From Chitinophagales bacterium (lineage in GTDB: Bacteria > Bacteroidota > Bacteroidia > Chitinophagales > CAIOSU01): DNA of 64,000 bases. The notes under the pieces were generated by a model, which was not told the origin of the DNA, did no database searches, and saw only the letters and a program-made list of their open reading frames with translations. This document shows, in pieces, positions 1-64,000 of this stretch (positions are counted from its first letter, which is position 1; each line of letters starts with the position of its first letter). The stretch is from assembly GCA_026003335.1 (NCBI GenBank), contig BPHB01000002.1, positions 1,045,363 to 1,109,362 on the forward strand, in the 5' to 3' direction. Made by a program: the position numbers and the translations under genes.

Positions 1-597
1 GAACGATATAGGGCGGAAAAATACTCCTTCCACCTTTTGCAATGCGGAGGAGGGTATCAGTTTATGACCAAGAAGGACTTCGCCCCCCTGATAAACACAT
101 TTTTGAATCAGCGCTCTAAAAAGCGCCTGACGCGGGCTGCTCTGGAAACTCTATCTATCATAGCCTATAAACAACCGATTACCAAAGCTGAGATAGAGCA
201 GATTCGCGGAGTAAATTGTGATTACACCATACAGAAGCTTTTGGAAAAAGAGCTTATTGTTATAGCCGGCCGTGCTGACACACTGGGGCATCCACTGACT
301 TACGGTACCAGCCAGCTGTTTATGGACTATTTCGGCATCAACTCTCCAGCCGACCTTCCCAAATTGCGTGAAATAGACGCTTCTCATGAAAACGAAATTG
401 GAAACGCTCCAGCAATAGAAGAGGAAGAGCTCTTGCTGCAGGAAAACCCGCGCGAGAGCAATGATACCGGAGAACAAGAACAATCTGAGGTAGAAGAGGA
501 CATCCCCACGAATACACGTGCAGAACGGCTGGCAGAGAGGGCAGCGGCTCTGAACCAGGCGGCTCTCAAGAGCAACAGCGCAGATGTGGTTTCCTGA
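1..597 (+). CDS. scpB: Segregation and condensation protein B, 5'-truncated
   Basis: ScpB is the winged-helix kleisin-binding subunit of the bacterial condensin SMC-ScpA-ScpB, which compacts and segregates the chromosome. The reading frame is open from base 1, so the N-terminal winged helix is partly outside the window. The visible part has the family's second winged helix, with the motifs AYKQPITKAEIEQIRG and GRADTLGHPLTYGTS at about residues 55 to 105 counted from base 1. The first internal start codon (TTG at 37) lies inside the conserved GGYQF stretch and is not the true start. The acidic, Glu-rich C-terminal tail after about residue 135 is a variable extension. A pseudouridine synthase gene follows 75 bp downstream on the same strand; scpB-rlu adjacency is common in bacteria. 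Confidence 0.93.
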   Translation, partial: ERYRAEKYSFHLLQCGGGYQFMTKKDFAPLINTFLNQRSKKRLTRAALETLSIIAYKQPITKAEIEQIRGVNCDYTIQKLLEKELIVIAGRADTLGHPLTYGTSQLFMDYFGINSPADLPKLREIDASHENEIGNAPAIEEEELLLQENPRESNDTGEQEQSEVEEDIPTNTRAERLAERAAALNQAALKSNSADVVS

Positions 598-672
598 GGC
601 CCTCCTTGCCGGAGCAACAAAATATTATTAACGATCTCTGCTCATAAGCGCAGTTTTCCCCAACTTTATCTT

Positions 673-1548
673 ATGCCTGACAATAAGAACCCTTACGGAG
701 GGAACTTTGAAAAATTTTACCGCAAGAAAAAGCGTTCTTCCGCCTCCGGTAGCGCATCACCCCAGCGTAGGAAAAAGAAAAAAAGAGCTTCCCCGCAGTC
801 ACCCGCCCAAAGTGTAGCCTCTCCTTCGCCTGAAAAAGTAAACTACCGCCTGAACAAATACCTTGCTCATGCCGGCATAGCCTCGCGCAGGGAAGCCGAT
901 GAGCTGATAAAACAAGGTTTGGTAACCGTAAACGGAAAGGTCATTACTCAAATGGGCTATTCCGTTCAGCCGGGAGACATCGTTCGTTTCAAAGGCAGTA
1001 TTATTAGCCCGGAGCGCAAAGTGTATATCCTTTTAAATAAACCCAAAGACTACATCACCACTACCTGTGATGAGCGTAACCGCAAAACGGTACTTGACCT
1101 GATAAAAGGGGCTACTCCCTACCGCGTGTATCCGGTGGGGCGCCTTGACCGAAATACCACCGGACTGCTGCTGTTGACCAATGATGGGGATTTGGCTCAG
1201 AAATTATCCCATCCCCGTCATGAAGTAAAAAAAGTCTATGCTGCCCGCCTGGATAAAGCACTGCATCCTGAAGATCGCCTGCAGATGATGAAGGGCATAC
1301 AGTTGGAAGAAGGACTGGCAAAAGCCGATGCTGTTGAATACACCGACCCCAATGACGCTTCCCGGATTGGCCTGGAAATACATATCGGATGGAATCGTGT
1401 CATCCGCAGAATGTTTGAGCAATTAGGCTACCAAGTGCTGCAGCTTGACAGGGTAAGCTATGCAGGCCTGACAAAAAAAAATCTGCCTCGTGGCAAATGG
1501 AGATTTCTTACGCGTAAGGAAATCATCATGCTAAAACATTTTTCCTGA
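673..1548 (+). CDS. RluB/RsuA-family 23S rRNA pseudouridine synthase
   Basis: This enzyme isomerises a specific uridine to pseudouridine in rRNA; the RluB/RsuA family is the best match. A lysine- and serine-rich low-complexity N-terminus (residues 1 to 55) precedes an S4 RNA-binding domain at about 56 to 103 (NKYLAHAGIASRREADELI). The catalytic domain follows, with the signature GRLDRNTTGLLLLTNDGD and the catalytic Asp at 159. The basic N-terminal extension is typical of Bacteroidota members and probably contacts rRNA. The ATG at 673 is the first start and sits 75 bp after scpB. Whether the target is the RluB or the RluE/RluF position cannot be told from sequence, so no symbol is given. Confidence 0.9.
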   Translation: MPDNKNPYGGNFEKFYRKKKRSSASGSASPQRRKKKKRASPQSPAQSVASPSPEKVNYRLNKYLAHAGIASRREADELIKQGLVTVNGKVITQMGYSVQPGDIVRFKGSIISPERKVYILLNKPKDYITTTCDERNRKTVLDLIKGATPYRVYPVGRLDRNTTGLLLLTNDGDLAQKLSHPRHEVKKVYAARLDKALHPEDRLQMMKGIQLEEGLAKADAVEYTDPNDASRIGLEIHIGWNRVIRRMFEQLGYQVLQLDRVSYAGLTKKNLPRGKWRFLTRKEIIMLKHFS

Positions 1549-1605
1549 GCCTATTGCGCAAGGGCAGATGTATCCTTTTTCTGGATTACTTTGCCGAAAC
1601 AAAAT

Positions 1606-2835
1606 ATGTCACTAAAAAAACAACCGAATATCCTCGTGCTGGGTGCCGGGATGGTGGGCAGCGCCATTGCCCTTGACCTGGCTGAAACGTATCCGGTCAC
1701 AGCCGCTGACATCAGTGCTTCTGCGCTGGCTCCGTTAAAAGGACGTATAAAGACCCTGCGCTGTGACCTGTCCGATAGAACATGGTTAAAAAAGCTGGCT
1801 GCAAAATATGAGCTGGTCATCGGAGCCGTTCCCGGACATATGGGTTTTAAAACCGCGCGAACAGTGATTGAAGCCGGTCGTCCCCTGGTTGATATTTCTT
1901 TTTTTCCTGAAGATGCTTTTTTGCTTAACCGCCTTGCTGAGGCTCGGGGAGTTACTGCAATCGTGGATTGTGGCATAGCTCCCGGTTTCAGCAACATGAT
2001 TGCAGGGTATCACCATCAGCTGATGTGTATAACCAGCTTCACTTGCTATGTGGGAGGCATCCCCAAAAATCCGGAGCCCCCGTTTTACTACAAAGCACCT
2101 TTTTCCCCGATAGATGTAATAGAAGAATATACACGTCCGGCAAGGCTGATGGTAGATTCGGTGGAGGTAATTAAAGAACCCCTCACCGATGTGGAAACAC
2201 TGTATTTTAAAAACATAGGACACCTGGAAGCATTTAATACCGATGGACTGCGTACGCTGCTGCAGACGGTCAGCATTCCGAACATGAAGGAAAAAACCTT
2301 ACGCTACCCCGGGCATGCTGAGAAAATACAGTTATTGCGCAAAGCAGGTTTTTTTTCCCAAACCCCAGTGATGGTAAACGGAAAAAAAATTACTCCCTTT
2401 GACATGACAGCAGCCTTACTTTTTCCGCTATGGAAGCTGAAGCCGGGCGAGCCCGAATACACTCTCATGCGCATCGTCCTGCATGGTCATGAAAACGGCC
2501 AACAGGTGGAATATCGGTATGCATTGTTTGATACGTATGATGAAAAAACAGGCATTACTTCTATGGCGCGCACTACCGGTTATACCTGCACAGCCGTTGC
2601 TCGTCTGGTAGCTGAAGGCATCTATACACAACCGGGGATATCCCCTCCCGAATATGTGGGCGCCCGAAGTATTTGTTTTGACTACATTTTGCGCTACCTT
2701 AAAACAAAGGGCATTCGCATAACCCGAAAAAAGAAAGTTATCAAAGAAGCTACACCTCCTCAAACCTCACCCGGCTCACCATATACCAGAAGCGCGTCAG
2801 CAGCAATAAAGCCGCTGCGGACAGGCCGAAAATGA
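1606..2835 (+). CDS. Saccharopine dehydrogenase-like NAD(P)-binding oxidoreductase
   Basis: The N-terminus is a Rossmann fold with GAGMVG at residues 13 to 18, followed by the saccharopine dehydrogenase NADP-binding pattern (VDCGIAPGFSN near 125) and the C-terminal substrate domain (residues 130 to 370). The family includes saccharopine reductase/dehydrogenase and lysine 6-dehydrogenase, so a role in lysine or a related amino acid is likely but the substrate is not proven. The ATG at 1606 is preferred over an upstream in-frame TTG at 1591, because the Rossmann strand starts a few residues later. The last 86 bases overlap the 3' end of the convergent MATE gene, and the basic, low-complexity tail after about residue 370 is probably not conserved. 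Confidence 0.8.
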   Translation: MSLKKQPNILVLGAGMVGSAIALDLAETYPVTAADISASALAPLKGRIKTLRCDLSDRTWLKKLAAKYELVIGAVPGHMGFKTARTVIEAGRPLVDISFFPEDAFLLNRLAEARGVTAIVDCGIAPGFSNMIAGYHHQLMCITSFTCYVGGIPKNPEPPFYYKAPFSPIDVIEEYTRPARLMVDSVEVIKEPLTDVETLYFKNIGHLEAFNTDGLRTLLQTVSIPNMKEKTLRYPGHAEKIQLLRKAGFFSQTPVMVNGKKITPFDMTAALLFPLWKLKPGEPEYTLMRIVLHGHENGQQVEYRYALFDTYDEKTGITSMARTTGYTCTAVARLVAEGIYTQPGISPPEYVGARSICFDYILRYLKTKGIRITRKKKVIKEATPPQTSPGSPYTRSASAAIKPLRTGRK

Positions 2836-4132
2836 ATCCTACCCATATGCCGGTCAATCCCATCTCCCAGCGGAAAGCCAGCAGATAGCAGGCCGGAATC
2901 ATGATTCCCCAGTATGAAACCAGGGCTATGCACATAGGTATTTTCACATCCTGAATGCCCCGCAGGGCGCCTACTGCTGCAGCTTGCAACCCATCACTGA
3001 CCTGAAAAAATGCCGCGAGCAGAATCATGTTGGAGGCAAGCATGATCACTTCCGTATCGCGGGTATACAGTAAGGGCAGCCTGTCGCGAAAAACAATAAA
3101 TATCAAAGCAAACACCAGCTCCACAAAAATGGTCATCACAAATACCGTAGTGCCGGCCATTTTGATTTCATTTCTGTTTCGGGCGCCATAGGCATATCCG
3201 GTAAGTATGCTTCCGGCAGCCGATAACCCGCCCAGAATCATAAACGTGATGGATGCCAGTCCTATGGCAATACCATGAGCCGAAAGCTCTCTTACGCCAA
3301 TCCAGCCGCTCATGAAATGGGCAATCTGGAAAGCCGCCACTTCAAAAAAGAATTGCAGCCCCGAAGGAATACCCAGTTTGAGTACGGGGCGCACGTAACT
3401 TTTCTTCTCAAGGCGGTGTTGCTGCCGGGCGGCCTCCTTTCCCAGGAGCCCTATGCTGCGGTCAAAAGAGATATAAGCCAGAAAAGCGCTCATCATGAAA
3501 GCCCGCGTTATGGTAGTAGCCAGAGCCGCCCCGTGCACTTCCAACCGCGGCATACCCAGATTGCCGTAGATCAAAACCCAGTTGAGGAACACATTGACCA
3601 CCAGTCCGGCCAGGGTAATATACATGCCCACAGTGGTGCGTCCCAGCCCATCTACAAACTGCTTGCACACAGTAAAAACATACATAAACAGAATGGATGG
3701 CAGCAGCACCCACAGGTAGCGCAGGGCAATATCATTGACCACCTGTGCCTGCCTGAAGACATCAATAAACTGCATGCAGGCGACCGTAACTACCATGAAC
3801 ACCCCGGAGAGGATAAGGGCGATGTGCATGCCGGACTGATAAATGGCTATGGCTTTCCATTCCTGATTTTCTCCTTTGGCTTCGGAAACCAAGGTAGAAA
3901 CGGAGAAGAGAATTCCTATACCAAACAGGTTTATCAGCCAAAATACATTATGGCCAAAGCCGGAGCCGGCAATGTACTCATGCCCAAGCCCACCTATTTG
4001 CACCGTGTCAAAAAAGCCCATTAGAATCATCCCCACCTGGCCGGCAATAATGGGAATAGCCAGCCGGAGCGTTTCCTGCATTTTGGATAGATAGGCTGAC
4101 AGACTGGGCGCAGCGGAAGTGGACATAACCAT
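2750..4132 (-). CDS. MATE family multidrug/cation antiporter
   Basis: This is a polytopic inner-membrane exporter of about 460 residues, the usual size for MATE proteins. It should have 12 membrane helices arranged as two pseudo-symmetric six-helix halves. The N-terminal half starts LRLAIPIIAGQVGMILMGF and contains the typical MATE helix-1 glycines, and the second half repeats the pattern (VLKLGIPSGLQFFFEV). Such proteins export cationic drugs or metabolites in exchange for Na+ or H+. An ATG at 4132 is chosen because the frame further upstream would add about 69 hydrophilic residues and run into the neighbouring gene; ATG 4126 is equally possible. It is the last gene of the MoxR-HACD-MATE run. 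Confidence 0.88.
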   Translation of the reverse strand: MVMSTSAAPSLSAYLSKMQETLRLAIPIIAGQVGMILMGFFDTVQIGGLGHEYIAGSGFGHNVFWLINLFGIGILFSVSTLVSEAKGENQEWKAIAIYQSGMHIALILSGVFMVVTVACMQFIDVFRQAQVVNDIALRYLWVLLPSILFMYVFTVCKQFVDGLGRTTVGMYITLAGLVVNVFLNWVLIYGNLGMPRLEVHGAALATTITRAFMMSAFLAYISFDRSIGLLGKEAARQQHRLEKKSYVRPVLKLGIPSGLQFFFEVAAFQIAHFMSGWIGVRELSAHGIAIGLASITFMILGGLSAAGSILTGYAYGARNRNEIKMAGTTVFVMTIFVELVFALIFIVFRDRLPLLYTRDTEVIMLASNMILLAAFFQVSDGLQAAAVGALRGIQDVKIPMCIALVSYWGIMIPACYLLAFRWEMGLTGIWVGFIFGLSAAALLLLTRFWYMVSRVRFEEV

Positions 4133-4179
4133 GCGGGCGTGGGCAAAATTACCCTTTATGTATGTCCGTCCGCGCTTTT

Positions 4180-4773
4180 TCAGGAAGCGGACTGTAGCTT
4201 CTTTTTGCGCTGTCCCCACATGTAGAGGTATAGGCGGGGAAAGAACGGCAGGTAGGAAAGCATCACCAGGATGATTAAGCCGTTTATGACACCCACTTCC
4301 CACTGCGTAAGGCGCAAATATGAAAGCAAAATCATCCACTCGCCCGTTACCCCTACCGGATAAAGAACAATAAACAAGGTGTAGCGCAAGTAGGTAAGCA
4401 CATGAATATCCTTCCCCAGCAGCGAGATAAAATAAAAACTATACCGCACCACTTCGGTAACGGACCATGCCAGTGCAATCAGTGAGATGCCGTTCAGCCC
4501 CCACAGGGTGAGCATGTGTTGCTCCGGAAGAATATTGATAAACACCAGGACAAATATCCTTGAAAACACTTGCATGCCGGCAGCCGATACCGGAGTGTTT
4601 ACCCATTTTAGCCAGGCATGCATGATTTCCAGTACCGCTGCCACCTGGCAGATGTTTAGCACCGTAAGGGAAGCGGCATCCAGACGTCCCTTGTTGGCGA
4701 TAAATAACCCCAGAAAAATGCACCAGCCAACGGCAAGAGTGAGGTTATAGGCAATGAGGTATTTTTTTATCAT
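4180..4773 (-). CDS. HACD/PTPLA-type 3-hydroxyacyl-CoA dehydratase, eukaryote-like
   Basis: The protein has 197 residues, is almost wholly membrane-embedded (about six helices) and resembles the eukaryotic very-long-chain 3-hydroxyacyl-CoA dehydratases (yeast Phs1, human HACD1-4). Family hallmarks are all present: LEIMHAWLKWV (48 to 58), QVFSR (68 to 72), EVVRYSFY (107 to 114) and RYTLFIVLYPVGVTGE (130 to 145). The last contains the Tyr and Glu, seven residues apart, that are catalytic in Phs1 (here Y138 and E145). The C-terminal stretch SYLPFFPRLYLYM matches the last helix of HACDs, and a basic tail follows. The known reaction is dehydration of 3-hydroxyacyl-CoA to trans-2-enoyl-CoA in fatty acid elongation. 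The bacterial substrate is unknown. It lies 14 bp after moxR. Confidence 0.85.
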   Translation of the reverse strand: MIKKYLIAYNLTLAVGWCIFLGLFIANKGRLDAASLTVLNICQVAAVLEIMHAWLKWVNTPVSAAGMQVFSRIFVLVFINILPEQHMLTLWGLNGISLIALAWSVTEVVRYSFYFISLLGKDIHVLTYLRYTLFIVLYPVGVTGEWMILLSYLRLTQWEVGVINGLIILVMLSYLPFFPRLYLYMWGQRKKKLQSAS

Positions 4774-4787
4774 ACCCGGCAGCTGCT

Positions 4788-5753
4788 TCAGAACAGTTTC
4801 CTGAAGATGTCATCTACACTGATTCCTTCTGCTTCGGCTTTATAATTCTTCACCACGCGATGCCGCAGGATGGGTAGCGCCACTGCCTGTACGTCTTCAA
4901 TATCGGGGGAGTATTTACCATGAATAGCGGCATGGCATTTTGCACCCAGCACAAGATACTGAGATGCCCGGGGTCCTGCGCCCCAGGTTAAGTAGTTGTT
5001 TACAAAATCTGTTGCCTTGGGAGTGTGAGGCCGGGTTTTTGCCGCCAGCGTAACGGCATACTCCAATACATTATCCGCTACCGGAATTTTACGAATGAGC
5101 TTTTGGAAATCAAGGATATCCCTTGCATGCATACATTTGTTTACAGTGGACTCTCTCAGGGAAGTGGTGTTTTTGACTATCTCCAGCTCCTCTTCAAACT
5201 TTGGATAATCCACCACAATGTTGAACATGAAGCGGTCCAGCTGAGCTTCCGGAAGCGGATAAGTGCCTTCCTGTTCTATTGGATTTTGGGTAGCCAGCAC
5301 AAAGAAAGGCAGGTCAAGCTTGTGGGTGGTTCCTCCTGCTGTAACCGAGCGTTCCTGCATGGCCTCCAGCAGGGCTGCCTGCGTTTTTGGGGGGGTACGG
5401 TTTATCTCGTCTGCCAATACAATATTGGCGAAAATGGGGCCCCGGTTAAAGCGGAACTGGCGGTGTTCGTCCAGCACCTCGGCCCCGGTGATATCCGAGG
5501 GCATCAGGTCGGGTGTAAATTGTATCCGCTTGAAGCTAAGCTCAAGGGCCTGGGCAATGGTACTCACCAAAAGTGTTTTTGCCAGCCCCGGGACGCCCAC
5601 CAGCAGGCTATGACCATCGCAGAAAATGGATATGATTACGGTTTCAATGACCTTTTCCTGCCCTACAATGACCTTGGCAATCTCTTTTGTGAGTTTTTTA
5701 TAAGTCTCAGCCAGGGCATCTACGGCTTCCACGTCTGAAGAAAATTTATTCAT
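4788..5753 (-). CDS. MoxR-family AAA+ ATPase
   Basis: MoxR ATPases are chaperone-like AAA+ proteins that activate or assemble partner proteins, often ones with von Willebrand domains. The protein has 321 residues. Walker A is GVPGLAKT (53 to 60), Walker B is VLADEINR, the sensor 1 stretch is FVLATQNPIEQEGTYPLPEA, and the C-terminal lid closes the protein. The ATG at 5753 is preferred; the codon before it is an in-frame GTG. The DUF58 and VWA (BatA-type) genes that normally follow moxR are absent here, and an HACD-like gene follows instead. The PpiC foldase upstream matches a frequent Bacteroidota arrangement. Confidence 0.93.
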   Translation of the reverse strand: MNKFSSDVEAVDALAETYKKLTKEIAKVIVGQEKVIETVIISIFCDGHSLLVGVPGLAKTLLVSTIAQALELSFKRIQFTPDLMPSDITGAEVLDEHRQFRFNRGPIFANIVLADEINRTPPKTQAALLEAMQERSVTAGGTTHKLDLPFFVLATQNPIEQEGTYPLPEAQLDRFMFNIVVDYPKFEEELEIVKNTTSLRESTVNKCMHARDILDFQKLIRKIPVADNVLEYAVTLAAKTRPHTPKATDFVNNYLTWGAGPRASQYLVLGAKCHAAIHGKYSPDIEDVQAVALPILRHRVVKNYKAEAEGISVDDIFRKLF

Positions 5754-5824
5754 CACAGATGTTTTTAATCAGGCAAAACTAAGGTTTATGTACGGCAAAA
5801 AAGGAGCACCCCAGACCTCTGTTG

Positions 5825-7210
5825 TCAGTGATAGGTTTTTATTAATCCCTGTTGTTCATCTTTGCTTGTCCACTTCAGGAGCCAGTCACAACGGGCATAT
5901 TCATCAGCGATATGCACGTATATCTCTTTGGCTTTTTCACTCAGCCACTGGTTAAAAATGCGTTCCTTTTTCTGCTGTTCGGCCGCAGCCTGAATGCGGG
6001 AGTAGTCTTCTTTGAGATTGGCTTTATGCGGCCTGGTTTCTGATTTCAGATACATAATCCGATAGGCCTGCGTGCCTTCCGGGGTTTGAAATAGTTGCGG
6101 TTCGGAAAGCTCCCCGGGAGAAAGTTTTTCTATGGCAAAGTAATCTTCTTTGTTCAACTGATCTATTTCAAAATAGGTGTTTCCGGTAACAGGGTTTATG
6201 AGCATGCCTCCGGTATTTTTTGTTGCTTCGTCATCAGAAAATCGCGCAACAGCTTCTTCAAAAGTCAGCTGCCGGGCGATAATCAACGCGCGCACCGAGT
6301 CCAGCTTGGCACGGGCCTGAGCCAGATCGGCAGAGGTGGTTTTGGGACGAATGAGGATATGCCGCACTTTGATGCGGTTGCCCCGTTTTTCCAGTGCCTG
6401 AATGATGTGAAACCCGAATTGGGTTTCGGTAACTTCCGAAATCTCGTTGGGCTGCAGCCGGAAGGCAGCCCCTTCAAATTCAGGCACCATTTCTCCGCGC
6501 CTGATGAATCCAAGATTGCCGCAGTCATTAGCCGAGCCGGGGTCTTCGGAATAGATCTGTACCAACAGGCAAAACTCTTCCCCATTAAGAATACGTTGCC
6601 GGATTTCTTCGGCTTTTTGCCGGGCATATTCTTTTAACTCGGGATTTACAGTGGGCACTATTACAAGCTGACCCACTTCAACCTCGGCATTGAAGAACGG
6701 CAGGCTGTCTTCGGGAATGCTGTTAAAAAACTGCTTGACTTCAGCTGGGGTTATTTTTACTTCGCCCAACACCTGGTTGCGCATTTTATTGGCCAGTAGC
6801 TGTTCTTCTACATCGGTGCGAAATTCATCTTTTATCTGCAGGATGGATTTGCCATAGTATTCTTCCAGGCGTTCCTCGGAGCCTATCATGTTTACAAAGT
6901 AGCGTATGCGTTTATTCAGCTCCTCTTCTACTTCCTCCTCAGATACCGTTACACTGTCCATGGCGGCCTGCATGACCAGTAGTTTCTGCGCCAGCATTTG
7001 TTCCAGCAGGGCACATTTATATTCTGGCGGCACGCTGGCTCCTTCCAGCAGGGCCTGCTGATATTGTGTTTCTATGTCAGAGTGTAGAATGATTTTATCT
7101 CCAACGATGGCGGCAATGCCATCAATCAATACTCTCTGCTCCTGGGCCATACTATAGGTCACGGCCGCAACAGCAAAAAACGCACAGAAGAAAAGCATTC
7201 TCATCATCAT
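5825..7210 (-). CDS. SurA-like periplasmic peptidyl-prolyl isomerase (two PpiC domains)
   Basis: This is a secreted foldase of 461 residues. A signal peptide (about residues 1 to 23, cleaved near SMA-Q) precedes a SurA N-terminal chaperone region (about 25 to 160), then two parvulin domains. The first contains YSEDPGSANDCGNLGFIRRGEMV and FGFHIIQ, and the second starts VRHILIRP. SurA-type proteins escort outer-membrane proteins through the periplasm, which fits an organism rich in TonB receptors. The ATG at 7210 is preferred over a TTG at 7216. The gene ends the foldase triad and lies 71 bp before moxR. Confidence 0.9.
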   Translation of the reverse strand: MMMRMLFFCAFFAVAAVTYSMAQEQRVLIDGIAAIVGDKIILHSDIETQYQQALLEGASVPPEYKCALLEQMLAQKLLVMQAAMDSVTVSEEEVEEELNKRIRYFVNMIGSEERLEEYYGKSILQIKDEFRTDVEEQLLANKMRNQVLGEVKITPAEVKQFFNSIPEDSLPFFNAEVEVGQLVIVPTVNPELKEYARQKAEEIRQRILNGEEFCLLVQIYSEDPGSANDCGNLGFIRRGEMVPEFEGAAFRLQPNEISEVTETQFGFHIIQALEKRGNRIKVRHILIRPKTTSADLAQARAKLDSVRALIIARQLTFEEAVARFSDDEATKNTGGMLINPVTGNTYFEIDQLNKEDYFAIEKLSPGELSEPQLFQTPEGTQAYRIMYLKSETRPHKANLKEDYSRIQAAAEQQKKERIFNQWLSEKAKEIYVHIADEYARCDWLLKWTSKDEQQGLIKTYH

Positions 7211-7227
7211 GGGCAAATTAGTCTGCT

Positions 7228-8075
7228 TCAGGGATATATTTCAAACTCTTTGTTGAGTAGAGCTTCCTGATAAATGGTTTCATATGTAGAGCGCAGCAGG
7301 CGCATCTTACGGTTGTTCATCAAAATGCGGGTAATATCCGTTTTAACATAGTCTAAAGGCGCAATTTCACCTCCACTCTTGTAGTCATTCACTTTCAACA
7401 CATAAAAGTAAGCTGAGTCCGACAAGACAGCAGGCGTGCGGCTGCGGTAGAAGGCTGCTAGCTGGTCTTTGCTCACAGGGAAGCTGCTGCTGAGTATATC
7501 TGTTTCATACCAGGTAGAATCTGAAAAAGAAAAGTCTGTGGCATACTGATAACAATAATCACGCAGCAGCAGCTGGTGTTGCTCCTGCTTAGATGAAAAC
7601 CAATAGGCGAGCGAGTCCAGCTTGGGCGATTCAATCGGAGTTTTCACAAAGTGTATCTGCACTATATCCTTATCCAGTTTAAAATTAAGAGTATACTGCT
7701 CGTAGTATTCCTTTAACTCTTCAGGCGATATTATAGTATCTGTTTTCTGGAGAATGAGTTCTTGTTCATAAGCATAGAGGATCAGGGATTCGCGATAGTC
7801 ATTGACTTGCCTTTCTACATTTAGCTTTATCGGGAGGCAAGTACTCGCTGGGCTTTTTGAATCATGAGTTTGCGTTTCACCCAGTCCTTCACATATTGTC
7901 GCATAATTTCTGCGCTATCGGCTTTGCCGCCCAAGCTTTTTGCCACGGGGTCTATTTCATCATAGTAAAGGATATGGTTGCCCACCTTAGCCACAGGGCG
8001 CCCCTTTATCTCTTTGTTTTCAAAATACTTGCATGAAGTAGTAAGCAGCAGAAGGGTAAGTATAATAGTATACAT
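7228..8075 (-). pseudogene. PpiC/SurA-like lipoprotein, frameshifted into two ORFs
   Basis: Two ORFs make up one gene. The 5' part (ATG at 8075) encodes a lipoprotein signal with lipobox LTTSC, then a SurA-like N-terminus (VAKVGNHILYYDEID). It stops at 7827 after VLASR. The 3' part is open in another frame from about 7840 to 7228 and begins LNVERQVNDYRESLILYAYE, a direct continuation of the same foldase fold. One extra C in the CCC run near 7832 to 7834 would give LASPIKLNVERQ and restore a protein of about 282 residues, typical of this Bacteroidota family. It sits between two intact PpiC foldases in one operon. It is either a sequence error or a recent mutation; nothing suggests programmed shifting. 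Confidence 0.75.
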
Positions 8076-8193
8076 CCGGTTCAAGGAAGAGAATGTCCCT
8101 TGTATGTAAACGTGCGACTGACTCAGGAGCATTCAGGGGCTTGTTGTATGAGGGTTCTGTGTTGTGCTCATGCGGTTTTTTGCCGCTGAGGCA

Positions 8194-10173
8194 TTAGTTT
8201 TTTCGTATAAGTCGTTCCAGCACTTCGTAGTTGATTTTTACCGGATATTTTTCCCTCAGCTCGGCTATCCATTGTTTTTCCAGATATTCCTGATAATCAG
8301 ATATGATAAATCCTCTTGCTTCTTCCAGTGACTTAGGTGTAGGAGGAATAACTTTTCTTACATGCACAAAGGAGATGGTGCTGTCGGCATTTATAAAGTC
8401 AGGTGACAGGCCTTGCTTCCACTCCACTTTATCAATGAGTGGATGCTGGCCTTTTTCAAAAATGCCCTGCTGGGCTGACAAAACGGGGTGGAGCGTGTCT
8501 TTAGCGTTTACTTTATTGAGGATGGCCTGCACATCCAGTTTGCTTTTAGCAGCAAGCTTGCGGGCTGTTTTGGCTGCCTTTTGATTTTTGGCTGTATAAA
8601 TCACGGCATCCAAACGTTGGTCCCACATGTAGTTGTATTTGTGTTGTTCGTGGAATGCGCGGAGACCTGCCGTATCCTGAAGCGCTTTAGTCCATACCTT
8701 TTGATCAGTGAGGGCAAACAGTAACGTGCCATCATGGTATTCCTGCATCAGGGCTTTGAATTCGGGATAGCGTGCTTCCAGCTGGCTGTCCTGGTATTTG
8801 AGACATGCATCTTCTACAAACTTTTCATAAATGTCGGAAAATATTTCATAGGCAGTTTTATTGCGCGGATGACCTTTCTGGTTTTCAGCAAATATGGCAA
8901 AGTCAGCCTGTGTATATTTTCTTGCTGCAAGTTCAAAAAGGGGCTTGGTGAGCTTCTCTTTATCGGGAATAGTTATTTTGCCTGATGTAGTATTGATTTC
9001 ACTTTGAATTTTTTCAAAGAGCTCCTCTTTGTTTTTAGGATATTCTTTAAACCCGTTTTCTTTTTTTATGCGGTCTACAAGCACTTTTTGAGCGAGCTCG
9101 GAGCGAGAGTCTCGTTCAATTTTTTTACGCAGTTCTACTTTAGCTTCTTCGTAAGGAGGTATTCCTGTTTTGCTGATGCGTTTAATGATGTGCCAGCCAT
9201 ATTTTGTACGCACGGGCTGGGAAATGTCTCCATCCTTCTGGAGGGCAAATGCAGCTTTTTCAAATTCCAGCACCATTTTACCCGTACCGAATTCAGGCAA
9301 CACTCCACCTTTGCCGGCTGAGAGTTTGTCTTCGGAAAACTTCCTGGCCAGTTCTTCAAAAGACTCTCCTTCCTGAAGACGCTGGTAAATATCTTCTGCT
9401 TTTTTGCGGGCTTCTTGTTCCTGCTGTTCGGTAGCATTATCAGGCACCTTAATCAGAATGTGGGCTACGGTGATCTTGCCCTGAGCCGGACGCTTATCGG
9501 TAACTTTGATGAGATGATAGCCAAATCGGGTGCGCACCGGAAGGGAAATCTCGCCCACCTTGGTGTTATAAGCTGCCGTTTCAAATGGGTAGACGGTCTG
9601 CAGCACGGAGAAGTAGCCAATGTCACCCCCGTTTTCTTTGGCTGAAGGGTCGGCTGATACTTCCCTTGCCAGCTTTTCAAAGTCTTCTCCATTAAGGATA
9701 CGCTTTCTGTAATCAAGCGCCTTTCTGTAGGCCTTCAGGGTGTCGGAGGGAAGGCCTTCGCCTTCTATGCGGAAAAGAATGTGGCTGGCTCTTACTTCTG
9801 TTTTCATTCTTTCGTAGGCCTCCTGCAGAAGCTGCTCGGTTACTTCACGGTCCTGCATGTAGGATTTTGCCAGTTGCGTGCGATAGCCGGCCAGTTCTTC
9901 CTGAATGGATTTGAGGGTATCCATGCCCAGAGCTTCGGCTTCTTTTACTTTTAGCCTGAAGTTGATGTAGAGCTGCAGATATTCCTCCAGCGACTGGCGC
10001 GTATAGGCGTTCTCATCGTTGATGTTATTCTTCTTATACACGTATTCAAATTCAGAGAGCCTCACGGCTTGGTCTCCGAAAGTAAACAGTATGGGGTCGG
10101 AAGAGTCGTTTTGAGCAATAAGACTCAGAGGTAACCCTACCAGCCAGATAAAAACAGAAAATAGCCTAGGCAT
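8194..10173 (-). CDS. Periplasmic peptidyl-prolyl cis-trans isomerase with two parvulin domains
   Basis: The protein has 659 residues, with a signal peptide (1 to 20, ending SLIAQ) and a SurA-like N-terminal chaperone region. Two PpiC domains are clear: one starting RASHILFRI and containing GGDIGYFSV and FGYHLIKVTDKRP, and one starting VAHILIKVPD and containing GKGGVLPEFGTGKMV and YGWHIIKR. A long C-terminal region of about 300 residues follows; it has no motif I can name. The likely role is folding of outer-membrane or T9SS-exported proteins. It is the first gene of the foldase-MoxR run, and a TATTTTTG promoter element lies 53 bp upstream. Confidence 0.9.
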   Translation of the reverse strand: MPRLFSVFIWLVGLPLSLIAQNDSSDPILFTFGDQAVRLSEFEYVYKKNNINDENAYTRQSLEEYLQLYINFRLKVKEAEALGMDTLKSIQEELAGYRTQLAKSYMQDREVTEQLLQEAYERMKTEVRASHILFRIEGEGLPSDTLKAYRKALDYRKRILNGEDFEKLAREVSADPSAKENGGDIGYFSVLQTVYPFETAAYNTKVGEISLPVRTRFGYHLIKVTDKRPAQGKITVAHILIKVPDNATEQQEQEARKKAEDIYQRLQEGESFEELARKFSEDKLSAGKGGVLPEFGTGKMVLEFEKAAFALQKDGDISQPVRTKYGWHIIKRISKTGIPPYEEAKVELRKKIERDSRSELAQKVLVDRIKKENGFKEYPKNKEELFEKIQSEINTTSGKITIPDKEKLTKPLFELAARKYTQADFAIFAENQKGHPRNKTAYEIFSDIYEKFVEDACLKYQDSQLEARYPEFKALMQEYHDGTLLFALTDQKVWTKALQDTAGLRAFHEQHKYNYMWDQRLDAVIYTAKNQKAAKTARKLAAKSKLDVQAILNKVNAKDTLHPVLSAQQGIFEKGQHPLIDKVEWKQGLSPDFINADSTISFVHVRKVIPPTPKSLEEARGFIISDYQEYLEKQWIAELREKYPVKINYEVLERLIRKN

Positions 10174-10225
10174 ACTGAAAATATTAGGATGTTTTATATT
10201 GATACAGGAAAAGTCTACGGGAATG

Positions 10226-10233
10226 CAAAAATA
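10226..10233 (-). promoter_or_regulatory. Candidate TAnnTTTG -7 promoter element for the foldase operon
   Basis: Read on the minus strand the sequence is TATTTTTG, a full match to the Bacteroidota -7 element TAnnTTTG. It lies 53 bp upstream of the foldase ATG at 10173. I see no good -33 TTTG at the usual distance, so the call rests on the -7 match only. Confidence 0.35.
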
Positions 10234-10356
10234 AAAATTTTTATACTAGGCCCGTTCTCCTCAGGAATACAAAGTGTTAAAAAGGCTTAACAGCACTTTT
10301 CGGTCCTGAATAGTGTAATTTGTTCATCTTTGCCGTTTACCTCACAACCGCTATTC

Positions 10357-11013
10357 ATGGAACACCTGAAAACTGTCCTGGATTTTTTCATTCACCTGGA
10401 TGACCATTTGAGCAGTATCATTTCCACGTATGGCACTACCACGTATATCATTTTGTTTGCCATCATATTTATTGAAACCGGACTGGTCATCATGCCCCTG
10501 CTTCCGGGTGATTCGTTGCTGTTTGCTGCAGGTGCTTTTGCCTATAAAGGGTCGCTGAATATTTATGTATTGCTGATATCTCTTTTTGTGGCCGCAGTGC
10601 TGGGTGATTCGCTAAACTATTACCTGGGTAAAAACTTCGGCCTCAAAGTGCTGCGCTGGAAAATCGGCAACCGCCAGTTGGTAAGGCAGGAATATCTGGA
10701 CAAAACCCATCGGTTTTATGAGAAGTACGGAGCCAAAACCATTATTATCGCGCGTTTTGTACCCATTGTGCGCACCTTTGCCCCCTTTGTGGCCGGAATC
10801 GGTGAGATGCATTACGGTAAGTTTCTTTCCTACAATGTCATTGGTGGATTTATCTGGGTATTCGGACTTACACTGCTGGGATATTTTTTTGGCACCATTC
10901 CGATTGTGGAGAAGCATTTTGAACTGGTGATCCTTGGCATTATCTTTATTTCTGTATTGCCAATGATCGTGGAGTTTGTCCGCCATTGGGTTGTCCGCAA
11001 AGAATTGGCCTGA
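10357..11013 (+). CDS. DedA family membrane protein
   Basis: DedA proteins are inner-membrane proteins with re-entrant loops. Recent work links them to lipid carrier recycling (UptA and related flippases) and membrane homeostasis. The protein has 218 residues from the ATG at 10357. Family signatures are IETGLVIMPLLPGDSLLFAA near 38 to 57 and the basic motif ARFVPIVRTFAPFVAGIGEM near 131 to 150, which carries the conserved arginines. The upstream in-frame TTG at 10330 would add nine unlikely residues. The radical SAM gene begins 12 bp downstream, so the two are probably co-transcribed. Confidence 0.9.
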   Translation: MEHLKTVLDFFIHLDDHLSSIISTYGTTTYIILFAIIFIETGLVIMPLLPGDSLLFAAGAFAYKGSLNIYVLLISLFVAAVLGDSLNYYLGKNFGLKVLRWKIGNRQLVRQEYLDKTHRFYEKYGAKTIIIARFVPIVRTFAPFVAGIGEMHYGKFLSYNVIGGFIWVFGLTLLGYFFGTIPIVEKHFELVILGIIFISVLPMIVEFVRHWVVRKELA

Positions 11014-11025
11014 GGTAAAGCAATC

Positions 11026-12042
11026 ATGACATCATTGCCTGATTTGCGTCATTTCATGGGCACGCTGTCTTTGAAAAAGGCAGCGAACGCTTCCGTTTTA
11101 TTGCATTCTTATTTTCGGTCGCGGCTGACGGGCGACCCCCGCATACCTGCATGGCCATTTACTATTTCGGTTGAACCTACTACTCACTGCAATCTGCGGT
11201 GCCCGGAATGCCCGAGCGGCCTGCGTTCTTTTTCAAGGGCTACGGGCCGTATTGAGCTGCCCCTGTTTAAAAAGATTATTGACGAGATGCAGGATCATCT
11301 GATTTTTCTTTATTTCTATTTCCAGGGCGAGCCCTTTCTGCATCCGCAGTTTTCGGATATGATACGCTATGCCTCCGCTCGTGGAGTCTATACGGTCACC
11401 TCAACCAACGGACACTACCTGAACGATGACCGCGCAAAGGAAACGGTTGAGTCAGGTCTTTCCCGCATCATCATTTCCGTAGATGGAACAACACAGGAAA
11501 GCTATGCACAGTATCGCAAAGGAGGCCGGCTGGATATCGTGCTGGAGGGCGCTTTGCGGCTTGCACACTGGAAACGAAAGTTGCAATCACACGCCCCGCA
11601 CATTATTTTTCAAATGATTGTATTCCGCCATAATGAAAAAGAAACTGAGGAGTTTAGACACCTTGCAAAAGCCTTTGGAGCCGATGAGGTGTTATTGAAA
11701 ACAGCTCAGATATACAATGCTGATAATGCCGGGAAGATGCTCCCGGAAAAGGAAAAGTTTTCGCGCTACGTATTCTCCGGGAATCGCTTGATGCTAAAAC
11801 ACCCGTTACACAACCGCTGCTGGAAACTCTGGCACTCCAGTGTGATTACCTGGGACGGGAAAGTGGTGCCCTGTTGCTTTGATAAAGACGCCCGGTATGT
11901 CATGGGCGACCTCACTAACCAAAGCTTTCGCGAGGTCTGGAATAGCGCCCCCTATTTACAGTTCAGACGGAAGTTGCTGCATTCAAGGCAAACCATTGAC
12001 ATCTGCAGCAACTGTTCAGAAGGTGCGCTGGTTTGGGCCTGA
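11026..12042 (+). CDS. Radical SAM/SPASM domain protein
   Basis: The protein has 338 residues. The radical SAM cluster motif Cx3Cx2C is at C55, C59 and C62 (THCNLRCPEC). The C-terminal third is a SPASM-type domain with further cysteines (NRCWKLW, VPCCFD, ICSNC) that would hold auxiliary Fe-S clusters. The core motifs TSTNG and ISVDG are typical of the family. Such proteins modify peptides, or in Bacteroidota often sugars and other small molecules. No precursor peptide or other maturation gene is visible nearby, so the substrate is unknown. It follows dedA by 12 bp and is convergent with carB. Confidence 0.85.
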   Translation: MTSLPDLRHFMGTLSLKKAANASVLLHSYFRSRLTGDPRIPAWPFTISVEPTTHCNLRCPECPSGLRSFSRATGRIELPLFKKIIDEMQDHLIFLYFYFQGEPFLHPQFSDMIRYASARGVYTVTSTNGHYLNDDRAKETVESGLSRIIISVDGTTQESYAQYRKGGRLDIVLEGALRLAHWKRKLQSHAPHIIFQMIVFRHNEKETEEFRHLAKAFGADEVLLKTAQIYNADNAGKMLPEKEKFSRYVFSGNRLMLKHPLHNRCWKLWHSSVITWDGKVVPCCFDKDARYVMGDLTNQSFREVWNSAPYLQFRRKLLHSRQTIDICSNCSEGALVWA

Positions 12043-12057
12043 CTGTGATAGGTTTAC

Positions 12058-14874
12058 TCACCTACTCAGCCACATGGATTTTTCACTGTAGAGCTTGCGG
12101 AAATAATCATCCTTGAGGCTCTTAATAAAGCGAATTGCTTCTCCTGTAGATTTCATTTCCGGTCCGAGTTCTTTGTTTACTCCCGGAAATTTTTCAAACG
12201 AAAACACCGGCTCCTTAATCGCATAGCCCTCCAGATTAGGTTCAAAATGAAAGTCCTTTAATCGGGCATGTCCTAACATCACCTTGGTAGCTATGTTCAG
12301 GTAGGGAATTTTATAGGCCTTACAGATAAAAGGGGTGGTGCGGGAGGCGCGGGGGTTAGCTTCTATAACGTAAACCTTGCCGTCTTTAATTGCAAACTGA
12401 ATATTGATAAGGCCGCGGATATTCAAAGCATGGGCAAGTTTTTCGGTGTATTTTTTCATGGTTTCTATCGTCTCTTCGCTCAGATTGAACGGGGGTAATA
12501 CCGCACTGGAGTCTCCGGAGTGGATACCTGCCGGTTCAATATGTTCCATGATTCCCATGATGTGTACCTGCTCTCCATCACAGATAGCATCAATCTCGGC
12601 TTCTTCGGCCCGGTCAAGAAAATGGTCAATGAGAATTTTATTATCCGGTAAATGTTTAAGGAGTTTCAACACTGTGCGCTCCAGTTCTTCATCATTAATG
12701 ACAATCCGCATCCGCTGACCTCCCAGCACGTATGACGGCCTGACGAGAACCGGATAGCCTACCTCTTTGGCAGCAGCAAGTGCCTCTTCAGCATTGTGTG
12801 CCACTCCATATTTCGGGTAAGGGATATTCAGTTTTTTCAGCAAATCGGAAAATGCTCCGCGATCTTCGGCAATATCCATATCCGGAAAAGAGGTGCCGAT
12901 AATGCGGATGCCGTTTTTATAAAGCTTTTCGGCAAGTTTAAGAGCTGTTTGCCCACCCAGTTGCACGATAACGCCTTCGGGCTGCTCGTGCTCAATGATT
13001 TCCCGGAGGTGTTCCCAATATACCGGCTCAAAATAGAGCTTATCGGCAATGTCAAAATCGGTAGAGACGGTTTCCGGATTACAGTTGACCATAATGGCCT
13101 CATATCCGCATTCCCGCAGGGCAAGCACTCCGTGTACGCAGCAATAGTCAAATTCAATTCCCTGTCCAATGCGATTAGGTCCGGAGCCCAACACAATGAT
13201 TTTCTTTCTGTCGGTGCGGATACTTTCGTTTTCTTGCTCAAAAGTGGAATAGTAGTAAGGTGTTCTGGCTTCAAACTCCGCAGCGCAGGTGTCAACCAGT
13301 TTATACACCCGTTTTATTCCCAGTTTTTTCCTGCGTTCATAGACCTCATCTTCGGTGGTATTGCCAATGATGTTGGCTATTTGCTGATCGGAATAGCCCA
13401 TTTGTTTGAGCTCAAAGAAAAAGTCGCGCGGTATTTCATGGAGAGCGTAATTTTTGAGCTGTTGCTCTACCTGCACTAATTTTTGTATTTGCAGAAGAAA
13501 CCAGGGGTCAATTTTCGTAAGCTGATGCACCGTTTTCACCGGCACACCTAGATGAAAGGCATCTTTAATGCGGAAAATCCGGTCGTGAGATGGATGCTCC
13601 AGTCCGTGAATAATCTCTTCGGTACGTTTCCATTCTTTATTATCAGCCCCCAAACCTATGCGGTTGTTTTCCAGTGACTGGCAGGCCTTTTGCACCGCCT
13701 CAATAAAACTTCTTCCTATAGCCATTACTTCGCCTACGGATTTCATCTGTAGCCCCAAGGTTTCATCGCTGCCCTGAAACTTGTCAAAGTTCCAGCGGGG
13801 TATTTTTACGACTGTATAGTCAAGGGCCGGTTCAAAGAAGGCAGAGGTAGTGCCAGTAATTTGATTTTTCAGTTCATCCAGCGTATAGCCGATAGCCAGT
13901 TTGGCGGCAATTTTGGCTATTGGGTAGCCGGTTGCTTTGGAAGCCAGTGCTGAGGAGCGGGAAACCCGGGGGTTAATCTCCACGGCAAGGATTTCCTCAG
14001 TAGAAGGGTTCACTGCGAACTGCACATTGCACCCTCCGGCAAAATTGCCTAAGGCACGCATCATGGTTTTTGCCATGCTGCGCATGCGCTGGTAGGTGGT
14101 GTCGGCCAGGGTCATAGCAGGAGCGATAGTGATGGAATCCCCTGTATGAATGCCCATGGGATCCATGTTTTCCACCGTACAGATAATGACGATATTGTCT
14201 TTACTGTCGCGCAATAGCTCCAGTTCAAATTCTTTCCAACCTAAAACGGCCTGTTCCACTAATACCTCATGGGTTGGAGAGGCAGCTAATCCTCGTTGCA
14301 ATTTTTCTTCCAGCTCTTCTTTTTTCAATACGAAGCTCCCCCCTGTTCCGCCCAAGGTATAAGAGGGTCGTATCACAAGCGGATAGCCTATTTTTTGGGC
14401 TATTTCTTTTCCCTCAAGAAAGGAATTGGCGATGTGTGACCTGGCCACTCCGATGCCGAGGTTTATCATGAGTTGGCGGAAGCGCTCCCTGTTTTCGGCC
14501 AGGTCGATTGCATTAATATCCACTCCAATGAGCCTTACTCCATATTCATCCCAAAGGCCCAGCTCATCGGCTTCCTTACAGAGATTTAAGGCCGTTTGCC
14601 CCCCCATGGTAGGCAAAACGGCATCTATTTTTTGCTCTTTCAGTATCTGGCGGATGGACTCCACTTCCAGCGGCAATAGATAAATATGATCGGCCGTAAC
14701 ATTATCGGTCATTATTGTAGCCGGGTTGGAATTTATCAGGGTTACCTCAATACCCTCTTCCCTTAGTGATCGTGCGGCCTGAGAGCCGGAATAGTCAAAT
14801 TCACAGGCCTGGCCGATAATAATGGGGCCGCTGCCAATAATCAATACAGATTGGATAGATTTATCTCTGGGCAT
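12058..14874 (-). CDS. carB: Carbamoyl-phosphate synthase large subunit
   Basis: CarB makes carbamoyl phosphate from ammonia, bicarbonate and two ATP, for arginine and pyrimidine synthesis. Two ATP-grasp halves are visible. Each begins with its own signature (IGSGPIIIGQACEFDYSG at the start, and GSGPNRIGQGIEFDYC near residue 560). Each also has a typical ATP-grasp core (EINPRVSRSSALASKATGYP and IEANPRASRTTPFICKAYKI). The protein ends at 938 residues with only a short tail, so the C-terminal allosteric MGS-like domain of the roughly 1,070-residue enzymes is missing. That short form is common in several Bacteroidota. The carA partner is not in the window. Confidence 0.95.
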   Translation of the reverse strand: MPRDKSIQSVLIIGSGPIIIGQACEFDYSGSQAARSLREEGIEVTLINSNPATIMTDNVTADHIYLLPLEVESIRQILKEQKIDAVLPTMGGQTALNLCKEADELGLWDEYGVRLIGVDINAIDLAENRERFRQLMINLGIGVARSHIANSFLEGKEIAQKIGYPLVIRPSYTLGGTGGSFVLKKEELEEKLQRGLAASPTHEVLVEQAVLGWKEFELELLRDSKDNIVIICTVENMDPMGIHTGDSITIAPAMTLADTTYQRMRSMAKTMMRALGNFAGGCNVQFAVNPSTEEILAVEINPRVSRSSALASKATGYPIAKIAAKLAIGYTLDELKNQITGTTSAFFEPALDYTVVKIPRWNFDKFQGSDETLGLQMKSVGEVMAIGRSFIEAVQKACQSLENNRIGLGADNKEWKRTEEIIHGLEHPSHDRIFRIKDAFHLGVPVKTVHQLTKIDPWFLLQIQKLVQVEQQLKNYALHEIPRDFFFELKQMGYSDQQIANIIGNTTEDEVYERRKKLGIKRVYKLVDTCAAEFEARTPYYYSTFEQENESIRTDRKKIIVLGSGPNRIGQGIEFDYCCVHGVLALRECGYEAIMVNCNPETVSTDFDIADKLYFEPVYWEHLREIIEHEQPEGVIVQLGGQTALKLAEKLYKNGIRIIGTSFPDMDIAEDRGAFSDLLKKLNIPYPKYGVAHNAEEALAAAKEVGYPVLVRPSYVLGGQRMRIVINDEELERTVLKLLKHLPDNKILIDHFLDRAEEAEIDAICDGEQVHIMGIMEHIEPAGIHSGDSSAVLPPFNLSEETIETMKKYTEKLAHALNIRGLINIQFAIKDGKVYVIEANPRASRTTPFICKAYKIPYLNIATKVMLGHARLKDFHFEPNLEGYAIKEPVFSFEKFPGVNKELGPEMKSTGEAIRFIKSLKDDYFRKLYSEKSMWLSR

Positions 14875-14982
14875 ACCGAAAAATGTGAATGGCTGCCCAA
14901 AGTTAGCTGTTTAGCAGTCCTTGCAGAATGGTTTTTGAAAAAAGAGTTTAACGATTTGCGCAGTGTACCGTGTTTTTCACGG

Positions 14983-16062
14983 TTATTGCTTGATGAAGCG
15001 ACTCCGCCCGTTAAAGTTGCCGGCAGATATTTCTATGAAATAAATTCCTGCCTGCAGCCGGCTTACATCTACCGCAGTACCGTAGGGCACCTGAAGTTGC
15101 ATCATTCCCTTACCTGCCAAATCCCGGATAAGGATATGCATAGGCATTTCGTTGGTCAGGGGCGCAGAAATATGTAAGCTTGACACAGCAGGATTAGGGA
15201 ACAGTTGCACTGCCGTGTTTTGCAGGTTACGCATGCCGGTAATGCAATTCCAGAAGTATTGGGTAGTTCTGGAGTTTTCTTCAAACACCGAGGGCTTTTC
15301 GGTGAATGTTTCTACATTGTTATCGGTGTTGTATGTGTACTCACGGTCAATCAGTTTGGTGTTGGCCGGTAGGGGTACACCCATGAGCGATGCGGGGGCT
15401 AAGGTTACCAGTTCAATGAGGTTATTGGCAAACCCCCTCTGAAGTATATCCGGAGCACCATCTACCGGAACACGTTTGGCCAATACATTAGGTTTGTTAT
15501 CAAAGGATCCGCCCACAGGTATCGTATCACTACCGATAACCATTTTAAGCTGTGTGACGTTGCCATTCTGCCAGACCATGTCTATAAAAGAGCCCGGGAA
15601 TCCATCAATATTACCTGAGGTGGTGCTTTGATCTATTACAATGCTTTGCATTTGCCCGCTTCCATCGTATAGAATATCATGCGCCATTGTCCAGGTGCCG
15701 CTATTCGTTCCGGATGCCTGAATGCGGCTGAGTTTTCCGGCAGAGTAAGTAAAGACGGTTGTTCTCCAAAGCACCCATGTTCCGCCTGAAGTATCCATAT
15801 AGGTCTCAATTTTGTCTATCTGTCCGGAGCTATTGTAATATACCGTATCATACCTTCCGGGATTAAGCTGAGCAGAATCCGTATGAGTGATACGCACAAT
15901 CCGGTTCTGGTTATCATATTCATACCGGCTAAACGCAGAGGCGCGTGAACCGGCAATGATTGAATCCTTTACTATGAAACAGTTCTGCGCCAGTGCAGGA
16001 AGAGTCAGCACAGGAAGAAGCATCAGTGTCCACGTCAGGTGGTATATCGTTTTACCTTTCAT
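14983..16062 (-). CDS. Secreted YD-repeat-like protein with T9SS type A sorting domain
   Basis: The 359-residue protein starts with a signal peptide (1 to about 25, ending ALA-Q). The body has repeated short beta units such as YEYDNQNRIVRI, VYYNSSGQIDKIE and YTYNTDNNVETF, resembling YD/RHS-type or DUF4595-like repeats. The last 75 residues are a type IX secretion sorting domain (LFPNPAVSSLHIS, then LQAGIYFIEI). It should be exported across the outer membrane and anchored or released. Its function is unknown. The ATG at 16062 is chosen because it places the signal peptide at the N-terminus. It precedes carB on the minus strand with a 108-bp gap. Confidence 0.8.
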   Translation of the reverse strand: MKGKTIYHLTWTLMLLPVLTLPALAQNCFIVKDSIIAGSRASAFSRYEYDNQNRIVRITHTDSAQLNPGRYDTVYYNSSGQIDKIETYMDTSGGTWVLWRTTVFTYSAGKLSRIQASGTNSGTWTMAHDILYDGSGQMQSIVIDQSTTSGNIDGFPGSFIDMVWQNGNVTQLKMVIGSDTIPVGGSFDNKPNVLAKRVPVDGAPDILQRGFANNLIELVTLAPASLMGVPLPANTKLIDREYTYNTDNNVETFTEKPSVFEENSRTTQYFWNCITGMRNLQNTAVQLFPNPAVSSLHISAPLTNEMPMHILIRDLAGKGMMQLQVPYGTAVDVSRLQAGIYFIEISAGNFNGRSRFIKQ

Positions 16063-16219
16063 GACAATATAGGTTTTATCGTTCTGAATCAAAATTGCAT
16101 TACAAATTTATGCCCGACAAGGAAGGCTTCCACAGGCATTAATCAACATCCACTTATGTGTATTGCACAGGATTAGATACGGAAGAGAGAACATGTTTAT
16201 GCCTGAAGCTTTATTCACC

Positions 16220-16786
16220 TTAGAGTCTCTCAAAGAGAGCAGGCAGGTTTTTCTTCCCATGATTTTTGTACACCCTATACATCACTACATCAAACGCCAG
16301 AAGAATGCCGCCCTGAAGCAGAAGAGCATTGCCAAAGCCCTTAAGGAGATCTTGCGCCTTATTGACACGATAGGACAGCGTGTTGAGGAGTGCGCCTGTA
16401 GTCATGTACGCTAGGTCAAGGCCAGTGTTAAAAAGATAAATCCGCTCAGAAGCTTTCTGTTTTTCAAAGGTTTCATAGAGGGAGTGGCTGCGTCCGGAGC
16501 TTTTTCTGGTGCCCAGATAGCCGGCTGTGGCAATGCCTAAATTGACTACATTCCAGTACACATTCATTTGATGAAAATAGCTCCATTGGTTTCGCGTAAC
16601 AAAGATGAGCGGTGTACAAGCTGCAATTTGAACAGCCGCCATACCCCCAAGCGCCAGCATGCCCTTTTTTGAGATGATTTCCCTGCGGGCGTTAAAACGG
16701 TCAAGTGCTTCCTGCATGGTTTGCGCGGCAGCAGTAAAAAATATGCTCTCTGCCGCCAGCACAAGTGCGAAAAATCCTTTTCTCAT
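16220..16786 (-). CDS. Uncharacterised membrane protein
   Basis: I do not recognise this 188-residue protein with certainty. It has a signal-like N-terminus (residues 1 to 20, ending AAAQ), then about four hydrophobic segments. The motif QMNVYWNVVNLGIATAGYLG near 73 to 92 recalls a Bacteroidota family of unknown function (possibly DUF6992). The last stretch, GNALLLQGGILLAFDVVMY, looks like a membrane helix. It stands alone, divergent from the ABA4-like gene, with an AT-rich gap of 83 bp between them. No function is inferred. Confidence 0.65.
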   Translation of the reverse strand: MRKGFFALVLAAESIFFTAAAQTMQEALDRFNARREIISKKGMLALGGMAAVQIAACTPLIFVTRNQWSYFHQMNVYWNVVNLGIATAGYLGTRKSSGRSHSLYETFEKQKASERIYLFNTGLDLAYMTTGALLNTLSYRVNKAQDLLKGFGNALLLQGGILLAFDVVMYRVYKNHGKKNLPALFERL

Positions 16787-16869
16787 AAGACCGATGTGAT
16801 GTGTTAAAAAAAATGTTTTTAAAAATTAGCTCCCCGATAGTAATATAGGTAAATTAAAAGCAACGGCCT

Positions 16870-17292
16870 ATGATGGATTATGCCCTGGTTTTTAAGCTGG
16901 TAAACCTCTTGATACTGCCGGGCTGGGTTGGGCTTATTTTTTTCCCCAAAAGCCGCTATACACAATATCTGATTTACTCGCATGCATATCCCTATTTTCT
17001 GGGATTGTTTTACGCTTACCTGGTCCTTTCCAATTTCGGTTTACTGCAGAACGGCATGAGTTCGCTTGATGGAATAAGGGCCGCTTTTGCTTCGGATGCT
17101 GTGTTGTTGGCCGGCTGGGTACATTATCTGATTTTTGACCTGTTTGTGGGAGCATGGCAGGTAACTGACGCACGGCAACACGGGTTGCGTCATGTGAAAA
17201 TTGTGCCCGCCCTTGTGTTTACTTTATTCCTGGGACCTCTGGGACTGCTTGCTTATCTGATAATCCGTCAGCTAAACCTGAAGGCGTCTTAG
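16870..17292 (+). CDS. ABA4-like (DUF4281) membrane protein
   Basis: The protein has 140 residues and four predicted membrane helices. The family pattern is clear: NLLILPGWVGLIFFP at the start, GWVHYLIFDLFVGAWQVTDA near 87 to 106, and FLGPLGLLAYLI near the end. Plant ABA4 is needed for neoxanthin formation. Bacterial members occur in many Bacteroidota and their role is not established, though a link to carotenoids or polyprenoids is possible. No carotenoid gene is visible in the window. The second codon is also ATG, so the exact start could be either. Confidence 0.8.
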   Translation: MMDYALVFKLVNLLILPGWVGLIFFPKSRYTQYLIYSHAYPYFLGLFYAYLVLSNFGLLQNGMSSLDGIRAAFASDAVLLAGWVHYLIFDLFVGAWQVTDARQHGLRHVKIVPALVFTLFLGPLGLLAYLIIRQLNLKAS

Positions 17293-17455
17293 TTGGCCGT
17301 TTTGTCATTGGTCTGCCTTATGTTAAAGCCTATTAAAAGCACCTGACTCTTGCCCCTCCTGTACCGTGTTTTTCAGTTTAAAAAACGAATTTTGTACTAT
17401 CCTCCTGCAAGCTAAAAGAGGCACTTTTGCGTTAGACTTCAAAATATTTGTAAGA

Positions 17456-19132
17456 ATGAAAAACAGATTACTGAAAAAATTCCGCTGGTACGTTTTGGCC
17501 ACGGCCGTCATGGGACTGGCTTTCATTCCCCTGTCATTCACCGATACAAATTACTTTGAAATATCCAAGAACCTGGACATTTTCGCCACACTATATAAAG
17601 AGCTTAACTCCTACTATGTAGACAATATAGAGCCTGGCAAGCTTATCCGCACCGGCATTGATGCCATGCTGGAATCGCTGGACCCCTACACCCAATTTAT
17701 TTCAGAGGCGGACATGGAGGATTATCGCCTCCAAACAACCGGTAAGTACGGAGGCATAGGTGCTCTCATCCGAAAAATCGGTGACTGGGTTGTGGTGGCA
17801 GAGCCCTACCAGGGCTTTCCGGCAGCAAATGCCGGGTTGATAGCCGGTGATAAAATTCTGGAGATTGATGGGATATCCGTAAAGGGTAAAAACACAGATG
17901 AAGTGAGTAAAATGCTGAAGGGACAGGCAGGAACAAAAGTCAGGGTGAAGTTTAGCAGGCTGGTTGCCGGTGGTACCGAAAAAGAATCAGAAGTAATGAT
18001 TACCCGAGAAGAAATCAAAATATATAATGTGCAGTATGCTGGGATGGTCAATGATGCCATCGGATACATCAGGTTGTCCAACTTTACCGAAAATGCAGGC
18101 AATGAAGTAAAAGAGGCACTTGAAAAACTGAAACAGGAAAACCCGTCAATGAGAGCATTGATCTTTGACCTGCGTGGCAACCCCGGAGGCCTGCTCAATG
18201 AAGCAGTCAATGTTTCCAACATCTTTCTTCCCAAGGGACAGGAAGTAGTGAGCACGCGGGGCAAGGTGAAGGAATGGGACAAAACCTTTAGAACCAACTA
18301 TCCTCCGGTGGATGCGACAATACCTTTGGCGGTACTTACCAATAAAGGGTCAGCCTCCGCTTCCGAAATCGTTGCGGGCAGCATTCAGGATTTAGACCGC
18401 GGTATTATTGTTGGCCAAAAGACCTTCGGAAAAGGGTTGGTGCAAACTACCCGTCCACTTACCTACAACACCAAGCTGAAAGTAACTACGGCTAAATATT
18501 ATATTCCCAGCGGAAGGTGTATTCAGGCTATCAATTATGCTGAACGTGACTCCACCGGCAGTGTGGTTAGAATACCTGACTCCCTGAAAGTGGCTTTTAA
18601 AACCGTCAGCGGCCGCACCGTGTATGACGGGGGAGGCATTGACCCCGATATACCGGTTGAACCCATGAAGCTGAGCAACATCAGCATTGCATTGCTACAA
18701 AATAATCTGATTTTCAACTACGCTACTATCTATCATGCAGAACATGATCAGATTCCTCCTCCGCGGGAATTTTCGCTTACCGATAAAGAATATGAAAAAT
18801 TTATGGCTTACCTGGCCGATAAGGATTACGACTATACCACCAAGAGCGAAGAGTTGCTGGAAAAGTTTGAAAAAAGCTCCCAGGAAGAAAAATATTATGA
18901 AGGCATAAAGGAAGACTTCCTCAAGCTGAAAAACAGCGTCATGCACGATAAGCAAAAAGACCTCATCAAGCACAAAGAGGAGATAAAAGACCTGCTTGAG
19001 GAAGAAATTGTAAGCCGCTATTATCACCGTGTCGGACGTATTGAAAAAAGCTTTGAAAGTGACCCGGATCTTAAAGCCGCCATTGAAGCTTTAAATGATA
19101 CGGTGCGCTATACTGCATTGCTGAGGCCATAA
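17456..19132 (+). CDS. S41 family C-terminal processing peptidase
   Basis: This is a periplasmic tail-specific serine protease of the CtpA/Prc type, 558 residues long. A basic N-terminus and one hydrophobic segment (about 12 to 27) serve as signal or anchor. A PDZ domain spans about 95 to 175 (LIRKIGDWVVVAEPYQGFPA). The S41 catalytic domain has GSASASEIVAGSIQD with the nucleophile at S301 and the general base at K326 (KTFGKGLVQ), 25 residues apart as in Prc. The C-terminal region is highly charged and probably helical. The ATG at 17456 is chosen over an in-frame ATG 90 bp upstream, which would add a non-conserved leader. It abuts the M28 peptidase gene. Confidence 0.93.
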   Translation: MKNRLLKKFRWYVLATAVMGLAFIPLSFTDTNYFEISKNLDIFATLYKELNSYYVDNIEPGKLIRTGIDAMLESLDPYTQFISEADMEDYRLQTTGKYGGIGALIRKIGDWVVVAEPYQGFPAANAGLIAGDKILEIDGISVKGKNTDEVSKMLKGQAGTKVRVKFSRLVAGGTEKESEVMITREEIKIYNVQYAGMVNDAIGYIRLSNFTENAGNEVKEALEKLKQENPSMRALIFDLRGNPGGLLNEAVNVSNIFLPKGQEVVSTRGKVKEWDKTFRTNYPPVDATIPLAVLTNKGSASASEIVAGSIQDLDRGIIVGQKTFGKGLVQTTRPLTYNTKLKVTTAKYYIPSGRCIQAINYAERDSTGSVVRIPDSLKVAFKTVSGRTVYDGGGIDPDIPVEPMKLSNISIALLQNNLIFNYATIYHAEHDQIPPPREFSLTDKEYEKFMAYLADKDYDYTTKSEELLEKFEKSSQEEKYYEGIKEDFLKLKNSVMHDKQKDLIKHKEEIKDLLEEEIVSRYYHRVGRIEKSFESDPDLKAAIEALNDTVRYTALLRP

Positions 19133-20812
19133 ATGCATCTGTTCAGACTTTTGTTAATTGGCAGCCTGCTGGCTCCTGCGTGCCTTGCTTACGCGCAGCC
19201 TTCTCACGATACAGCACTATTAGAAAGGCTTGCTTATCACGTGTATTATCTGGCAGACGACAGCCTGGAAGGGCGTGCCCCCGGATCGGAAGGGGAAAAA
19301 AAAGCGGCTACATACATTATTCAGCGGTTTTCTGAGATAGGGTTAACTCCTGCCGGCTACAACGGTGGATGGACAGTGCCTTTCACTTTCACCGAAGGTC
19401 GTAAACCGGGCAAGGATAACCTCCTTCTCCTAAACAATACAAGCTATTCTCCTGATTCTGATTTTTATCCTCTCTCTTTCTCCGGAAACGGGCGGGTATC
19501 AGCTTCCTGTGTACATGTAAGCTATGGCATCGTTGCGCCAGAATTAAACCACAATGATTACTCAAAGTTGAAAAAGCTAAAGGGAAAGATATTCCTCATC
19601 AATATTTCCACACCCGAAGGGATTCATCCGCATCAGCGTTTTGGTGGTTATATTGACCTCAGAATGCGGGCCGAAGAGGCGTCTGCACGTGGCGCTGCTG
19701 CAGTGATTTTTTATTCTGAAGATTCTGAACCGAAAAACTACCCGGAGATGAATGACGGGAGAAATATTTATCCTTTGCCTATCCCGGTTATTTTCATCAA
19801 AAACCGCGTCTGGGAAGAAATAAAGCCTTTGAAAAAGCTGCAGGCCAGTCTTTCTTCCAATATGGTAAGTTTAGAAAAAACTGGTATAAACGTAGCTGGG
19901 ATGATTGATAACAAGGCTTCTACGACTGTAGTTGTCGGAGCGCATTATGACCATCTGGGTTATGGCAGCGGCAACTCTCTGCACAGAGGGGAGCCAGCCA
20001 TACATAATGGGGCTGATGACAACGCCAGCGGAGTTTCCCTGATGATTGAGCTTGCCAGACACCTAAAACAAGTAGGCCCGAAAAACAATAACTACCTGTT
20101 TGTTGCCTTTTCCGGTGAAGAATCAGGCTTGTATGGCTCAAAGGAGTTTGTGCACTTTTTAGGCAATACAGTAAAAAATATAAACTACATGCTCAACTTT
20201 GATATGGTTGGGCGCTTAGACACGTTGGAAAAGAAAATGGAAGTAAACGGCTTTGGAACCTCTCCGGCTTGGTCGGTGCTGTTAAACATTCCTACCGAGT
20301 TACAAATTAAAACTTCCCCATCGGGAATAGGACCCTCTGATCACACATCCTTCTACCTAAGGAATATTCCTGTACTCCATTTCTTCACAGGTGCTCACAG
20401 AGATTATCATAAGCCCTCTGATGATGCTCACCTGGTGAACTATGCTGGCATGGCCGCTATTTTTTCCCTTGTTGGTTCTCTTATTGATAGCCTTGACAAC
20501 AAAGGCCGTATCCCCTTCACGGCTACTGCCGCGGATTCCTCCCGTACGACACCCCGTTTTAAAGTTACCCTGGGTATTATTCCTGACTATCTGTATAGCA
20601 ATAAAGGTGTCAGAATAGATGGAGTAACCGAAGGCAAGCCCGCTCATGCGGCCGGTTTGAAAGCCGGTGACGTCATTCTGCAATTAGGAAACTACCCCGT
20701 AGCGGATATGAGCTCTTATATGCAAGCGCTAAGTCGTTTTAGCAAAGGAGATGCTACAACAGTCACCATTAAAAGAGAAGAGCAAATTCTTCACTTCAAT
20801 ATCACATTTTAG
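19133..20812 (+). CDS. M28 family zinc aminopeptidase with PA and PDZ domains
   Basis: This is a secreted metallopeptidase of 559 residues. After a signal peptide (1 to about 22) comes a PA-type insertion (about 120 to 230) and the M28 domain. The zinc ligands are H271 (VGAHYDHLGYG), D295 (NGADDNASG), catalytic E329 and ligand E330 (FSGEESGLYG), D357 (NFDMVGRL) and H426 (RDYHKPSDD). A C-terminal PDZ domain (about 480 to 555) contains GLKAGDVILQL. The start ATG follows the S41 stop codon directly (TAAATG), so the two secreted peptidases are probably translationally coupled. The substrate is unknown; amino acid or peptide scavenging is likely. Confidence 0.92.
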   Translation: MHLFRLLLIGSLLAPACLAYAQPSHDTALLERLAYHVYYLADDSLEGRAPGSEGEKKAATYIIQRFSEIGLTPAGYNGGWTVPFTFTEGRKPGKDNLLLLNNTSYSPDSDFYPLSFSGNGRVSASCVHVSYGIVAPELNHNDYSKLKKLKGKIFLINISTPEGIHPHQRFGGYIDLRMRAEEASARGAAAVIFYSEDSEPKNYPEMNDGRNIYPLPIPVIFIKNRVWEEIKPLKKLQASLSSNMVSLEKTGINVAGMIDNKASTTVVVGAHYDHLGYGSGNSLHRGEPAIHNGADDNASGVSLMIELARHLKQVGPKNNNYLFVAFSGEESGLYGSKEFVHFLGNTVKNINYMLNFDMVGRLDTLEKKMEVNGFGTSPAWSVLLNIPTELQIKTSPSGIGPSDHTSFYLRNIPVLHFFTGAHRDYHKPSDDAHLVNYAGMAAIFSLVGSLIDSLDNKGRIPFTATAADSSRTTPRFKVTLGIIPDYLYSNKGVRIDGVTEGKPAHAAGLKAGDVILQLGNYPVADMSSYMQALSRFSKGDATTVTIKREEQILHFNITF

Positions 20813-20844
20813 CTCTTCTTTTCAGGGTTTAATACTCTTGAAAG

Positions 20845-21516
20845 ATGATTCGCATACTGAATATAGAAACCGCCACCGAAGTCTGTTCGGTTTGCATTTC
20901 TGAAAACCAACACCCTGTTGCCTGGACAGATATTAAAGAACCTAATTCTCATTCCACCTCTCTCACTCCGGCAATTGAACAACTGTTTTCTAAAACCGGA
21001 AAAAACCTTCGGGATTTACATGCGGTGGCATTCAGCTCCGGACCTGGCTCATTTACCGGCCTTCGTATAGGTGCTGCAACAGCCCTGGGCATTTGCTATG
21101 CCATGAACTTACCACTCATAGCTGTTCCAACTTTTCTTCCAATGACCCAGGCTGCAATAACGGAAACAGGCAATAAAGAAGCCTTGTATTGTCCTCTGAT
21201 AGCTTCCGTAAAAAACGAAGTCTTTTGTGCTCTCTATAATAGTGCCTTGCAGGAAATTGAACCCCCTTCCGCCCGTGACCAATCCCTTGATTCCTTTCAG
21301 CCTTATCTGCGCAAACATATTATCTTTCTTTTTGGAAACGGCTTGCAAAAAGTAAAAGAATCAGTCACCTCTAACAACTACAGGTTTATTCAATTAAGCA
21401 ATTCAGCTTATTATATGCCGTCCTTCAGTTTTCAATACTTCCAGCTGGAAAAATTCACGAATCTTCATGAACTCAGAATAGAATACCTCAAAAATTTTGT
21501 TCCTAAAAAAAACTAA
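20845..21516 (+). CDS. tsaB: tRNA t6A biosynthesis protein TsaB
   Basis: TsaB is the scaffold partner of TsaD in making N6-threonylcarbamoyladenosine at position 37 of ANN-decoding tRNAs. The 223-residue protein has the ASKHA fold start MIRILNIETATEVCSVCI and the motif SSGPGSFTGLRIGAATALG (69 to 87). The C-terminal half is divergent and somewhat shorter than the common form but otherwise intact. It follows the M28 peptidase by 32 bp and may share its transcript. Confidence 0.9.
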   Translation: MIRILNIETATEVCSVCISENQHPVAWTDIKEPNSHSTSLTPAIEQLFSKTGKNLRDLHAVAFSSGPGSFTGLRIGAATALGICYAMNLPLIAVPTFLPMTQAAITETGNKEALYCPLIASVKNEVFCALYNSALQEIEPPSARDQSLDSFQPYLRKHIIFLFGNGLQKVKESVTSNNYRFIQLSNSAYYMPSFSFQYFQLEKFTNLHELRIEYLKNFVPKKN

Positions 21517-21554
21517 TTTATATTGACGCATACTGCAGAAAAGTATCATGCTAT

Positions 21555-21899
21555 ATGGACCATATGTCAACCTTTAATCCTTTAATACCTCAAAAAGAAA
21601 AACTGCTGCCAGACTATGAAATCATGCAACAGGCATTTGTTCACCTGAGAGCAATTAACCATAACCTGCGCAGAAAGATACTACGCCTGCTTGAAGAACA
21701 TGATCGTCTTACCGTCACGGATATATATATACGCATGCGGCTTGAACAGTCTATTGCTTCGCAACACCTGGCTGTACTGAGAAGAGCCGGCGTGGTTAAA
21801 GCTGAACGCGATGGAAAATACATTTACTATTCGCTGGACAAAAAGCGGCTGGAAGAAATAACTCAAATGGTTAAGGAAATAGCTCGCGTAAAGCTATAA
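21555..21899 (+). CDS. ArsR-family winged helix-turn-helix regulator
   Basis: This is a small DNA-binding protein of 114 residues. The winged helix spans about 35 to 105, with the recognition helix region in [18 protein letters not shown] and the wing at DGKYIYYSL, both typical of ArsR/SmtB. No cysteine metal-binding motif (CxC) is present, so it probably does not sense metals in the classical way. An in-frame ATG at 21564 is an alternative start. Its 3' end overlaps nadA by six bases on the opposite strand. The regulated genes are not clear. Confidence 0.85.
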
Positions 21900-22904
21900 T
21901 CCATGCTTCGCGGATATTTCCAACATCCTCTCTATCGGCTTCCTTGCTTTCTCTATTATTTCTTCAGGCACTGTCACCTCAGGTAACTCATGCTTCATGC
22001 ACAGATAGAGTTTTTCCAACGTATTCAGCTTCATATGAGGACAATCATTGCAGGCACAGGTATTGTTTGGCGGTGCCGGAATAAAGGTTTTATCCGGTGA
22101 CCTCTTTTGCATCTGATGCAAAATGCCTGATTCTGTTGCTACAATAAACTCCTTTGCAGGGTTATTTATGGTAAAATTCAGCAACCCTGTTGTACTGCCT
22201 ATATAATCAGCCATTTCCAGCACCGCCTCCTCGCATTCAGGATGCGCAATAAACAACGCTTCCGGATGCTTTTCTTTCAGCTTTATAATTTTTTCAACCG
22301 AAAACAATTCATGCACCATACATGTGCCTTCCCAGAGCACCATTTTCCTACCGGTTTTCTTTTCCAGATATCGTCCGAGATTTTTATCCGGTGCAAAGAT
22401 TATTGGGGTTTCCTTTGGTATACTTTCTATCACCTGCACGGCATTGGTTGAAGTGCAACAAATATCGGTCAACGCTTTTACTGCAGCTGAACTATTCACA
22501 TAAGTCACCACAACATGTCCCGGATATTTTTCCTTAAACTTTGCAAACTCCCCTGCCGGACAGGCATCAGCCAGTGAACAGCCTGCGCGCAGATCAGGTA
22601 TGACAACTTTCTTCCGCGGGGAAAGAATCTTGGCAGTTTCTGCCATAAAATGAACGCCTGCAAAAACAATCATATCGGCATCTGTTTTTGCAGCCTGTTG
22701 TGACAAACCAAGACTATCTCCAATGTAATCGGCTATCTCCTGGATATCAGCATCTTGATAATAATGAGCCAGTATCACGGCATTCTTTTCCATTTTAAGC
22801 TTTTCTATCTCATCAAATAGATCCACAGTTGGATCTATTTCCAGGTCAAGGTAACCTTTTTCTGGCAACAGCCTGATGATTTCTGAATCAAGTTCTGCAC
22901 GCAT
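21894..22904 (-). CDS. nadA: Quinolinate synthase
   Basis: NadA condenses iminoaspartate with dihydroxyacetone phosphate to quinolinate in de novo NAD synthesis, using a 4Fe-4S cluster. The 336-residue protein has the family motifs [11 protein letters not shown] (45 to 55), [24 protein letters not shown] (Cys195) and [14 protein letters not shown]. The three cluster cysteines are expected at about 109, 195 and 285 or 288. The gene is monocistronic with 359 bp upstream of its start. It shares the pathway with nadD on the far side of that gap. nadB and nadC are not in the window. Confidence 0.96.
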
Positions 22905-23263
22905 CTGATTTATGGTATTTTAAAAAAAGAAAATTATCATTCGTTATTAGCTGCGTGGATTTGTAAAAAAAAAATTTACTTGCCTCTTGCATTTTAAGAT
23001 ATCCCCTTTATAACCTCGCATGTACACAGGTGTTGTAAGAATTAAGAATCTGATCATCATGGATTTAATATTATATTCCACATCTGTGGTTAAAAACGTT
23101 TGTTAGAAAAAAGTTTCCGCAGCTTTGTGGGAAACCGTGCGAGGATAGTGAATAAAATTTAGAATCATCCACACCTTGAATCCCACGTAAATGCCTACAT
23201 GCTGTTTTTAAAAAAAATCCACTTGTTCTGTATCTTTTACAACATAGTTATTCACATCTTTGT
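22905..23263. promoter_or_regulatory. AT-rich intergenic region with clustered DnaA-box-like sites
   Basis: This is the longest non-coding stretch in the window (359 bp), between nadA and nadD, which point the same way. It is very AT-rich, with A-runs at 22966 to 22973 and 23209 to 23217. It contains one exact TTATNCACA box (23248 to 23256, TTATTCACA), two boxes one base off the TTATCCACA consensus (23165 to 23173 and, inverted, 23085 to 23093), and weaker copies at 23074 to 23082 and 23126 to 23134. This could be a replication origin or a regulatory region. No RNA gene fold such as RNase P or tmRNA was recognised. Confidence 0.4.
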
Positions 23264-23836
23264 TCATTGCGAGAAAAGTCTTTTTTGCAGGATATGCAGG
23301 GCAGGGTCTGGCACCAGGTATTTTACTGATTTACCTCTTTTGATACATTTTCTGATGTATGTAGCGGAAATATGAAGCAGGGGAAAGTTGAATAAACGGA
23401 TTTTTTTTGCCTTGAGACGTGGGAGGGTAGTGTGTCCATGCCTTGGATATACGTAAATGGTATAATTGCGGAGGATATCTTTATATTGTTTCCATTGTTT
23501 GATGGTTTGCAAGGTATCTGACCCGGCAATAAGGACGAAATTATGGTCTGGGTATTTGTTGGTAAGATGATTCAGTGTCTGAATGGTATAGGAAGGTTGG
23601 GGTAAATGAAACTCTTCTGAGCAGCATATAAATTTGGGGTTATCCGCGATAGAGGCTTTTACCAGTTCAAGACGCAGCGATGGGTCAAGAAGCTGGCTTT
23701 TTTTCTTTAATGGGTTATGGGGAGAAACCATAAACCATATCTGATTCAAATCAGTGAATTCAGAAAAATGATGGGCAATAATCAAATGCCCGGTGTGAAT
23801 GGGATTGAACGAACCGAAAAATAAACCGGTTTTCAA
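23264..23836 (-). CDS. nadD: Nicotinate-nucleotide adenylyltransferase
   Basis: NadD adenylates nicotinate mononucleotide to deamido-NAD. The 190-residue protein from the TTG at 23836 begins MKTGLFFGSFNPIHTGHLIIA and contains the nucleotidyltransferase motif with HxGH at 14 to 17. The C-terminal motif is HISATYIRKCIKRG, matching the ISxTxIR signature. A longer frame extends to 23998, but its first 54 residues have no family match and would overlap the divergent HAD gene. No ATG is available near the fold start, so TTG is the best start. The divergent HAD start (23879) is 42 bp away. Confidence 0.9.
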   Translation of the reverse strand: MKTGLFFGSFNPIHTGHLIIAHHFSEFTDLNQIWFMVSPHNPLKKKSQLLDPSLRLELVKASIADNPKFICCSEEFHLPQPSYTIQTLNHLTNKYPDHNFVLIAGSDTLQTIKQWKQYKDILRNYTIYVYPRHGHTTLPRLKAKKIRLFNFPLLHISATYIRKCIKRGKSVKYLVPDPALHILQKRLFSQ

Positions 23837-23878
23837 GGCAGTTTTTTCAAAATTAAAAAAGCAATAGCTTTGACTGCT

Positions 23879-24187
23879 ATGGAAATATATGTAGATGTGG
23901 ACAATACCATTTGCCACACGGAGGGAACCGATTATCCAAACGCAAAACCCAATTATGATAACATAGCCCGCGTGAATAAGATGTATGAAGCGGGGCACAC
24001 TATTATATACTGGACAGCAAGAGGAATGAAAAGCGGACTTAACTGGAGAGAACTTACGGAACGTCAGTTAAAGGAGTGGGGTGCAAAATATCATCAGTTA
24101 AGATTGGATAAACCTGCCTTTGACGTACTTATAGATGATAAGGCTATAAACACCCGTGACTGGGAACAGGGAAAATGGATAAGCTGA
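23879..24187 (+). CDS. Small cap-less HAD-superfamily phosphatase
   Basis: The 102-residue protein contains a HAD core. Motif I is DVDNTI (residues 6 to 11, with D6 the likely nucleophile and D8 the acid), the segment HTIIYWTARG gives motif II, and DVLIDDKAINTRDW gives the motif IV acidic pair. This family is often found in capsule, LPS or sugar clusters. Here it overlaps the SIS isomerase gene by 13 bases, and kdsA follows, so a phosphatase step in Kdo synthesis is plausible; KdsC itself is a larger HAD. The ATG at 23879 is preferred over TTG at 23870. Substrate is inferred from context only. Confidence 0.75.
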   Translation: MEIYVDVDNTICHTEGTDYPNAKPNYDNIARVNKMYEAGHTIIYWTARGMKSGLNWRELTERQLKEWGAKYHQLRLDKPAFDVLIDDKAINTRDWEQGKWIS

Positions 24188-24771
24188 AAAGGGCACGACA
24201 GATATTAGAAACAGAAAGCAAGGCTATCGCCAATATTCCGATAGATGAGTCTTTACTGCGAGCTATTTATCTTATAACACATTGCAAGGGAAAGGTTGTC
24301 ACCAGTGGCATGGGGAAAGCCGGTATCATCGCCAGAAAGGTAGCCAGCACTTTTTCCTCAACAGGAACACCCGCTGTTTTCCTGCATCCCGGTGAAGCAC
24401 AGCATGGAGATCTGGGTATGCTTGGCAAAGATGATATACTCCTTTTGTTTTCAAATTCAGGGAAAACCAGGGAAGTAATAGAAATGGTCACTCTGGCTGA
24501 AAAGATGAATGGTCAAAGGTTGCCGGTGATAACAATCACAGCTCATCCGGATTCTGAATTAGCCCTCCTCTCGGATGTGGTGTTAAAATTGGGAGCAATA
24601 AAAGAAGTGTGCTCATTAGGCGTGGCTCCCACTACATCCACCACAGCAATGCTTGCTTTGGGTGATGTGTTGTGTGTATTGGTTATGGAGGAAAATAAAT
24701 TTACCCTGGAGCAGTTTGCCAAACGTCATCACGGGGGTTATCTGGGAGATAAACTGCGCGGGTATGGGTAA
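24175..24771 (+). CDS. SIS-domain arabinose-5-phosphate isomerase (single domain)
   Basis: This KpsF/GutQ-type sugar isomerase converts ribulose 5-phosphate to arabinose 5-phosphate, the first step of Kdo synthesis. The 198 residues form one SIS domain with SGMGKAG (45 to 51), the metal-site region HPGEAQHGDLGML and the phosphosugar loop FSNSGKTREV. The two CBS domains of E. coli KdsD (about 320 residues) are absent. Single-domain enzymes of this size are known in Bacteroides fragilis. The gene overlaps the HAD gene upstream by 13 bases and kdsA downstream by 8, so the three form a tight operon. Confidence 0.88.
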   Translation: MDKLKRARQILETESKAIANIPIDESLLRAIYLITHCKGKVVTSGMGKAGIIARKVASTFSSTGTPAVFLHPGEAQHGDLGMLGKDDILLLFSNSGKTREVIEMVTLAEKMNGQRLPVITITAHPDSELALLSDVVLKLGAIKEVCSLGVAPTTSTTAMLALGDVLCVLVMEENKFTLEQFAKRHHGGYLGDKLRGYG

Positions 24772-25540
24772 ATTTATTGTTATTGCGGGTCCCTGTGTGG
24801 TAGAAAATCTGGAAATATGTCTGGAAGTAGCAACCAGAGTTAAACGCATTTGTCATAAAGCAGGCTTTCATTACATTTTTAAAAGCTCTTACAAAAAGGC
24901 TAATCGTACCCGTTTGAAGTCTTTTTCCGGTTTAGATGAAGAAGAAGCCTTTTCTATTCTGCGACAAGTAAAGGAAAAGGCAAAAGTGCCGGTTCTTACC
25001 GACATTCATGAAACCACCGATGTTGATAAGGTGAAAGATTTTGCCGACTTCCTACAAATACCGGCCTTTCTGTGCCGGCAAACCGAATTGCTGCTTGCAG
25101 CCGGAAGCTCGGGCAAATGGGTAAATATTAAAAAGGGGCAGTTTGCTTCTCCTGAAAGTATGGCTTTTGCGGTGGAAAAAGTACGCTCCACAGGAAACAA
25201 AAAAGTGATGCTCACCGAAAGAGGGACTACCTTCGGATATTATGACCTGGTTGTGGATTTTAGGTCCGTGCCCCGCATGCAAAAGTTCGGTGTGCCTGTA
25301 ATTGTAGATTGCACCCACTCATTGCAACAACCTAACCAGCAAAGTGGCATAAGCGGGGGCACTCCGGAAATGATCGAAACCCTCTGCCGGGCAGCAGTTG
25401 CCGTGGGAGCAGATGGATTGTTTATAGAAACACATCCAAATCCGCAAGCCGCTCTCAGTGACGCAAGCAGCATGCTGCCTCTGGATAAGATAAGTTACAT
25501 CCTAAGAAAATGTGAAAAAATACGACAAGCAATGGGGTAG
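24764..25540 (+). CDS. kdsA: 3-deoxy-8-phosphooctulonate synthase
   Basis: KdsA condenses arabinose 5-phosphate with phosphoenolpyruvate to Kdo 8-phosphate for lipopolysaccharide. The 258-residue protein starts MGKFIVIAGPCVVEN and carries FKSSYKKANRTR, VLTDIHE, QIPAFLCRQTELL and KKGQFASPE, all family signatures. The ATG at 24764 lies in the last codons of the isomerase gene (8-base overlap). A longer frame to 24653 would only translate the isomerase gene out of frame. This is the last gene of the Kdo module. Confidence 0.94.
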   Translation: MGKFIVIAGPCVVENLEICLEVATRVKRICHKAGFHYIFKSSYKKANRTRLKSFSGLDEEEAFSILRQVKEKAKVPVLTDIHETTDVDKVKDFADFLQIPAFLCRQTELLLAAGSSGKWVNIKKGQFASPESMAFAVEKVRSTGNKKVMLTERGTTFGYYDLVVDFRSVPRMQKFGVPVIVDCTHSLQQPNQQSGISGGTPEMIETLCRAAVAVGADGLFIETHPNPQAALSDASSMLPLDKISYILRKCEKIRQAMG

Positions 25541-25676
25541 CAATTATCTTCATCAGCGGCCTTTACAGTTTGCATAGAAAAGATGAAAACACAACTTAAA
25601 AATCAAGGAGGATATCCTCTTCAGGTAATTTCGGATAAATGCACTTAAGCGTGCGTGCTGCTTATAATCGCCATAG

Positions 25677-26846
25677 ATGGTTATTCTCGTTGTGCTTCTG
25701 CTGGCTCTTTCTTTTACCTACCTTTTGCTGATAGTATTTTATTATCATGGTTGGAAAAACACGCCCGTCTTTTTACCATCTGAACACTTTACTCCTCAAA
25801 CGGCAATAAGCGTTATCATCGCTGTGCGAAACGAGGAAGAAAACATTGAGACTTGCCTTCAGAGCCTGCTTGCTCAGGATTATCCTGCTCATCTGATGGA
25901 AATTATCCTGGTGAATGATCACTCCGAAGATAACACCATGCACATTGTTGCACAGACGAAAGGCAAGAAAAAGATAACCCTGCTGCATTTGCCGGAAAAC
26001 GTATCCGGAAAAAAGCAGGCTATTCAGGCGGGCATTGTTGCTGCCAAAGGAAAGCTTGTTGTAACCACCGATGGCGATTGTATAGCAGGACGCAAATGGT
26101 TAAAAACCATAGCCGAATATTATGAGAAGCATAATCCGGTAATGATAGCCGGACCTGTTGCCATTGAAAAAGAAACAGGCTGGCTTGAAAAGTGGCAATC
26201 GCTTGACCTATGTGGAATGATGGTGATTACAGCCGGAGCCATCGCACAGAACTTTCCGAACATGTGTAATGCAGCCAATCTTGCCTATATCAGGGAGGCT
26301 TTTTACATGGTTAACGGTTTTGAAGGTACCGAAAGCAGCCCCGGAGGTGATGATGTTTTGCTTATGATGAAATTGAATAGAAAGTATCCGGGAAGAATAA
26401 TGTTTCTGAAATCACCACCAGCCATCGTGTACACCAGACCGGTCAGCAGCATGGGGTTATTGATGCAGCAGCGTATCCGGTGGGTATCCAAGGCGAATAT
26501 TTTTCCTGATCATTGGGTGACAGCAGTGCTGCTAGGGGTGTTTCTCCTTTGCACAACGATACTAATTGGCTTTTCGGCCGGATTATTCACCAGCACACTG
26601 TTGGTGGCATCGGTTAGTGCCCTTGCGCTTAAAGGGGCAGCCGACTTTATTATACTGCGAAGCGGAACCCTCTTTTTTGGCAGGAAACGACTTATGATAG
26701 GTTTTCCTATAGCCGAACTCCTGCACGTAGTTTATGTAGTGGTAGTGGGCTTTGCCGCTAAAGTAATCGGGTATAGATGGAAGGGAAGAAGTTATCACCC
26801 GCTCCGGAAGAAACAAAGACAGCAACTTTTTGAGAAGTATTTTTGA
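25677..26846 (+). CDS. Membrane-bound GT2 family glycosyltransferase
   Basis: The 389-residue protein has an N-terminal membrane helix (1 to 22), a GT-A domain (about 43 to 270) and two or more C-terminal helices. Motifs include VIIAVRNEEENIETCLQSLL, the acidic VNDHSEDNT, the DGDC metal site near 122 to 125 and a QQRIRW motif near 263 to 268, matching the QxxRW of processive GT2 enzymes. It resembles ICA/NDV-type synthases that elongate surface polysaccharides or glycolipids. The sugar is unknown. The ABC permease gene begins just downstream, but the two have no obvious functional link. Confidence 0.85.
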   Translation: MVILVVLLLALSFTYLLLIVFYYHGWKNTPVFLPSEHFTPQTAISVIIAVRNEEENIETCLQSLLAQDYPAHLMEIILVNDHSEDNTMHIVAQTKGKKKITLLHLPENVSGKKQAIQAGIVAAKGKLVVTTDGDCIAGRKWLKTIAEYYEKHNPVMIAGPVAIEKETGWLEKWQSLDLCGMMVITAGAIAQNFPNMCNAANLAYIREAFYMVNGFEGTESSPGGDDVLLMMKLNRKYPGRIMFLKSPPAIVYTRPVSSMGLLMQQRIRWVSKANIFPDHWVTAVLLGVFLLCTTILIGFSAGLFTSTLLVASVSALALKGAADFIILRSGTLFFGRKRLMIGFPIAELLHVVYVVVVGFAAKVIGYRWKGRSYHPLRKKQRQQLFEKYF

Positions 26847-26874
26847 CAGCGATTTTACCCGCTACCTGTCTATC

Positions 26875-28077
26875 ATGCTGATTAGTAAAAACAGTCCTTC
26901 TTCACGCGCCCTGCGCAGATTTATGCGCAATATACCCGCTGTGGCGGGCATGGTAGTCATTTTGCTCTCATCCATCATTGCCATACTGGGTTACCTGATT
27001 ACTCCGGACGCTTCTCCTGATGCCAATGAGCAGATTCTCCAGATTACCAATAAGCCCCCCGGATTTACCGTGAAAATGCTCAAAGTAACCAAAAACAAAA
27101 TTATAGAACCGGCAGGGTGGTGGCAAAAAATGCTGTTTGGGCAGGAATCCCCCTTCTTTCTCATTCCCGTGCACAGCTATACTCTTGCTGACGATAAAAT
27201 TGTTTTTCAGGAATACACAGGAGCTGACAGAGGAGAGGAAAAAACACTCAGTTTGATAGATGTGGCCTATCCACTGGGTAATCCGCTTCAGGCAAAGAGA
27301 CAAGGGCCGCTTGTAACCTTCAACACGGTGGAAAACACCCTTGTGACTGTGGATCTGGAGCATCTGCGCAGACAAGTGGAGACGCAGCATGTAGCGTTGA
27401 GGAAATTTTATCTGGGCACCGATAAGTTTGGAAGAGATATTCTCAGCAGGTTGATTATCGGGGTGCGGGTGTCCCTGTCAGTGGGTATTGTTGCTGTGGT
27501 AATTTCCATTTTCATAGGCATTCTGGTTGGAGCCGCAGCGGGCTACTTCCGGGGCATAGTGGATGAAGTGTGTATGTGGTTTATCAATGTGGTATGGGCT
27601 ATCCCTACATTGCTGCTCGTTTTTGCCATTGCACTTGCCCTGGGGCGAGGTTTCTGGCAGATATTTGTTGCAGTAGGGTTGACCATGTGGGTAGATGCTG
27701 CACGTATTATCCGCGGGCAGATAATGAGTTTACGTGAAATGCAGTATGTGGAAGCTGCACATGCGCTGGGCTTCAGCCACGGACGTATCATCACGCGCCA
27801 TATACTTCCCAATGTTCTGGGGCCCCTCATGGTGGTGGCGGCAGCAAATTTTGCCTCCGCTATACTGATTGAAGCCGGACTCAGCTTTCTGGGTATCGGG
27901 GTACAGCCTCCTACTCCTTCCTGGGGAAGTATGCTCAGCGAGAACTATGGATATATTATCGGTGCGAATCCTTTTCTGGCCCTCATTCCCGGTTTTGCTA
28001 TTATGCTCATGGTACTGGCATTTAATCTGGTGGGTAACGGCTTGCGTGATGCCTTGGATGTGAGAACCCGTCTGTAG
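26875..28077 (+). CDS. OppC/DppC-like ABC transporter permease with periplasmic insert
   Basis: This is an inner-membrane permease of oligopeptide-type ABC importers. From the ATG at 26875 it has 400 residues. After the first membrane helix (about residues 23 to 43) comes an insert of about 120 residues before the conserved LGTDKFGRDILSRLIIGVR. The binding-protein-dependent transport domain follows, with the EAA-loop motif EAAHALGFSHGRIITRH. The insert is much longer than in E. coli OppC (about 300 residues in total) but is common in Bacteroidota. A TTG at 26830 is an alternative start but would overlap the GT2 gene. No ATPase or binding protein gene is adjacent. Confidence 0.88.
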   Translation: MLISKNSPSSRALRRFMRNIPAVAGMVVILLSSIIAILGYLITPDASPDANEQILQITNKPPGFTVKMLKVTKNKIIEPAGWWQKMLFGQESPFFLIPVHSYTLADDKIVFQEYTGADRGEEKTLSLIDVAYPLGNPLQAKRQGPLVTFNTVENTLVTVDLEHLRRQVETQHVALRKFYLGTDKFGRDILSRLIIGVRVSLSVGIVAVVISIFIGILVGAAAGYFRGIVDEVCMWFINVVWAIPTLLLVFAIALALGRGFWQIFVAVGLTMWVDAARIIRGQIMSLREMQYVEAAHALGFSHGRIITRHILPNVLGPLMVVAAANFASAILIEAGLSFLGIGVQPPTPSWGSMLSENYGYIIGANPFLALIPGFAIMLMVLAFNLVGNGLRDALDVRTRL

Positions 28078-28085
28078 CACCTCTT

Positions 28086-29847
28086 TTAGCTTGGCATGCG
28101 CATCATGATATTGCCCTTTTTGCACCAGGACGCATGGAGTAGTGCTTGTGCCTTATGAAGGGCTGCGGTGATATTGTCTAAAAGAAATTCCCGCTGCAGC
28201 ACAGAATAAAGCCCTCCTTTTTCCAGCTCTTCCTTTACCTGAGCATTCACACCCGATAACACAACATGTATCCTTTGGGCATGCAGCTGCCGGATAACCT
28301 CTTTTAGCCGATAAATACCGGTTGCATCTATGAACGGTACATGGCGCATCCGGAAAATAATCACTCTGGGCTTAGAGTCAATAATAGCAAGTGTTTCCCT
28401 GAAAGTCTGGGCAGCACCGAAAAACAAAGGCCCACGTATTTCATAGACTATTACGCCAGCAGGCAGCTTGGGCAACTCTTCATCAAATAACTGTTCGCCA
28501 TTATCCGATTCATTGTTAAAAAGGACACTTGCATTTTGAATGCTTACCGACTCGCTGAGCCGCCTCATCAAAGCAAAACTGGCCAACACAATGCCGATTT
28601 CAATGGCAATAACGAGGTCAAAAAAGATGGTTAAAAAAAACGTTACCAGCAGTAAAATCACATCATACTTATTTCCCCGCAACAGCGATACAAACTGGCG
28701 CCATTCGCTCATATGATAAGCCACCACGGTAAGAATGCCTGCCAGGCAGGCCAGAGGAATCAAACCAGCCAGAGGAGCGAGCAACAGCATGATAAGCAAA
28801 AGAGTTAGTGCATGTGTTATACCAGCGATGGGAGTGCGTCCTCCGTTTTTCACATTGGTGGCTGTGCGTGCTATGGCTCCGGTGGCAGGAATGCCGCCAA
28901 ACAAAGCCGAGGAAATATTGGCGATACCCTGAGCAATAAGCTCGGTGTTGGAACGGTGCCTCCCTCCAATCATTCCATCAGCGACTACGGCTGAGAGGAG
29001 CGACTCTATGGCACCAAGCAGCGCTATTGCAAATGCTGGCTGAATCAATGCCCGGATGCTGTCAAAATCAACGTGCGGCAAAGTGGGAGCAGGTAAATGA
29101 TTAGGTATCTTGCCAAAGGCAGCTTCAATAGTATTGACCGGCAGATGCAGGAAGTGCACGGCAAGAGTAGTAAGCAGAATGGCGATGAGCGAGCCGGGAA
29201 TTTTTGGGAACAAATGATTAAACGCAACGGTAATTGCAATGCTGCCTATTCCAATGGCAACAGCATTACCGTTGATCTGATTGAAGTGATGCGCATAAAG
29301 ACTCCATTTTTCAAGGAAATCGGCAGGCAGCTGCGGAATGGACATGCCCAATAACTCTTTAATCTGCGAGGAAAAAATAATCACAGCGATGCCGCTTGTA
29401 AAACCCACAATCAGCGGATAAGGAATATATTTCAGCAATGCGCCCATCCGAATCAATCCCATAGCTATCAGGATAAAGCCGGCCAGGAAGGTGGCCAGAA
29501 TCAGCCCGTGCACCCCGTGTTCCTGCACAATGGCATAAACGATAACGATAAAAGCACCGGTAGGGCCACCAATTTGCACTCGACTGCCCCCGAGAGCGGA
29601 AATGAGCAAGCCGGCACACTATAGCGGTTATAAGTCCCTTGTCTGGCGATACTCCCGAAGCAATGGCAAAAGCTATGGCAAGGGGCAGGGCAACTATTCC
29701 GACGATAATACCCGCAGTGATGTCTTTAAGCAACTGGCTTTTATCAACCCCTTGCCTTAAAACGGTTATCAGCTTGGGAGCAAACAAAGGGTCTTGCATA
29801 AAGCTACCGGACGGACGCTGCTGAATCACTGCTTTTACGGGTTCCAT
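28086..29847 (-). pseudogene. SulP family anion transporter with STAS domain, frameshifted
   Basis: The transporter starts at the ATG at 29847 (MEPVKAVIQ), with the SulP membrane domain beginning [19 protein letters not shown]. The frame breaks near 29613 to 29621 after GLITAI. It resumes in the second frame as [20 protein letters not shown], exactly the expected SulP continuation, if one extra base is ignored in ATAGTGTGCCGGC. The reconstructed protein has about 586 residues and ends in a cytoplasmic STAS domain (IVYEIRGPLFFGAAQTF, then FIDATGIYRLKE). SulP proteins carry sulfate, bicarbonate or other anions. The 5' end overlaps the fabF stop region by 13 bases. A sequencing error is as likely as a real lesion. 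Confidence 0.8.
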
Positions 29848-31089
29848 TTTTTGACCACGTAGGCTGGCATTATGGCCGCCAAAGCCAAAGGTGTTGCTCA
29901 GTGCTGCCCGTACGGGGCGCTGCTGAGCCTTGTTAAAAGTGAAGTTCAGGCGGTTGTCCAGCTCGGGATCATCGGTGAAGTGATTAATAGTGGGCGGAAT
30001 CAGGTCGTGTTTTACAGCCAGCACGCTGACAATAGCCTCCACAGCACCGGCTGCTCCCAGCAGGTGACCGGTCATAGATTTGGTAGAGCTGATATTAAGC
30101 CGATAAGCATGATCCCCAAATACCTTTTTAATGGCTATCGTTTCAGCAATATCACCCAGTGGGGTGGAGGTGCCATGTACGTTGATATAATCCACTTCTT
30201 CCGGACGCATGCCGGCATCTTCCAATGCCTGTTGCATAACGCTCATAGCGCCCAATCCCTCGGGGTGAGGAGCAGTAAGATGGTAGGCGTCAGCCGTTAG
30301 CCCGCCTCCACATACTTCCGCATAGATTTTTGCCCCGCGGGCCAGTGCATGCTCCAGCTCCTCCAGGATGAGAGCCCCTCCTCCTTCACCTATAACAAAA
30401 CCATCGCGGTGTAGGTCAAATGGTCGGGATGCAGTAGCTGGGTCATCATTTCTCTGAGACATGGCCTTCATGGCAGAAAATCCCCCGATGCCCGATTCGG
30501 TTATAGGAGCTTCTGATCCTCCTGCCATAATCACTTTAGCCTTGCCCAGCCTGATGTAGTTGAAGGCATCAATAATCGCATGTGTGGAAGAAGCGCAGGC
30601 GGAAACGGTAGCAAAGTTGGGGCCTTGAAAACCGTATTTTATGGAAATATGCCCTGCAGCGATATCCAGAATCATTTTGGGTATGAAGAATGGATTAAAG
30701 CGCGGCTCCTTGTTTTTGGTGAAATATTCCTCCATCTCCAAGTCAAAAGTCTTTATGCCGCCTATGCCTGATCCCCAGATGACGCCTACCCTGGTTTTGT
30801 CCACACGCTCCAGGTCCAAGCCAGAATCCCGCAAGGCTTCATCTGCTACGGCCAGCGCAAAATGTGCAAAACGGTCCATCTTGCGGGCTTCTTTCTTATC
30901 CAGAATATTGGAGGGATCAAATGCTTTAACCTCACAGGCTATACGGGTGCGAAATCGTGAAGCATCAAAGAGGGTGATGGGCCCAGAACCGCTGATGCCA
31001 GCTTTGAGAGACGACCAAAAGTCAGGAATGTTATTCCCCAGCGGTGTTACAGCACCCAAGCCGGTAACCACTACTCTGGGATAAGGCAT
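29835..31089 (-). CDS. fabF: Beta-ketoacyl-ACP synthase II, 3' end frameshifted
   Basis: FabF condenses malonyl-ACP with acyl-ACP during fatty acid elongation. Motifs are [11 protein letters not shown] (catalytic Cys), [10 protein letters not shown] (first His) and [13 protein letters not shown] (second His), plus the end signature [12 protein letters not shown]. Right after NASL the frame is disturbed: dropping one base in CTACGTGG near 29858 gives VVKKWNP and a stop at 29837 to 29835, a normal FabF end of about 417 residues. As written the frame instead runs on into sulP and ends at 29359, giving a false FabF-SulP fusion. acpP lies 12 bp upstream. The rnc gene that usually follows fabF in Bacteroidota is absent. 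Confidence 0.9.
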
Positions 31090-31101
31090 CGGGCTGCAGG
31101 A

Positions 31102-31338
31102 TTATTTGACATGCTCTTCCAGATAGGCAATAGCCTGACCTACGGTAGAGATGGTTTCCGCCTGTTCGTCCGGTATAGAGATGTTGAATTCCTTTTCAAA
31201 TTCCATGATAAGCTCAACGGTATCCAGCGAATCCGCACCAAGGTCATTGGTGAAACTGGCTTCATTGGTAACAGCTGATTCCTCCACGCCCAGTTTATCT
31301 ACGATAATCTTCTTTACTCTGGATGCAATGTCTGACAT
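31102..31338 (-). CDS. acpP: Acyl carrier protein
   Basis: ACP carries acyl chains on a 4'-phosphopantetheine arm during fatty acid synthesis. The 78-residue acidic protein has the attachment motif [15 protein letters not shown] with Ser37 as the modified residue. fabF follows after 12 bp, so the two are co-transcribed, with sulP as the third gene. Upstream, TTACTTTG with a TTGG 19 bp before it forms a probable promoter. Confidence 0.97.
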
Positions 31339-31369
31339 ATGCCTTGAGTTTAGGTTTGCAATTCGGATG

Positions 31370-31400
31370 CAAAGTAACCCATTTGGGCATACATAACCAA
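31370..31400 (-). promoter_or_regulatory. Candidate acpP promoter
   Basis: Read on the minus strand, TTGG (31400 to 31397) and TTACTTTG (31377 to 31370) are separated by 19 bp. They resemble the Bacteroidota -33 TTTG and -7 TAnnTTTG pair, with one mismatch in the -7 element. The -7 element ends 31 bp before the acpP ATG. Confidence 0.4.
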
Positions 31401-31449
31401 GACCACCATATTTTTTTTGTCTTAAATAGACATAACCATTTCAAAATCA

Positions 31450-31457
31450 TAAATTTG
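31450..31457 (+). promoter_or_regulatory. Candidate -7 element for the IPExxxVDY-pyk operon
   Basis: TAAATTTG matches the Bacteroidota -7 consensus TAnnTTTG fully and lies 20 bp before the TTG start at 31478. No convincing -33 TTTG is seen at the usual distance. Confidence 0.35.
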
Positions 31458-31477
31458 GAAGGCACTTTAACCGGAGC

Positions 31478-31906
31478 TTGCCTTTGAGCCGCACCACTCT
31501 TTTTACCGAGTTTGATTATGACTTTCCCCTCATTGCAGTGGTTTCATCTTATCGTATTCATCGGTTTTGCTGGCAACTGAATAAGGCAATGGGCATTGAA
31601 TTATGTCGTATAGAGGATGTGGAAATAGAACATCCTCGCAAACGCGTACAACACTATTTTCCGCTCTATGCCTATGAAGATCAGCTGAGCTGCCTGCAGT
31701 ATTATGTGGCAGGCAACAAAAGCAACGGGGCATTTTTGGTTCCTGAACTAAAAGCAGTGGATTATTTGCTCCTTTTTAAGGGAGATGCCGCCGGACTGGC
31801 CAAATACGATCTGTTGCATACCCTGGAAGGGTTGCCGGGTGTGCAGGCTTTTTTTGAGAGAGCTCCGGCAACTCTGAGATCAAAACAAAATCTGTTATTC
31901 ACGTGA
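31478..31906 (+). CDS. IPExxxVDY family protein
   Basis: The 142-residue protein carries the family's namesake motif as VPELKAVDYLLLF near 88 to 100. The family is found in Bacteroidota, usually between rnc and pyk, and its function is unknown. Its start is not an ATG; TTG at 31478 or 31484 fits best, since no ATG lies upstream in frame. Its stop overlaps the pyk GTG by four bases (GTGA), so translation is probably coupled. It is divergent from acpP. Confidence 0.85.
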   Translation: MPLSRTTLFTEFDYDFPLIAVVSSYRIHRFCWQLNKAMGIELCRIEDVEIEHPRKRVQHYFPLYAYEDQLSCLQYYVAGNKSNGAFLVPELKAVDYLLLFKGDAAGLAKYDLLHTLEGLPGVQAFFERAPATLRSKQNLLFT

Positions 31907-33324
31907 GACGATTTAACCGAACAAAGATTATTGCTACAGTCGGACCGGCTTCCAACACCTATAGTAAGATTGTGCAACTTATGGAAGCAGGAGTGGATGT
32001 TTTCCGTCTGAATTTTTCGCACGGAACTCATGCCGAGCACGAGAAAGTTATACGCTACATCCAGCGGGCGAACAAGAAATATAAAGTTCAGGTGGGGATA
32101 TTGGCCGATTTGCAGGGCCCCAAAATACGGGTGGGAGAAGTAGAGAAGGGCACCACACTGGCCAAAGGCGATGTAATCACCATAACCAATAAGGAATGTG
32201 TTAGCAACAACAAGATGCTCTATATCAACTATGAGGCTTTGCCCCAGGAAGTAGAGGTAGGGCAGAAAATACTTTTGGATGATGGAAAAATAGAGCTGGA
32301 AGTGCAGTCCACCAACGGGGAAGACACTTTGCAGGCCATAGTATTACACGGCGGTATCCTTACCTCCCGCAAAGGAGTGAACCTGCCCAATGCTCGTCTT
32401 TCGGTGCCTGCGGTTACCGAAAAGGACAAGCGTGACTTGGAATTTGCTCTTCGGATGAAGGCTAACTGGATAGCGGTGTCTTTCGTGCGCTCTGCAGAAG
32501 ATATTGCAGAGGTGAGAAAATACATTCCTGACCGGGATGCAGTAAAGGTGATTGCAAAAATTGAAAAGCCCGAAGCACTGGATCATATAAATGAAATCAT
32601 CAGCGAAGCTGATGCGATTATGATTGCCCGGGGTGATTTGGGGGTGGAAGTGCCAATGGAAAAAATGCCTATCATACAGAAATCTATAGTCAGGCGGTGC
32701 ATAACCGCATCAAAGCCGGTGGTTATAGCCACACAAATCATGGATAGCATGGTTAATCAGGCGCGCCCCACACGTGCAGAAGTGAATGACGTGGCTAATG
32801 ACATGATAGACGGGGCGGATGCCTTGTTGCTGAGCAATGAAACCTCCGTGGGGCGGCATCCTGTGCTCGTGGTGCAAACCCTTGAAAAAATCATGAAATA
32901 TGTGGAATCAAAGGAAGTGGTTTATAACAAAAACCTTATTCCGCAACGCACATCAAAAACCTTTCTATCTGATGCGGTTTGCTATAATGCCTGCAAAATA
33001 GCCGAGGAGGTAGGTGCTGCCGCCATCGTGGGCATGACGCGCTCCGGATATACGGCCTTTATGCTTTCCAGCTACCGGCCTCATGCAAAGATTATGATCT
33101 TTACCGATAACAAGGACTTGCTCAACATTCTGAGTCTGTCCTGGGGAGTATCAGCTTTCTATTATAATAAATTTAAAAGCACCGATTCTACTATCAGTGA
33201 TGTGATTGATATTTTGAAAAAAAACGACTTCGTAAAACCTGGCGACATCGTTGTCAATACCGGAACCATGCCGCTGCATAAACGGGGCAGAACCAATATG
33301 CTTAAGGTTACCGTGGTGGAATAA
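31903..33324 (+). CDS. pyk: Pyruvate kinase
   Basis: Pyruvate kinase makes ATP and pyruvate from phosphoenolpyruvate at the end of glycolysis. The 473-residue enzyme begins RTKIIATVGPAS, contains the substrate loop MIARGDLGVEVPMEKMP and the motif ATQIMDSMV, and has the usual C-terminal regulatory domain (GMTRSGYTAFMLSSYRP, then VNTGTMPL). The start is a GTG that overlaps the upstream stop codon. The gene is convergent with ruvC, 13 bp apart. Confidence 0.96.
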   Translation: MRRFNRTKIIATVGPASNTYSKIVQLMEAGVDVFRLNFSHGTHAEHEKVIRYIQRANKKYKVQVGILADLQGPKIRVGEVEKGTTLAKGDVITITNKECVSNNKMLYINYEALPQEVEVGQKILLDDGKIELEVQSTNGEDTLQAIVLHGGILTSRKGVNLPNARLSVPAVTEKDKRDLEFALRMKANWIAVSFVRSAEDIAEVRKYIPDRDAVKVIAKIEKPEALDHINEIISEADAIMIARGDLGVEVPMEKMPIIQKSIVRRCITASKPVVIATQIMDSMVNQARPTRAEVNDVANDMIDGADALLLSNETSVGRHPVLVVQTLEKIMKYVESKEVVYNKNLIPQRTSKTFLSDAVCYNACKIAEEVGAAAIVGMTRSGYTAFMLSSYRPHAKIMIFTDNKDLLNILSLSWGVSAFYYNKFKSTDSTISDVIDILKKNDFVKPGDIVVNTGTMPLHKRGRTNMLKVTVVE

Positions 33325-33337
33325 AAGGGAGCTTACC

Positions 33338-33898
33338 CTATAATCGTGTAGGATTCATTTGCACAAATTCCTTCCAGTCTTTGTAAATCTTTTGTCCTGT
33401 GAGAGAAGACCTTGCCATCTGGAAATAATGACATAAAGCCACCGCAAGCCCATCGGTGGCATCTTTGTATTTAGGCATCTGGTCAAACTGCAGAATCTGC
33501 TGAACCATACCGGCAACCTGCTCCTTAGAGGCGTTGCCATTTCCGGTAACGGCAAGTTTTACTTTTTTGGGTGAATATTCTGTAATGGGCAAATTTTGCA
33601 AAAGCACAGCAGAGATAGCTACGCCCTGCGCTCTGCCAAGCTTTAACATTGACTGAACGTTTTTCCCATAAAAAGGAGCTTCAATGGCACACACATCCGG
33701 TTTATGTTGCCGGATAAGAGTAGTTACTCTTTCAAAAATTTTTTTCAGCTTAGCCAGATGAGGGGACACTTTGGTCAGTTCAACAGTTCCAATGCTGATG
33801 AGGGTGAGCTGTGAGCCTCGGGTACGGATAATACCGTATCCCAGATAAGCTGTGCCCGGATCAATGCCCAGAATAATGGTTTCTTTCGGTGCCGGCAT
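33338..33898 (-). CDS. ruvC: Crossover junction endodeoxyribonuclease RuvC
   Basis: RuvC cuts Holliday junctions in the RuvABC resolvasome. The 186-residue protein has the retroviral-integrase-type fold with acidic catalytic residues D13 (LGIDPGTAYLGYG), E73 (AIEAPFYGKN), D146 and D149 (KDATDGLAVALCH), spaced as in E. coli. A conserved Lys lies in NASKEQVAGMV. The Gfo/Idh gene is 27 bp upstream and on the same strand. ruvA and ruvB are not in the window. Confidence 0.95.
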   Translation of the reverse strand: MPAPKETIILGIDPGTAYLGYGIIRTRGSQLTLISIGTVELTKVSPHLAKLKKIFERVTTLIRQHKPDVCAIEAPFYGKNVQSMLKLGRAQGVAISAVLLQNLPITEYSPKKVKLAVTGNGNASKEQVAGMVQQILQFDQMPKYKDATDGLAVALCHYFQMARSSLTGQKIYKDWKEFVQMNPTRL

Positions 33899-33925
33899 AA
33901 TAGCAAAAGTAATGGCTGCCGCAGA

Positions 33926-34933
33926 TTAAAGCTTCACTTCTGCACCCCGGAATTTAATAGATTGCTGTGCGGCCTCCAGAATTCTAACCACTTCTATCCC
34001 GCTATACATGTCACTCATAGGCTTGCTGCCGGTAGTGATGGCTGTTACAAAATCTTCAGCTACCTTAGCCAGAGCTTCGGTTTTTTCTATCTTAGGAATG
34101 AAGATATCTCCGGTACGATAATCTACCAGCAGCTTATGGCGGGTTTCGTCCTCTCCTGAAAGAATATGATACTTGGTGTTGTAAACCTTTACCTTTTCGG
34201 TTGGCTCCACGTCATTGAATAAAATCATCTTTTCAGAACCTCCGATAAGAATTTGCCTGATTTTTACGGGCGATGTCCACGAGCAATTGAAATGTGCTAT
34301 AAGGTTAGAATTATAGTTTAAGGTGAGGTAGGCTATATTTTCCAGTCCGGTTTTGGTATGCGACATACCAGTTGCGTTAATACTTACGGGGCGCTCATCG
34401 GTCAGAAAGTTAAGAATAGAAATATCATGCGGAGCCAGATCCCATAACACATTAATGTCGGGCTGAAATAGTCCCAGATTGATGCGTGTAGAATCAAAGT
34501 ACTGCATGTCTCCGAGCTCACCGCGGTCAATGATCTCTTTGATTTTCATCACAGCATCCGTGTAGATAAAGGTATGGTCCACCATCAGGGTAACCTTTTT
34601 CTGCAAGGCCAGATCAATCAGTTCCTGGGCCTGTGCCACACTGGAAGTCATGGGTTTTTCCAGCAAAACATGTTTCCCATGTTTAATGGCTTTTCTTGCC
34701 AGGTCATAGTGATAATAAACTGGTGTGGCTATGCACACCGCGTCTATGGAGGTATCGTTGAAAACGTCCTCCGCATTGGATGTGGCTTTTACCCAGGGAT
34801 AATGCTTTCGGGCTGCATGCAGGCGCTCTCTTCGGGGATCACAAACCATTGCAACGGTGCAGTCTTCCCGGGCATCAAAGTTGCGAAGCAGGTTGGGCCC
34901 CCAGTAACCATATCCGATAATAGCAATATGCAT
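33926..34933 (-). CDS. Gfo/Idh/MocA family oxidoreductase
   Basis: The 335-residue protein has an N-terminal Rossmann fold (HIAIIGYGYWGPNLLRNF) and the family's catalytic Lys in HVLLEKPMTSS near 91 to 101, followed by a C-terminal alpha/beta substrate domain. GxGxxG-type members with YWGPN are frequent in surface-sugar pathways such as UDP-GlcNAcA 3-dehydrogenases (WbpB-like). No other sugar-nucleotide gene is adjacent, so the substrate is inferred. It precedes ruvC on the minus strand. Confidence 0.85.
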   Translation of the reverse strand: MHIAIIGYGYWGPNLLRNFDAREDCTVAMVCDPRRERLHAARKHYPWVKATSNAEDVFNDTSIDAVCIATPVYYHYDLARKAIKHGKHVLLEKPMTSSVAQAQELIDLALQKKVTLMVDHTFIYTDAVMKIKEIIDRGELGDMQYFDSTRINLGLFQPDINVLWDLAPHDISILNFLTDERPVSINATGMSHTKTGLENIAYLTLNYNSNLIAHFNCSWTSPVKIRQILIGGSEKMILFNDVEPTEKVKVYNTKYHILSGEDETRHKLLVDYRTGDIFIPKIEKTEALAKVAEDFVTAITTGSKPMSDMYSGIEVVRILEAAQQSIKFRGAEVKL

Positions 34934-35061
34934 GACGGGTCAAAACTAAAGATTTTGCTGGGTTGATAATACCTGCCATTCCTGTGGGCAGGCGAATTTT
35001 TCTGTACCTTCATTGAAGAAAGAGGAAACGCTATCCCTGACATAAAAGCGCTTCCGCCCTT

Positions 35062-38000
35062 TCAGGGAGTATGCTTAACCATTTTAACCATGTGGTACTC
35101 AGACCGCGGGATACTTTTCACAAAGAGCACATAGAGGCCATCTTCCAGCATTTGCATGTCAAAGTAATCCTCAGGGGAATGCATCCGTTTTTCAAAAAGC
35201 AGTTTTCCGGCAAGGTCCCGGCAACTCACTACCAAAGGATAAAAGGGCAGAGGCGCCTGCAGATAAATCAGGCCATGGGTAGGATTGGGGAAACTTACCG
35301 TTGTGCCCTGCCCCACTTCTTCACGTAAGGTCAATGTCACACAAACCGTATCCGAAATCGCTCGGCAGCCATTGTTATCCTCAATCCTCACCTGGTAACA
35401 GCCTGATACGGTTGCTTCCAGTTGTGGACCGGAAGCCGAATCTATCTCCAGTCCGTTGAAATACCACCGATAAGCTGCAGCCGGTGTGCTCTGCAGCGTG
35501 TTGCCGGCAACGGTTATGACAGGGCTTGCCGGTGCCGGATGCACTATGACATCCACCGCATCTGATTTACCGATACATCCGGAACTATCTGTATGTAAAA
35601 GCTCATAACTGCCTGCATCCCTAACCATCAGTTCCGGCCCGGTAGCATTAGGCAGTGGGAGAGAGTTTTTCAGCCATTGGTAAGTATATCCGGCTATAAC
35701 TGGTGCCCGGATCACAGCAGAGTCTCCCGCACAAAAGGATGTTTGACCATCTACCGTAAGTGTCAGACCTGATGTATTGCACAGTAAAGTAATCGTATTG
35801 GTAAAGGTATCAGCTCCGCAGCTGTTAAAGGCAATTAGTGTGACGATATACGAGCCGGGGGTGCTGTATATGTGCATCGGGTCCGATTGAATACTGGTGG
35901 TGCCATCTCCAAAATCCCACGAGTAAGAAAGGGCATGGCGGGAGGTGTTGAAAAAATAAACGGTATCCTTGTTGCCCGAATGTGTAAAACCGGCTTCCGG
36001 AATCGGAATAACCAGTACAGTAAGTGGTTCAGAGACATTGGAACACCCGCTGGTGCTTTGGGTGACCGTAACTGAAAAGGAGCCGCTTCCGGCAACGGTA
36101 ATATCCTGCGTTGTAGCGCCATTTGACCATTGATAAGTATACCCAACTCCTGCGGGCGCGCTGAGTACGAGAGCTCCGCCTGCACAAAAAACCGTATCTC
36201 CCGAAGCTGTTACCGAAGCGTCTGGCAGCGGATGCACGATAACATTTTCCGTTGCCTCGGTCGTACATCCGTTTACCGTTACGGTAACTGTATAGCTCCC
36301 CGAATGATGGGCCGTAATACTTTGAGAAGTGATGCCGTTGGACCACTGGTATGCATCACCGGGGCTGGCGGTCAGTGTCACACTATCTCCTGCGCATAAA
36401 GTCGTACTTGCTGAAGCTTGTATGCTTGCAAAAGATGTACTGGAAGATAATGTAACCGGAGCGGAAGTTGCATAACAACCATTGTATATTTCCACCGTGT
36501 AACTGCCGGCAGTATCTGCAGTAAAAGAAGCAGAAGTAGCTCCGCTGACAGGCAACCCGTCTTTATACCATTGATAAGAGTAGCCTGCACCTTGAGAGGC
36601 GCTTAATACCACGCTGTCGCCTGTACAAAGCATTGCTTGTCCGTTTAGGGTAATGGTGGCCGATGGAGCAGGGTTAACAGTAACAGGCACCGGATCAGAG
36701 AGGGCACTGTTACTGCCCAGGGTAATAGATACCGTGTAACTGCCGCTCTGGGTTGCCAGATAGGCAGATGTGGTGGCCCCGCTGATAGCTATGCCGTCTT
36801 TATACCATTGATACGTATAGCCGGTTCCGGAAATAGTGGTGAGCTTGACAGACTGTCCCTGGCAAAAGGTAGTGGCGCCTTTTGGAAATATTCTTTTATC
36901 CACAATAATGTTTTCATCCCCGTTTTGGTAAGCCAGATAAGAAAAAAAGACAAACATCATTTCATCTGTCGTAGCCTCACCAGCCGTTACATTTTGAGGA
37001 GGGTTGGAGGGGTTGTTGGGATTATTTACTGTATTATCGTAGGTGGCAGTTGCCCTTAATACGGTGCCTGTTGGGGCCTTGATGACATTGGGAAGGATAT
37101 AATTCAACTGCCAGTGAAAATCCCAGTCGGGTACATACACCCATCTGATAGTGTCATTGGTTACCGGCTTATTACCCCATGATTTTATAGTTTTTCCTAT
37201 CAGATGCATATGAGGCCACACAGAAAGTACAGAAATGTCCTGAGGTAAAGTAAACTGCTCATGAAAAGTTTTGATGGTATTGGCCGGAATCACGAAGGGG
37301 CCGTTGGTAAGGGAGGTGTAGTTATTCAGGAACGGCCATACCTGAATCTCTCTTACTGGAGCCGAGGAGAACTTGAAGCGCACTGATGTCTGGTCAGTTT
37401 GCCCATCGGCATGCTCCGGATAGTGCACCTGAATAATCACGGTAGCTCCTGCCGGCAGGAGGAATCCTGTTCCTACGGGAGCAAAGTAGGCCTGGGAACC
37501 GGGAGCATAGCCCATCACAATTTTTGACGTATAGGAGCCGGTAAGCAGATTCGTATAACCCGGCCCGGGATCATTGGCATCAAGCTGAGGAAATACCGAA
37601 GCGGTGTCGGTAAATACCAGCACATGATGTACAATGCCGGGATTACCGGGAATCACTTCAACGGCGGTGATGTATTTTGCAGTTGGGAAATTGGTGTAAA
37701 TAGGGAAACAGCGGTATACATCTCTGTTGTTGGCCGAAACCGTGTATGCCGGAATGGTGAGCACCATATCGGGGTTGGTTATCTCCGGAGCGTTGGAATA
37801 CTGAGGCTGTGCAGGAGCCAGACTCAGGTTACCCTGGGGGGCCCCGTTGCTTACCCACTGAGCAATTGCATCTTTTTCAGCCGCAGTTAAAACACGCTCG
37901 TGGGCAAACTGCCGGTAATTGGGGTCAGCAGGCCAGGGTGGCATAATACGACTCAACACGGCCGCCTGTATGCTGAAGCGTTCGGCATAGGCATCAGCAT

Positions 38001-38154
38001 AGGTAAGCAGGGAGAAGGGGGCTATTCCCCCGGGATGATGGCAGGGTGTGCAGTTGGCATACAGAATCGGGGCGATATGCTCTGACCAGGTAACCTGTGC
38101 CTGTACCATGGCGGCATAAAACAGGATAATGAGTGTAAAAAATCGTTTCGGCAT
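35062..38154 (-). CDS. Secreted c-type haem/copper monooxygenase-like protein with Ig/PKD repeats and T9SS tail
   Basis: The 1,030-residue protein has a signal peptide (1 to 20). An N-terminal haem motif CTPCHH (C35, C38, H39) lies in a domain ending in MPPWPADPNYRQF. A copper-type monooxygenase core follows (about 120 to 410): HH at 176 to 177 (GIVHHVLVF), H244 (QVHYPEH), HMH at 315 to 317 and DEM at 397 to 399. This reproduces the ligand set of peptidylglycine alpha-hydroxylating monooxygenase (HH, H, HxH, M). Several Ig-like repeats with the pattern CAGDSVTLTASPG and one PKD unit (SYSWDFGDGTT) follow. The tail (SFPNPTHGLIYLQ) is a T9SS sorting domain. It is probably an extracellular oxidase; the substrate is unknown. 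Confidence 0.85.
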   Translation of the reverse strand: MPKRFFTLIILFYAAMVQAQVTWSEHIAPILYANCTPCHHPGGIAPFSLLTYADAYAERFSIQAAVLSRIMPPWPADPNYRQFAHERVLTAAEKDAIAQWVSNGAPQGNLSLAPAQPQYSNAPEITNPDMVLTIPAYTVSANNRDVYRCFPIYTNFPTAKYITAVEVIPGNPGIVHHVLVFTDTASVFPQLDANDPGPGYTNLLTGSYTSKIVMGYAPGSQAYFAPVGTGFLLPAGATVIIQVHYPEHADGQTDQTSVRFKFSSAPVREIQVWPFLNNYTSLTNGPFVIPANTIKTFHEQFTLPQDISVLSVWPHMHLIGKTIKSWGNKPVTNDTIRWVYVPDWDFHWQLNYILPNVIKAPTGTVLRATATYDNTVNNPNNPSNPPQNVTAGEATTDEMMFVFFSYLAYQNGDENIIVDKRIFPKGATTFCQGQSVKLTTISGTGYTYQWYKDGIAISGATTSAYLATQSGSYTVSITLGSNSALSDPVPVTVNPAPSATITLNGQAMLCTGDSVVLSASQGAGYSYQWYKDGLPVSGATSASFTADTAGSYTVEIYNGCYATSAPVTLSSSTSFASIQASASTTLCAGDSVTLTASPGDAYQWSNGITSQSITAHHSGSYTVTVTVNGCTTEATENVIVHPLPDASVTASGDTVFCAGGALVLSAPAGVGYTYQWSNGATTQDITVAGSGSFSVTVTQSTSGCSNVSEPLTVLVIPIPEAGFTHSGNKDTVYFFNTSRHALSYSWDFGDGTTSIQSDPMHIYSTPGSYIVTLIAFNSCGADTFTNTITLLCNTSGLTLTVDGQTSFCAGDSAVIRAPVIAGYTYQWLKNSLPLPNATGPELMVRDAGSYELLHTDSSGCIGKSDAVDVIVHPAPASPVITVAGNTLQSTPAAAYRWYFNGLEIDSASGPQLEATVSGCYQVRIEDNNGCRAISDTVCVTLTLREEVGQGTTVSFPNPTHGLIYLQAPLPFYPLVVSCRDLAGKLLFEKRMHSPEDYFDMQMLEDGLYVLFVKSIPRSEYHMVKMVKHTP

Positions 38155-38241
38155 AGGAGTGAGTTTTGGAATTTTTACCCCATCCGGAGCTTTACCGTTA
38201 AGCTAAGGTAATTATCTGAATAAACAATGGCCTGGAGCCAC

Positions 38242-38263
38242 AACCTGCAGCTGCAGGCAGGTT
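38242..38263 (-). terminator. Hairpin downstream of the TonB receptor gene
   Basis: AACCTGC and GCAGGTT form a perfect 7-bp stem with an 8-base loop, and the inner CCTGCAGCTGCAGG is itself a palindrome. It lies 31 bp past the receptor stop on the minus strand. No long U-tract follows, so it may be a weak terminator or an RNA 3'-end structure. Confidence 0.3.
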
Positions 38264-38293
38264 AGCCCCAATAGACTGCGTGCACGTCAGGTA

Positions 38294-41179
38294 TCAGAAA
38301 AAGCGATACGCCAGCTTTAACTGAAATGTATATCCTGGCGACAAGAGAGAAAAATGTTTGTCTGAGCTGCCATACGAACGGAAGACGTATTCCATCCGGG
38401 AGTTCAGAATGTTCTGTGCTTTAATACTGAGAGCAAAGCGGGAGTTTTCCCCAAAGCTTTTGCTGAGGCTCATGTTGAGGCTGTGGAACGGTTTGGAATA
38501 CACATCCGGGCGATCAGCGATGCCTACATAGTACAGCGTATGCCCTTGAACATAGTAATAAAGCCCAGCTTCAAAGTTGCGCAGGAAACCCTTTTTTGCA
38601 CCCGTGTACACCAGGCCGCAATTGATTGCATAAGGCGATTGCCCGGCCATGGGGCGATAGGGTTTTACTTCTTCTCCGGCACGTGCGTTTTCCACACGGC
38701 TGTCCAGCTCGGTTTTGCTGAGTTGTATGCGCGAACCTATGATAGAAAAGTTGGCTGTCACTTCCAGAGAGCTTAGTTGGGGGCTAATAAACTTCAAACT
38801 GTGTTTCAGCTCTGCTTCTCCCCCATACACGTGTGCATCATTCACATTGCGGGGCTGATAGGCAGCCGCCTGCTGCACAAACTGCACCATTTCAATCGGG
38901 TTATTGAATTTTTTGTAAAATACGCCAAGCGAAATCAGCATGCCGGTATCGGGGAAAAATTCCCAGCGCAGATCATAGTTCTGTATTCGGGTGCTAGATA
39001 AGTTTCCCTCCCAGTAAACAACTCCTTTCACATCATTGGCATCGCGAAACAATCCACCGATAAAGGTGCGGCCGGTTATTGGATCATAAATTTCAGCATA
39101 GGACAGCTCTTTGAACGAAGGACGGGCAATGGTTTGAGAAAAAGCCGCGCGCAGATTATGCTTGTTATGGATAGCGTAAACCAGATTAACCGATGGGAAG
39201 AAGTCCACTTCGTCCAGGAGTTTATCGTTATTCAGCACATGTTGTTTTAGCTGATCATAGCCGGTATAACGCTGTGAGAAATATTCAGCACGTAACCCAA
39301 TAATGGCTTTCAGCGAAGATAATAGCGAGAGTTCTGCAGACACGTAAGCAGCCACATTGGATAAATTGGCTTTAAACTGATTGGGATTGGAAGGCAGGAA
39401 TACCGCTTCATACGTGGTGCCGTTGGTAAGGTCGCCTTGTGCCGGCCATAAGTTATGTGATGCAAACAATTCATCCGGATCACCGGTGAGGGGTATGTTG
39501 CGCACGTTTATATTAAAGCTACGTAAGACATAGTCGCGGGTTTTAAAAACATATGCGCCCCCCATGCGGAAGACCGTTGTAAGTCGCTGGAATTTTACAG
39601 GACCCGTAATGTCAGCGGAAGCAACAAAATTCCATTCTTTCAAATCCCTCCAGATGCGTTGCGGAAATCCTGCTTCGGTGCCAATGGAGAGCACACCGTT
39701 ATCCTCCCGATAACGGGTGAATCGGATATCCGGGTCGCTCATACCGGAATAGGTTGGAGATACATTCCATTCCAGTTCCCATTTCCTGGTCCAGTAATGC
39801 TTGCCATAAAGTAAAATGTGTGTAATGGCGCGCTGACTGTATTCCAGGTTGTGCTGGAAGGCACTAAACTCGGCTCCTTGGTCACTGTTTTCATAGTTGA
39901 AAATGCCGGCTTTACTTTCCCCGCTTTGCAGGTGAAGCAACGTTAATCTTATCTTGGATGTTTTGGTTTTCAGAGCTACACCACCCAGAGCACTCCACAA
40001 TACGCTATGCACACCCAGATCCCCTGTCTGGTATTCCCGCATTTGCATTTCCGTTATAGATGAATCGGCAGCAAGGCCATAACGTCCGTATGTGACATTG
40101 CGGTAAAACTCTGTTTCATTTTTGTATGTAAACACCAGGTTATAGCCGCCTGTAAATTTTTTAAAACTTTTTTGATTACCGGCATCCAGTGCGAGGCTGA
40201 AGTTCATAAGGCTGGTTTTCCTTCTGGCGGCCAGCACGGGATTGAATGATTCCAGTATTTCTCGGTAACGTTGAGCTTTGGGGCCATCAGCCTGGGTAAT
40301 GGCTTCTGTAAAAAATGGAATATCGTTCGTTGCCGGTATCTTTCTGGTGCCATCATCAAATCCAAGAAAGTCTGTTTTGCCGCCCCTGTAGGTCAGGTAA
40401 TTTTTATTGAAGTGGAAAGCCGGATTATATCCAAAGGAAAGCGCAATGCTGCCGGTTCTGACATCGGGAAAATCCTTTGTAGCAAGATCCACGATGCCTC
40501 CGGTGAAGTCAGCAGGAAGGTTTGCTGTAAATGATTTGTGTATAATAATGTTGTCTATTATGCCTGTGGGGAAAATATCCATCTGAATAGTGTTGCGGTC
40601 AGGGTCCAGGCCGGGCACTTCCATGTGGTTGAGCAAGGTTTTGGTATAGCGGTCGCCCAGTCCGCGCACGAACACATACTTGCCGGAGGAGACCGTAACT
40701 CCTGAAACTCGTTTGATGGCGGAGGCCGCATCGGAATCACCTGTTTTACTGAAGGCAGCCGCAGCTATACCGTCAATCAGGTTGGCTGATTTTTTCTTAA
40801 CCACCAACAGGGCATTTTCGGTATTGCGGATAGACTGACTGCTGACCGTTACCTCATGAATTTCAGTTAAAGCCTCTGCAAGGCGTAATTGCCCCAGTGA
40901 GGTGACTGCGTTGCTGCGCACTTCCACCTGTTGTACTTTGAGGGTTTCGTAGGAGACAAAAGAAAACTGCAGGGTATATATACCGGGCGGAAGGGATAAA
41001 CTAAACTTGCCATCCAGGTCTGTGAGGGTGCCTCTGTCAATGCCCTCAGCCGTTACGTGTACTCCAGGCAATGGTTCATCGGTCCCCTTATCCGTAATCA
41101 TTCCGCGAACAATGCCTTCCTGCGCGAGGAGGCTGGTGAGAGTGAGCAGAGCAAGTAACGTGCTTAAAACAGATTTCAC
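38294..41179 (-). CDS. TonB-dependent outer-membrane receptor
   Basis: The 961-residue protein has a signal peptide (1 to 19), a carboxypeptidase-regulatory-like domain (EGIVRGMITDKGTDEPLPGV, about 20 to 100) and a plug domain (about 130 to 230, ending in the NLPADFTGGIVD region). A 22-strand beta-barrel follows, ending in the aromatic C-terminal FQLKLAYRFF typical of outer-membrane proteins. It starts with GTG. It would import a siderophore, sugar or other large solute using TonB energy. The beta-helix lipoprotein gene is transcribed just upstream on the same strand and may act as its partner. A PhoB/PhoR-like pair is divergent beyond that. Confidence 0.9.
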   Translation of the reverse strand: MKSVLSTLLALLTLTSLLAQEGIVRGMITDKGTDEPLPGVHVTAEGIDRGTLTDLDGKFSLSLPPGIYTLQFSFVSYETLKVQQVEVRSNAVTSLGQLRLAEALTEIHEVTVSSQSIRNTENALLVVKKKSANLIDGIAAAAFSKTGDSDAASAIKRVSGVTVSSGKYVFVRGLGDRYTKTLLNHMEVPGLDPDRNTIQMDIFPTGIIDNIIIHKSFTANLPADFTGGIVDLATKDFPDVRTGSIALSFGYNPAFHFNKNYLTYRGGKTDFLGFDDGTRKIPATNDIPFFTEAITQADGPKAQRYREILESFNPVLAARRKTSLMNFSLALDAGNQKSFKKFTGGYNLVFTYKNETEFYRNVTYGRYGLAADSSITEMQMREYQTGDLGVHSVLWSALGGVALKTKTSKIRLTLLHLQSGESKAGIFNYENSDQGAEFSAFQHNLEYSQRAITHILLYGKHYWTRKWELEWNVSPTYSGMSDPDIRFTRYREDNGVLSIGTEAGFPQRIWRDLKEWNFVASADITGPVKFQRLTTVFRMGGAYVFKTRDYVLRSFNINVRNIPLTGDPDELFASHNLWPAQGDLTNGTTYEAVFLPSNPNQFKANLSNVAAYVSAELSLLSSLKAIIGLRAEYFSQRYTGYDQLKQHVLNNDKLLDEVDFFPSVNLVYAIHNKHNLRAAFSQTIARPSFKELSYAEIYDPITGRTFIGGLFRDANDVKGVVYWEGNLSSTRIQNYDLRWEFFPDTGMLISLGVFYKKFNNPIEMVQFVQQAAAYQPRNVNDAHVYGGEAELKHSLKFISPQLSSLEVTANFSIIGSRIQLSKTELDSRVENARAGEEVKPYRPMAGQSPYAINCGLVYTGAKKGFLRNFEAGLYYYVQGHTLYYVGIADRPDVYSKPFHSLNMSLSKSFGENSRFALSIKAQNILNSRMEYVFRSYGSSDKHFSLLSPGYTFQLKLAYRFF

Positions 41180-41223
41180 TGTGGTGCTGGTTTTATGTTT
41201 GCTTATCCGGTTTTAAGGTAAAA

Positions 41224-41254
41224 GCCTCTGGACGCGCATGGGTGCGGCAGAGGC
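41224..41254 (-). terminator. Possible terminator between lipoprotein and receptor genes
   Basis: GCCTCTG and CAGAGGC form a perfect 7-bp stem with a 17-base loop. On the minus strand the stem is followed by TTTT. It lies in the 109-bp gap between the lipoprotein and the TonB receptor and could reduce receptor expression relative to the lipoprotein. Confidence 0.4.
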
Positions 41255-41288
41255 CCTTCACTTATCCTCTTTTTGCGCACTCCATATA

Positions 41289-42515
41289 TCAGAAATCAGT
41301 CAGCTGGCCATCTGCATCAGCCCATGACCATCCGGTAAAGGAGGTTTTATTGCTCCCTACTGTATTTGCTCCCTTCGCCACTTTAGTGGCATGCACATGC
41401 GTGCCATTTCTGAATATCACGGACAGAGCTATCGTGTCATTAATCGGGGTGATTTGCAGATTTTCAAAAATCAGAGATCCATTATTAAAGGTGGCATCAG
41501 AACCGGATGACAGCGACAGGTCGCCCTTGCCGTTTTCTGCCGGATCGGGGAAATTGAAAAAATAAATATTACGATAGGTTCCTCTGGCATTATCGCGAAA
41601 ATCACCCAATTCAGCAGAAGGCGAACCTTTTATAGAGCCGTTAAAAACGGTACCTCCGGCAAGGAGGCTGCCTTCCGGCCCGTCAATTTCCAGCGCATGG
41701 TCTGTCTGTGAACCACAGATAACGACAAAGTTTTCCAAAGAACCTGACCAGCCTTGGTCTACATCAATAGCATCATCTTCTGGATTCCAGACGAGGATGT
41801 TTTTTACATCCACTGTGCCACCGAAAATTTCAATGCCGTCATCCTGATTGGAAACGATTTCAATATTTTCTACCACAGTGCCCGAGCCCACGCCTCCGAG
41901 GGTGAGACCGTTAATCTCGTTGCCCTCGCCAATATTTGCGCCTCCATGTCGGATAGATATATATTTCAAAACCCCGGAGTTGTCATTCGGATCCGTGCCG
42001 CCATAGAGTCCGTTCTGGTCGGAGGGTGGAATGCCTTCAATTTGCACGGCCTCTGCATCTGCGGAAATGGGAGCCCGCCCCAATACGAGTAATCCACCCC
42101 ATAAGCCGCTATAGGAAGCATCCAGGTTAGGGCTGGCTATCTGGCCAGGTTGAATTTCATCCGCAACAGAAGTGAAAATGATAGGTTCGGATGCGGTGCC
42201 TTCAGCAAGGATGCGGGACCCGCGAGTAATGATAAGTGCGGAAGCATTGGCGCCAGAACCGACTTCACCTTTGATTACAACCCCCTTCTGAATGGTAAGG
42301 GTGGCTCCGTTGGTTACGGCTATCCTTCCTGCTAAAATGTAAACCTTGCCAGTTTCCCATGTGGTGTTAGTGGTTATATTACTGTTTATCACAAAAGCAT
42401 TTGGGTTGTTTGGGTTATTGTTGTCATTGTTATCTTCCTCTTCTTTGCAGGAAGAAAATAATCCGGTGAAAAAAACGACCAAAATCAAAATGCCGAAAAT
42501 ATTTGATGTATTCAT
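41289..42515 (-). CDS. Surface lipoprotein with parallel beta-helix-like repeat, TonB-receptor partner
   Basis: The 408-residue protein has a lipoprotein signal with lipobox FSSC (Cys near residue 23), then an Asp/Asn-rich linker. The body is a right-handed beta-helix-like repeat: INSNITTNTTWETGKVYILA, IQKGVVIKGEVGSGANASAL and LWGGLLVLGRAPIS, then GGANIGEGNEINGLTLGGVG. The pattern is a recurrent Bacteroidota surface lipoprotein and is often found beside a TonB receptor. It is probably exposed on the outer membrane; the ligand is unknown. The gene is the first of a two-gene unit with the receptor and diverges from the response regulator. Confidence 0.75.
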   Translation of the reverse strand: MNTSNIFGILILVVFFTGLFSSCKEEEDNNDNNNPNNPNAFVINSNITTNTTWETGKVYILAGRIAVTNGATLTIQKGVVIKGEVGSGANASALIITRGSRILAEGTASEPIIFTSVADEIQPGQIASPNLDASYSGLWGGLLVLGRAPISADAEAVQIEGIPPSDQNGLYGGTDPNDNSGVLKYISIRHGGANIGEGNEINGLTLGGVGSGTVVENIEIVSNQDDGIEIFGGTVDVKNILVWNPEDDAIDVDQGWSGSLENFVVICGSQTDHALEIDGPEGSLLAGGTVFNGSIKGSPSAELGDFRDNARGTYRNIYFFNFPDPAENGKGDLSLSSGSDATFNNGSLIFENLQITPINDTIALSVIFRNGTHVHATKVAKGANTVGSNKTSFTGWSWADADGQLTDF

Positions 42516-42588
42516 AGTAATGTGGTTTTGTTTTTAAGTTTGACGAGGCAAAGAAATGGAGGCACTGTTACCAGCCGGTAAAAGCTGT

Positions 42589-42606
42589 ATTAAGAAACCG
42601 TTAAAG
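42589..42606. promoter_or_regulatory. Direct repeats with 11-bp period, possible response-regulator site
   Basis: ATTAAGA (42589 to 42595) and GTTAAAG (42600 to 42606) are seven-base near repeats separated by AACC. An 11-bp period with 7+4 layout is the format of Pho boxes bound by PhoB-type regulators. The site lies between the lipoprotein start (42515) and the response-regulator start (42675), so it could act on either. The consensus for this organism is unknown. A nearby TTACC-AGCC-GGTAA inverted repeat (42568 to 42581) is weaker. Confidence 0.25.
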
Positions 42607-42653
42607 GTGAATCCTTCGCCTTAGCGTAAATCCGGAAGCGGCAAGGGGTGTAT

Positions 42654-42661
42654 TAATTTTG
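42654..42661 (+). promoter_or_regulatory. Candidate -7 element for the response-regulator operon
   Basis: TAATTTTG matches TAnnTTTG fully and lies 13 bp before the ATG at 42675. A -33 TTTG at normal spacing is not clear. Confidence 0.35.
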
Positions 42662-42674
42662 GATAAAAAAAGAC

Positions 42675-43352
42675 ATGGTGCAACCATATCGCATTCTTGT
42701 TGTGGATGACGAACCGGATATATTAGATTTTATGCAGTATAATCTTCGTAAGGAAGGATATGAGGTGCAGACAGCAACCCATGGCCGGGAGGCGTTGGAA
42801 AAGGCCCTGCAGTTTAACCCACAGTTAATTCTTTTGGATATCATGATGCCGGTGATGGATGGTATTGAAACCTGCAGGGAGTTGCGTGCAATTGCTCAAT
42901 TAAAAGGGGTAATGATTGCGTTTCTTACAGCGCGTAACGAAGACTATTCCCAGATTGCAGGTTTGGATGCAGGGGCGGATGATTATATTACCAAACCCAT
43001 AAAGCCGCGTGTGCTCATCAGTCGTATTAAAGCGCTACTGAGACGATGGGGTGGTGAGTCTGAATCCGGTCGCATTGTGGCCGGTGATATAGAAATTGAT
43101 GCAGAACGCTATGTAGTGAAAACAAAAAACCGGGAACTGGTGCTCCCCAAAAAGGAATTTGAATTGCTGTTGTTGCTGGCTTCCAAACCCGGAAAGGTTT
43201 TTACACGCAAGGAGATACTCAGCAGCGTATGGGGGAATGAGGTGATTGTGGGCGATCGCACTATCGATGTCCACATCAGAAAACTACGGGAAAAAATAGG
43301 TGAACAATATTTCAAGACATTAAAGGGAATAGGATATAAGTTTGATCTCTGA
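42675..43352 (+). CDS. OmpR/PhoB-family response regulator
   Basis: The 225-residue protein has a receiver domain with the acidic pocket D11 and D12, phosphoacceptor D55 (ILLDIMMPVMDG), T85 and K107 (DYITKPIK). The winged-helix DNA-binding domain (about 128 to 225) contains LVLPKKEFELLLLLASKPG and VGDRTIDVHIRKLREKIG. It is next to a cognate kinase gene and divergent from the lipoprotein/TonB receptor pair. The PhoB name is used only as a family label; the signal is unknown. Confidence 0.92.
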   Translation: MVQPYRILVVDDEPDILDFMQYNLRKEGYEVQTATHGREALEKALQFNPQLILLDIMMPVMDGIETCRELRAIAQLKGVMIAFLTARNEDYSQIAGLDAGADDYITKPIKPRVLISRIKALLRRWGGESESGRIVAGDIEIDAERYVVKTKNRELVLPKKEFELLLLLASKPGKVFTRKEILSSVWGNEVIVGDRTIDVHIRKLREKIGEQYFKTLKGIGYKFDL

Positions 43353-43414
43353 ACTGCTCCGGATGGAAACGGAAAGTCTTCATCCTTGGCAGATAATCCA
43401 TTCAGAGTTACACA

Positions 43415-44467
43415 GTGAAAAATCCTTCCCCTCGCCAGATTGTTTTGCTTACCTCCGCAGGAATAGCTCTTTTCCTGATGCTTATTTTATCGGTTGGTAA
43501 TCTCTTTTATCCGCAATGGTACCATTGGTCACTGATTATACTTATACCCGCATGTACGTTTGTAATCAGCTTTGTGCTGTTTTTTTATACCCTTGAAAAG
43601 TTTATCTACAGAAAAATAAAGCTCATATACAAAAGCATCTATCAACAAAAGGCCCCGCGTGGTGCAGAAAGCAATGGCAAAAGAGATCTGATGAACAAAA
43701 ACATTTTAGGCGAAGTAGAGCAGGAAGTGGCAGCCTGGGCCAGCAGGCAAACGCAGGAAATAGAAATGCTCCGCCAGATGGCTAATTTCCGTAAGGAATT
43801 TCTGGGCAATGTATCGCATGAGTTGAAGACGCCTATCTTTACCATTCAGGGCTACCTGCATACGCTCATTGATGGGGCACTGGATGACCCTCAGGTCAAT
43901 AAAAACTACCTGATTAAAGCTTCCGAAAACCTGGAAAGACTAACCAACATCGTACACGACCTGGAGGTGATTTCACAAATTGAATCCAACACCCTGCTGC
44001 TGGATATGTCGCGCTTTGATGTGGTGCGTCTCATCCGCGAAGTGGTGGAAGATATGCAGATAAAGGCACGCACCAAATCCATTACCATCACCCTGAAAGA
44101 AGGTGCTGATCAGCCTGCTTACGTTTTTGCAGATCGCGATCGTATCCGGCAGGTGCTTAATAATCTGATTGCCAATTCTATAAGATACGGAATAGAAGGG
44201 GGTAAAACTACAATAGGGGTGTATGACATGGATGAAAACGTGCTGGTGGAAGTCTCCGATAATGGTATCGGCATTGCCCAGGAACATTTACCCCGCCTTT
44301 TTGAACGCTTTTATCGGGTAGATAAGAGTCGCTCCCGTGAACTGGGAGGAACAGGCCTGGGACTTTCCATCGTCAAACACATCATTGAGGCTCATGGCCA
44401 AACCATCAACGTACGCAGCACACCTAAGGTGGGCTCTACCTTTGGGTTTACCCTGAAGAAAGCCTAA
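43415..44467 (+). CDS. PhoR-like sensor histidine kinase
   Basis: The 350-residue protein starts with GTG and has two N-terminal membrane helices (about 10 to 30 and 38 to 60) with little periplasmic sequence between them. The kinase core has the H-box FLGNVSHELKTPIFTIQGY with H135 as phosphoacceptor, then the N, G1, F and G2 boxes (NLIANSIRYG, VSDNGIGIA, FERFYRVDKSRSRELGGTG, GLGLSIVKHIIEAHGQ). The PAS domain of E. coli PhoR is missing. It follows the regulator gene by 62 bp. Confidence 0.9.
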   Translation: MKNPSPRQIVLLTSAGIALFLMLILSVGNLFYPQWYHWSLIILIPACTFVISFVLFFYTLEKFIYRKIKLIYKSIYQQKAPRGAESNGKRDLMNKNILGEVEQEVAAWASRQTQEIEMLRQMANFRKEFLGNVSHELKTPIFTIQGYLHTLIDGALDDPQVNKNYLIKASENLERLTNIVHDLEVISQIESNTLLLDMSRFDVVRLIREVVEDMQIKARTKSITITLKEGADQPAYVFADRDRIRQVLNNLIANSIRYGIEGGKTTIGVYDMDENVLVEVSDNGIGIAQEHLPRLFERFYRVDKSRSRELGGTGLGLSIVKHIIEAHGQTINVRSTPKVGSTFGFTLKKA

Positions 44468-44532
44468 GCCCGAAAATAACTGCCTTAAAATCACAGCTAA
44501 TTTAGAGATTTGTAGCATATTCCATCGGGTTT

Positions 44533-45435
44533 ATGTTTTCTTCACCTCATCGCAACACGGCCTTTGACCTGCTGGGTACGTTTTTCCTCATATGGATGGG
44601 GTGCTTTTTACTGTTTAATCTGCTCTCGGCAGCCATCATCATCCTGCTGCACGGAAAGGACATATACACTCAGATGGATTCCACCCTGCAGATGGCCCGG
44701 CAACATCCCGGGTTGATTAAAACCCTACAGATGATACTGTCTGCGGGTATGTTTGGACTGCCACCGCTGCTGCTTATTCTGGTGAGCAGACACGTATCGT
44801 GGTCATTTCTGCGACTCCACCGGCCCCCGGAATTCCTGCAAGTTATGCTGACTTTAGTGATTGGTGTTTCCTCGGGGCCTTTTGTGGCGTGGGCGTTGGA
44901 AGTAAACCAGCAGGTACAGTTGCCTCCTGCCTTGGAAAGCCTCTTTCGCAGCCTGCAGACTAGTCAGGAGCAGCTTCTGGAAATGCTGCTGGTTATGCAT
45001 ACCCCGGCTGATTTAGCAGTAAATTTCCTGATGATTGCCATTATTCCGGCTGTGGCCGAAGAGTTATTATTTAGAGGGGCGTTGCAGCAACTGTTGGAAA
45101 AAGCCCTGCAAAATGTACACGTAGCTATCTTACTGACAGCAGCTTTCTTTAGCCTGATTCATTTTGAGTTTTATGGATTTTTGCCCCGGTTTTTCATGGG
45201 TATTTTATTGGGCTATCTGTTTTATTTTAGCCAAAATCTATGGTTGGCTATGGCCGGACACCTCTTTTTCAACGGAATACAGGTGATATTGCTGTATCTC
45301 TATCAGGTGGGGCTTATCCAATTTGATATCAATCACATGCAGGCTTTCCCTCCGCTGGTAACGATGATTTCCACCGTGTTCATGATCGGGGCACTATATC
45401 TGTTTGACCGGTACTCACAAACTGCGGGCAACTAA
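44533..45435 (+). CDS. CPBP family intramembrane metalloprotease
   Basis: The 300-residue polytopic protein has the CPBP/Abi motifs: EELLFRGALQQLLEKA near 177 to 192 (EExxxR), and HFEFYGFLPRFFMGILLGYL containing the F and H positions. The third motif is AMAGHLFFNGIQVI near the end. CPBP proteins include Rce1-type CAAX proteases and bacteriocin-immunity or maturation proteases. No bacteriocin gene is visible here. It is followed in 8 bp by the DUF2007 gene and then cdsA and psd, which suggests a membrane-linked role. Confidence 0.85.
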   Translation: MFSSPHRNTAFDLLGTFFLIWMGCFLLFNLLSAAIIILLHGKDIYTQMDSTLQMARQHPGLIKTLQMILSAGMFGLPPLLLILVSRHVSWSFLRLHRPPEFLQVMLTLVIGVSSGPFVAWALEVNQQVQLPPALESLFRSLQTSQEQLLEMLLVMHTPADLAVNFLMIAIIPAVAEELLFRGALQQLLEKALQNVHVAILLTAAFFSLIHFEFYGFLPRFFMGILLGYLFYFSQNLWLAMAGHLFFNGIQVILLYLYQVGLIQFDINHMQAFPPLVTMISTVFMIGALYLFDRYSQTAGN

Positions 45436-45443
45436 TCTGAGAT

Positions 45444-45650
45444 ATGGAAAAGGACTGGGTTATGGTTTACTCGGCAGGGGAACTCTACAGGGCAGAACTG
45501 GTGAAAGACCTCCTTGAGAATGCAGGAATCCCCTGCGTGATTCTGAATAAAAAAGATTCCTCCGTGATTATTGGAGAAGCCGAAGTATATGTAAAAAGAG
45601 ATGATGTGTTGCAGGCATTAAAACTGATTAAAAAAACCTTTGATGCGTAA
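45444..45650 (+). CDS. DUF2007 family small protein
   Basis: The 68-residue protein matches DUF2007 (putative signal-transducing protein), with VYSAGELYRAELVKDLLENA and the terminal EVYVKRDDVLQALKLI. The family binds or senses small ligands in some proposals, but no function is proven. It is wedged between the CPBP protease gene and cdsA, whose start overlaps its end by eight bases, so it belongs to that operon. Confidence 0.85.
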   Translation: MEKDWVMVYSAGELYRAELVKDLLENAGIPCVILNKKDSSVIIGEAEVYVKRDDVLQALKLIKKTFDA

Positions 45651-46479
45651 TTTCCTTATCCGTACGCAGACAGCGCTCATCTTTGTGGGAGTGATGGTAG
45701 GGGGCATCTGGTGGAATGTATATTCCTACGGTATCCTGATGTCTTTAATAATTCTGTTTTGTTTGTACGAATATTTTAAGATCATCCGCTACACTTACGA
45801 AGCCAACAGGGTGAGTCGCTTTTACATGCCGCTGGGTATCTTGACCGGGCTTTCGGCATTTGTATGCTCCTGGCTGGTACTGATGCATATGGCGGCCAGC
45901 ACTATTTATGTGGTACCAGTATGCTTACTGTTTTCATTTTTTGCTCTGGAGATATTTTCGGCATCCTCGCATCCGCTGGCCAACATTGCACAAAACATAA
46001 GCGGGGTAATTTACGTATCTATTCCATTTACCATTCTGAATTACGTGGCTGTGCAGCAAAAAGACTATAATCCGCATATGGTGCTGGGTATTTTGTTTCT
46101 GGTGTGGATAAATGATGCAGCCGCTTACATTTTCGGGTCTTTGTGGGGTAAACATAAAATGCTGGAAAGAATTTCTCCCAACAAAACCCTGGAAGGCTTT
46201 TTAGGTGGCGCTATCGGTTGTCTGGTTGTGGCATGGTTACAATATCTCATTTTTGGTATCTTTAGTCTGACCCAATGGCTGGGGCTGTCCCTGGTAATTT
46301 GGGTTTTCGCTACTCTGGGAGATTTGATTGTTTCTATGTTTAAGCGGAGCGTGAGTATTAAGGATACTGGAAATTTTTTCCCCGGTCATGGGGGCTTTTT
46401 AGATCGGTTTGATGCTTTTATTTTTGCCGTCCCCTATGCGGCCGCCTATATCATCCTGATTCGTCTTTATGGGTTTTGA
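45643..46479 (+). CDS. cdsA: Phosphatidate cytidylyltransferase
   Basis: CdsA makes CDP-diacylglycerol from phosphatidate and CTP, the precursor of all the cell's phospholipids. The 278-residue polytopic protein has the family signature SVSIKDTGNFFPGHGGFLDR near 233 to 252 and the acidic segment ending FDAFIFAVP. The ATG at 45643 is preferred over the TTG one codon upstream. psd follows 112 bp downstream and uses the phosphatidylserine branch of the same pathway. Confidence 0.93.
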   Translation: MRNFLIRTQTALIFVGVMVGGIWWNVYSYGILMSLIILFCLYEYFKIIRYTYEANRVSRFYMPLGILTGLSAFVCSWLVLMHMAASTIYVVPVCLLFSFFALEIFSASSHPLANIAQNISGVIYVSIPFTILNYVAVQQKDYNPHMVLGILFLVWINDAAAYIFGSLWGKHKMLERISPNKTLEGFLGGAIGCLVVAWLQYLIFGIFSLTQWLGLSLVIWVFATLGDLIVSMFKRSVSIKDTGNFFPGHGGFLDRFDAFIFAVPYAAAYIILIRLYGF

Positions 46480-46591
46480 TATTGAAATTCATGGCTATTA
46501 AACTTAACTTTAGGGTGCAATCTACCGTATCGGGAAACAGGCGAAGACGCATGATGTGGAATTATTTCTGGGAAATCCATTGTTTAAAAAC

Positions 46592-47248
46592 ATGATGTCC
46601 ATTCATAAAGAGGGGTATAAAATATTAAGCGGCTTATTCTTCACCCTGCTGATTATTAACATAACCATCCGGCATCTTACAGATAATGCGGATGTATTGC
46701 TGGCATTTACCTTGTTTTCAGCCGTATTGTTTTTGTTTACCGCATATTTCTTTCGGTATCCGAAAAGGTATTTTGTAGCGGATGATACCGTTGTGGTAGC
46801 TCCTGCTGACGGTAAGGTGGTGGCTATTGAAGAGGTATATGAGCCTGAATACTTTAAAGACATCCGCCTGCAGGTATCTATTTTCATGTCACCCACAAAT
46901 GTCCACATCAACTGGACCCCTATCAGCGGTGAAGTAAAATACACCCGCTATCATCCGGGGAAATATCTGGTAGCCTGGCACCCCAAATCCTCCGAGAAAA
47001 ATGAACGCAATTCCGTGGTAATAGAGGATGATGGCTTTGAAATACTGGTACGCCAGATTGCAGGTGCCTTGGCCCGCAGAATAGTCAACTATTGCGAGGA
47101 AGGAAAGCCCATTGAACAGGGAAAGCAAATGGGCTTTATAAAATTCGGTTCGCGGGTTGATTTGTTTTTGCCGGTAGGTACCCAGCTGGAGGTAAAGCTG
47201 GGGCAAAAGGTAAAAGGAAACAAAACCATCATTGCCCGTCTTTCCTGA
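46592..47248 (+). CDS. psd: Phosphatidylserine decarboxylase proenzyme
   Basis: Psd makes phosphatidylethanolamine from phosphatidylserine. It self-cleaves to form a pyruvoyl cofactor. The 218-residue protein has two N-terminal membrane helices (about 10 to 55), the motifs VVAPADGKVVAIEEV and IFMSPTNVHINW, and the self-cleavage site at G-S in KFGSRVDLF (FGSR type), which creates the pyruvoyl group at the serine. The ATG at 46592 (MMSIHKEGYKIL) is chosen, because the GTG 12 codons upstream adds a leader that the family lacks. Confidence 0.92.
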   Translation: MMSIHKEGYKILSGLFFTLLIINITIRHLTDNADVLLAFTLFSAVLFLFTAYFFRYPKRYFVADDTVVVAPADGKVVAIEEVYEPEYFKDIRLQVSIFMSPTNVHINWTPISGEVKYTRYHPGKYLVAWHPKSSEKNERNSVVIEDDGFEILVRQIAGALARRIVNYCEEGKPIEQGKQMGFIKFGSRVDLFLPVGTQLEVKLGQKVKGNKTIIARLS

Positions 47249-47259
47249 AAAAGAATTTC

Positions 47260-47571
47260 ATGTATATCGGGATATATCTGTTTGTTGCCGTGCTGTGGTA
47301 TGCAGCTGCATCTGCGCAAGCAACATCTGCTCAGGAGCCTCTGAAAAAAACGGCTTATGAGATTGTGCCGGCCAGAAAAGCAGCCATGATCACCCTACCC
47401 GACCCGGGGCCACTACCCGTTGAACAAAAACAACCCACCTCTACGCCCCGGACGAGGGACCTGGATCCTGCTGGCAACCAGACGAATGCTATCGGGCAAG
47501 ACAATGCGCCTGCAGCCCTGCCTGACTTAAAAGAGCCCTCCTACGAAAAGCAACCTCCTGAACGGCAATAA
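47260..47571 (+). CDS. Small secreted protein of unknown function
   Basis: The 103-residue ORF has a signal peptide (about 1 to 20, cleaved near ASA-Q) followed by a proline-rich, low-complexity tail with no recognised domain. It starts 11 bp after psd on the same strand. It may be a genuine small exported protein or a spurious ORF. Its codon pattern looks like the neighbours. Confidence 0.4.
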   Translation: MYIGIYLFVAVLWYAAASAQATSAQEPLKKTAYEIVPARKAAMITLPDPGPLPVEQKQPTSTPRTRDLDPAGNQTNAIGQDNAPAALPDLKEPSYEKQPPERQ

Positions 47572-47601
47572 CCCATCGCGCAGAAGGCTTTAGGGTTTGG
47601 C

Positions 47602-48021
47602 CTAAACCAATGGTTCACCTCCTGAGGTAATTTCCTGACATATTTCAATCAATACGCCATTGGTGCTGCGGGGATGAAGAAAACACACCAGCTTGTTATC
47701 CGCTCCCGGACGCGGCTCGTTCAGCACAATAAACCCCAGATCCTCCAGCCTTTTCTTCTCTGCATGAATGTCGCTTACTTCAAAAGCAATGTGATGAATT
47801 CCTTCCCCTCTTTTTTCAATAAACTTTTTAATCACGCTGCTTTCACCGGCAGCTTCCAGCAATTCAATCTTGGTTTCTCCGATTCTGAAAAAGGAGGTAG
47901 TGACGCCTTCAGCCTCTACGGTTTCTGACTTATAGGGTGCTATGCCCAGTAATTTCTCAAAAAGCGGATTGGAAACGGCCAGGCTTTTTACGGCAATTCC
48001 AATATGGTCAACCTTTAACAT
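47602..48021 (-). CDS. mce: Methylmalonyl-CoA epimerase
   Basis: The enzyme epimerises (S)- and (R)-methylmalonyl-CoA, linking propionate and succinate metabolism. The 139-residue vicinal-oxygen-chelate protein has the family motifs KVDHIGIAVKSLAVSNPLFE at the start and GEGIHHIAFEVSD near 72 to 84, which carry metal-binding histidines, and the acidic pair in IELLEAAG and GVLIEICQE. It is single and divergent from the cysteine desulfurase gene. The mutase genes are not in the window. Confidence 0.92.
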   Translation of the reverse strand: MLKVDHIGIAVKSLAVSNPLFEKLLGIAPYKSETVEAEGVTTSFFRIGETKIELLEAAGESSVIKKFIEKRGEGIHHIAFEVSDIHAEKKRLEDLGFIVLNEPRPGADNKLVCFLHPRSTNGVLIEICQEITSGGEPLV

Positions 48022-48086
48022 ACCCTGATTGTTTTAATTTCGGAAATAAGCAAAAACCAACACTTTAAATTAAAGGTAACCAAATA

Positions 48087-49262
48087 ATGTCTTTGGTACG
48101 TCCGGTTTATCTTGATTACAACGCAACCACCCCGGTACACCCCGAAGTGCTTCAGGAGATGTTACCCTATTTCAGGGAAAAATTTGGGAATGCTTCCAGC
48201 CACACACATACCTATGGCTGGGTAGCGCAGGAAGCCGTGGAAAAGGCGCGGGAACGGGTTGCCCGTCTGCTGCATGCCGAACCCGTTGAAATTGTTTTCA
48301 CTTCGGGAGCCACCGAGGCTATCAATCTGGCTTTAAAAGGAGTTTTTGCTGCCTACCGCTCGCGGGGCAACCACCTGATCACCGTGAGCACCGAGCATAA
48401 AGCGGTTTTGGATTGTTGCAAAAAACTGCAACAGATGGGCGCTGAGGTGACCTACCTGCCCGTGGAACCCGATGGCAGAATAAATCTTTCCAGGCTTAGT
48501 GAAGCGATACGGGACCACACCATTCTCATAGCCGTGATGTATGCCAACAACGAAACCGGGGTTATCCATCCGGTTGAGCAAATTGCTGCTATAGCCCATC
48601 AACGGGGAGTGTTATGCATGAGTGATGCTACACAGGCGGTCGGTAAAATACCGATTGATGTAAACAGCAGCGGATGCGACCTGCTTACCTTAAGTGCACA
48701 TAAATTCTACGGCCCGAAAGGGGTGGGTGCCTTGTACGTGAGGCGCAGGAATCCCCGGGTAAGACTGGTGGCGCAGATAGATGGCGGTGGACATGAACGT
48801 AACCTCCGCTCAGGTACGCTCAATGTGCCCGGCATTGTCGGCTTCGGAAAGGCATGTGAGCTGGCAGAACAATCCTTTACAGCACCCGACACCTTGAACA
48901 GGATAGCTGCTTTGCGTAACCGTTTGCAGGAGGAACTTTTAAAAAATATTCCTGGAGCCAGAATTAATGGCAATACGGCACATCGGCTCCCCAATACCTT
49001 AAACATGTCATTTCCGGGTGTGGATAGTGCCCGCCTCATGAAGGCGCTTATTCAGGATATAGCGATTTCTGCTGGCTCGGCCTGTACTTCTGCTATACCT
49101 GAGCCCTCTCATGTGCTCAGCGCCATGGGTCTGAGTGAAAAGGATGCCTACTCCGCAGTACGTCTTAGCCTTGGAATTTTCACCACTGAAGAGGAAATTC
49201 ATTTTAGCATTGAAAAAATATGTAAAGCCATCGGGGAGCTCAAAAAAAAAGCTGTGGGGTAA
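48087..49262 (+). CDS. Cysteine desulfurase (NifS/IscS family)
   Basis: The PLP enzyme takes sulfur from cysteine for Fe-S clusters or tRNA thiolation. The 391-residue protein has the start YLDYNATTPVHPEVLQEM, the PLP-binding lysine K206 in SAHKFYGPKGVGALYV, and the active-site cysteine C333 in SAGSACTSA. The group is the IscS/NifS class rather than SufS, based on the longer active-site loop. No isc or suf genes are adjacent, so the exact role is open. Confidence 0.93.
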   Translation: MSLVRPVYLDYNATTPVHPEVLQEMLPYFREKFGNASSHTHTYGWVAQEAVEKARERVARLLHAEPVEIVFTSGATEAINLALKGVFAAYRSRGNHLITVSTEHKAVLDCCKKLQQMGAEVTYLPVEPDGRINLSRLSEAIRDHTILIAVMYANNETGVIHPVEQIAAIAHQRGVLCMSDATQAVGKIPIDVNSSGCDLLTLSAHKFYGPKGVGALYVRRRNPRVRLVAQIDGGGHERNLRSGTLNVPGIVGFGKACELAEQSFTAPDTLNRIAALRNRLQEELLKNIPGARINGNTAHRLPNTLNMSFPGVDSARLMKALIQDIAISAGSACTSAIPEPSHVLSAMGLSEKDAYSAVRLSLGIFTTEEEIHFSIEKICKAIGELKKKAVG

Positions 49263-49302
49263 AAGATATATTCGCCAGGGGCCGTTCGCACAGCCCGGCT
49301 GC

Positions 49303-51810
49303 TTACTCTTTAAAATACACGCGTTGCACGCGGGAGGAGATGCCCGTGAGGATCTCATAGGGTATGGTGCCCGCCCGCGTGGCTACTTCCTGTATGGGTA
49401 ATCCCTTTCCGAAAACGATTACCTCATCCCCCTCCTCTGCTTCCGCTATGTCGGATATATCAATCATACATAAGTCCATGCAGATATTGCCCACCGTGGG
49501 GGCGGGTCGTCCTCTTACCAGCATAAAACCTTGTCCATTGCCCAGTCTGCGGTCCACACCATCGGCATATCCAATACCCACGGTAGCTATCCTTACCTCC
49601 CGTTGTGCGATAAAAGTACGGCTATAACCTACCGATTCGCCTGCCTTTACTATTTTGATTTGTGAGATATGAGCCTTGAGCGTGCTTACCTGTTGAAGCT
49701 GGTGTTGCAGGGTGCCGGTGGGGTCCACACCATATAATCCGATACCGAGTCTCACCATATCAAATTGTGCCTCTGGAAATCGCAGAATGGCTGCTGAATT
49801 TGCTATATGGCGAATAAAAGGATAGTTCAGCCGCTCCATCAGGGAGGAGCTTAGGGAAGAAAACAAATGGATCTGACGGAGCGTGAAAGCATCATGCCTG
49901 CTTTCATCACTGGCGGCAAGGTGAGAAAATACAGAAACAACCCGCAGCAGCTTTTTGCTTTGCAGGGACTCTGCAAGCGGCTCCAGGGCATCCGGTGTAA
50001 AACCAAGCCGGTGCATACCGGTATCCATTTCAACATGTATAGGGTAAGGCTCCTTAACGCCCGCAAAGGCCACTGCGGCATAAAATTTTTCCAGAACGGA
50101 AAAACTGTATATGTCCGGTTCCAGACGGTGGCGTATCATGGTTTCAAAGCTGCGCAGTTCAGGATTCATCACCATAATAGGCAAGGCAATACCGGCCTTT
50201 CGCAGTTCTACTCCTTCATCCGCATAGGCCACGGCAAGATAATCCACCCGGTTATACTGCAACACATGCGCAATTTCATAGGAACCACTGCCGTAGGAGG
50301 AGGCTTTTACCATAGCCATGATTTTTGTTTCTGGCCTGAGCAGGCTCTGAAAGAGATGCAGATTGTGAATAAGGGCATTTAAATCTATTTCCAGTATTGT
50401 TTTATGAAACTTGCGCTCCAGGTGTCGGCTTATTTTCTCAAACTCAAACTTCCGTGCGCCTTTCAGAAGAATGGCCTCATTTTTAAAATCTGCCGGAGAA
50501 AAATCGGCCAGAAAGGCCTCCGTAGATTCGTAAAAGCGGCTGCTGAATCCGTTACCCAACTTAAAGAGGGCCTGTTGCTGGGAGATGGCCGGACCGATGC
50601 CGATAAGACGGGTGATATTACGCTCAGCGACCAGGTTACGTACTTCCTGGTAAAGCTCTGTAACAGCTTTACCGCTTTGCAGAATATCAGATAGAATGAC
50701 AGTTTTTTTCGGATGCTGCTGCTGCTGGTCCAGAAAGTCCAGTGCAATGGCCAGCGACCGGATATCGGAGTTGTAGCTATCATTAATGAGCGAACAATTA
50801 TTGATACCATCTTTAAGCTCCAGCCGCATGGAAACGCTTCCCAGTTGCATCATGCGGTCGGAAATTTTACTGTCCTCCATCTTTAAGTATAATAACACTG
50901 CCCAGCAATGAATAGCATTTTCTATGGAGGCTTCATCTGAAAAGGGAATGGTAATTTTTCTGACGTGTGATTGGTAGAGGCCTTCAATGGTGGTTTGTGT
51001 GCCTGTTTTTTGAATGGCTGTAACTTTCAGGTCAGCATCCCCCTGCGTTGACCATGTAAAGAGACGAAACTTTTGATCCTGTTCAGATTCGTGCAAGCGA
51101 TGTTTGATTTCGGTAATACACTGTGTGATTTCCGGGTAGTCGCGTCTGTAAATCAGTATTTTGGAGCGCGCAAACAGCTTGAGCTTTTCATTAATCTTTT
51201 GACGGATATTCAGGAAGCCTTCGGCATGGGCTTCGCCAATGTTGGTGAAAACGCCTATATCCGGCTGTATAATCTGCTCAAGGGCATCCATTTCGTCAGG
51301 CTGAGAAATACCCGCTTCAAAGATGCCAAGGGTATGATGCTCCTGCATTTGCCATACCGAGAGCGGCACACCTATCTGCGAGTTGTAACTTTTGGGGCTT
51401 CTTACGATGTTATAATCTTCGTTGAGGAGTTGGAAGAGCCATTCTTTCACTACCGTTTTTCCGTTGCTGCCGGTGATGCCGATAACCGGGTAGCTGAACC
51501 TTTGTCTATGCCAGGCTGCCAGCCGCTGAAGGGCATGCACGGTATTGGCAACCTTGATAATATTGGCTTCCGCCAACGGTTGCTCCAATGAGGAAGTATC
51601 TGATAGGATAAAGTTTCTTACCCCGCGGTCGTACAACTGCTGAATAAAATGGTGCCCGTCATGTCGTTTGCCTTTTATGGCGAAAAACAGCAGGTTGGAG
51701 GGGTTCATAATCAAACGGCTGTCATAGCCGAGCTGAGTAATAAGGGTGTCCTCAGTACATTGAATCAGGGATCCTTTAACGGCTATGGCGATCTGCCGGA
51801 TAGAATACAT
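49303..51810 (-). CDS. Bifunctional MurF ligase-alanine racemase
   Basis: The 835-residue protein fuses UDP-MurNAc-tripeptide D-Ala-D-Ala ligase (MurF) to alanine racemase, a fusion found in Bacteroidota. The N-terminal half has the Mur ligase ATP loop GITGSNGKTVVKEW near 112 to 125 and the substrate region ISQPDEMDALEQIIQP. The C-terminal half (from about 465) has the racemase start ILEIDLNALIHNLHLF, the PLP lysine in MVKASSYGSG, GYSRTF for the catalytic Tyr, and GIGYADGVDRR. It provides D-Ala and adds it to the cell-wall precursor in one polypeptide. Confidence 0.94.
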   Translation of the reverse strand: MYSIRQIAIAVKGSLIQCTEDTLITQLGYDSRLIMNPSNLLFFAIKGKRHDGHHFIQQLYDRGVRNFILSDTSSLEQPLAEANIIKVANTVHALQRLAAWHRQRFSYPVIGITGSNGKTVVKEWLFQLLNEDYNIVRSPKSYNSQIGVPLSVWQMQEHHTLGIFEAGISQPDEMDALEQIIQPDIGVFTNIGEAHAEGFLNIRQKINEKLKLFARSKILIYRRDYPEITQCITEIKHRLHESEQDQKFRLFTWSTQGDADLKVTAIQKTGTQTTIEGLYQSHVRKITIPFSDEASIENAIHCWAVLLYLKMEDSKISDRMMQLGSVSMRLELKDGINNCSLINDSYNSDIRSLAIALDFLDQQQQHPKKTVILSDILQSGKAVTELYQEVRNLVAERNITRLIGIGPAISQQQALFKLGNGFSSRFYESTEAFLADFSPADFKNEAILLKGARKFEFEKISRHLERKFHKTILEIDLNALIHNLHLFQSLLRPETKIMAMVKASSYGSGSYEIAHVLQYNRVDYLAVAYADEGVELRKAGIALPIMVMNPELRSFETMIRHRLEPDIYSFSVLEKFYAAVAFAGVKEPYPIHVEMDTGMHRLGFTPDALEPLAESLQSKKLLRVVSVFSHLAASDESRHDAFTLRQIHLFSSLSSSLMERLNYPFIRHIANSAAILRFPEAQFDMVRLGIGLYGVDPTGTLQHQLQQVSTLKAHISQIKIVKAGESVGYSRTFIAQREVRIATVGIGYADGVDRRLGNGQGFMLVRGRPAPTVGNICMDLCMIDISDIAEAEEGDEVIVFGKGLPIQEVATRAGTIPYEILTGISSRVQRVYFKE

Positions 51811-51888
51811 AGGCGGCTTCCGTATCAGCTTTTAGCGGGGAAGGCTGTACACAAAATTGAGGAAATTTCTTTTTGGAGGCAGGGCAGT

Positions 51889-52959
51889 TCATTTCACACC
51901 TGCTTTCAGTTTTTCGGCATTTTCGGCCATTTGCAAAGCCGCAATCAGCTTGTCCAGATCACCGTCCATGATAGCCGGTAGATTATACAGGGTAAGTCCT
52001 ATACGATGGTCGGTTACACGGCTTTGTGGAAAATTATAAGTGCGTATTTTGGCCGAGCGGTCACCGGTAGAGACCATTGTTTTACGTTGCCGGGCAATTT
52101 CCTCCTGATGTTGTTTTACCTTCATCTCATAGATACGTGAGCGCAACCATTTCATGGCCAGTTCATAGTTTTTATGCTGCGAGCGTTCCTGCTGACATTC
52201 CACTACGATGCCGGTGGGAATGTGGGTGAGGCGTACAGCGGATTCCGTTTTGTTCACGTGCTGGCCTCCTGCTCCTGAAGAACGGAAGGTATCGCGTTTG
52301 ATATCGCGCTCGTGAATTTGCACCTGCACTTCATCTGGTTCGGGCAATACAGCCACCGAGGCAGCCGAGGTATGTACCCGTCCCTGGGCTTCAGTTTCAG
52401 GAACCCTTTGCACCCGATGTACACCTGATTCGTATTTCAAAAGGCCATAAGCTCCTTCACCGGTAACTTCGGCAATTATTTCTTTAAACCCCCCTTTGGT
52501 TCCCGGACTTTCGCTTACTACATGAAGAGTCCAGCCCTTGGAGTCTATATATCTTGCATACATTCGGAACAAATCTCCGGCAAAGATGCTTGCTTCATCC
52601 CCTCCGGTGCCGGCCCGAATTTCAAGGATGGCGTTGTTGTCATCTTCGGGGTCTTTGGGAATCAGCAGCAACCGAAGGTGTTCTTCCAGATGTTCTTTTT
52701 GTGCAACAAGCTTATCCAGCTCGCTTTTGATGAGCTGTCGGAACTCTTCGTCTTTTTCAGTTTCCAGAAGTTTTTTGCTTGAGGTAATATTGCTGAGGAT
52801 GTTTTGATACTGATCGTAGGCCTGTACCATTTTTTCAAGCTCGCGGTATTCCTTGCTTAAGCGGGAAAAACGCGCCACATCGGCAACGACCTCAGGGTCG
52901 GTCATTTGCTTGCCTATATCTTCCCAACGTTCTCGTATTAACCGCAGTTTTTCAAGCAT
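51889..52959 (-). CDS. prfA: Peptide chain release factor 1
   Basis: RF1 reads UAA and UAG stop codons and releases the peptide. The 356-residue protein has the universal GGQ loop in [18 protein letters not shown] near 229 to 246, the codon-recognition domain (about 120 to 220), and an N-terminal coiled coil. It lies upstream of murF-alr on the same strand, 78 bp away, and downstream of a beta-propeller-like gene. Confidence 0.95.
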
Positions 52960-52971
52960 AAAGTATGATTT

Positions 52972-53796
52972 TCAGTGCGAATATACGTTCAGGTATTCCG
53001 GAGTTAACACGAACAACCTGTTTTTCTCAATAACGGCATCACGTACGGAAGAATCCGGCAGAGCGTAGGAGAGAGTGGTAAAGGTAAACAGGTTATAGGA
53101 GTAAAGGCTTTGTCCTGTGCAATACACCAGCTGATCATTTATTTTCTGGAATTTGTGCAGTCCTTTCAGCGGGATTGTGCCTGAGTAGGTGCCGTACGAG
53201 TCAAAAACCAGAACGCCATACTCCGGATCAGAAAGGAAAATCTGGTTGTCGGCTTCAAGAAGAAAAACGCCTTTTACAGGTATGCCGGTTAATGCGTTGA
53301 GGTCGTCACTTTCGGCCAATACCTTGAGCTTGTCATCAATTTTTTTGAGCTTATAGGAGGTCTGGTCGTATATCCAGATGTTATTATCAAGAGCAAGGCA
53401 GGCAGCGCTTACCAGCGGAGCTCCCAGCTCCATCAGATTGACGCGACTGGTCTGGGAGAGCGTGTTGTCCAACAATACGATGGTGGCAAATTCAGGATAA
53501 TAAACCAAAATTTTCAGGGGATTGGAAGTGGAAATGCTGCCCACAGGGCCTAGCGATTTGATGTTGTTGGAGAAGAGGATTTTGCCGACAGGGCTAATTT
53601 TTACAATGTCATGCCTTTCAGTTATCACGTAGGCATTTTGCAGCTTATCTGAGCTGAGCAATGCGCCTTTCATTGGTAAACTGCTGACTAGCTCAAATTT
53701 GCCTGGTTGACTCCAGGCATTTATCGCCATTGGCTGACTACCGAGGAGGCTGAGAGTAATGCTTAATTGCAAAATGTTGGCCGTCAAATTCCGCAT
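52972..53796 (-). CDS. Secreted beta-propeller-like protein of unknown function
   Basis: The 274-residue protein has a signal peptide (1 to about 30; SITLSLLGSQPMAINA then WSQ) and repeated short strands such as AYVITERHDIVKISPVGKIL and NQIFLSDPEYGVLVFDSYG, suggesting a beta-propeller. It resembles Bacteroidota proteins often annotated as six-bladed propellers, but I cannot place it further. Its 5' end overlaps lpxH by 59 bases on the same strand. An internal ATG at 53730 would remove the signal peptide, so the 53796 start is preferred. Confidence 0.6.
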   Translation of the reverse strand: MRNLTANILQLSITLSLLGSQPMAINAWSQPGKFELVSSLPMKGALLSSDKLQNAYVITERHDIVKISPVGKILFSNNIKSLGPVGSISTSNPLKILVYYPEFATIVLLDNTLSQTSRVNLMELGAPLVSAACLALDNNIWIYDQTSYKLKKIDDKLKVLAESDDLNALTGIPVKGVFLLEADNQIFLSDPEYGVLVFDSYGTYSGTIPLKGLHKFQKINDQLVYCTGQSLYSYNLFTFTTLSYALPDSSVRDAVIEKNRLFVLTPEYLNVYSH

Positions 53797-54526
53797 AGGT
53801 ATAGAAAGTTATCCAATCTCCCAGATTTATAAAACGCGATTTCTGATTGATAGAGATATCCAGTGGGAGATGGCGATGCCCGAAAACCAGGAAGTCGTAG
53901 TGCCGGGATTCCAGTAATTTTTGGGAATAGCAAATAAGCCGTTCCCTTTCCTCACCCTGAAAAGGTTCAATCTGGCCGCCAGCGGATACATAGCGGCTTC
54001 GCCTTGACCAATAATGAGCCATTGGCACACCGATGTCGGGATGTATCCACTTGAACAGCCAACGGCATAGCGGATTTCGAAAGATGATTTTAAGAAATTT
54101 GTGACCATAGTCTCCGGGACCAAGACCATCGCCATGAGCTAAATAAAACAGTTTTCCACGAATGGTTTTTACTACCGGTTCATGATACACAGCAATTTGG
54201 AGCTCATCTTCAAAATAATTGTTCATCCACAAATCGTGGTTGCCAGTGAAAAAATGGATGGAAATCCCGGAATCTGTTAGTTCAGCCAGCTTGCCCAATA
54301 TGCGGGAAAATCCTTTGGGAATCACGGCATCATATTCAAACCAAAAGTCAAACAGGTCACCGAGTATATAAATTTCTTCCGCTGAATTTTTTATTTCATC
54401 CAGCCATTGCACCAAAAGCTTTTCGCGTATGCGGCTTTCAGCTGGGTTCGGTGTCCCCAGATGGGCATCGGAAACGAAATAAATTTTTTTGGTATAATGC
54501 ACTTCAGAGCCTGCTAAGGTAGCCAC
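53738..54526 (-). CDS. lpxH: UDP-2,3-diacylglucosamine diphosphatase
   Basis: LpxH makes lipid X in lipid A synthesis. The 262-residue metallophosphatase has the two-metal signature: VSDAHLGTP, GDLFDFWFEY, TGNHDLWM, YLAHGDGLG and the C-terminal GHRHLPLD. The start is GTG at 54526 and no nearby ATG fits. It ends inside the propeller gene and starts three bases past the ftsH stop, so it belongs to the ftsH operon. Its pathway matches the Kdo genes further left. Confidence 0.9.
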   Translation of the reverse strand: MATLAGSEVHYTKKIYFVSDAHLGTPNPAESRIREKLLVQWLDEIKNSAEEIYILGDLFDFWFEYDAVIPKGFSRILGKLAELTDSGISIHFFTGNHDLWMNNYFEDELQIAVYHEPVVKTIRGKLFYLAHGDGLGPGDYGHKFLKIIFRNPLCRWLFKWIHPDIGVPMAHYWSRRSRYVSAGGQIEPFQGEERERLICYSQKLLESRHYDFLVFGHRHLPLDISINQKSRFINLGDWITFYTYAEFDGQHFAIKHYSQPPR

Positions 54527-54529
54527 AAA

Positions 54530-56632
54530 TTATCCGTCCGTAGGCGGTTTAGCCCCTTCCGGGTGGAGTGAGCTTGAGACATCCGTTGTTGCAGTGGTTT
54601 GCGGTTCGGAGCTCTCCGTAGGGGTTTGTGTGGATGATGGTGCTTCGGGGGCGCCATTTTCTTCAAAAGTATGGCGGTTTTCAAAGGGTCGCTTACCGAT
54701 GATGCGCTCAAGGTCATGTTTGTAGAGAATTTCTTTTTCCAGCAGCTCTTTGGCTAAGGCATCCAATTCATTGCGATGTTGCCGCAGCAGGGCAAGAGTG
54801 CGCTGGTAACAGGTTTCTATCAGCTTTTTTACTTCCTCGTCAATAATTCTCGCGGTTTCTTCAGAGTAGGGTTTGCTGAAATTGTATTCATTGTTAGGGT
54901 CATAATAAGAGAGATGTCCCACACGCTCATTCATACCATAGACGATAACCATGGAATAGGCAAGCTTGGTAATACGTTCCAGGTCATTCTGTGCCCCAGT
55001 GGTAACTTTTCCAAATACAATTTCCTCAGCCGCCCGCCCGCCTAAAGACATGCATATGCTGTCCATAAGCTGGTCGGTGGAATAGAGGTACTGTTCCCGG
55101 GGCAGATATTGGGCAAAGCCGAGTGCTGCCACGCCTCTGGGTATAATGGAAACCTTCACCAATGGGTCGGCATGTTCAAGAAACCATCCGCATATAGCAT
55201 GACCGGCTTCATGATATGCCACCACTTTTTTCTCTTCTGGGGAGATAAGCTTGTTCTTTTTCTCCAGTCCTCCAATGACACGGTCAATGGCGTCATTGAA
55301 GTCATTCATGTCAATAGCCTTCTTGTTGCGTCTGGCTGCAATGAGAGCGGCTTCATTACACACATTAGCGATTTCAGCACCTGCAAAGCCGGGAGTCATG
55401 GTTGCTAGCCGGTGGGGGTCCACATCTTTAGCTAGTTTAAGTTGCTTCATGTGAACCTTAAATATCTGTTCACGGCCAATCAGGTCGGGTTTGTCAATGG
55501 AAATGACCCTGTCAAAGCGACCCGGACGAACCAGCGCACTATCCAGCACATCAGGCCGGTTGGTTGCCGCCATGATGATAACTCCGGCATCTGTGGCAAA
55601 GCCATCCATCTCAACCAGCAATTGATTGAGCGTGTTTTCGCGCTCGTCATTGCCCTGTATGATGCTGCGGCCACGGCTGCGCCCTATCGCATCAATTTCA
55701 TCTATAAAGATGATGCAAGGGGCTTTCTCGCGAGCCTGCTTAAACAAATCGCGTACACGGGAGGCCCCTACACCCACAAACATCTCCACAAAGTCAGAAC
55801 CCGATATGGAGAAAAACGGCACTTTGGCTTCTCCGGCAACCGCTTTGGCCATAAGTGTTTTCCCTGTGCCCGGAGGGCCAACGAGAATAACGCCTTTTGG
55901 AATTTTCCCACCCAGTGCGGTGTATCGCTGGGGGTTTTTAAGGAAGTCCACAATCTCCATGACTTCCTCTTTGGCCTCGTCCAGGCCAGCCACATCTTTG
56001 AAGGTAATGGTTACCTTGGCATTTTCATCCACAAGAAGGGCCTTTGATTTCCCGATATTAAAGAGTTGCCCACCAGGCCCACCTGCTGCGCCACTTATCC
56101 TACGCATGATAAATATCCATATAATAGCCAGAATAGCGATGGGAAGTAACCAGCTGAGCAGGTCTCGTGACCAGTCTCGCCTTTTAACAAAGACAATGCT
56201 CACCTTTTCGTTCGGTGCAAATCCCTGCTGCGCGCGGTCCATTTCCTGTTGGAAATACTCCACCGATCCGATAGTAAAGGTGTAATGAGGTCCTTTGTTG
56301 ACACCACCCCACGATGTTTGAGCTACTTCTTTGTATTTTTCGTTGTTTAGTCGGCTTTCTTTAATGTAAACCTCCACAAATTCATTGTTGACCACCACTA
56401 CGCGGTCTACATCGTGGCTTTTAAGCATTTCCTGCTCAAAAGTGCGGAAGTCAATTTCTTTAACTACCGGACGGAAACTGAAAAACTGCAGCCCAAGCAG
56501 TAAAATCACAATTGCCGCGTAAATCCAATAGTAATTGAACTTTGGACTTTTCGGAAGGATGTTCGGTACTTTCTTATCCTTTTTCTTTTCTTCCTGCTTA
56601 AATGAATTTTCTATGTTGCGTTTTTCTTCCAT
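54530..56632 (-). CDS. ftsH: ATP-dependent zinc metalloprotease FtsH
   Basis: FtsH is the membrane AAA+ protease that controls LPS synthesis, heat-shock regulators and membrane-protein quality. The 700-residue protein has two membrane helices (about 34 to 52 and 160 to 176) with a periplasmic domain between. Walker A is GPPGTGKT (252 to 259), Walker B is IIFIDEID (307 to 314), the second region of homology is near 350 to 375, and the zinc motif is HEAGH (474 to 478). The C-terminal tail is Ser/Thr/Pro-rich. rsfS is six bases upstream and lpxH follows. Confidence 0.96.
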
Positions 56633-56638
56633 TTCAGT

Positions 56639-57028
56639 TTATAAGTCGTAATCTGTTCTTCGTGCATCATGCCATAGTTCTTCCAGCTGATAAAACTCCC
56701 TTCGCTCTTTCAGAAAGATATGTACAACCACGTCCACATAATCAATCAGAACCCATTCATAGTTCCCTATACCTTCAATATGATAAGGGGTTTCCCTGGC
56801 CGTTTCTTTCACTTTGAGCTCTACATGCTCAGCAATAGCTTTCACCTGCACTTTTGATGTTGCGTGGCAGATTACAAAGAAGTCAGTAACGGCATCTGCG
56901 ATGGTTCGTAAATCCAGGCTGGTGATACTTTCTCCTTTTTTATCTGCAATTGCTTCAACTACAACATCTTTCAGTTTTGATACCTTAGCGCTTCCTTTCG
57001 TGCGGGAGCTTCTTGTTTTTGTACTCAA
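56639..57028 (-). CDS. rsfS: Ribosome silencing factor
   Basis: RsfS binds ribosomal protein uL14 and blocks 50S-30S joining when nutrients are low. The 129-residue protein has a basic N-terminal extension (about 1 to 20) and the RsfS core DVVVEAIADKKGESITSLDL, then DFFVICHATSKVQV and WVLIDYVDVVVHIF. The start is TTG at 57028; no in-frame ATG is available. It precedes ftsH by six bases and diverges from birA. Confidence 0.92.
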   Translation of the reverse strand: MSTKTRSSRTKGSAKVSKLKDVVVEAIADKKGESITSLDLRTIADAVTDFFVICHATSKVQVKAIAEHVELKVKETARETPYHIEGIGNYEWVLIDYVDVVVHIFLKERREFYQLEELWHDARRTDYDL

Positions 57029-57091
57029 AAAATGACTTCTGATTGTCTTTAAATGATTATTTTTTGAAAGCCTTTAAAATTAGCTTTTCTT

Positions 57092-57856
57092 TTGGATACT
57101 TTTAAAGCCTCCGATACCTCTCCTCTCATTGGGACAATATTGCTTCATCTTCCCGAAGTGGACTCTACAAACGATTATGCCCGTACCTTCATCACAAAAA
57201 ACAGGCCATCGGAAGGAACTGTCATTATGGCTCACCATCAAAAACACGGGAGGGGTCAATACGGGAGGCGTTGGGAAAGTGCTTCCGGTAAGAATCTGAC
57301 GTTCACCGTTATTCTTTACCCTCAATTTTTACACCCCTCGGATGTGAATCTTCTAAGCCAGGCAGTGAGTATATCTCTTTGTGATTTTTTTAACACGCAC
57401 CTGAATCTGCCGGTAAAAATCAAATGGCCTAACGACATTTATTATCAAGATGGAAAGTTGGCAGGTGTGCTTATTGAAACCAGTGTAATTGGTAACAAGC
57501 TGGACTATGTGCTTGTGGGAATTGGAGTGAATGTCAACCAAACCGAATTTAGCCCTGAAGTGCCCAACCCGGTGTCGCTGAAGGACGTATTCCACCAGAA
57601 CTTTGACTTGATGGTCTTACTGAAAGCTTATTTCCCCTTTTTGGACACCTGGTATTATCGGCTCAAGATACAACCGGAAAGCTTACCTGAAACATATTCC
57701 GGCATGCTTTATCACAAGGATGAGCAGGTGGTCTTTTCTTACAAAGGCACTTATCGGCAGGGAATTCTACGGGGCGTACAACCCAATGGACGACTTCTTG
57801 TAGAAATGAATGGCGTTACCGAGGAGTTTAGCCATGGTGAAATCACCTTTGCTTAG
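57092..57856 (+). CDS. birA: Biotin-[acetyl-CoA carboxylase] ligase, single domain
   Basis: BirA attaches biotin to the carboxyl carrier protein. The 254-residue enzyme has the biotinyl-5'-AMP loop HGRGQYGRRWES and the motifs VKIKWPNDIYY and LDYVLVGIGVNVN. A short C-terminal domain (about 200 to 254) follows. No N-terminal helix-turn-helix is present, so unlike E. coli BirA it is not a repressor. The start is TTG at 57092; the frame has no earlier ATG. It is divergent from rsfS. Confidence 0.92.
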   Translation: MDTFKASDTSPLIGTILLHLPEVDSTNDYARTFITKNRPSEGTVIMAHHQKHGRGQYGRRWESASGKNLTFTVILYPQFLHPSDVNLLSQAVSISLCDFFNTHLNLPVKIKWPNDIYYQDGKLAGVLIETSVIGNKLDYVLVGIGVNVNQTEFSPEVPNPVSLKDVFHQNFDLMVLLKAYFPFLDTWYYRLKIQPESLPETYSGMLYHKDEQVVFSYKGTYRQGILRGVQPNGRLLVEMNGVTEEFSHGEITFA

Positions 57857-57890
57857 TCATTGAAGATTTGTATACAAAACCCTAACTTAG

Positions 57891-57906
57891 CCTAACAAGT
57901 GTTAGG
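57891..57906. promoter_or_regulatory. Palindromic operator of the paa operon regulator
   Basis: CCTAACAAGTGTTAGG is a perfect palindrome of two 7-bp arms (CCTAACA and TGTTAGG) with a two-base centre. It ends four bases before the GTG of the TetR gene. A further half site CCTAAC lies 10 bases upstream (57881 to 57886). The form resembles operators of PaaR-like TetR repressors, which fits autoregulation and control of paaABCD by phenylacetyl-CoA. Confidence 0.65.
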
Positions 57907-57909
57907 GTC

Positions 57910-58491
57910 GTGACTGTACTTATCTCCAAGCGCAAAGAAGAAATACTACATGCTGCTAAGACACTCTTTCGTGAAAAAGGGTATGCGGGCACCTCTATGC
58001 GGGATATAGCCAAAGTAGTGGGTATAGAACCCGCAAGCCTATACAGCCATTTTAAATCCAAGGACGACATTCTGCAATTTATTTGCTTTGAAATTGCGCG
58101 GGAGTTTCTGGAAATGCAGGAGCCCATTTTAAATTCCATGACGAACCCTACAGAAAAGCTCAGACGGGTCATAGCTGGGCATGTGGCTATAGTCATGCAC
58201 AATCTGGAAGCAGCATCGGTGTTTTTCAATGAGTGGAAGCATATGCGGGAACCCGAACTTTCGCGTTTTGTGGAACTGAGAGAGTTATACGAAGATGGGT
58301 TTAAACGCATCATGGAAGAAGGTATTACCAGTGGTGATTTTAAAAATGTAGAAGTGCATTTTTTTGTGAGAATGCTGTTTTCGGTGATCAATGAGGTGCA
58401 TGAATGGTACCGCACTACCGGAAGGGTTGCCCCTGACGAAGTGGGTGAAATGATGAGCGAATTTGTTTTGTATGGCATTGCCATTCAGTAA
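57910..58491 (+). CDS. TetR/AcrR-family regulator, PaaR-like
   Basis: The 193-residue protein has an N-terminal helix-turn-helix ([20 protein letters not shown], then [19 protein letters not shown] in the form [18 protein letters not shown]) and an all-helical ligand domain of the TetR_C type. PaaR repressors of this family bind phenylacetyl-CoA and release paa genes. Here the paa operon starts nine bases downstream, and a perfect palindrome overlaps its promoter region. The start is GTG at 57910. The ligand is inferred from the context. Confidence 0.88.
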
Positions 58492-58499
58492 AGAAGGGT

Positions 58500-59486
58500 A
58501 TGTACGGTAATTTGTCCATAACAGAAGATGCACGTTCTCGGGTGACCATCCAGGAAGACCCTGAAAAACTATCGGAATTTCAGGCAAAGATTGATGCGGG
58601 AGAAAAGATTGAGCCGCACGACTGGATGCCTGCAGAATATCGCAGACAGCTTATCCGGATGATTGAGCAGCATGCGCATTCCGAAATCATCGGGGCTTTG
58701 CCAGAGGGAACCTGGATTACTCGGGCTCCCAGTCTGAAACGCAAGCTGGCCCTGATTGCCAAAGTGCAGGATGAAATTGGTCACGGACACCTGTTATACA
58801 ATGCCGCTGAAACCCTTGGCAAATCCCGCGAGCAAATGATTAATGATTTGCTCAGTGGCAAATCCAAATACTCCAACGTGTTTAACTATCCCGCGGAAAC
58901 TTGGGCTGATGTTACAGTGATAGGCTTTCTGATAGATGCTGCCGCAATCGTTAACCAGCTGGCTAATTCACGGGGATCTTACGGACCTTATTGCCGTGCG
59001 CTGGAGCGCATCTGTTATGAGGAGTCGTTTCATCTTAAACAGGGGCATGAGGCGTTTGTTTACCTTGCAACAGGCACAAAGAAACAACGACAGATGTTGC
59101 AGGATGCCATTAACAGATGGTACAAGCCGATTATTCATTTTTTCGGACCTCCGGATAAAATCTCAGTCCATACCGAGCAGCTTGTGCGCTGGAAAGTGAA
59201 AATGGCTACAAATGATGAAATGCGCAATCAATTTCTGGACACCTATGTCCCCAAGGTTTTGGAACTTGGACTCACTTTCCCTGATACAAATCTTCGCAAA
59301 AACAATGAAACCGGCATGTGGGAATTTTCAGACCCCGACTGGGATGAGTTTTTCAGAGTGATTAATGGAAACGGCCCCTGCAACAAAGAACGGCTTGCAG
59401 TGCGCAGGTGGGCTGAAGAACACGGACGCTGGGTACGCAGAGCACTTCAGCATCCTTCTGAATCTTACAGGATCCCTTTATCATGA
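58500..59486 (+). CDS. paaA: 1,2-phenylacetyl-CoA epoxidase subunit PaaA
   Basis: PaaA is the catalytic diiron subunit that epoxidises the ring of phenylacetyl-CoA. The 328-residue ferritin-like protein contains [15 protein letters not shown] and [20 protein letters not shown], whose Glu and His side chains build the metal site, and [14 protein letters not shown] as the second pair. The family length (about 310 to 330) fits. It starts nine bases after the TetR gene and overlaps paaB by four bases (ATGA). Confidence 0.95.
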
Positions 59487-59839
59487 AATCGCTAGACCCT
59501 CGTATCAATCGTCTTAAGCTGCCCGATAAAACGGAGCCGCTGGCAGAGCGTGAGTACTGGCAGACTTACGAGGTTTTTCACCAGGAAAAAAGGGGGCGCC
59601 ATCATGTGCATGTGGGTTCGGTGCATGCACCGAATGCTGAAATGGCACTCATTTTTGCAAAAGAACAGTTTGGAAGAAGAAAAAGGTGCGTCAATATGTG
59701 GGTGGTCAAGACAGCAGACATTCATGCCTTCAGCCTGGAGGACGAAGATATTTTTTCCACAACACCGGAAAAAATACACCGGGAAGCAAGCGGATATCGG
59801 GTGGCCGACAGAATTACGCAGTTCAAAACAACCCAATGA
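59483..59839 (+). CDS. paaB: 1,2-phenylacetyl-CoA epoxidase subunit PaaB
   Basis: PaaB is a small structural subunit that bridges the PaaAC heterodimers of the epoxidase. The 118-residue protein has the family motif [20 protein letters not shown] near 31 to 50 and the segment [18 protein letters not shown]. It overlaps paaA and paaC by four bases each, so translation is coupled. Confidence 0.94.
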
Positions 59840-60588
59840 ACGAGGCTATAACTGACTTGCTTTTGAAAATGGGAGATGATGCCCTCGTGCTCGGGCATCG
59901 GAATTCGGAATGGACCGGTTTGGGTCCGGTGCTGGAAGAAGATATTGCATTCTCGTCTATGGCGCAGGATAAAATCGGTCATGCCATTGCCCTTTACAAT
60001 ATCCTGCATGAGGACTTTGGAGCCCCATCGCCCGATGACCTGGCGTATAAACGAAAACCAGATGCCTTCCGGTGCTGCCATTTTGTGGAATTGCCCATAG
60101 GGGAATATGACTTTAGCCTGGTGCGTCATTTCTTTTTTGACCATGCCGAAGCATGCCGGTACAGGCTTCTGGAGCATTCGTCAAATAACAGGCTGGCTGC
60201 TTTGGCTAGGAAGGTGAGAGGCGAAATAAAATACCATGTGATGCATGCGGACACCTGGATAAAAGAGCTAGGGCAAGCCTCCACTGAAAGCCGCGAAAGA
60301 ATTATACGGTCTATACAAATGGCGTATCCTTATGCCTTGGGCATTTTTGAACCCTGCCAAAGGGAAAGCGACCTTATCACATCGGGGATTTTCCCCGGAG
60401 AGGAAGCGCTTAGGCAGGAATGGTTGCACAGTGTGCAGTCGGTTCTGGAGCCGATTCAGATCGCCTTGCCTCAGGACAGGGTGGAGCCAGTTTTCGGAGG
60501 ACGCAAGGGTGTACATACCCCTCACCTGCAGGCACTCCTGGATGAAATGACCGAAGTGCACCGTATGGAGCCGGATGCGGAATGGTAA
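59836..60588 (+). CDS. paaC: 1,2-phenylacetyl-CoA epoxidase subunit PaaC
   Basis: PaaC is the non-catalytic ferritin-like partner of PaaA. The 250-residue protein has MGDDALVLGHRNSEWTGLGP near the start, then DIAFSSMAQDKIGHAIALYN and GEIKYHVMHADTWIKELGQA, all typical of PaaC. The ATG at 59836 gives the four-base ATGA overlap with paaB. A longer frame reaching back to 59686 only reads paaB out of frame. Confidence 0.94.
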   Translation: MNEAITDLLLKMGDDALVLGHRNSEWTGLGPVLEEDIAFSSMAQDKIGHAIALYNILHEDFGAPSPDDLAYKRKPDAFRCCHFVELPIGEYDFSLVRHFFFDHAEACRYRLLEHSSNNRLAALARKVRGEIKYHVMHADTWIKELGQASTESRERIIRSIQMAYPYALGIFEPCQRESDLITSGIFPGEEALRQEWLHSVQSVLEPIQIALPQDRVEPVFGGRKGVHTPHLQALLDEMTEVHRMEPDAEW

Positions 60589-60611
60589 GCGAATAAACGA
60601 ACAACAAACAA

Positions 60612-61091
60612 ATGGCGTTACCTTCAGGAACCGATATTTTAGAAGTATTGCGTGAGGTTAAGGACCCAGAAATACCTGTATTGTCTGTAGTGGACATGGG
60701 CATTATCAGAAATGTTCTGGTGGATAAGGATTCCGTAGTCATCCATATAACCCCAACCTATACCGGTTGCCCTGCCCTGGCTTTAATGCAACAACAAATT
60801 AGGGAAAAAGTGGAGAGCATGGGATTTAGCAACGTTGCGGTATTGGTTGACAGGGAGCATCCATGGAGCACAGATGATATTACGGAAACCGGGCGGGTAG
60901 CGCTGCAGAAATATGGATTGGCTCCTCCCCCTGCCAGTACTGCAGCAGATAAGGCCCCTTCTCCGCTTACTTGCCCCCATTGTCAAAGTTCCAACACCTC
61001 TATGACTTCCCTTTTTGGTTCCTCATTGTGCCGAGCCATATATTACTGCCATAATTGTAAGCTGACATTTGAATACATGAAACCAAAATAA
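60612..61091 (+). CDS. paaD: PaaD iron-sulfur maturation-type subunit
   Basis: PaaD is a DUF59/MIP18-type protein needed for a functional epoxidase, probably for cluster or metal assembly. The 159-residue protein has the DUF59 core (DPEIPVLSVVDMGIIRNV, then ITPTYTGCPALALMQQQI) and a C-terminal zinc ribbon with CPHC and CHNC pairs near 117 to 152. The reductase subunit PaaE would be expected next but is absent; after a 202-bp gap comes an unrelated convergent gene. Confidence 0.93.
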   Translation: MALPSGTDILEVLREVKDPEIPVLSVVDMGIIRNVLVDKDSVVIHITPTYTGCPALALMQQQIREKVESMGFSNVAVLVDREHPWSTDDITETGRVALQKYGLAPPPASTAADKAPSPLTCPHCQSSNTSMTSLFGSSLCRAIYYCHNCKLTFEYMKPK

Positions 61092-61230
61092 ACTACCTGT
61101 GTAAGCGGGGGTTTGTAATTCTGTGACGGATTCGGGGTGGAGGATACACCAGGGTATAATTCCGGAACTGTAGACGGTTAAACTTTGCCAGGAGTTAGGA
61201 AAATATGCTGCTGCAGTGGCGGTTTGCCGA

Positions 61231-61249
61231 ATAACCGCATATCGGTTAT
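61231..61249. other. Perfect stem-loop between convergent genes
   Basis: ATAACCG, loop CATAT and CGGTTAT form a perfect 7-bp stem. It lies 139 bases after the paaD stop and could end the paa transcript, although no U-tract follows on the plus strand. Confidence 0.3.
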
Positions 61250-61250
61250 A

Positions 61251-61292
61251 GTATAAAAGAAAAATCAGCTCTCCGGTTTATAGCAGGAGCTG
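61251..61292 (-). terminator. Rho-independent terminator for the lipoprotein/mnmG transcript
   Basis: On the minus strand, just after the lipoprotein stop codon, CAGCTC and GAGCTG form a six-base stem with a 15-base loop. The sequence then runs into ATTTTTCTTTT. The hairpin followed by a U-rich tract has the classical terminator form. Confidence 0.65.
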
Positions 61293-61293
61293 T

Positions 61294-62955
61294 TTAGGGT
61301 GGAAGCACCGGTAGGGTGAGCTCTGCTTCCACTTCCCAGTTGGGCCGGATAGCAATGCGCTCGGGGCTGCGATAGGTTTTTTCGGGTTGGATACGTTTCA
61401 GCAGATCCCCCGTGTCCCACCGTCCATTTTGATTTGTATCATAAACTATGGCTACTTGATAGCTTCCGGCAGGTAGATTTTTGTAAACTACATCTGCTTT
61501 TTCCACAAATACGTAGGGCTTTCCGACAGTTCTTCCCTGCCTGTCTGATAACTGAAGTACATAATGTTGCTGTGCACTGCCAGTGATGAGGATACGAAGG
61601 CTTCCGGTGTTTTCATTTTCAGCTACCCGAGCCTGCCAGGTGAGTTTGCTGTTGGGGCGCCCCAGATGATCTGTAAAGATGCCTGCCGGAAAAATAATGG
61701 TGTATCGGTGGTTGCTCTCCCTGTGGAAATACAGGGTGATATTCCGGAGTCCCGACTGAAAAATGCTATCGGGTTGAATTTTTAACTTCGGACTATCCTG
61801 CTCAATCAATAGCTTTTCAAGGTCTGCATGCGTCAGGGGAAGGTTAAACGTGAGTTCAACAGGACCCTGACGGGAAATGACAGCTTCCTTTTGAGTCATG
61901 CTTATCCTTAACGAGTCCATTTGCCTGCGGAGAGAATCCAGATTATAAGGCGCATTTTTAACCTTAATAAGTTCTCTAAGAGTATCATTTACCACAAGTA
62001 GCAAAGAATCTGCAGGTTTTGGATGAGTGTACCATACCCAAACAGTATCTCTGGTATCATTAAATTCCACAATACCTGCCGGCTCCTGGTGGGGAAGGAA
62101 GAGACACTTAAGGTCGCCTATGGGCTCAGAGTAAATCAAAATGAGGCGCCCAAGGCGAGAATCATCTATACTCAAAAGGCGAGGGGTCGTTCCTGTAACA
62201 TGTTGAAATACAAATAGATACGCCGGTTGAGTATTGTGCTTAACCCATATTGCCGAGTCGGAAAATCCAATAAATTCATTGGGCAGGTCGTATAAAAAAT
62301 TGGCATTCTCATCTTTTAGTGCGTATACCATATAATAGCCTTCTTTGATGTTACTGAAGGCATATTCCCCGGCTTCATTGGTGCGTGTAAAGTAATACGG
62401 ACGATTTTTTATTACGGCACTGTCATCGGAGGGGGGATGTAGCAACACCAATACTTTTGCCGCCGGAAGACCTTCTTTGGCCAAAAAAACTTTTCCGGTC
62501 AAAGATGCCGAATCCAGCTCAGGGCCTGTGGAAAATACGTAGCTGAAATTCTGTAACGGGTTGGATTCTGTAAAGTCACGCAGGGCTTGGCCGAAAAAAA
62601 TGAGGTAAGTAGTGTTGCTGTCCAGACGAGTCCTTCTTAGGTCTATGATTACCTTCTTGCCCTTTGTAAGGATCTTCGGTGCGGGTTCAATAGCTGGGGA
62701 GATGATGATTTCCTGAAAGGGGTTAACCAATTGTACGAACTCATCAAATTCAAGAGTTATGATTTTCGCAGAAAATCGGGTCGTGCCGTTAGGCGGAGAG
62801 CTCTTTATGAATTTTGGAGGTGTTTCGTCTTTAGGCCCTCCACTGGGGGGAACTATATTGGCACAGGATGCCAGGAAGTAAGCTACAGCAGCTGGCAGGA
62901 GAATCCAAAGAGCAACCCTTACCCCTTTGAACACAGAAAGGTACTCCGAATTCAT
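61294..62955 (-). CDS. Big_5-like Ig-domain lipoprotein
   Basis: The 553-residue protein has an N-terminal membrane segment and lipobox FLASC (Cys near residue 31), followed by ANIVPPSGGPKDETPPKF, typical of a Bacteroidota lipoprotein family. The Big_5 Ig-like domain spans about 45 to 145 (IITLEFDEFVQL), then several beta-rich domains and the segment VAIVYDTNQNGRWDTGDLL near the C-terminus. It is probably at the periplasmic or outer face of the cell. Its function is unknown. Its ATG overlaps the mnmG stop by four bases (ATGA), so the two are translated together. Confidence 0.8.
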   Translation of the reverse strand: MNSEYLSVFKGVRVALWILLPAAVAYFLASCANIVPPSGGPKDETPPKFIKSSPPNGTTRFSAKIITLEFDEFVQLVNPFQEIIISPAIEPAPKILTKGKKVIIDLRRTRLDSNTTYLIFFGQALRDFTESNPLQNFSYVFSTGPELDSASLTGKVFLAKEGLPAAKVLVLLHPPSDDSAVIKNRPYYFTRTNEAGEYAFSNIKEGYYMVYALKDENANFLYDLPNEFIGFSDSAIWVKHNTQPAYLFVFQHVTGTTPRLLSIDDSRLGRLILIYSEPIGDLKCLFLPHQEPAGIVEFNDTRDTVWVWYTHPKPADSLLLVVNDTLRELIKVKNAPYNLDSLRRQMDSLRISMTQKEAVISRQGPVELTFNLPLTHADLEKLLIEQDSPKLKIQPDSIFQSGLRNITLYFHRESNHRYTIIFPAGIFTDHLGRPNSKLTWQARVAENENTGSLRILITGSAQQHYVLQLSDRQGRTVGKPYVFVEKADVVYKNLPAGSYQVAIVYDTNQNGRWDTGDLLKRIQPEKTYRSPERIAIRPNWEVEAELTLPVLPP

Positions 62956-64000
62956 CGGCCAATATACACCATTAGAACGGAAATGTCTGCAGGAGAAACT
63001 CCGCTGATCCGGCTTGCCTGGCCTAAGGTTAGCGGTCTCACTTTGGAAAGTTTTTCCCGGGCCTCGGCAGAAAGCGATTTGACTTTGGAAAAATCAAACT
63101 GGGGACTGATAGGGACAGCCTCCAATTTACTCATCTTTGCGGCCAACTCCTTTTCTTTTTGAATGTAGCCGGCATATTTCATCTCTATCTCTGCCTGCTC
63201 TGTATATTCTTTTGGAAAACGCGAGAGGAAACGGCTAAGCTCCGGAATGCACGTGCGCAAAAGATCCATATTCAGTTGCGGGCGCGTAATCAAGTTATGT
63301 AATCGGGTTCGTTGTTTCAGTGGGTGGGTTCCTGCGCTTTCGAGCAATGGGTTGACCAGATCCGGAGACACGTCCTGTTGCTGGAAAAAGCGGACTATTT
63401 CCTCTATGGCTTTCTTTTTCTCATTTACCCTGCTCAATCGTTCAGGCCCGGCTAGACCAATATGTGCTCCAACAGGAGTAAGGCGCACATCTGCATTATC
63501 TTGTCTCAACAAGATGCGGTATTCAGCTCTGGAGGTAAACATGCGGTAGGGCTCACGGGTACCCTTGTTTACCAGATCGTCAATGAGTACGCCAATGTAG
63601 GCCTCATCCCGTTTTAGGATTAAGGGCTCTTCGTCCCGCAAAAGCCGGTGTGCATTTATGCCTGCTATCAATCCCTGGCAGGCCGCCTCTTCATAACCGG
63701 TAGTGCCGTTGATCTGACCAGCAAAGAAGAGGTTTTTTAGAAGTTTGGTTTCCAGAGACAAATGTAATTGAGTAGGAAAGAAGAAGTCGTATTCTATAGC
63801 GTAACCAGGTCTGAACATACGGACGTTTTCAAAGCCGGGTATTTTCTTCAAGGCCTTATACTGGACATCCTCCGGCAGTGAGCTGGAAAAGCCGTTTAGA
63901 TATACTTCTATTGTCCGCCAGCCTTCCGGTTCTACAAAAAGTTGATGGCGCTCTCTTTCGGAGAACCGCTCAATCTTGTCTTCAATGGAAGGGCAATAAC
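62952..64000 (-). CDS. mnmG: tRNA uridine 5-carboxymethylaminomethyl modification enzyme, C-terminal part
   Basis: MnmG with MnmE adds the cmnm5 group to the wobble uridine of several tRNAs, using FAD. Only the C-terminal part is here: the frame is open to base 64000, and the N-terminal FAD-binding region is outside. The visible motifs are NLFFAGQINGTTGYEEAACQ near the FAD site, EYRILLRQDNADVRLTPVG and the helical tail QASRISGVSPADISVLMVY. The true start lies beyond the window; a TTG inside the frame at 63851 is not a start. Confidence 0.95.
   Translation of the reverse strand, partial: YCPSIEDKIERFSERERHQLFVEPEGWRTIEVYLNGFSSSLPEDVQYKALKKIPGFENVRMFRPGYAIEYDFFFPTQLHLSLETKLLKNLFFAGQINGTTGYEEAACQGLIAGINAHRLLRDEEPLILKRDEAYIGVLIDDLVNKGTREPYRMFTSRAEYRILLRQDNADVRLTPVGAHIGLAGPERLSRVNEKKKAIEEIVRFFQQQDVSPDLVNPLLESAGTHPLKQRTRLHNLITRPQLNMDLLRTCIPELSRFLSRFPKEYTEQAEIEMKYAGYIQKEKELAAKMSKLEAVPISPQFDFSKVKSLSAEAREKLSKVRPLTLGQASRISGVSPADISVLMVYIGR

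Follow-up and report, generated by a model that had tools for sequence, protein, structure and literature searches.

What is a gene for a eukaryote-type dehydratase of the PTPLA/HACD family doing behind moxR in a bacterium of the order Chitinophagales? The window, i.e., the whole stretch of 64,000 nucleotides that was analysed, holds one such gene (Table 1), which begins with ATG and is read from the minus strand, a detail absent from the preliminary description of the locus. Its product has a single Pfam match, PF04387 (PTPLA; 134.1 bits against a cut-off of 27; E value 4.5e-39), with residues 43–194 aligned to positions 1–161 of the 162 in the model, while no NCBIfam model was found for the protein. 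The only sequence relative in the PDB, with the single sequence as query, is HPO-8 from C. elegans (E value 1.5e-29), which is annotated there as a very-long-chain (3R)-3-hydroxyacyl-CoA dehydratase and which scores 156 bits against a profile of 26 bacterial homologues. The gene is present in a single copy in the 3.9-Mb genome. It lies inside a 1.12-Mb contig with genes of bacterial operons on both sides, which excludes a stray eukaryotic contig, and its GC content (0.485) and GC3 (0.611) are near the values of the neighbouring genes. Based on sequence analysis, the gene is bacterial and genuinely belongs to the PTPLA/HACD family, as the preliminary description had held, and the C-terminal segment named there as a hallmark, SYLPFFPRLYLYM, is found at residues 173–185.

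Table 1. Features of the window around the PTPLA gene (positions in the window).
Feature	Position	Strand	Basis
MATE-family transporter	2750..4132	minus	PF01554 182 bits, TIGR00797 272 bits
PTPLA/HACD protein, 197 aa	4180..4773	minus	PF04387 134.1 bits, AlphaFold2 model and fold matches
LYPVGVTGE codons, catalytic Tyr138 and Glu145	4339..4365	minus	47/47 homologues and HPO-8
moxR AAA+ ATPase	4788..5756	minus	PF07726 214 bits; last gene of the PPIase-SurA-moxR block
SurA/PpiC-type peptidyl-prolyl isomerase genes upstream of moxR	5825..10173	minus	Pfam Rotamase/SurA_N; synteny in 6/6 relatives

The motif LYPVGVTGE occupies residues 137–145 and includes Y138 and E145, the pair seven residues apart that had been singled out as catalytic. 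In the alignment each is retained in all 47 bacterial homologues as well as in HPO-8, and they are the equivalents of Tyr-149 and Glu-156 of yeast Phs1, which are needed for activity according to an excerpt of PMC5008698. Residues R72, R110, R130 and Y131, among others, are likewise invariant in the 47 bacterial sequences. At the 27 window positions conserved in at least 45 of these homologues HPO-8 is identical without exception (27/27), and the resemblance is therefore far above chance. An AlphaFold2 model built from a 26-row alignment (pLDDT 95.1; pTM 0.87) contains six long helices, and the six predicted membrane helices comprise residues 2–26, 33–54, 62–81, 95–118, 124–155 and 162–196. 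The top ten of 999 chains aligned by VIA-align are ELOVL7, TMEM120A/B and yeast ceramide synthase (Z 9.6–11.5; the next entry has a Z of 6.7), with top matches spanning 164–185 residues at 6–13% sequence identity. Foldseek against the PDB gave a best E value of 0.31, with ELOVL7, TMEM120 and ceramide synthase scoring weakly, and the HPO-8 structure (22of) was absent among the fold matches of the model. Passages of PMC11919693 describe a barrel of six helices, which probably suits acyl-CoA, as common to ELOVL7, TMEM120, ceramide synthase and models of HACD, and this acyl-CoA barrel is the predicted fold of the window protein. The best-matching barrels nevertheless perform other chemistry, and the double histidine that the same passages report for ELOVL7 and ceramide synthase differs from the catalytic pair of PTPLA.

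The eukaryotic enzymes, i.e., yeast Phs1, human HACD1–4, plant PAS2 and C. elegans HPO-8, belong to the same Pfam family and have both the Tyr/Glu pair and the predicted six-helix barrel in common with the window protein, which differs in being bacterial, in its length of 197 residues, and in that neither an ELO nor a TECR partner was found for it. A HACD-like fold was also encountered in a protein of 544 residues from a giant virus, Yasminevirus (BFVD A0A5K0U8K6; TMq 0.71; 24% identity) whose C-terminal domain is annotated as SRD5A/TECR, and which looks like a TECR-HACD fusion.

HACD had been supposed to be rare in bacteria, and a profile search across Bacteroidota, as proposed in the preliminary description, bears this out. 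PF04387 exceeded the cut-off in two of the seven genomes of the window's family, in 34 of 298 genomes of the order, and in one of 395 genomes drawn across the phylum, the last being the window's own; 14 control genomes outside the phylum gave no match. A genome with 20.5 bits (G036), under the cut-off, was not taken as PTPLA-bearing, and the counts for the 47 loci and for the tree omit another (G180), whose frame is broken near a contig end. When named genomes were scanned with an alignment, 42 PTPLA loci were obtained, all from Bacteroidota by title, a result which does not show absence elsewhere since the scan patterns were built from a Bacteroidota alignment. Of these loci, 28 were already in the order sample, and the 14 extra ones bring the PTPLA genomes known to 48. 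A single-sequence scan of the contigs of named genomes detected no PTPLA locus, and no PTPLA relative was present in the viral contigs, plasmids and phages searched. In the tree, the PTPLA proteins of family f8 form one clade (support 99/97), and most members of two f8 genera carry the gene (15 of 18 in g27 and 6 of 7 in g52). Thus, PTPLA has been inherited and kept, and its distribution in the order is patchy but inherited. HPO-8 is placed beside the window sequence (93/69) on one very long branch, and with no other eukaryote in the alignment the tree does not tell which way the gene was transferred. The bacterial branch might be close to the source of the eukaryotic HACD gene, or might be derived from it.

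The PTPLA family is already known, and its bacterial members presumably carry the Pfam name in sequence databases; searches of the open-licence PMC literature brought up no paper recognisably devoted to a bacterial HACD. The new part is the setting beside beta-oxidation-type genes, which emerged when the genes around PTPLA were clustered across the genomes of the order and the named loci (47 loci). A FabG4-type ketoreductase of 440 residues is encoded directly beside PTPLA in 7 loci, with PTPLA directly upstream, an AMP-binding acyl-CoA ligase in 6, and an acyl-CoA dehydrogenase in 4. At least one of the three directly adjoins PTPLA in 16 of the 47 loci and none does in the other 31, while in G061 a FabG4-type gene is separated from PTPLA by one gene. 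Slots holding one of the three enzymes amount to 17 of 90 when adjacent, 3 of 149 at a distance of 2–3, and 3 of 259 further away; the three families were picked post hoc, after being seen, and the loci are related, so that a Fisher value is no clean probability here. Strict FabG4 matches (E < 1e-29) are found in 10 of the 34 PTPLA genomes and in 11 of the 264 others (Fisher 1.5e-5, likewise post hoc and with relatedness ignored).

The ketoreductase matches the NCBIfam 3-oxoacyl reductase equivalog PRK08261 (458 and 419 bits; cut-off 410), and its closest PDB entries are FabG4-type enzymes, among them 3v1t and 3v1u, the latter being FabG4 of M. tuberculosis with hexanoyl-CoA according to a section of a review (PMC6008564). 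For the dehydrogenase, the nearest NCBIfam model is the Bacillus-type FadE (586 bits, just below the cut-off of 600), and the nearest PDB entries are two bacterial acyl-CoA dehydrogenases and human VLCAD. In G097 the dehydrogenase, PTPLA and ketoreductase genes run into one another, with overlaps of 4 and 8 nt. Regulators of the MarR, TetR or AraC type adjoin several of the acyl-CoA modules. In genus g21, three genomes have PTPLA between marR and fabG4, and in four others it is absent from that position. An AbiEii-type gene and a second small gene are located between the acyl-CoA dehydrogenase gene and marR in three g21 genomes (L043:4453-5942; L119 and L122), the AbiEii assignment being made by Pfam in L043 only. 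The associations with the three enzymes occur in the lineages f12 and f19, in part of f8, and in two named Saprospiraceae loci. At other loci the neighbours are unrelated and include sucA, a GH97 glycosidase gene and a gene of the metallo-beta-lactamase fold. In the Bacteroidota MAGs L066, L067, L069, L070 and L071, PTPLA lies 55–163 bp upstream of sucA (assigned by Pfam in L066), which is followed by a sucB-like gene. The earlier guess of a CoA-based chemistry thus gains from the relatives, where the neighbours of PTPLA are acyl-CoA enzymes; these beta-oxidation-type neighbours also set the bacterial genes apart from eukaryotic HACD.

This setting recalls the mycobacterial FabG4-HtdX pair, in which the ketoreductase FabG4 is found beside a 3-hydroxyacyl-CoA dehydratase and both are active on CoA thioesters, as outlined in part of PMC6008564; the likeness lies in the seven Bacteroidota loci with PTPLA directly upstream of a FabG4-type gene. 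PTPLA differs from HtdX, however, in its unrelated membrane fold, and the window's own genome is without FabG4. A replacement of MaoC/HtdX by PTPLA was considered, HtdX being a member of the hot-dog (MaoC) group, and was rejected: by eye, no recognisable MaoC was seen beside fabG4 in 11 genomes lacking PTPLA (G024, G071, G081, G087, G037, G049, G105 and G002–G005), where the adjacent genes encode MarR, porin-like, ACAD, citrate-synthase-like and other products. MaoC is rarer in genomes with PTPLA (6 of 34, against 160 of 264), a difference which follows clade and was given no weight.

Based on these observations, we propose that PTPLA is, with somewhat better than even confidence, a (3R)-3-hydroxyacyl-CoA dehydratase/enoyl-CoA hydratase which serves beta-oxidation-type metabolism of long acyl-CoAs and not ELO-type elongation. 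The proposal is drawn from the acyl-CoA dehydrogenase, FabG4 and acyl-CoA ligase genes that adjoin PTPLA in relatives, from the profile and PDB matches together with the invariant Y138/E145 and the acyl-CoA-barrel model, and from a classical beta-oxidation operon and seven strong ECH (crotonase) matches in the window's genome. Counted against it are the missing FabG4 module in that genome, the 31 of 47 loci without adjoining enzymes, the ECH-type hydratases already present in all 34 PTPLA genomes, and the lack, by eye, of MaoC in the PTPLA position of FabG4 loci that have no PTPLA. By analogy with the family, Y138 and E145 would remove water from (3R)-3-hydroxyacyl-CoA to give trans-2-enoyl-CoA, or add water in the reverse reaction. 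The linked acyl-CoA dehydrogenase would provide the step on one side of PTPLA, from acyl-CoA to enoyl-CoA, and the FabG4-type reductase the step on the other, from 3-hydroxyacyl-CoA to 3-ketoacyl-CoA, so that the three together would convert acyl-CoA into 3-ketoacyl-CoA or back; the linked acyl-CoA ligase would supply the substrate. PTPLA may also operate in the reverse, biosynthetic direction.

The acyl-CoA dehydrogenase/PTPLA/FabG4 module is missing from the window's genome, since FabG4-type reductases are represented there by weak matches only (best E value 1.9e-7), MaoC by no match, and ACAD by a more distant type only (660 bits, compared with 843–1218 in 24 relatives). The classical operon lies elsewhere in the genome and comprises TetR, FadJ-like, thiolase and ACAD genes (identified by eye, and ACAD by profile). 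Because ECH is present in 34 of 34 PTPLA genomes, a hydratase is not lacking in them. (3R)-3-Hydroxy fatty acids are abundant in the lipids of Bacteroidota. As the window's PTPLA is solitary, with no acyl-CoA module around it and the classical operon elsewhere, we infer that it would convert (3R)-3-hydroxyacyl-CoAs to enoyl-CoA; the former are not substrates of the classical (S)-specific route, whereas the latter is one. In its full form the proposal is more tentative, and we hold it at somewhat short of an even chance: HACD may not be confined to eukaryotic elongation, and in one branch of Bacteroidota it may be a membrane-bound (R)-specific hydratase/dehydratase which either works with a VLCAD-type dehydrogenase and FabG4 in an operon of the beta-oxidation type, or acts as a lone bridge that carries (3R)-3-hydroxy fatty acids into classical beta-oxidation. 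If this is true, bacterial PTPLAs, which have the full catalytic set, are kept in entire clades, and in some cases lie between a dehydrogenase and a ketoreductase, would represent a second use of the fold. They would also be small proteins for work on structure and mechanism, and a new handle on the origin of the eukaryotic elongation machinery.

Among the alternatives, the one that survives best, although we regard it as unlikely, is a eukaryote-like CoA elongation cycle, as suggested in the preliminary description, made up of a condensing enzyme, the FabG4-type ketoreductase and HACD, with enoyl reduction either by an SRD5A/TECR-domain protein or by an acyl-CoA dehydrogenase run in reverse. 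Eukaryotic HACD is an elongation enzyme (PMC5008698, in excerpt), and the ketoreductase FabG4, a crystal structure of which contains a CoA substrate, has been suggested to have a role in elongation (PMC6008564, in part). Moreover, a strong SRD5A/TECR-domain (PF02544) protein is present in 75 of the 298 order genomes, i.e., in 26 of the 34 with PTPLA and 49 of the 264 without. This association was examined as a lead to a TECR partner and rejected, as f8 members lacking PTPLA also carry a strong PF02544 protein, so that its spread follows clade, and the one encoded by the window's genome belongs with SRD5A, with 251 bits to the SRD5A-type 7c83 and 53 bits to 22of_A (TECR). That protein, a homologue of SRD5A-type steroid reductases, is encoded at G000:C1:1193769-1194212 (L136), and the second PF02544 match in the genome is weak (4.8e-8). 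ELO (PF01151) was found in none of the 34 PTPLA genomes, a weak argument given that the control genomes were also silent. No condensing enzyme was seen beside PTPLA, and the dehydrogenase linked to PTPLA belongs to the VLCAD class, which is normally oxidative. An elongation cycle is not supported by these results.

It is improbable, and less credible than elongation, that dehydratase activity was lost or never present and that PTPLA acts instead as a partner in the membrane or in a complex, much like the dehydratase-independent role put forward for an animal HACD. The isolation of the window copy from acyl-CoA modules would fit such a role, and a dehydratase-independent action of HACD2 is claimed in PMC11904967, but the invariance of Y138, E145, R72, R110, R130 and Y131 in 47 of 47 homologues is hard to explain without catalysis.

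The location behind moxR, by comparison, carries little functional information. The end of moxR and the start of PTPLA are 14 nt apart. The open frame of the MATE gene extends to 4339, but the ATG at 4132 is the likelier start, as read from the translation, and would lie 47 nt past the PTPLA stop. No DUF58/VWA genes are located behind moxR in the window by Pfam, their place being taken by PTPLA and MATE. The order PPIase, PPIase, SurA, moxR is the same in all six family relatives, with moxR orthologues 73–77% identical, yet neither PTPLA nor MATE follows moxR in any of the six. There the next genes are variable, as read by eye, and the first of them is on the opposite strand in five. No MATE gene was seen beside PTPLA or moxR among the relatives examined. 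Because the moxR block is kept while the following genes differ, the arrangement in the window is explained as a local event, in which the gene arrived past the last gene of a conserved operon. The moxR-PTPLA link is accidental, and the two genes are neighbours by position only. A functional moxR-PTPLA-MATE operon, in which a MoxR chaperone-linked membrane system would work with an exporter, is thus largely refuted and in our estimate very improbable: the three genes point the same way, are separated by 14 and about 47 nt, and may have a common transcript, but six of six relatives keep the block without PTPLA, and the sister genome, G006, has PTPLA at another location. The operon link to MoxR and a MATE exporter given in the preliminary description therefore has no apparent function. 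In G006 (L046:9291-9848), PTPLA is found 14 nt behind a chalcone-isomerase-like gene (PF16036, 187 bits). Within the moxR block of the window, the PPIase gene at 7228-8132 on the minus strand is represented by two open frames, compared with a single frame of 237–326 aa in that position in the six relatives.

Follow-up and report, generated by a model that had tools for sequence, protein, structure and literature searches.

A gene on the minus strand of the analysed window encodes what is probably a surface-displayed, cytochrome c-fused dicopper monooxygenase with the PHM/DBH fold, in which the haem would serve as a built-in point of electron entry. The window is the whole 64,000-nucleotide stretch of DNA examined (GCA_026003335.1, BPHB01000002.1, positions 1,045,363-1,109,362, from a Chitinophagales bacterium), and positions are given in window numbering. 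PHM-type enzymes finish animal peptide hormones and DBH-type enzymes make noradrenaline. The open reading frame codes for 1,030 amino acids with zero internal stops, and its features are collected in Table 1. The residues singled out in an earlier note on this DNA, CTPCH(H) at 35-40, HH at 176-177, H244, H315, H317 and M399, were found at exactly these positions.

Table 1. Features of the haem-PHM gene and its product, in window positions (residue numbers refer to the window protein).
Feature	Position	Strand	Basis
Whole gene; product predicted to be secreted, with haem-c, PHM-like dicopper, Ig/PKD and T9SS-tail parts	35062..38154	-	ORF reading, Pfam
Predicted signal peptide, residues 1-20 (MPKRFFTLIILFYAAMVQAQ)	38095..38154	-	Sequence reading; hydrophobic N-terminal helix in model
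Cytochrome c-like haem domain, residues 21-115	37810..38094	-	PF13442 in relatives; weak PDB profile matches; helical model
CTPCH haem-attachment motif, residues 35-39	38038..38052	-	C35, C38, H39 identical 36/36
M71 of MPPW (71-74), putative axial ligand of the haem, 36 positions downstream of C35	37942..37944	-	36/36; aligned with MP of bc1-type cytochrome c subunit
PHM-like N-subdomain (CuH site), residues 127-285	37300..37776	-	PF01082; PDB profile and fold matches
H176-H177, CuH ligands (PHM H107, H108)	37624..37629	-	PHM alignment; 36/36
H244, third CuH ligand (PHM H172)	37423..37425	-	PHM alignment; 36/36
PHM-like C-subdomain (CuM site), residues 286-415	36910..37299	-	PF03712; PDB profile and fold matches
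H315-M-H317, CuM ligands (PHM H242, H244)	37204..37212	-	PHM alignment; 36/36
WDFHWQ signature, residues 344-349; Q349 at PHM Q272 position	37108..37125	-	W-D-F and W-Q conserved, middle H variable
M399, CuM ligand (PHM M314)	36958..36960	-	PHM alignment; 36/36
Six Ig-like units and one PKD (at about 717-789), residues 420-945	35320..36897	-	Pfam; repeat landmarks
T9SS type A sorting tail, residues 955-1030	35065..35292	-	PF18962 E 1.2e-3, TIGR04183 E 6.7e-4, both below cut-off

Comparison of the window protein with Pfam resulted in matches to Cu2_monooxygen (E 7e-5), Cu2_monoox_C (3e-3), PKD (9e-18), Ig_2 (2e-10) and Por_Secre_tail (about 1e-3), and the Ig/PKD units described previously are thus recognized by the PKD and Ig_2 models. 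Both copper-domain scores were below the gathering cut-offs (PF01082, 25.0 vs 30 bits; PF03712, 19.1 vs 23), and some relatives, for example L005 and L001, clear one of them. A gathering score is a detection threshold and no structural feature; membership is decided by fold and ligands.

To establish the family, 41 homologous loci were gathered and 36 sequences, the window protein included, were aligned; this alignment is the basis of all counts out of 36. As a query for genome searches PF01082 was too insensitive, with zero matches even in the window's own genome, and family alignments were therefore used as queries. The N-terminal part of the window protein gave no match in a single-sequence search of the PDB. 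The family profile matched PHM (E 1.7e-14) and DBH (E 4e-13). An AlphaFold2 model built from the family alignment reached a pLDDT of 90 and a pTM of 0.85, and the top 31 Foldseek matches of this model in the PDB were all DBH or PHM (E 7e-15 to 4e-11). The best match was human DBH (4zel, E 7e-15), and rat PHM gave TM values of 0.55-0.70 by PHM length. The six copper ligands H176, H177, H244, H315, H317 and M399 were kept in all 36 sequences and each aligned on its PHM counterpart, so that the PHM-type ligand set claimed in the earlier note was borne out. The modelled fold and both ligand sets place the protein in the copper type II monooxygenase fold of PHM and DBH.

That single-sequence Pfam scores fall below the gathering cut-offs could be taken as a sign that unrelated motifs had been combined by chance or falsely joined. 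This was refuted by the PDB profile match, the Foldseek matches and the invariant columns of the 41-sequence alignment, and the same order and spacing recur across several phyla, in dozens of independent genomes, which leaves the explanation a negligible probability. When the PHM region was aligned across 41 sequences, including the remote subfamily and with identities down to 22%, eight columns were invariant and six of these were the copper ligands.

The surroundings of the copper sites were also conserved. Q349, at the position of the PHM second-sphere residue Q272, was retained in 36/36, and Q242, corresponding to PHM Q170, was Gln in 29/36 and Glu in five; E398 and N374 are further conserved neighbours. 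In PHM, Q170, Q272 and H108 share a network of waters that is considered a prerequisite for binding of the substrate (PMC6123673). The WDFHWQ signature appeared invariant in the first alignment, which was partly an artefact because PDWDFHWQ was among the scan patterns. As its middle His varies in genomes found by profile, H347 is assigned no metal role.

Since the fold, the six ligands and the equivalents of Q170 and Q272 are those of PHM, the protein might be a true PHM that hydroxylates peptides at their C-terminal glycine, the reaction used for peptide amidation in animals. According to structure work on rat PHM, the peptide carboxylate is gripped by R240, N316 and Y318. In the window protein these positions are occupied by W313, F401 and F403, and across the family Arg was found in 0/36, Asn in 0/36 and Tyr in 14/36. 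Furthermore, no PAL-type lyase was recurrent among 63 flanking proteins from about 30 loci. Because R240 and N316 are absent throughout and Y318 is mostly lost, a peptidylglycine hydroxylase is very unlikely, and the action on peptides considered previously is, for peptides of the PHM type, not supported, the carboxylate anchor R240 being absent from all 36 sequences checked. With the Q272 and Q170 equivalents kept and the R240 grip gone, the catalytic machinery looks active and the grip on the substrate altered.

Alternatively, the fold could have been kept in a surface protein that is no enzyme and that binds copper or haem, conducts electrons or acts in adhesion. The large Ig/PKD array and the absence of a conserved neighbour would be consistent with this, but two different copper sites, together with Q349, E398 and N374, were kept without exception and would be needless for binding or adhesion; we consider this explanation improbable.

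In the haem domain C35, C38, H39 and M71 were identical in 36/36 sequences, which upholds the CxxCH haem motif reported previously and adds M71 as a candidate for the axial Met. The Cytochrome_CBB3 model (PF13442) matched 30 of the 36 members at E<=0.1, with a best value of 2.9e-5. With a profile of the haem region, PDB cytochromes c were matched weakly (E >= 4.5e-4), and M71 aligned with the MP motif of the bc1-type cytochrome c subunit. When the haem domain was modelled alone, the expected helices were obtained (pLDDT 88.5), and a Foldseek search of this model against the PDB gave no significant fold match. The role of M71 as axial ligand is a candidate one, suggested by its conservation and alignment. 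Two cytochrome c assembly proteins are encoded in the host genome, which makes covalent attachment of the haem plausible.

The earlier note had proposed a search for the haem-PHM fusion in other Bacteroidota. In 395 Bacteroidota genomes, 45 carried PHM-like genes, 52 in total, and 51 of these were examined. As the check on L045-L068 was conditioned on the haem-PHM pattern, the fusion was counted from a search with a PHM-only profile. A C-x(2-4)-CH motif was present N-terminal to the PHM part in 48 of the 51 proteins; the fusion is the rule in Bacteroidota. Of the three proteins lacking it, one was apparently cut at a contig end with the haem half on another contig, one (L128) was frameshifted with the haem motif in another frame, and L125, a 318-residue PHM-like lipoprotein, truly lacks the motif, is the only apparent loss and would be useful as a natural haem-less control.

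The Bacteroidota proteins form two subfamilies, A, which includes the window protein, and B. The first Cys and the Met are separated by 36 residues in subfamily A vs 72-82 in B. From the Met to the first copper ligands (HH) the distance in A is 102-112 residues, with one protein at 126, compared with 94-105 in B. Because the latter spacing is nearly constant though the haem loops differ, it argues that the haem packs against the CuH subdomain in a set position. Beyond Bacteroidota, subfamily-A members were found in Chloroflexota, Myxococcota, Verrucomicrobiota, Bdellovibrionota and one Rhodobacterales bin. The C-terminal parts of the relatives were varied, with no addition, a T9SS tail only, Ig/PKD units and a T9SS tail, dockerin-like repeats, or TPR, and the Ig/PKD form of the window protein constitutes one clade with L001, L003 and L004 (support 99/98).

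Each copper of PHM receives one electron from ascorbate (PMC6123673), and the fused haem suggests a replacement for ascorbate (vitamin C) as the electron source. This reading gains indirect support from the fusion being the rule with conserved spacing. The protein could also be a monooxygenase in which the haem is no relay and has a structural, redox-sensing, O2/NO-sensing or peroxide-related role, with ascorbate-like reductants feeding the coppers directly. Ascorbate does give electrons to PHM directly, and PHM can work with H2O2 in place of O2 and reductant (PMC6123673). However, the combination of CxxCH and an unvarying Met resembles that of a six-coordinate haem for electron transfer, the nearly universal fusion and its fixed spacing speak for a relay, and the redoxin-haem-PHM variant L068 has an additional redox module upstream. 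A haem without a relay function is therefore unlikely, though less so than the explanations dealt with above.

For the preferred reading, a haem that feeds the coppers, the following course is inferred, from export and the binding of haem and metals to electron flow and hydroxylation. The protein would leave the cytoplasm by Sec, haem c would be attached in the periplasm by the cytochrome c assembly proteins of the genome, and the folded protein would be exported to the cell surface by the T9SS, where the Ig/PKD array may be a spacer or an adhesive stalk. The haem (H39, M71) would be reduced, one electron at a time, by an external donor, and would hand the electrons to CuH (H176, H177, H244), thereby doing the job that ascorbate has in animals, while CuM (H315, H317, M399) would bind O2 and hydroxylate a C-H bond of a substrate other than peptidylglycine. 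The designation of the protein as a self-contained oxygenase was too strong, because a single haem still depends on a donor outside the protein for its re-reduction. A polymer substrate, as envisaged in the earlier note, is a guess from the display modules.

Export to the surface is indicated by several features. SprA is encoded in the host genome (E 7e-173) along with 146 T9SS tails. The tail of the window protein, which had been recognized before, is matched by PF18962 and TIGR04183 below their cut-offs, and those of the relatives L001, L005 and L043 pass the PF18962 cut-off. The type A sorting domain and the T9SS of the genome assign the protein to the predicted cargo of this system. As the tail, SprA and the 146 tails point to surface export, the donor to the haem would have to be extracellular or seated in the outer membrane.

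On the same strand, the haem-PHM gene is preceded by a gene for a TonB-dependent receptor with CarboxypepD_reg (38294-41179) at a gap of 139 bases, and 109 bases from the latter lies a gene for a 408-residue lipoprotein without a Pfam match (41289-42515). A gene for a PhoB-like response regulator (42675-43352) adjoins this pair. Across about 30 loci no conserved genomic partner was found, with no family among the 63 flanking proteins present in more than four loci. Genomic context was discarded as a guide to substrate or donor, as no neighbour is kept across the family. SusD-like proteins were observed near the tail-less haem-PHM genes L060-L066, and a downstream FG-GAP/VCBS-type protein in several loci; such neighbours recur only in this tail-less subclade.

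Among known systems, PHM (PF01082 and PF03712; 1phm, 1opm) shares the two-subdomain beta fold, the HH...H ligands of CuH, the HxH...M ligands of CuM and the Q170/Q272 equivalents. Unlike PHM, the window protein has an N-terminal haem c domain, is bacterial and predicted to be exported by the T9SS, is 14-17% identical to PHM in the fold alignment, and belongs to a family without R240, N316 and usually Y318. DBH/MOXD (4zel) gave the best Foldseek E-value and a profile E of 4e-13. DBH carries an extra N-terminal domain, DOMON, whereas in the window protein the haem c domain is in its place. The haem domain resembles class I/cbb3-type cytochromes c (PF13442), PccH (4rlr) and the haem domain of hydrazine synthase alpha (5c2v) in the CxxCH near the N-terminal helix, the downstream Met and a closing C-terminal helix with a conserved Trp, but the similarity is weak, as given above for the PDB profile and the lone-domain model. 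LPMOs supplied by the cytochrome of cellobiose dehydrogenase are likewise extracellular copper oxygenases fed by a haem domain. They differ from the window protein in an unrelated fold, one copper, and a haem b in a separate protein. Cytochrome c domains of Verrucomicrobia and planctomycetes are fused to carbohydrate-binding modules (PMC5615132); these also combine haem c and binding modules in one chain, but a copper monooxygenase was not reported there.

In the open-access literature searched, no description of a bacterial haem-PHM fusion was found, and an earlier account may exist elsewhere. No NCBIfam model matched the haem-PHM protein. Both halves belong to known families, but their fusion as the norm among bacteria seems not to have been described. 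A wider proposal, which we put forward tentatively and with somewhat less than even confidence, is that the bacterial PHM/DBH branch is, as a rule, a one-chain cytochrome c-dicopper oxygenase with a covalent haem as the obligatory electron entry to CuH, that the use of ascorbate in animals would be a later replacement, and that the Bacteroidota members would bring this chemistry to the surface. The route of electrons to the two coppers is a central question for PHM and DBH and has hitherto been studied with ascorbate in the animal enzymes. A fused haem at a fixed spacing to CuH would act as an internal optical reporter and let electrons in at a defined point, and transfer from haem to CuH to CuM could then be timed directly. 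Bacteria of several phyla may moreover possess a class of C-H oxygenases that work outside the cytoplasm and are without a curated NCBIfam model.

The host genome contains two further haem-PHM copies. One (L074:7446-9011, on C1) is an intact paralogue of 521 residues with haem, PHM and T9SS parts and without Ig/PKD units; it is 44% identical to the window copy and groups with L058, L019 and L036 and not with the window copy. The other (L128, on C2, at about 1,042.2-1,043.8 kb) lies about 2 kb before the window start and is a subfamily-B gene with a T9SS tail, in which the haem motif CAAYCH and the PHM part are in different reading frames; a frameshift, a decayed gene or an assembly error would account for this. 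Subfamily B (L104-L124) has CX2-4CH motifs, MPLG replacing MPPW and six copper ligands that are apparently kept, and deserves a separate family model. In the 602-residue frame of L068 a redoxin/thioredoxin-like domain, assigned by eye, is followed by haem and PHM parts in one chain, which makes a longer built-in redox relay possible. A T9SS-tailed member in a MAG labelled Streptomyces griseus (L013, CALPIT020000070.1) groups inside Bacteroidota, and this bin is probably mislabelled or contaminated. A second haem-PHM gene was present in tandem in L022 and L020, and haem-PHM proteins with C-terminal dockerin-like repeats were observed at L021:4977-6458 and L022:4935-6434.
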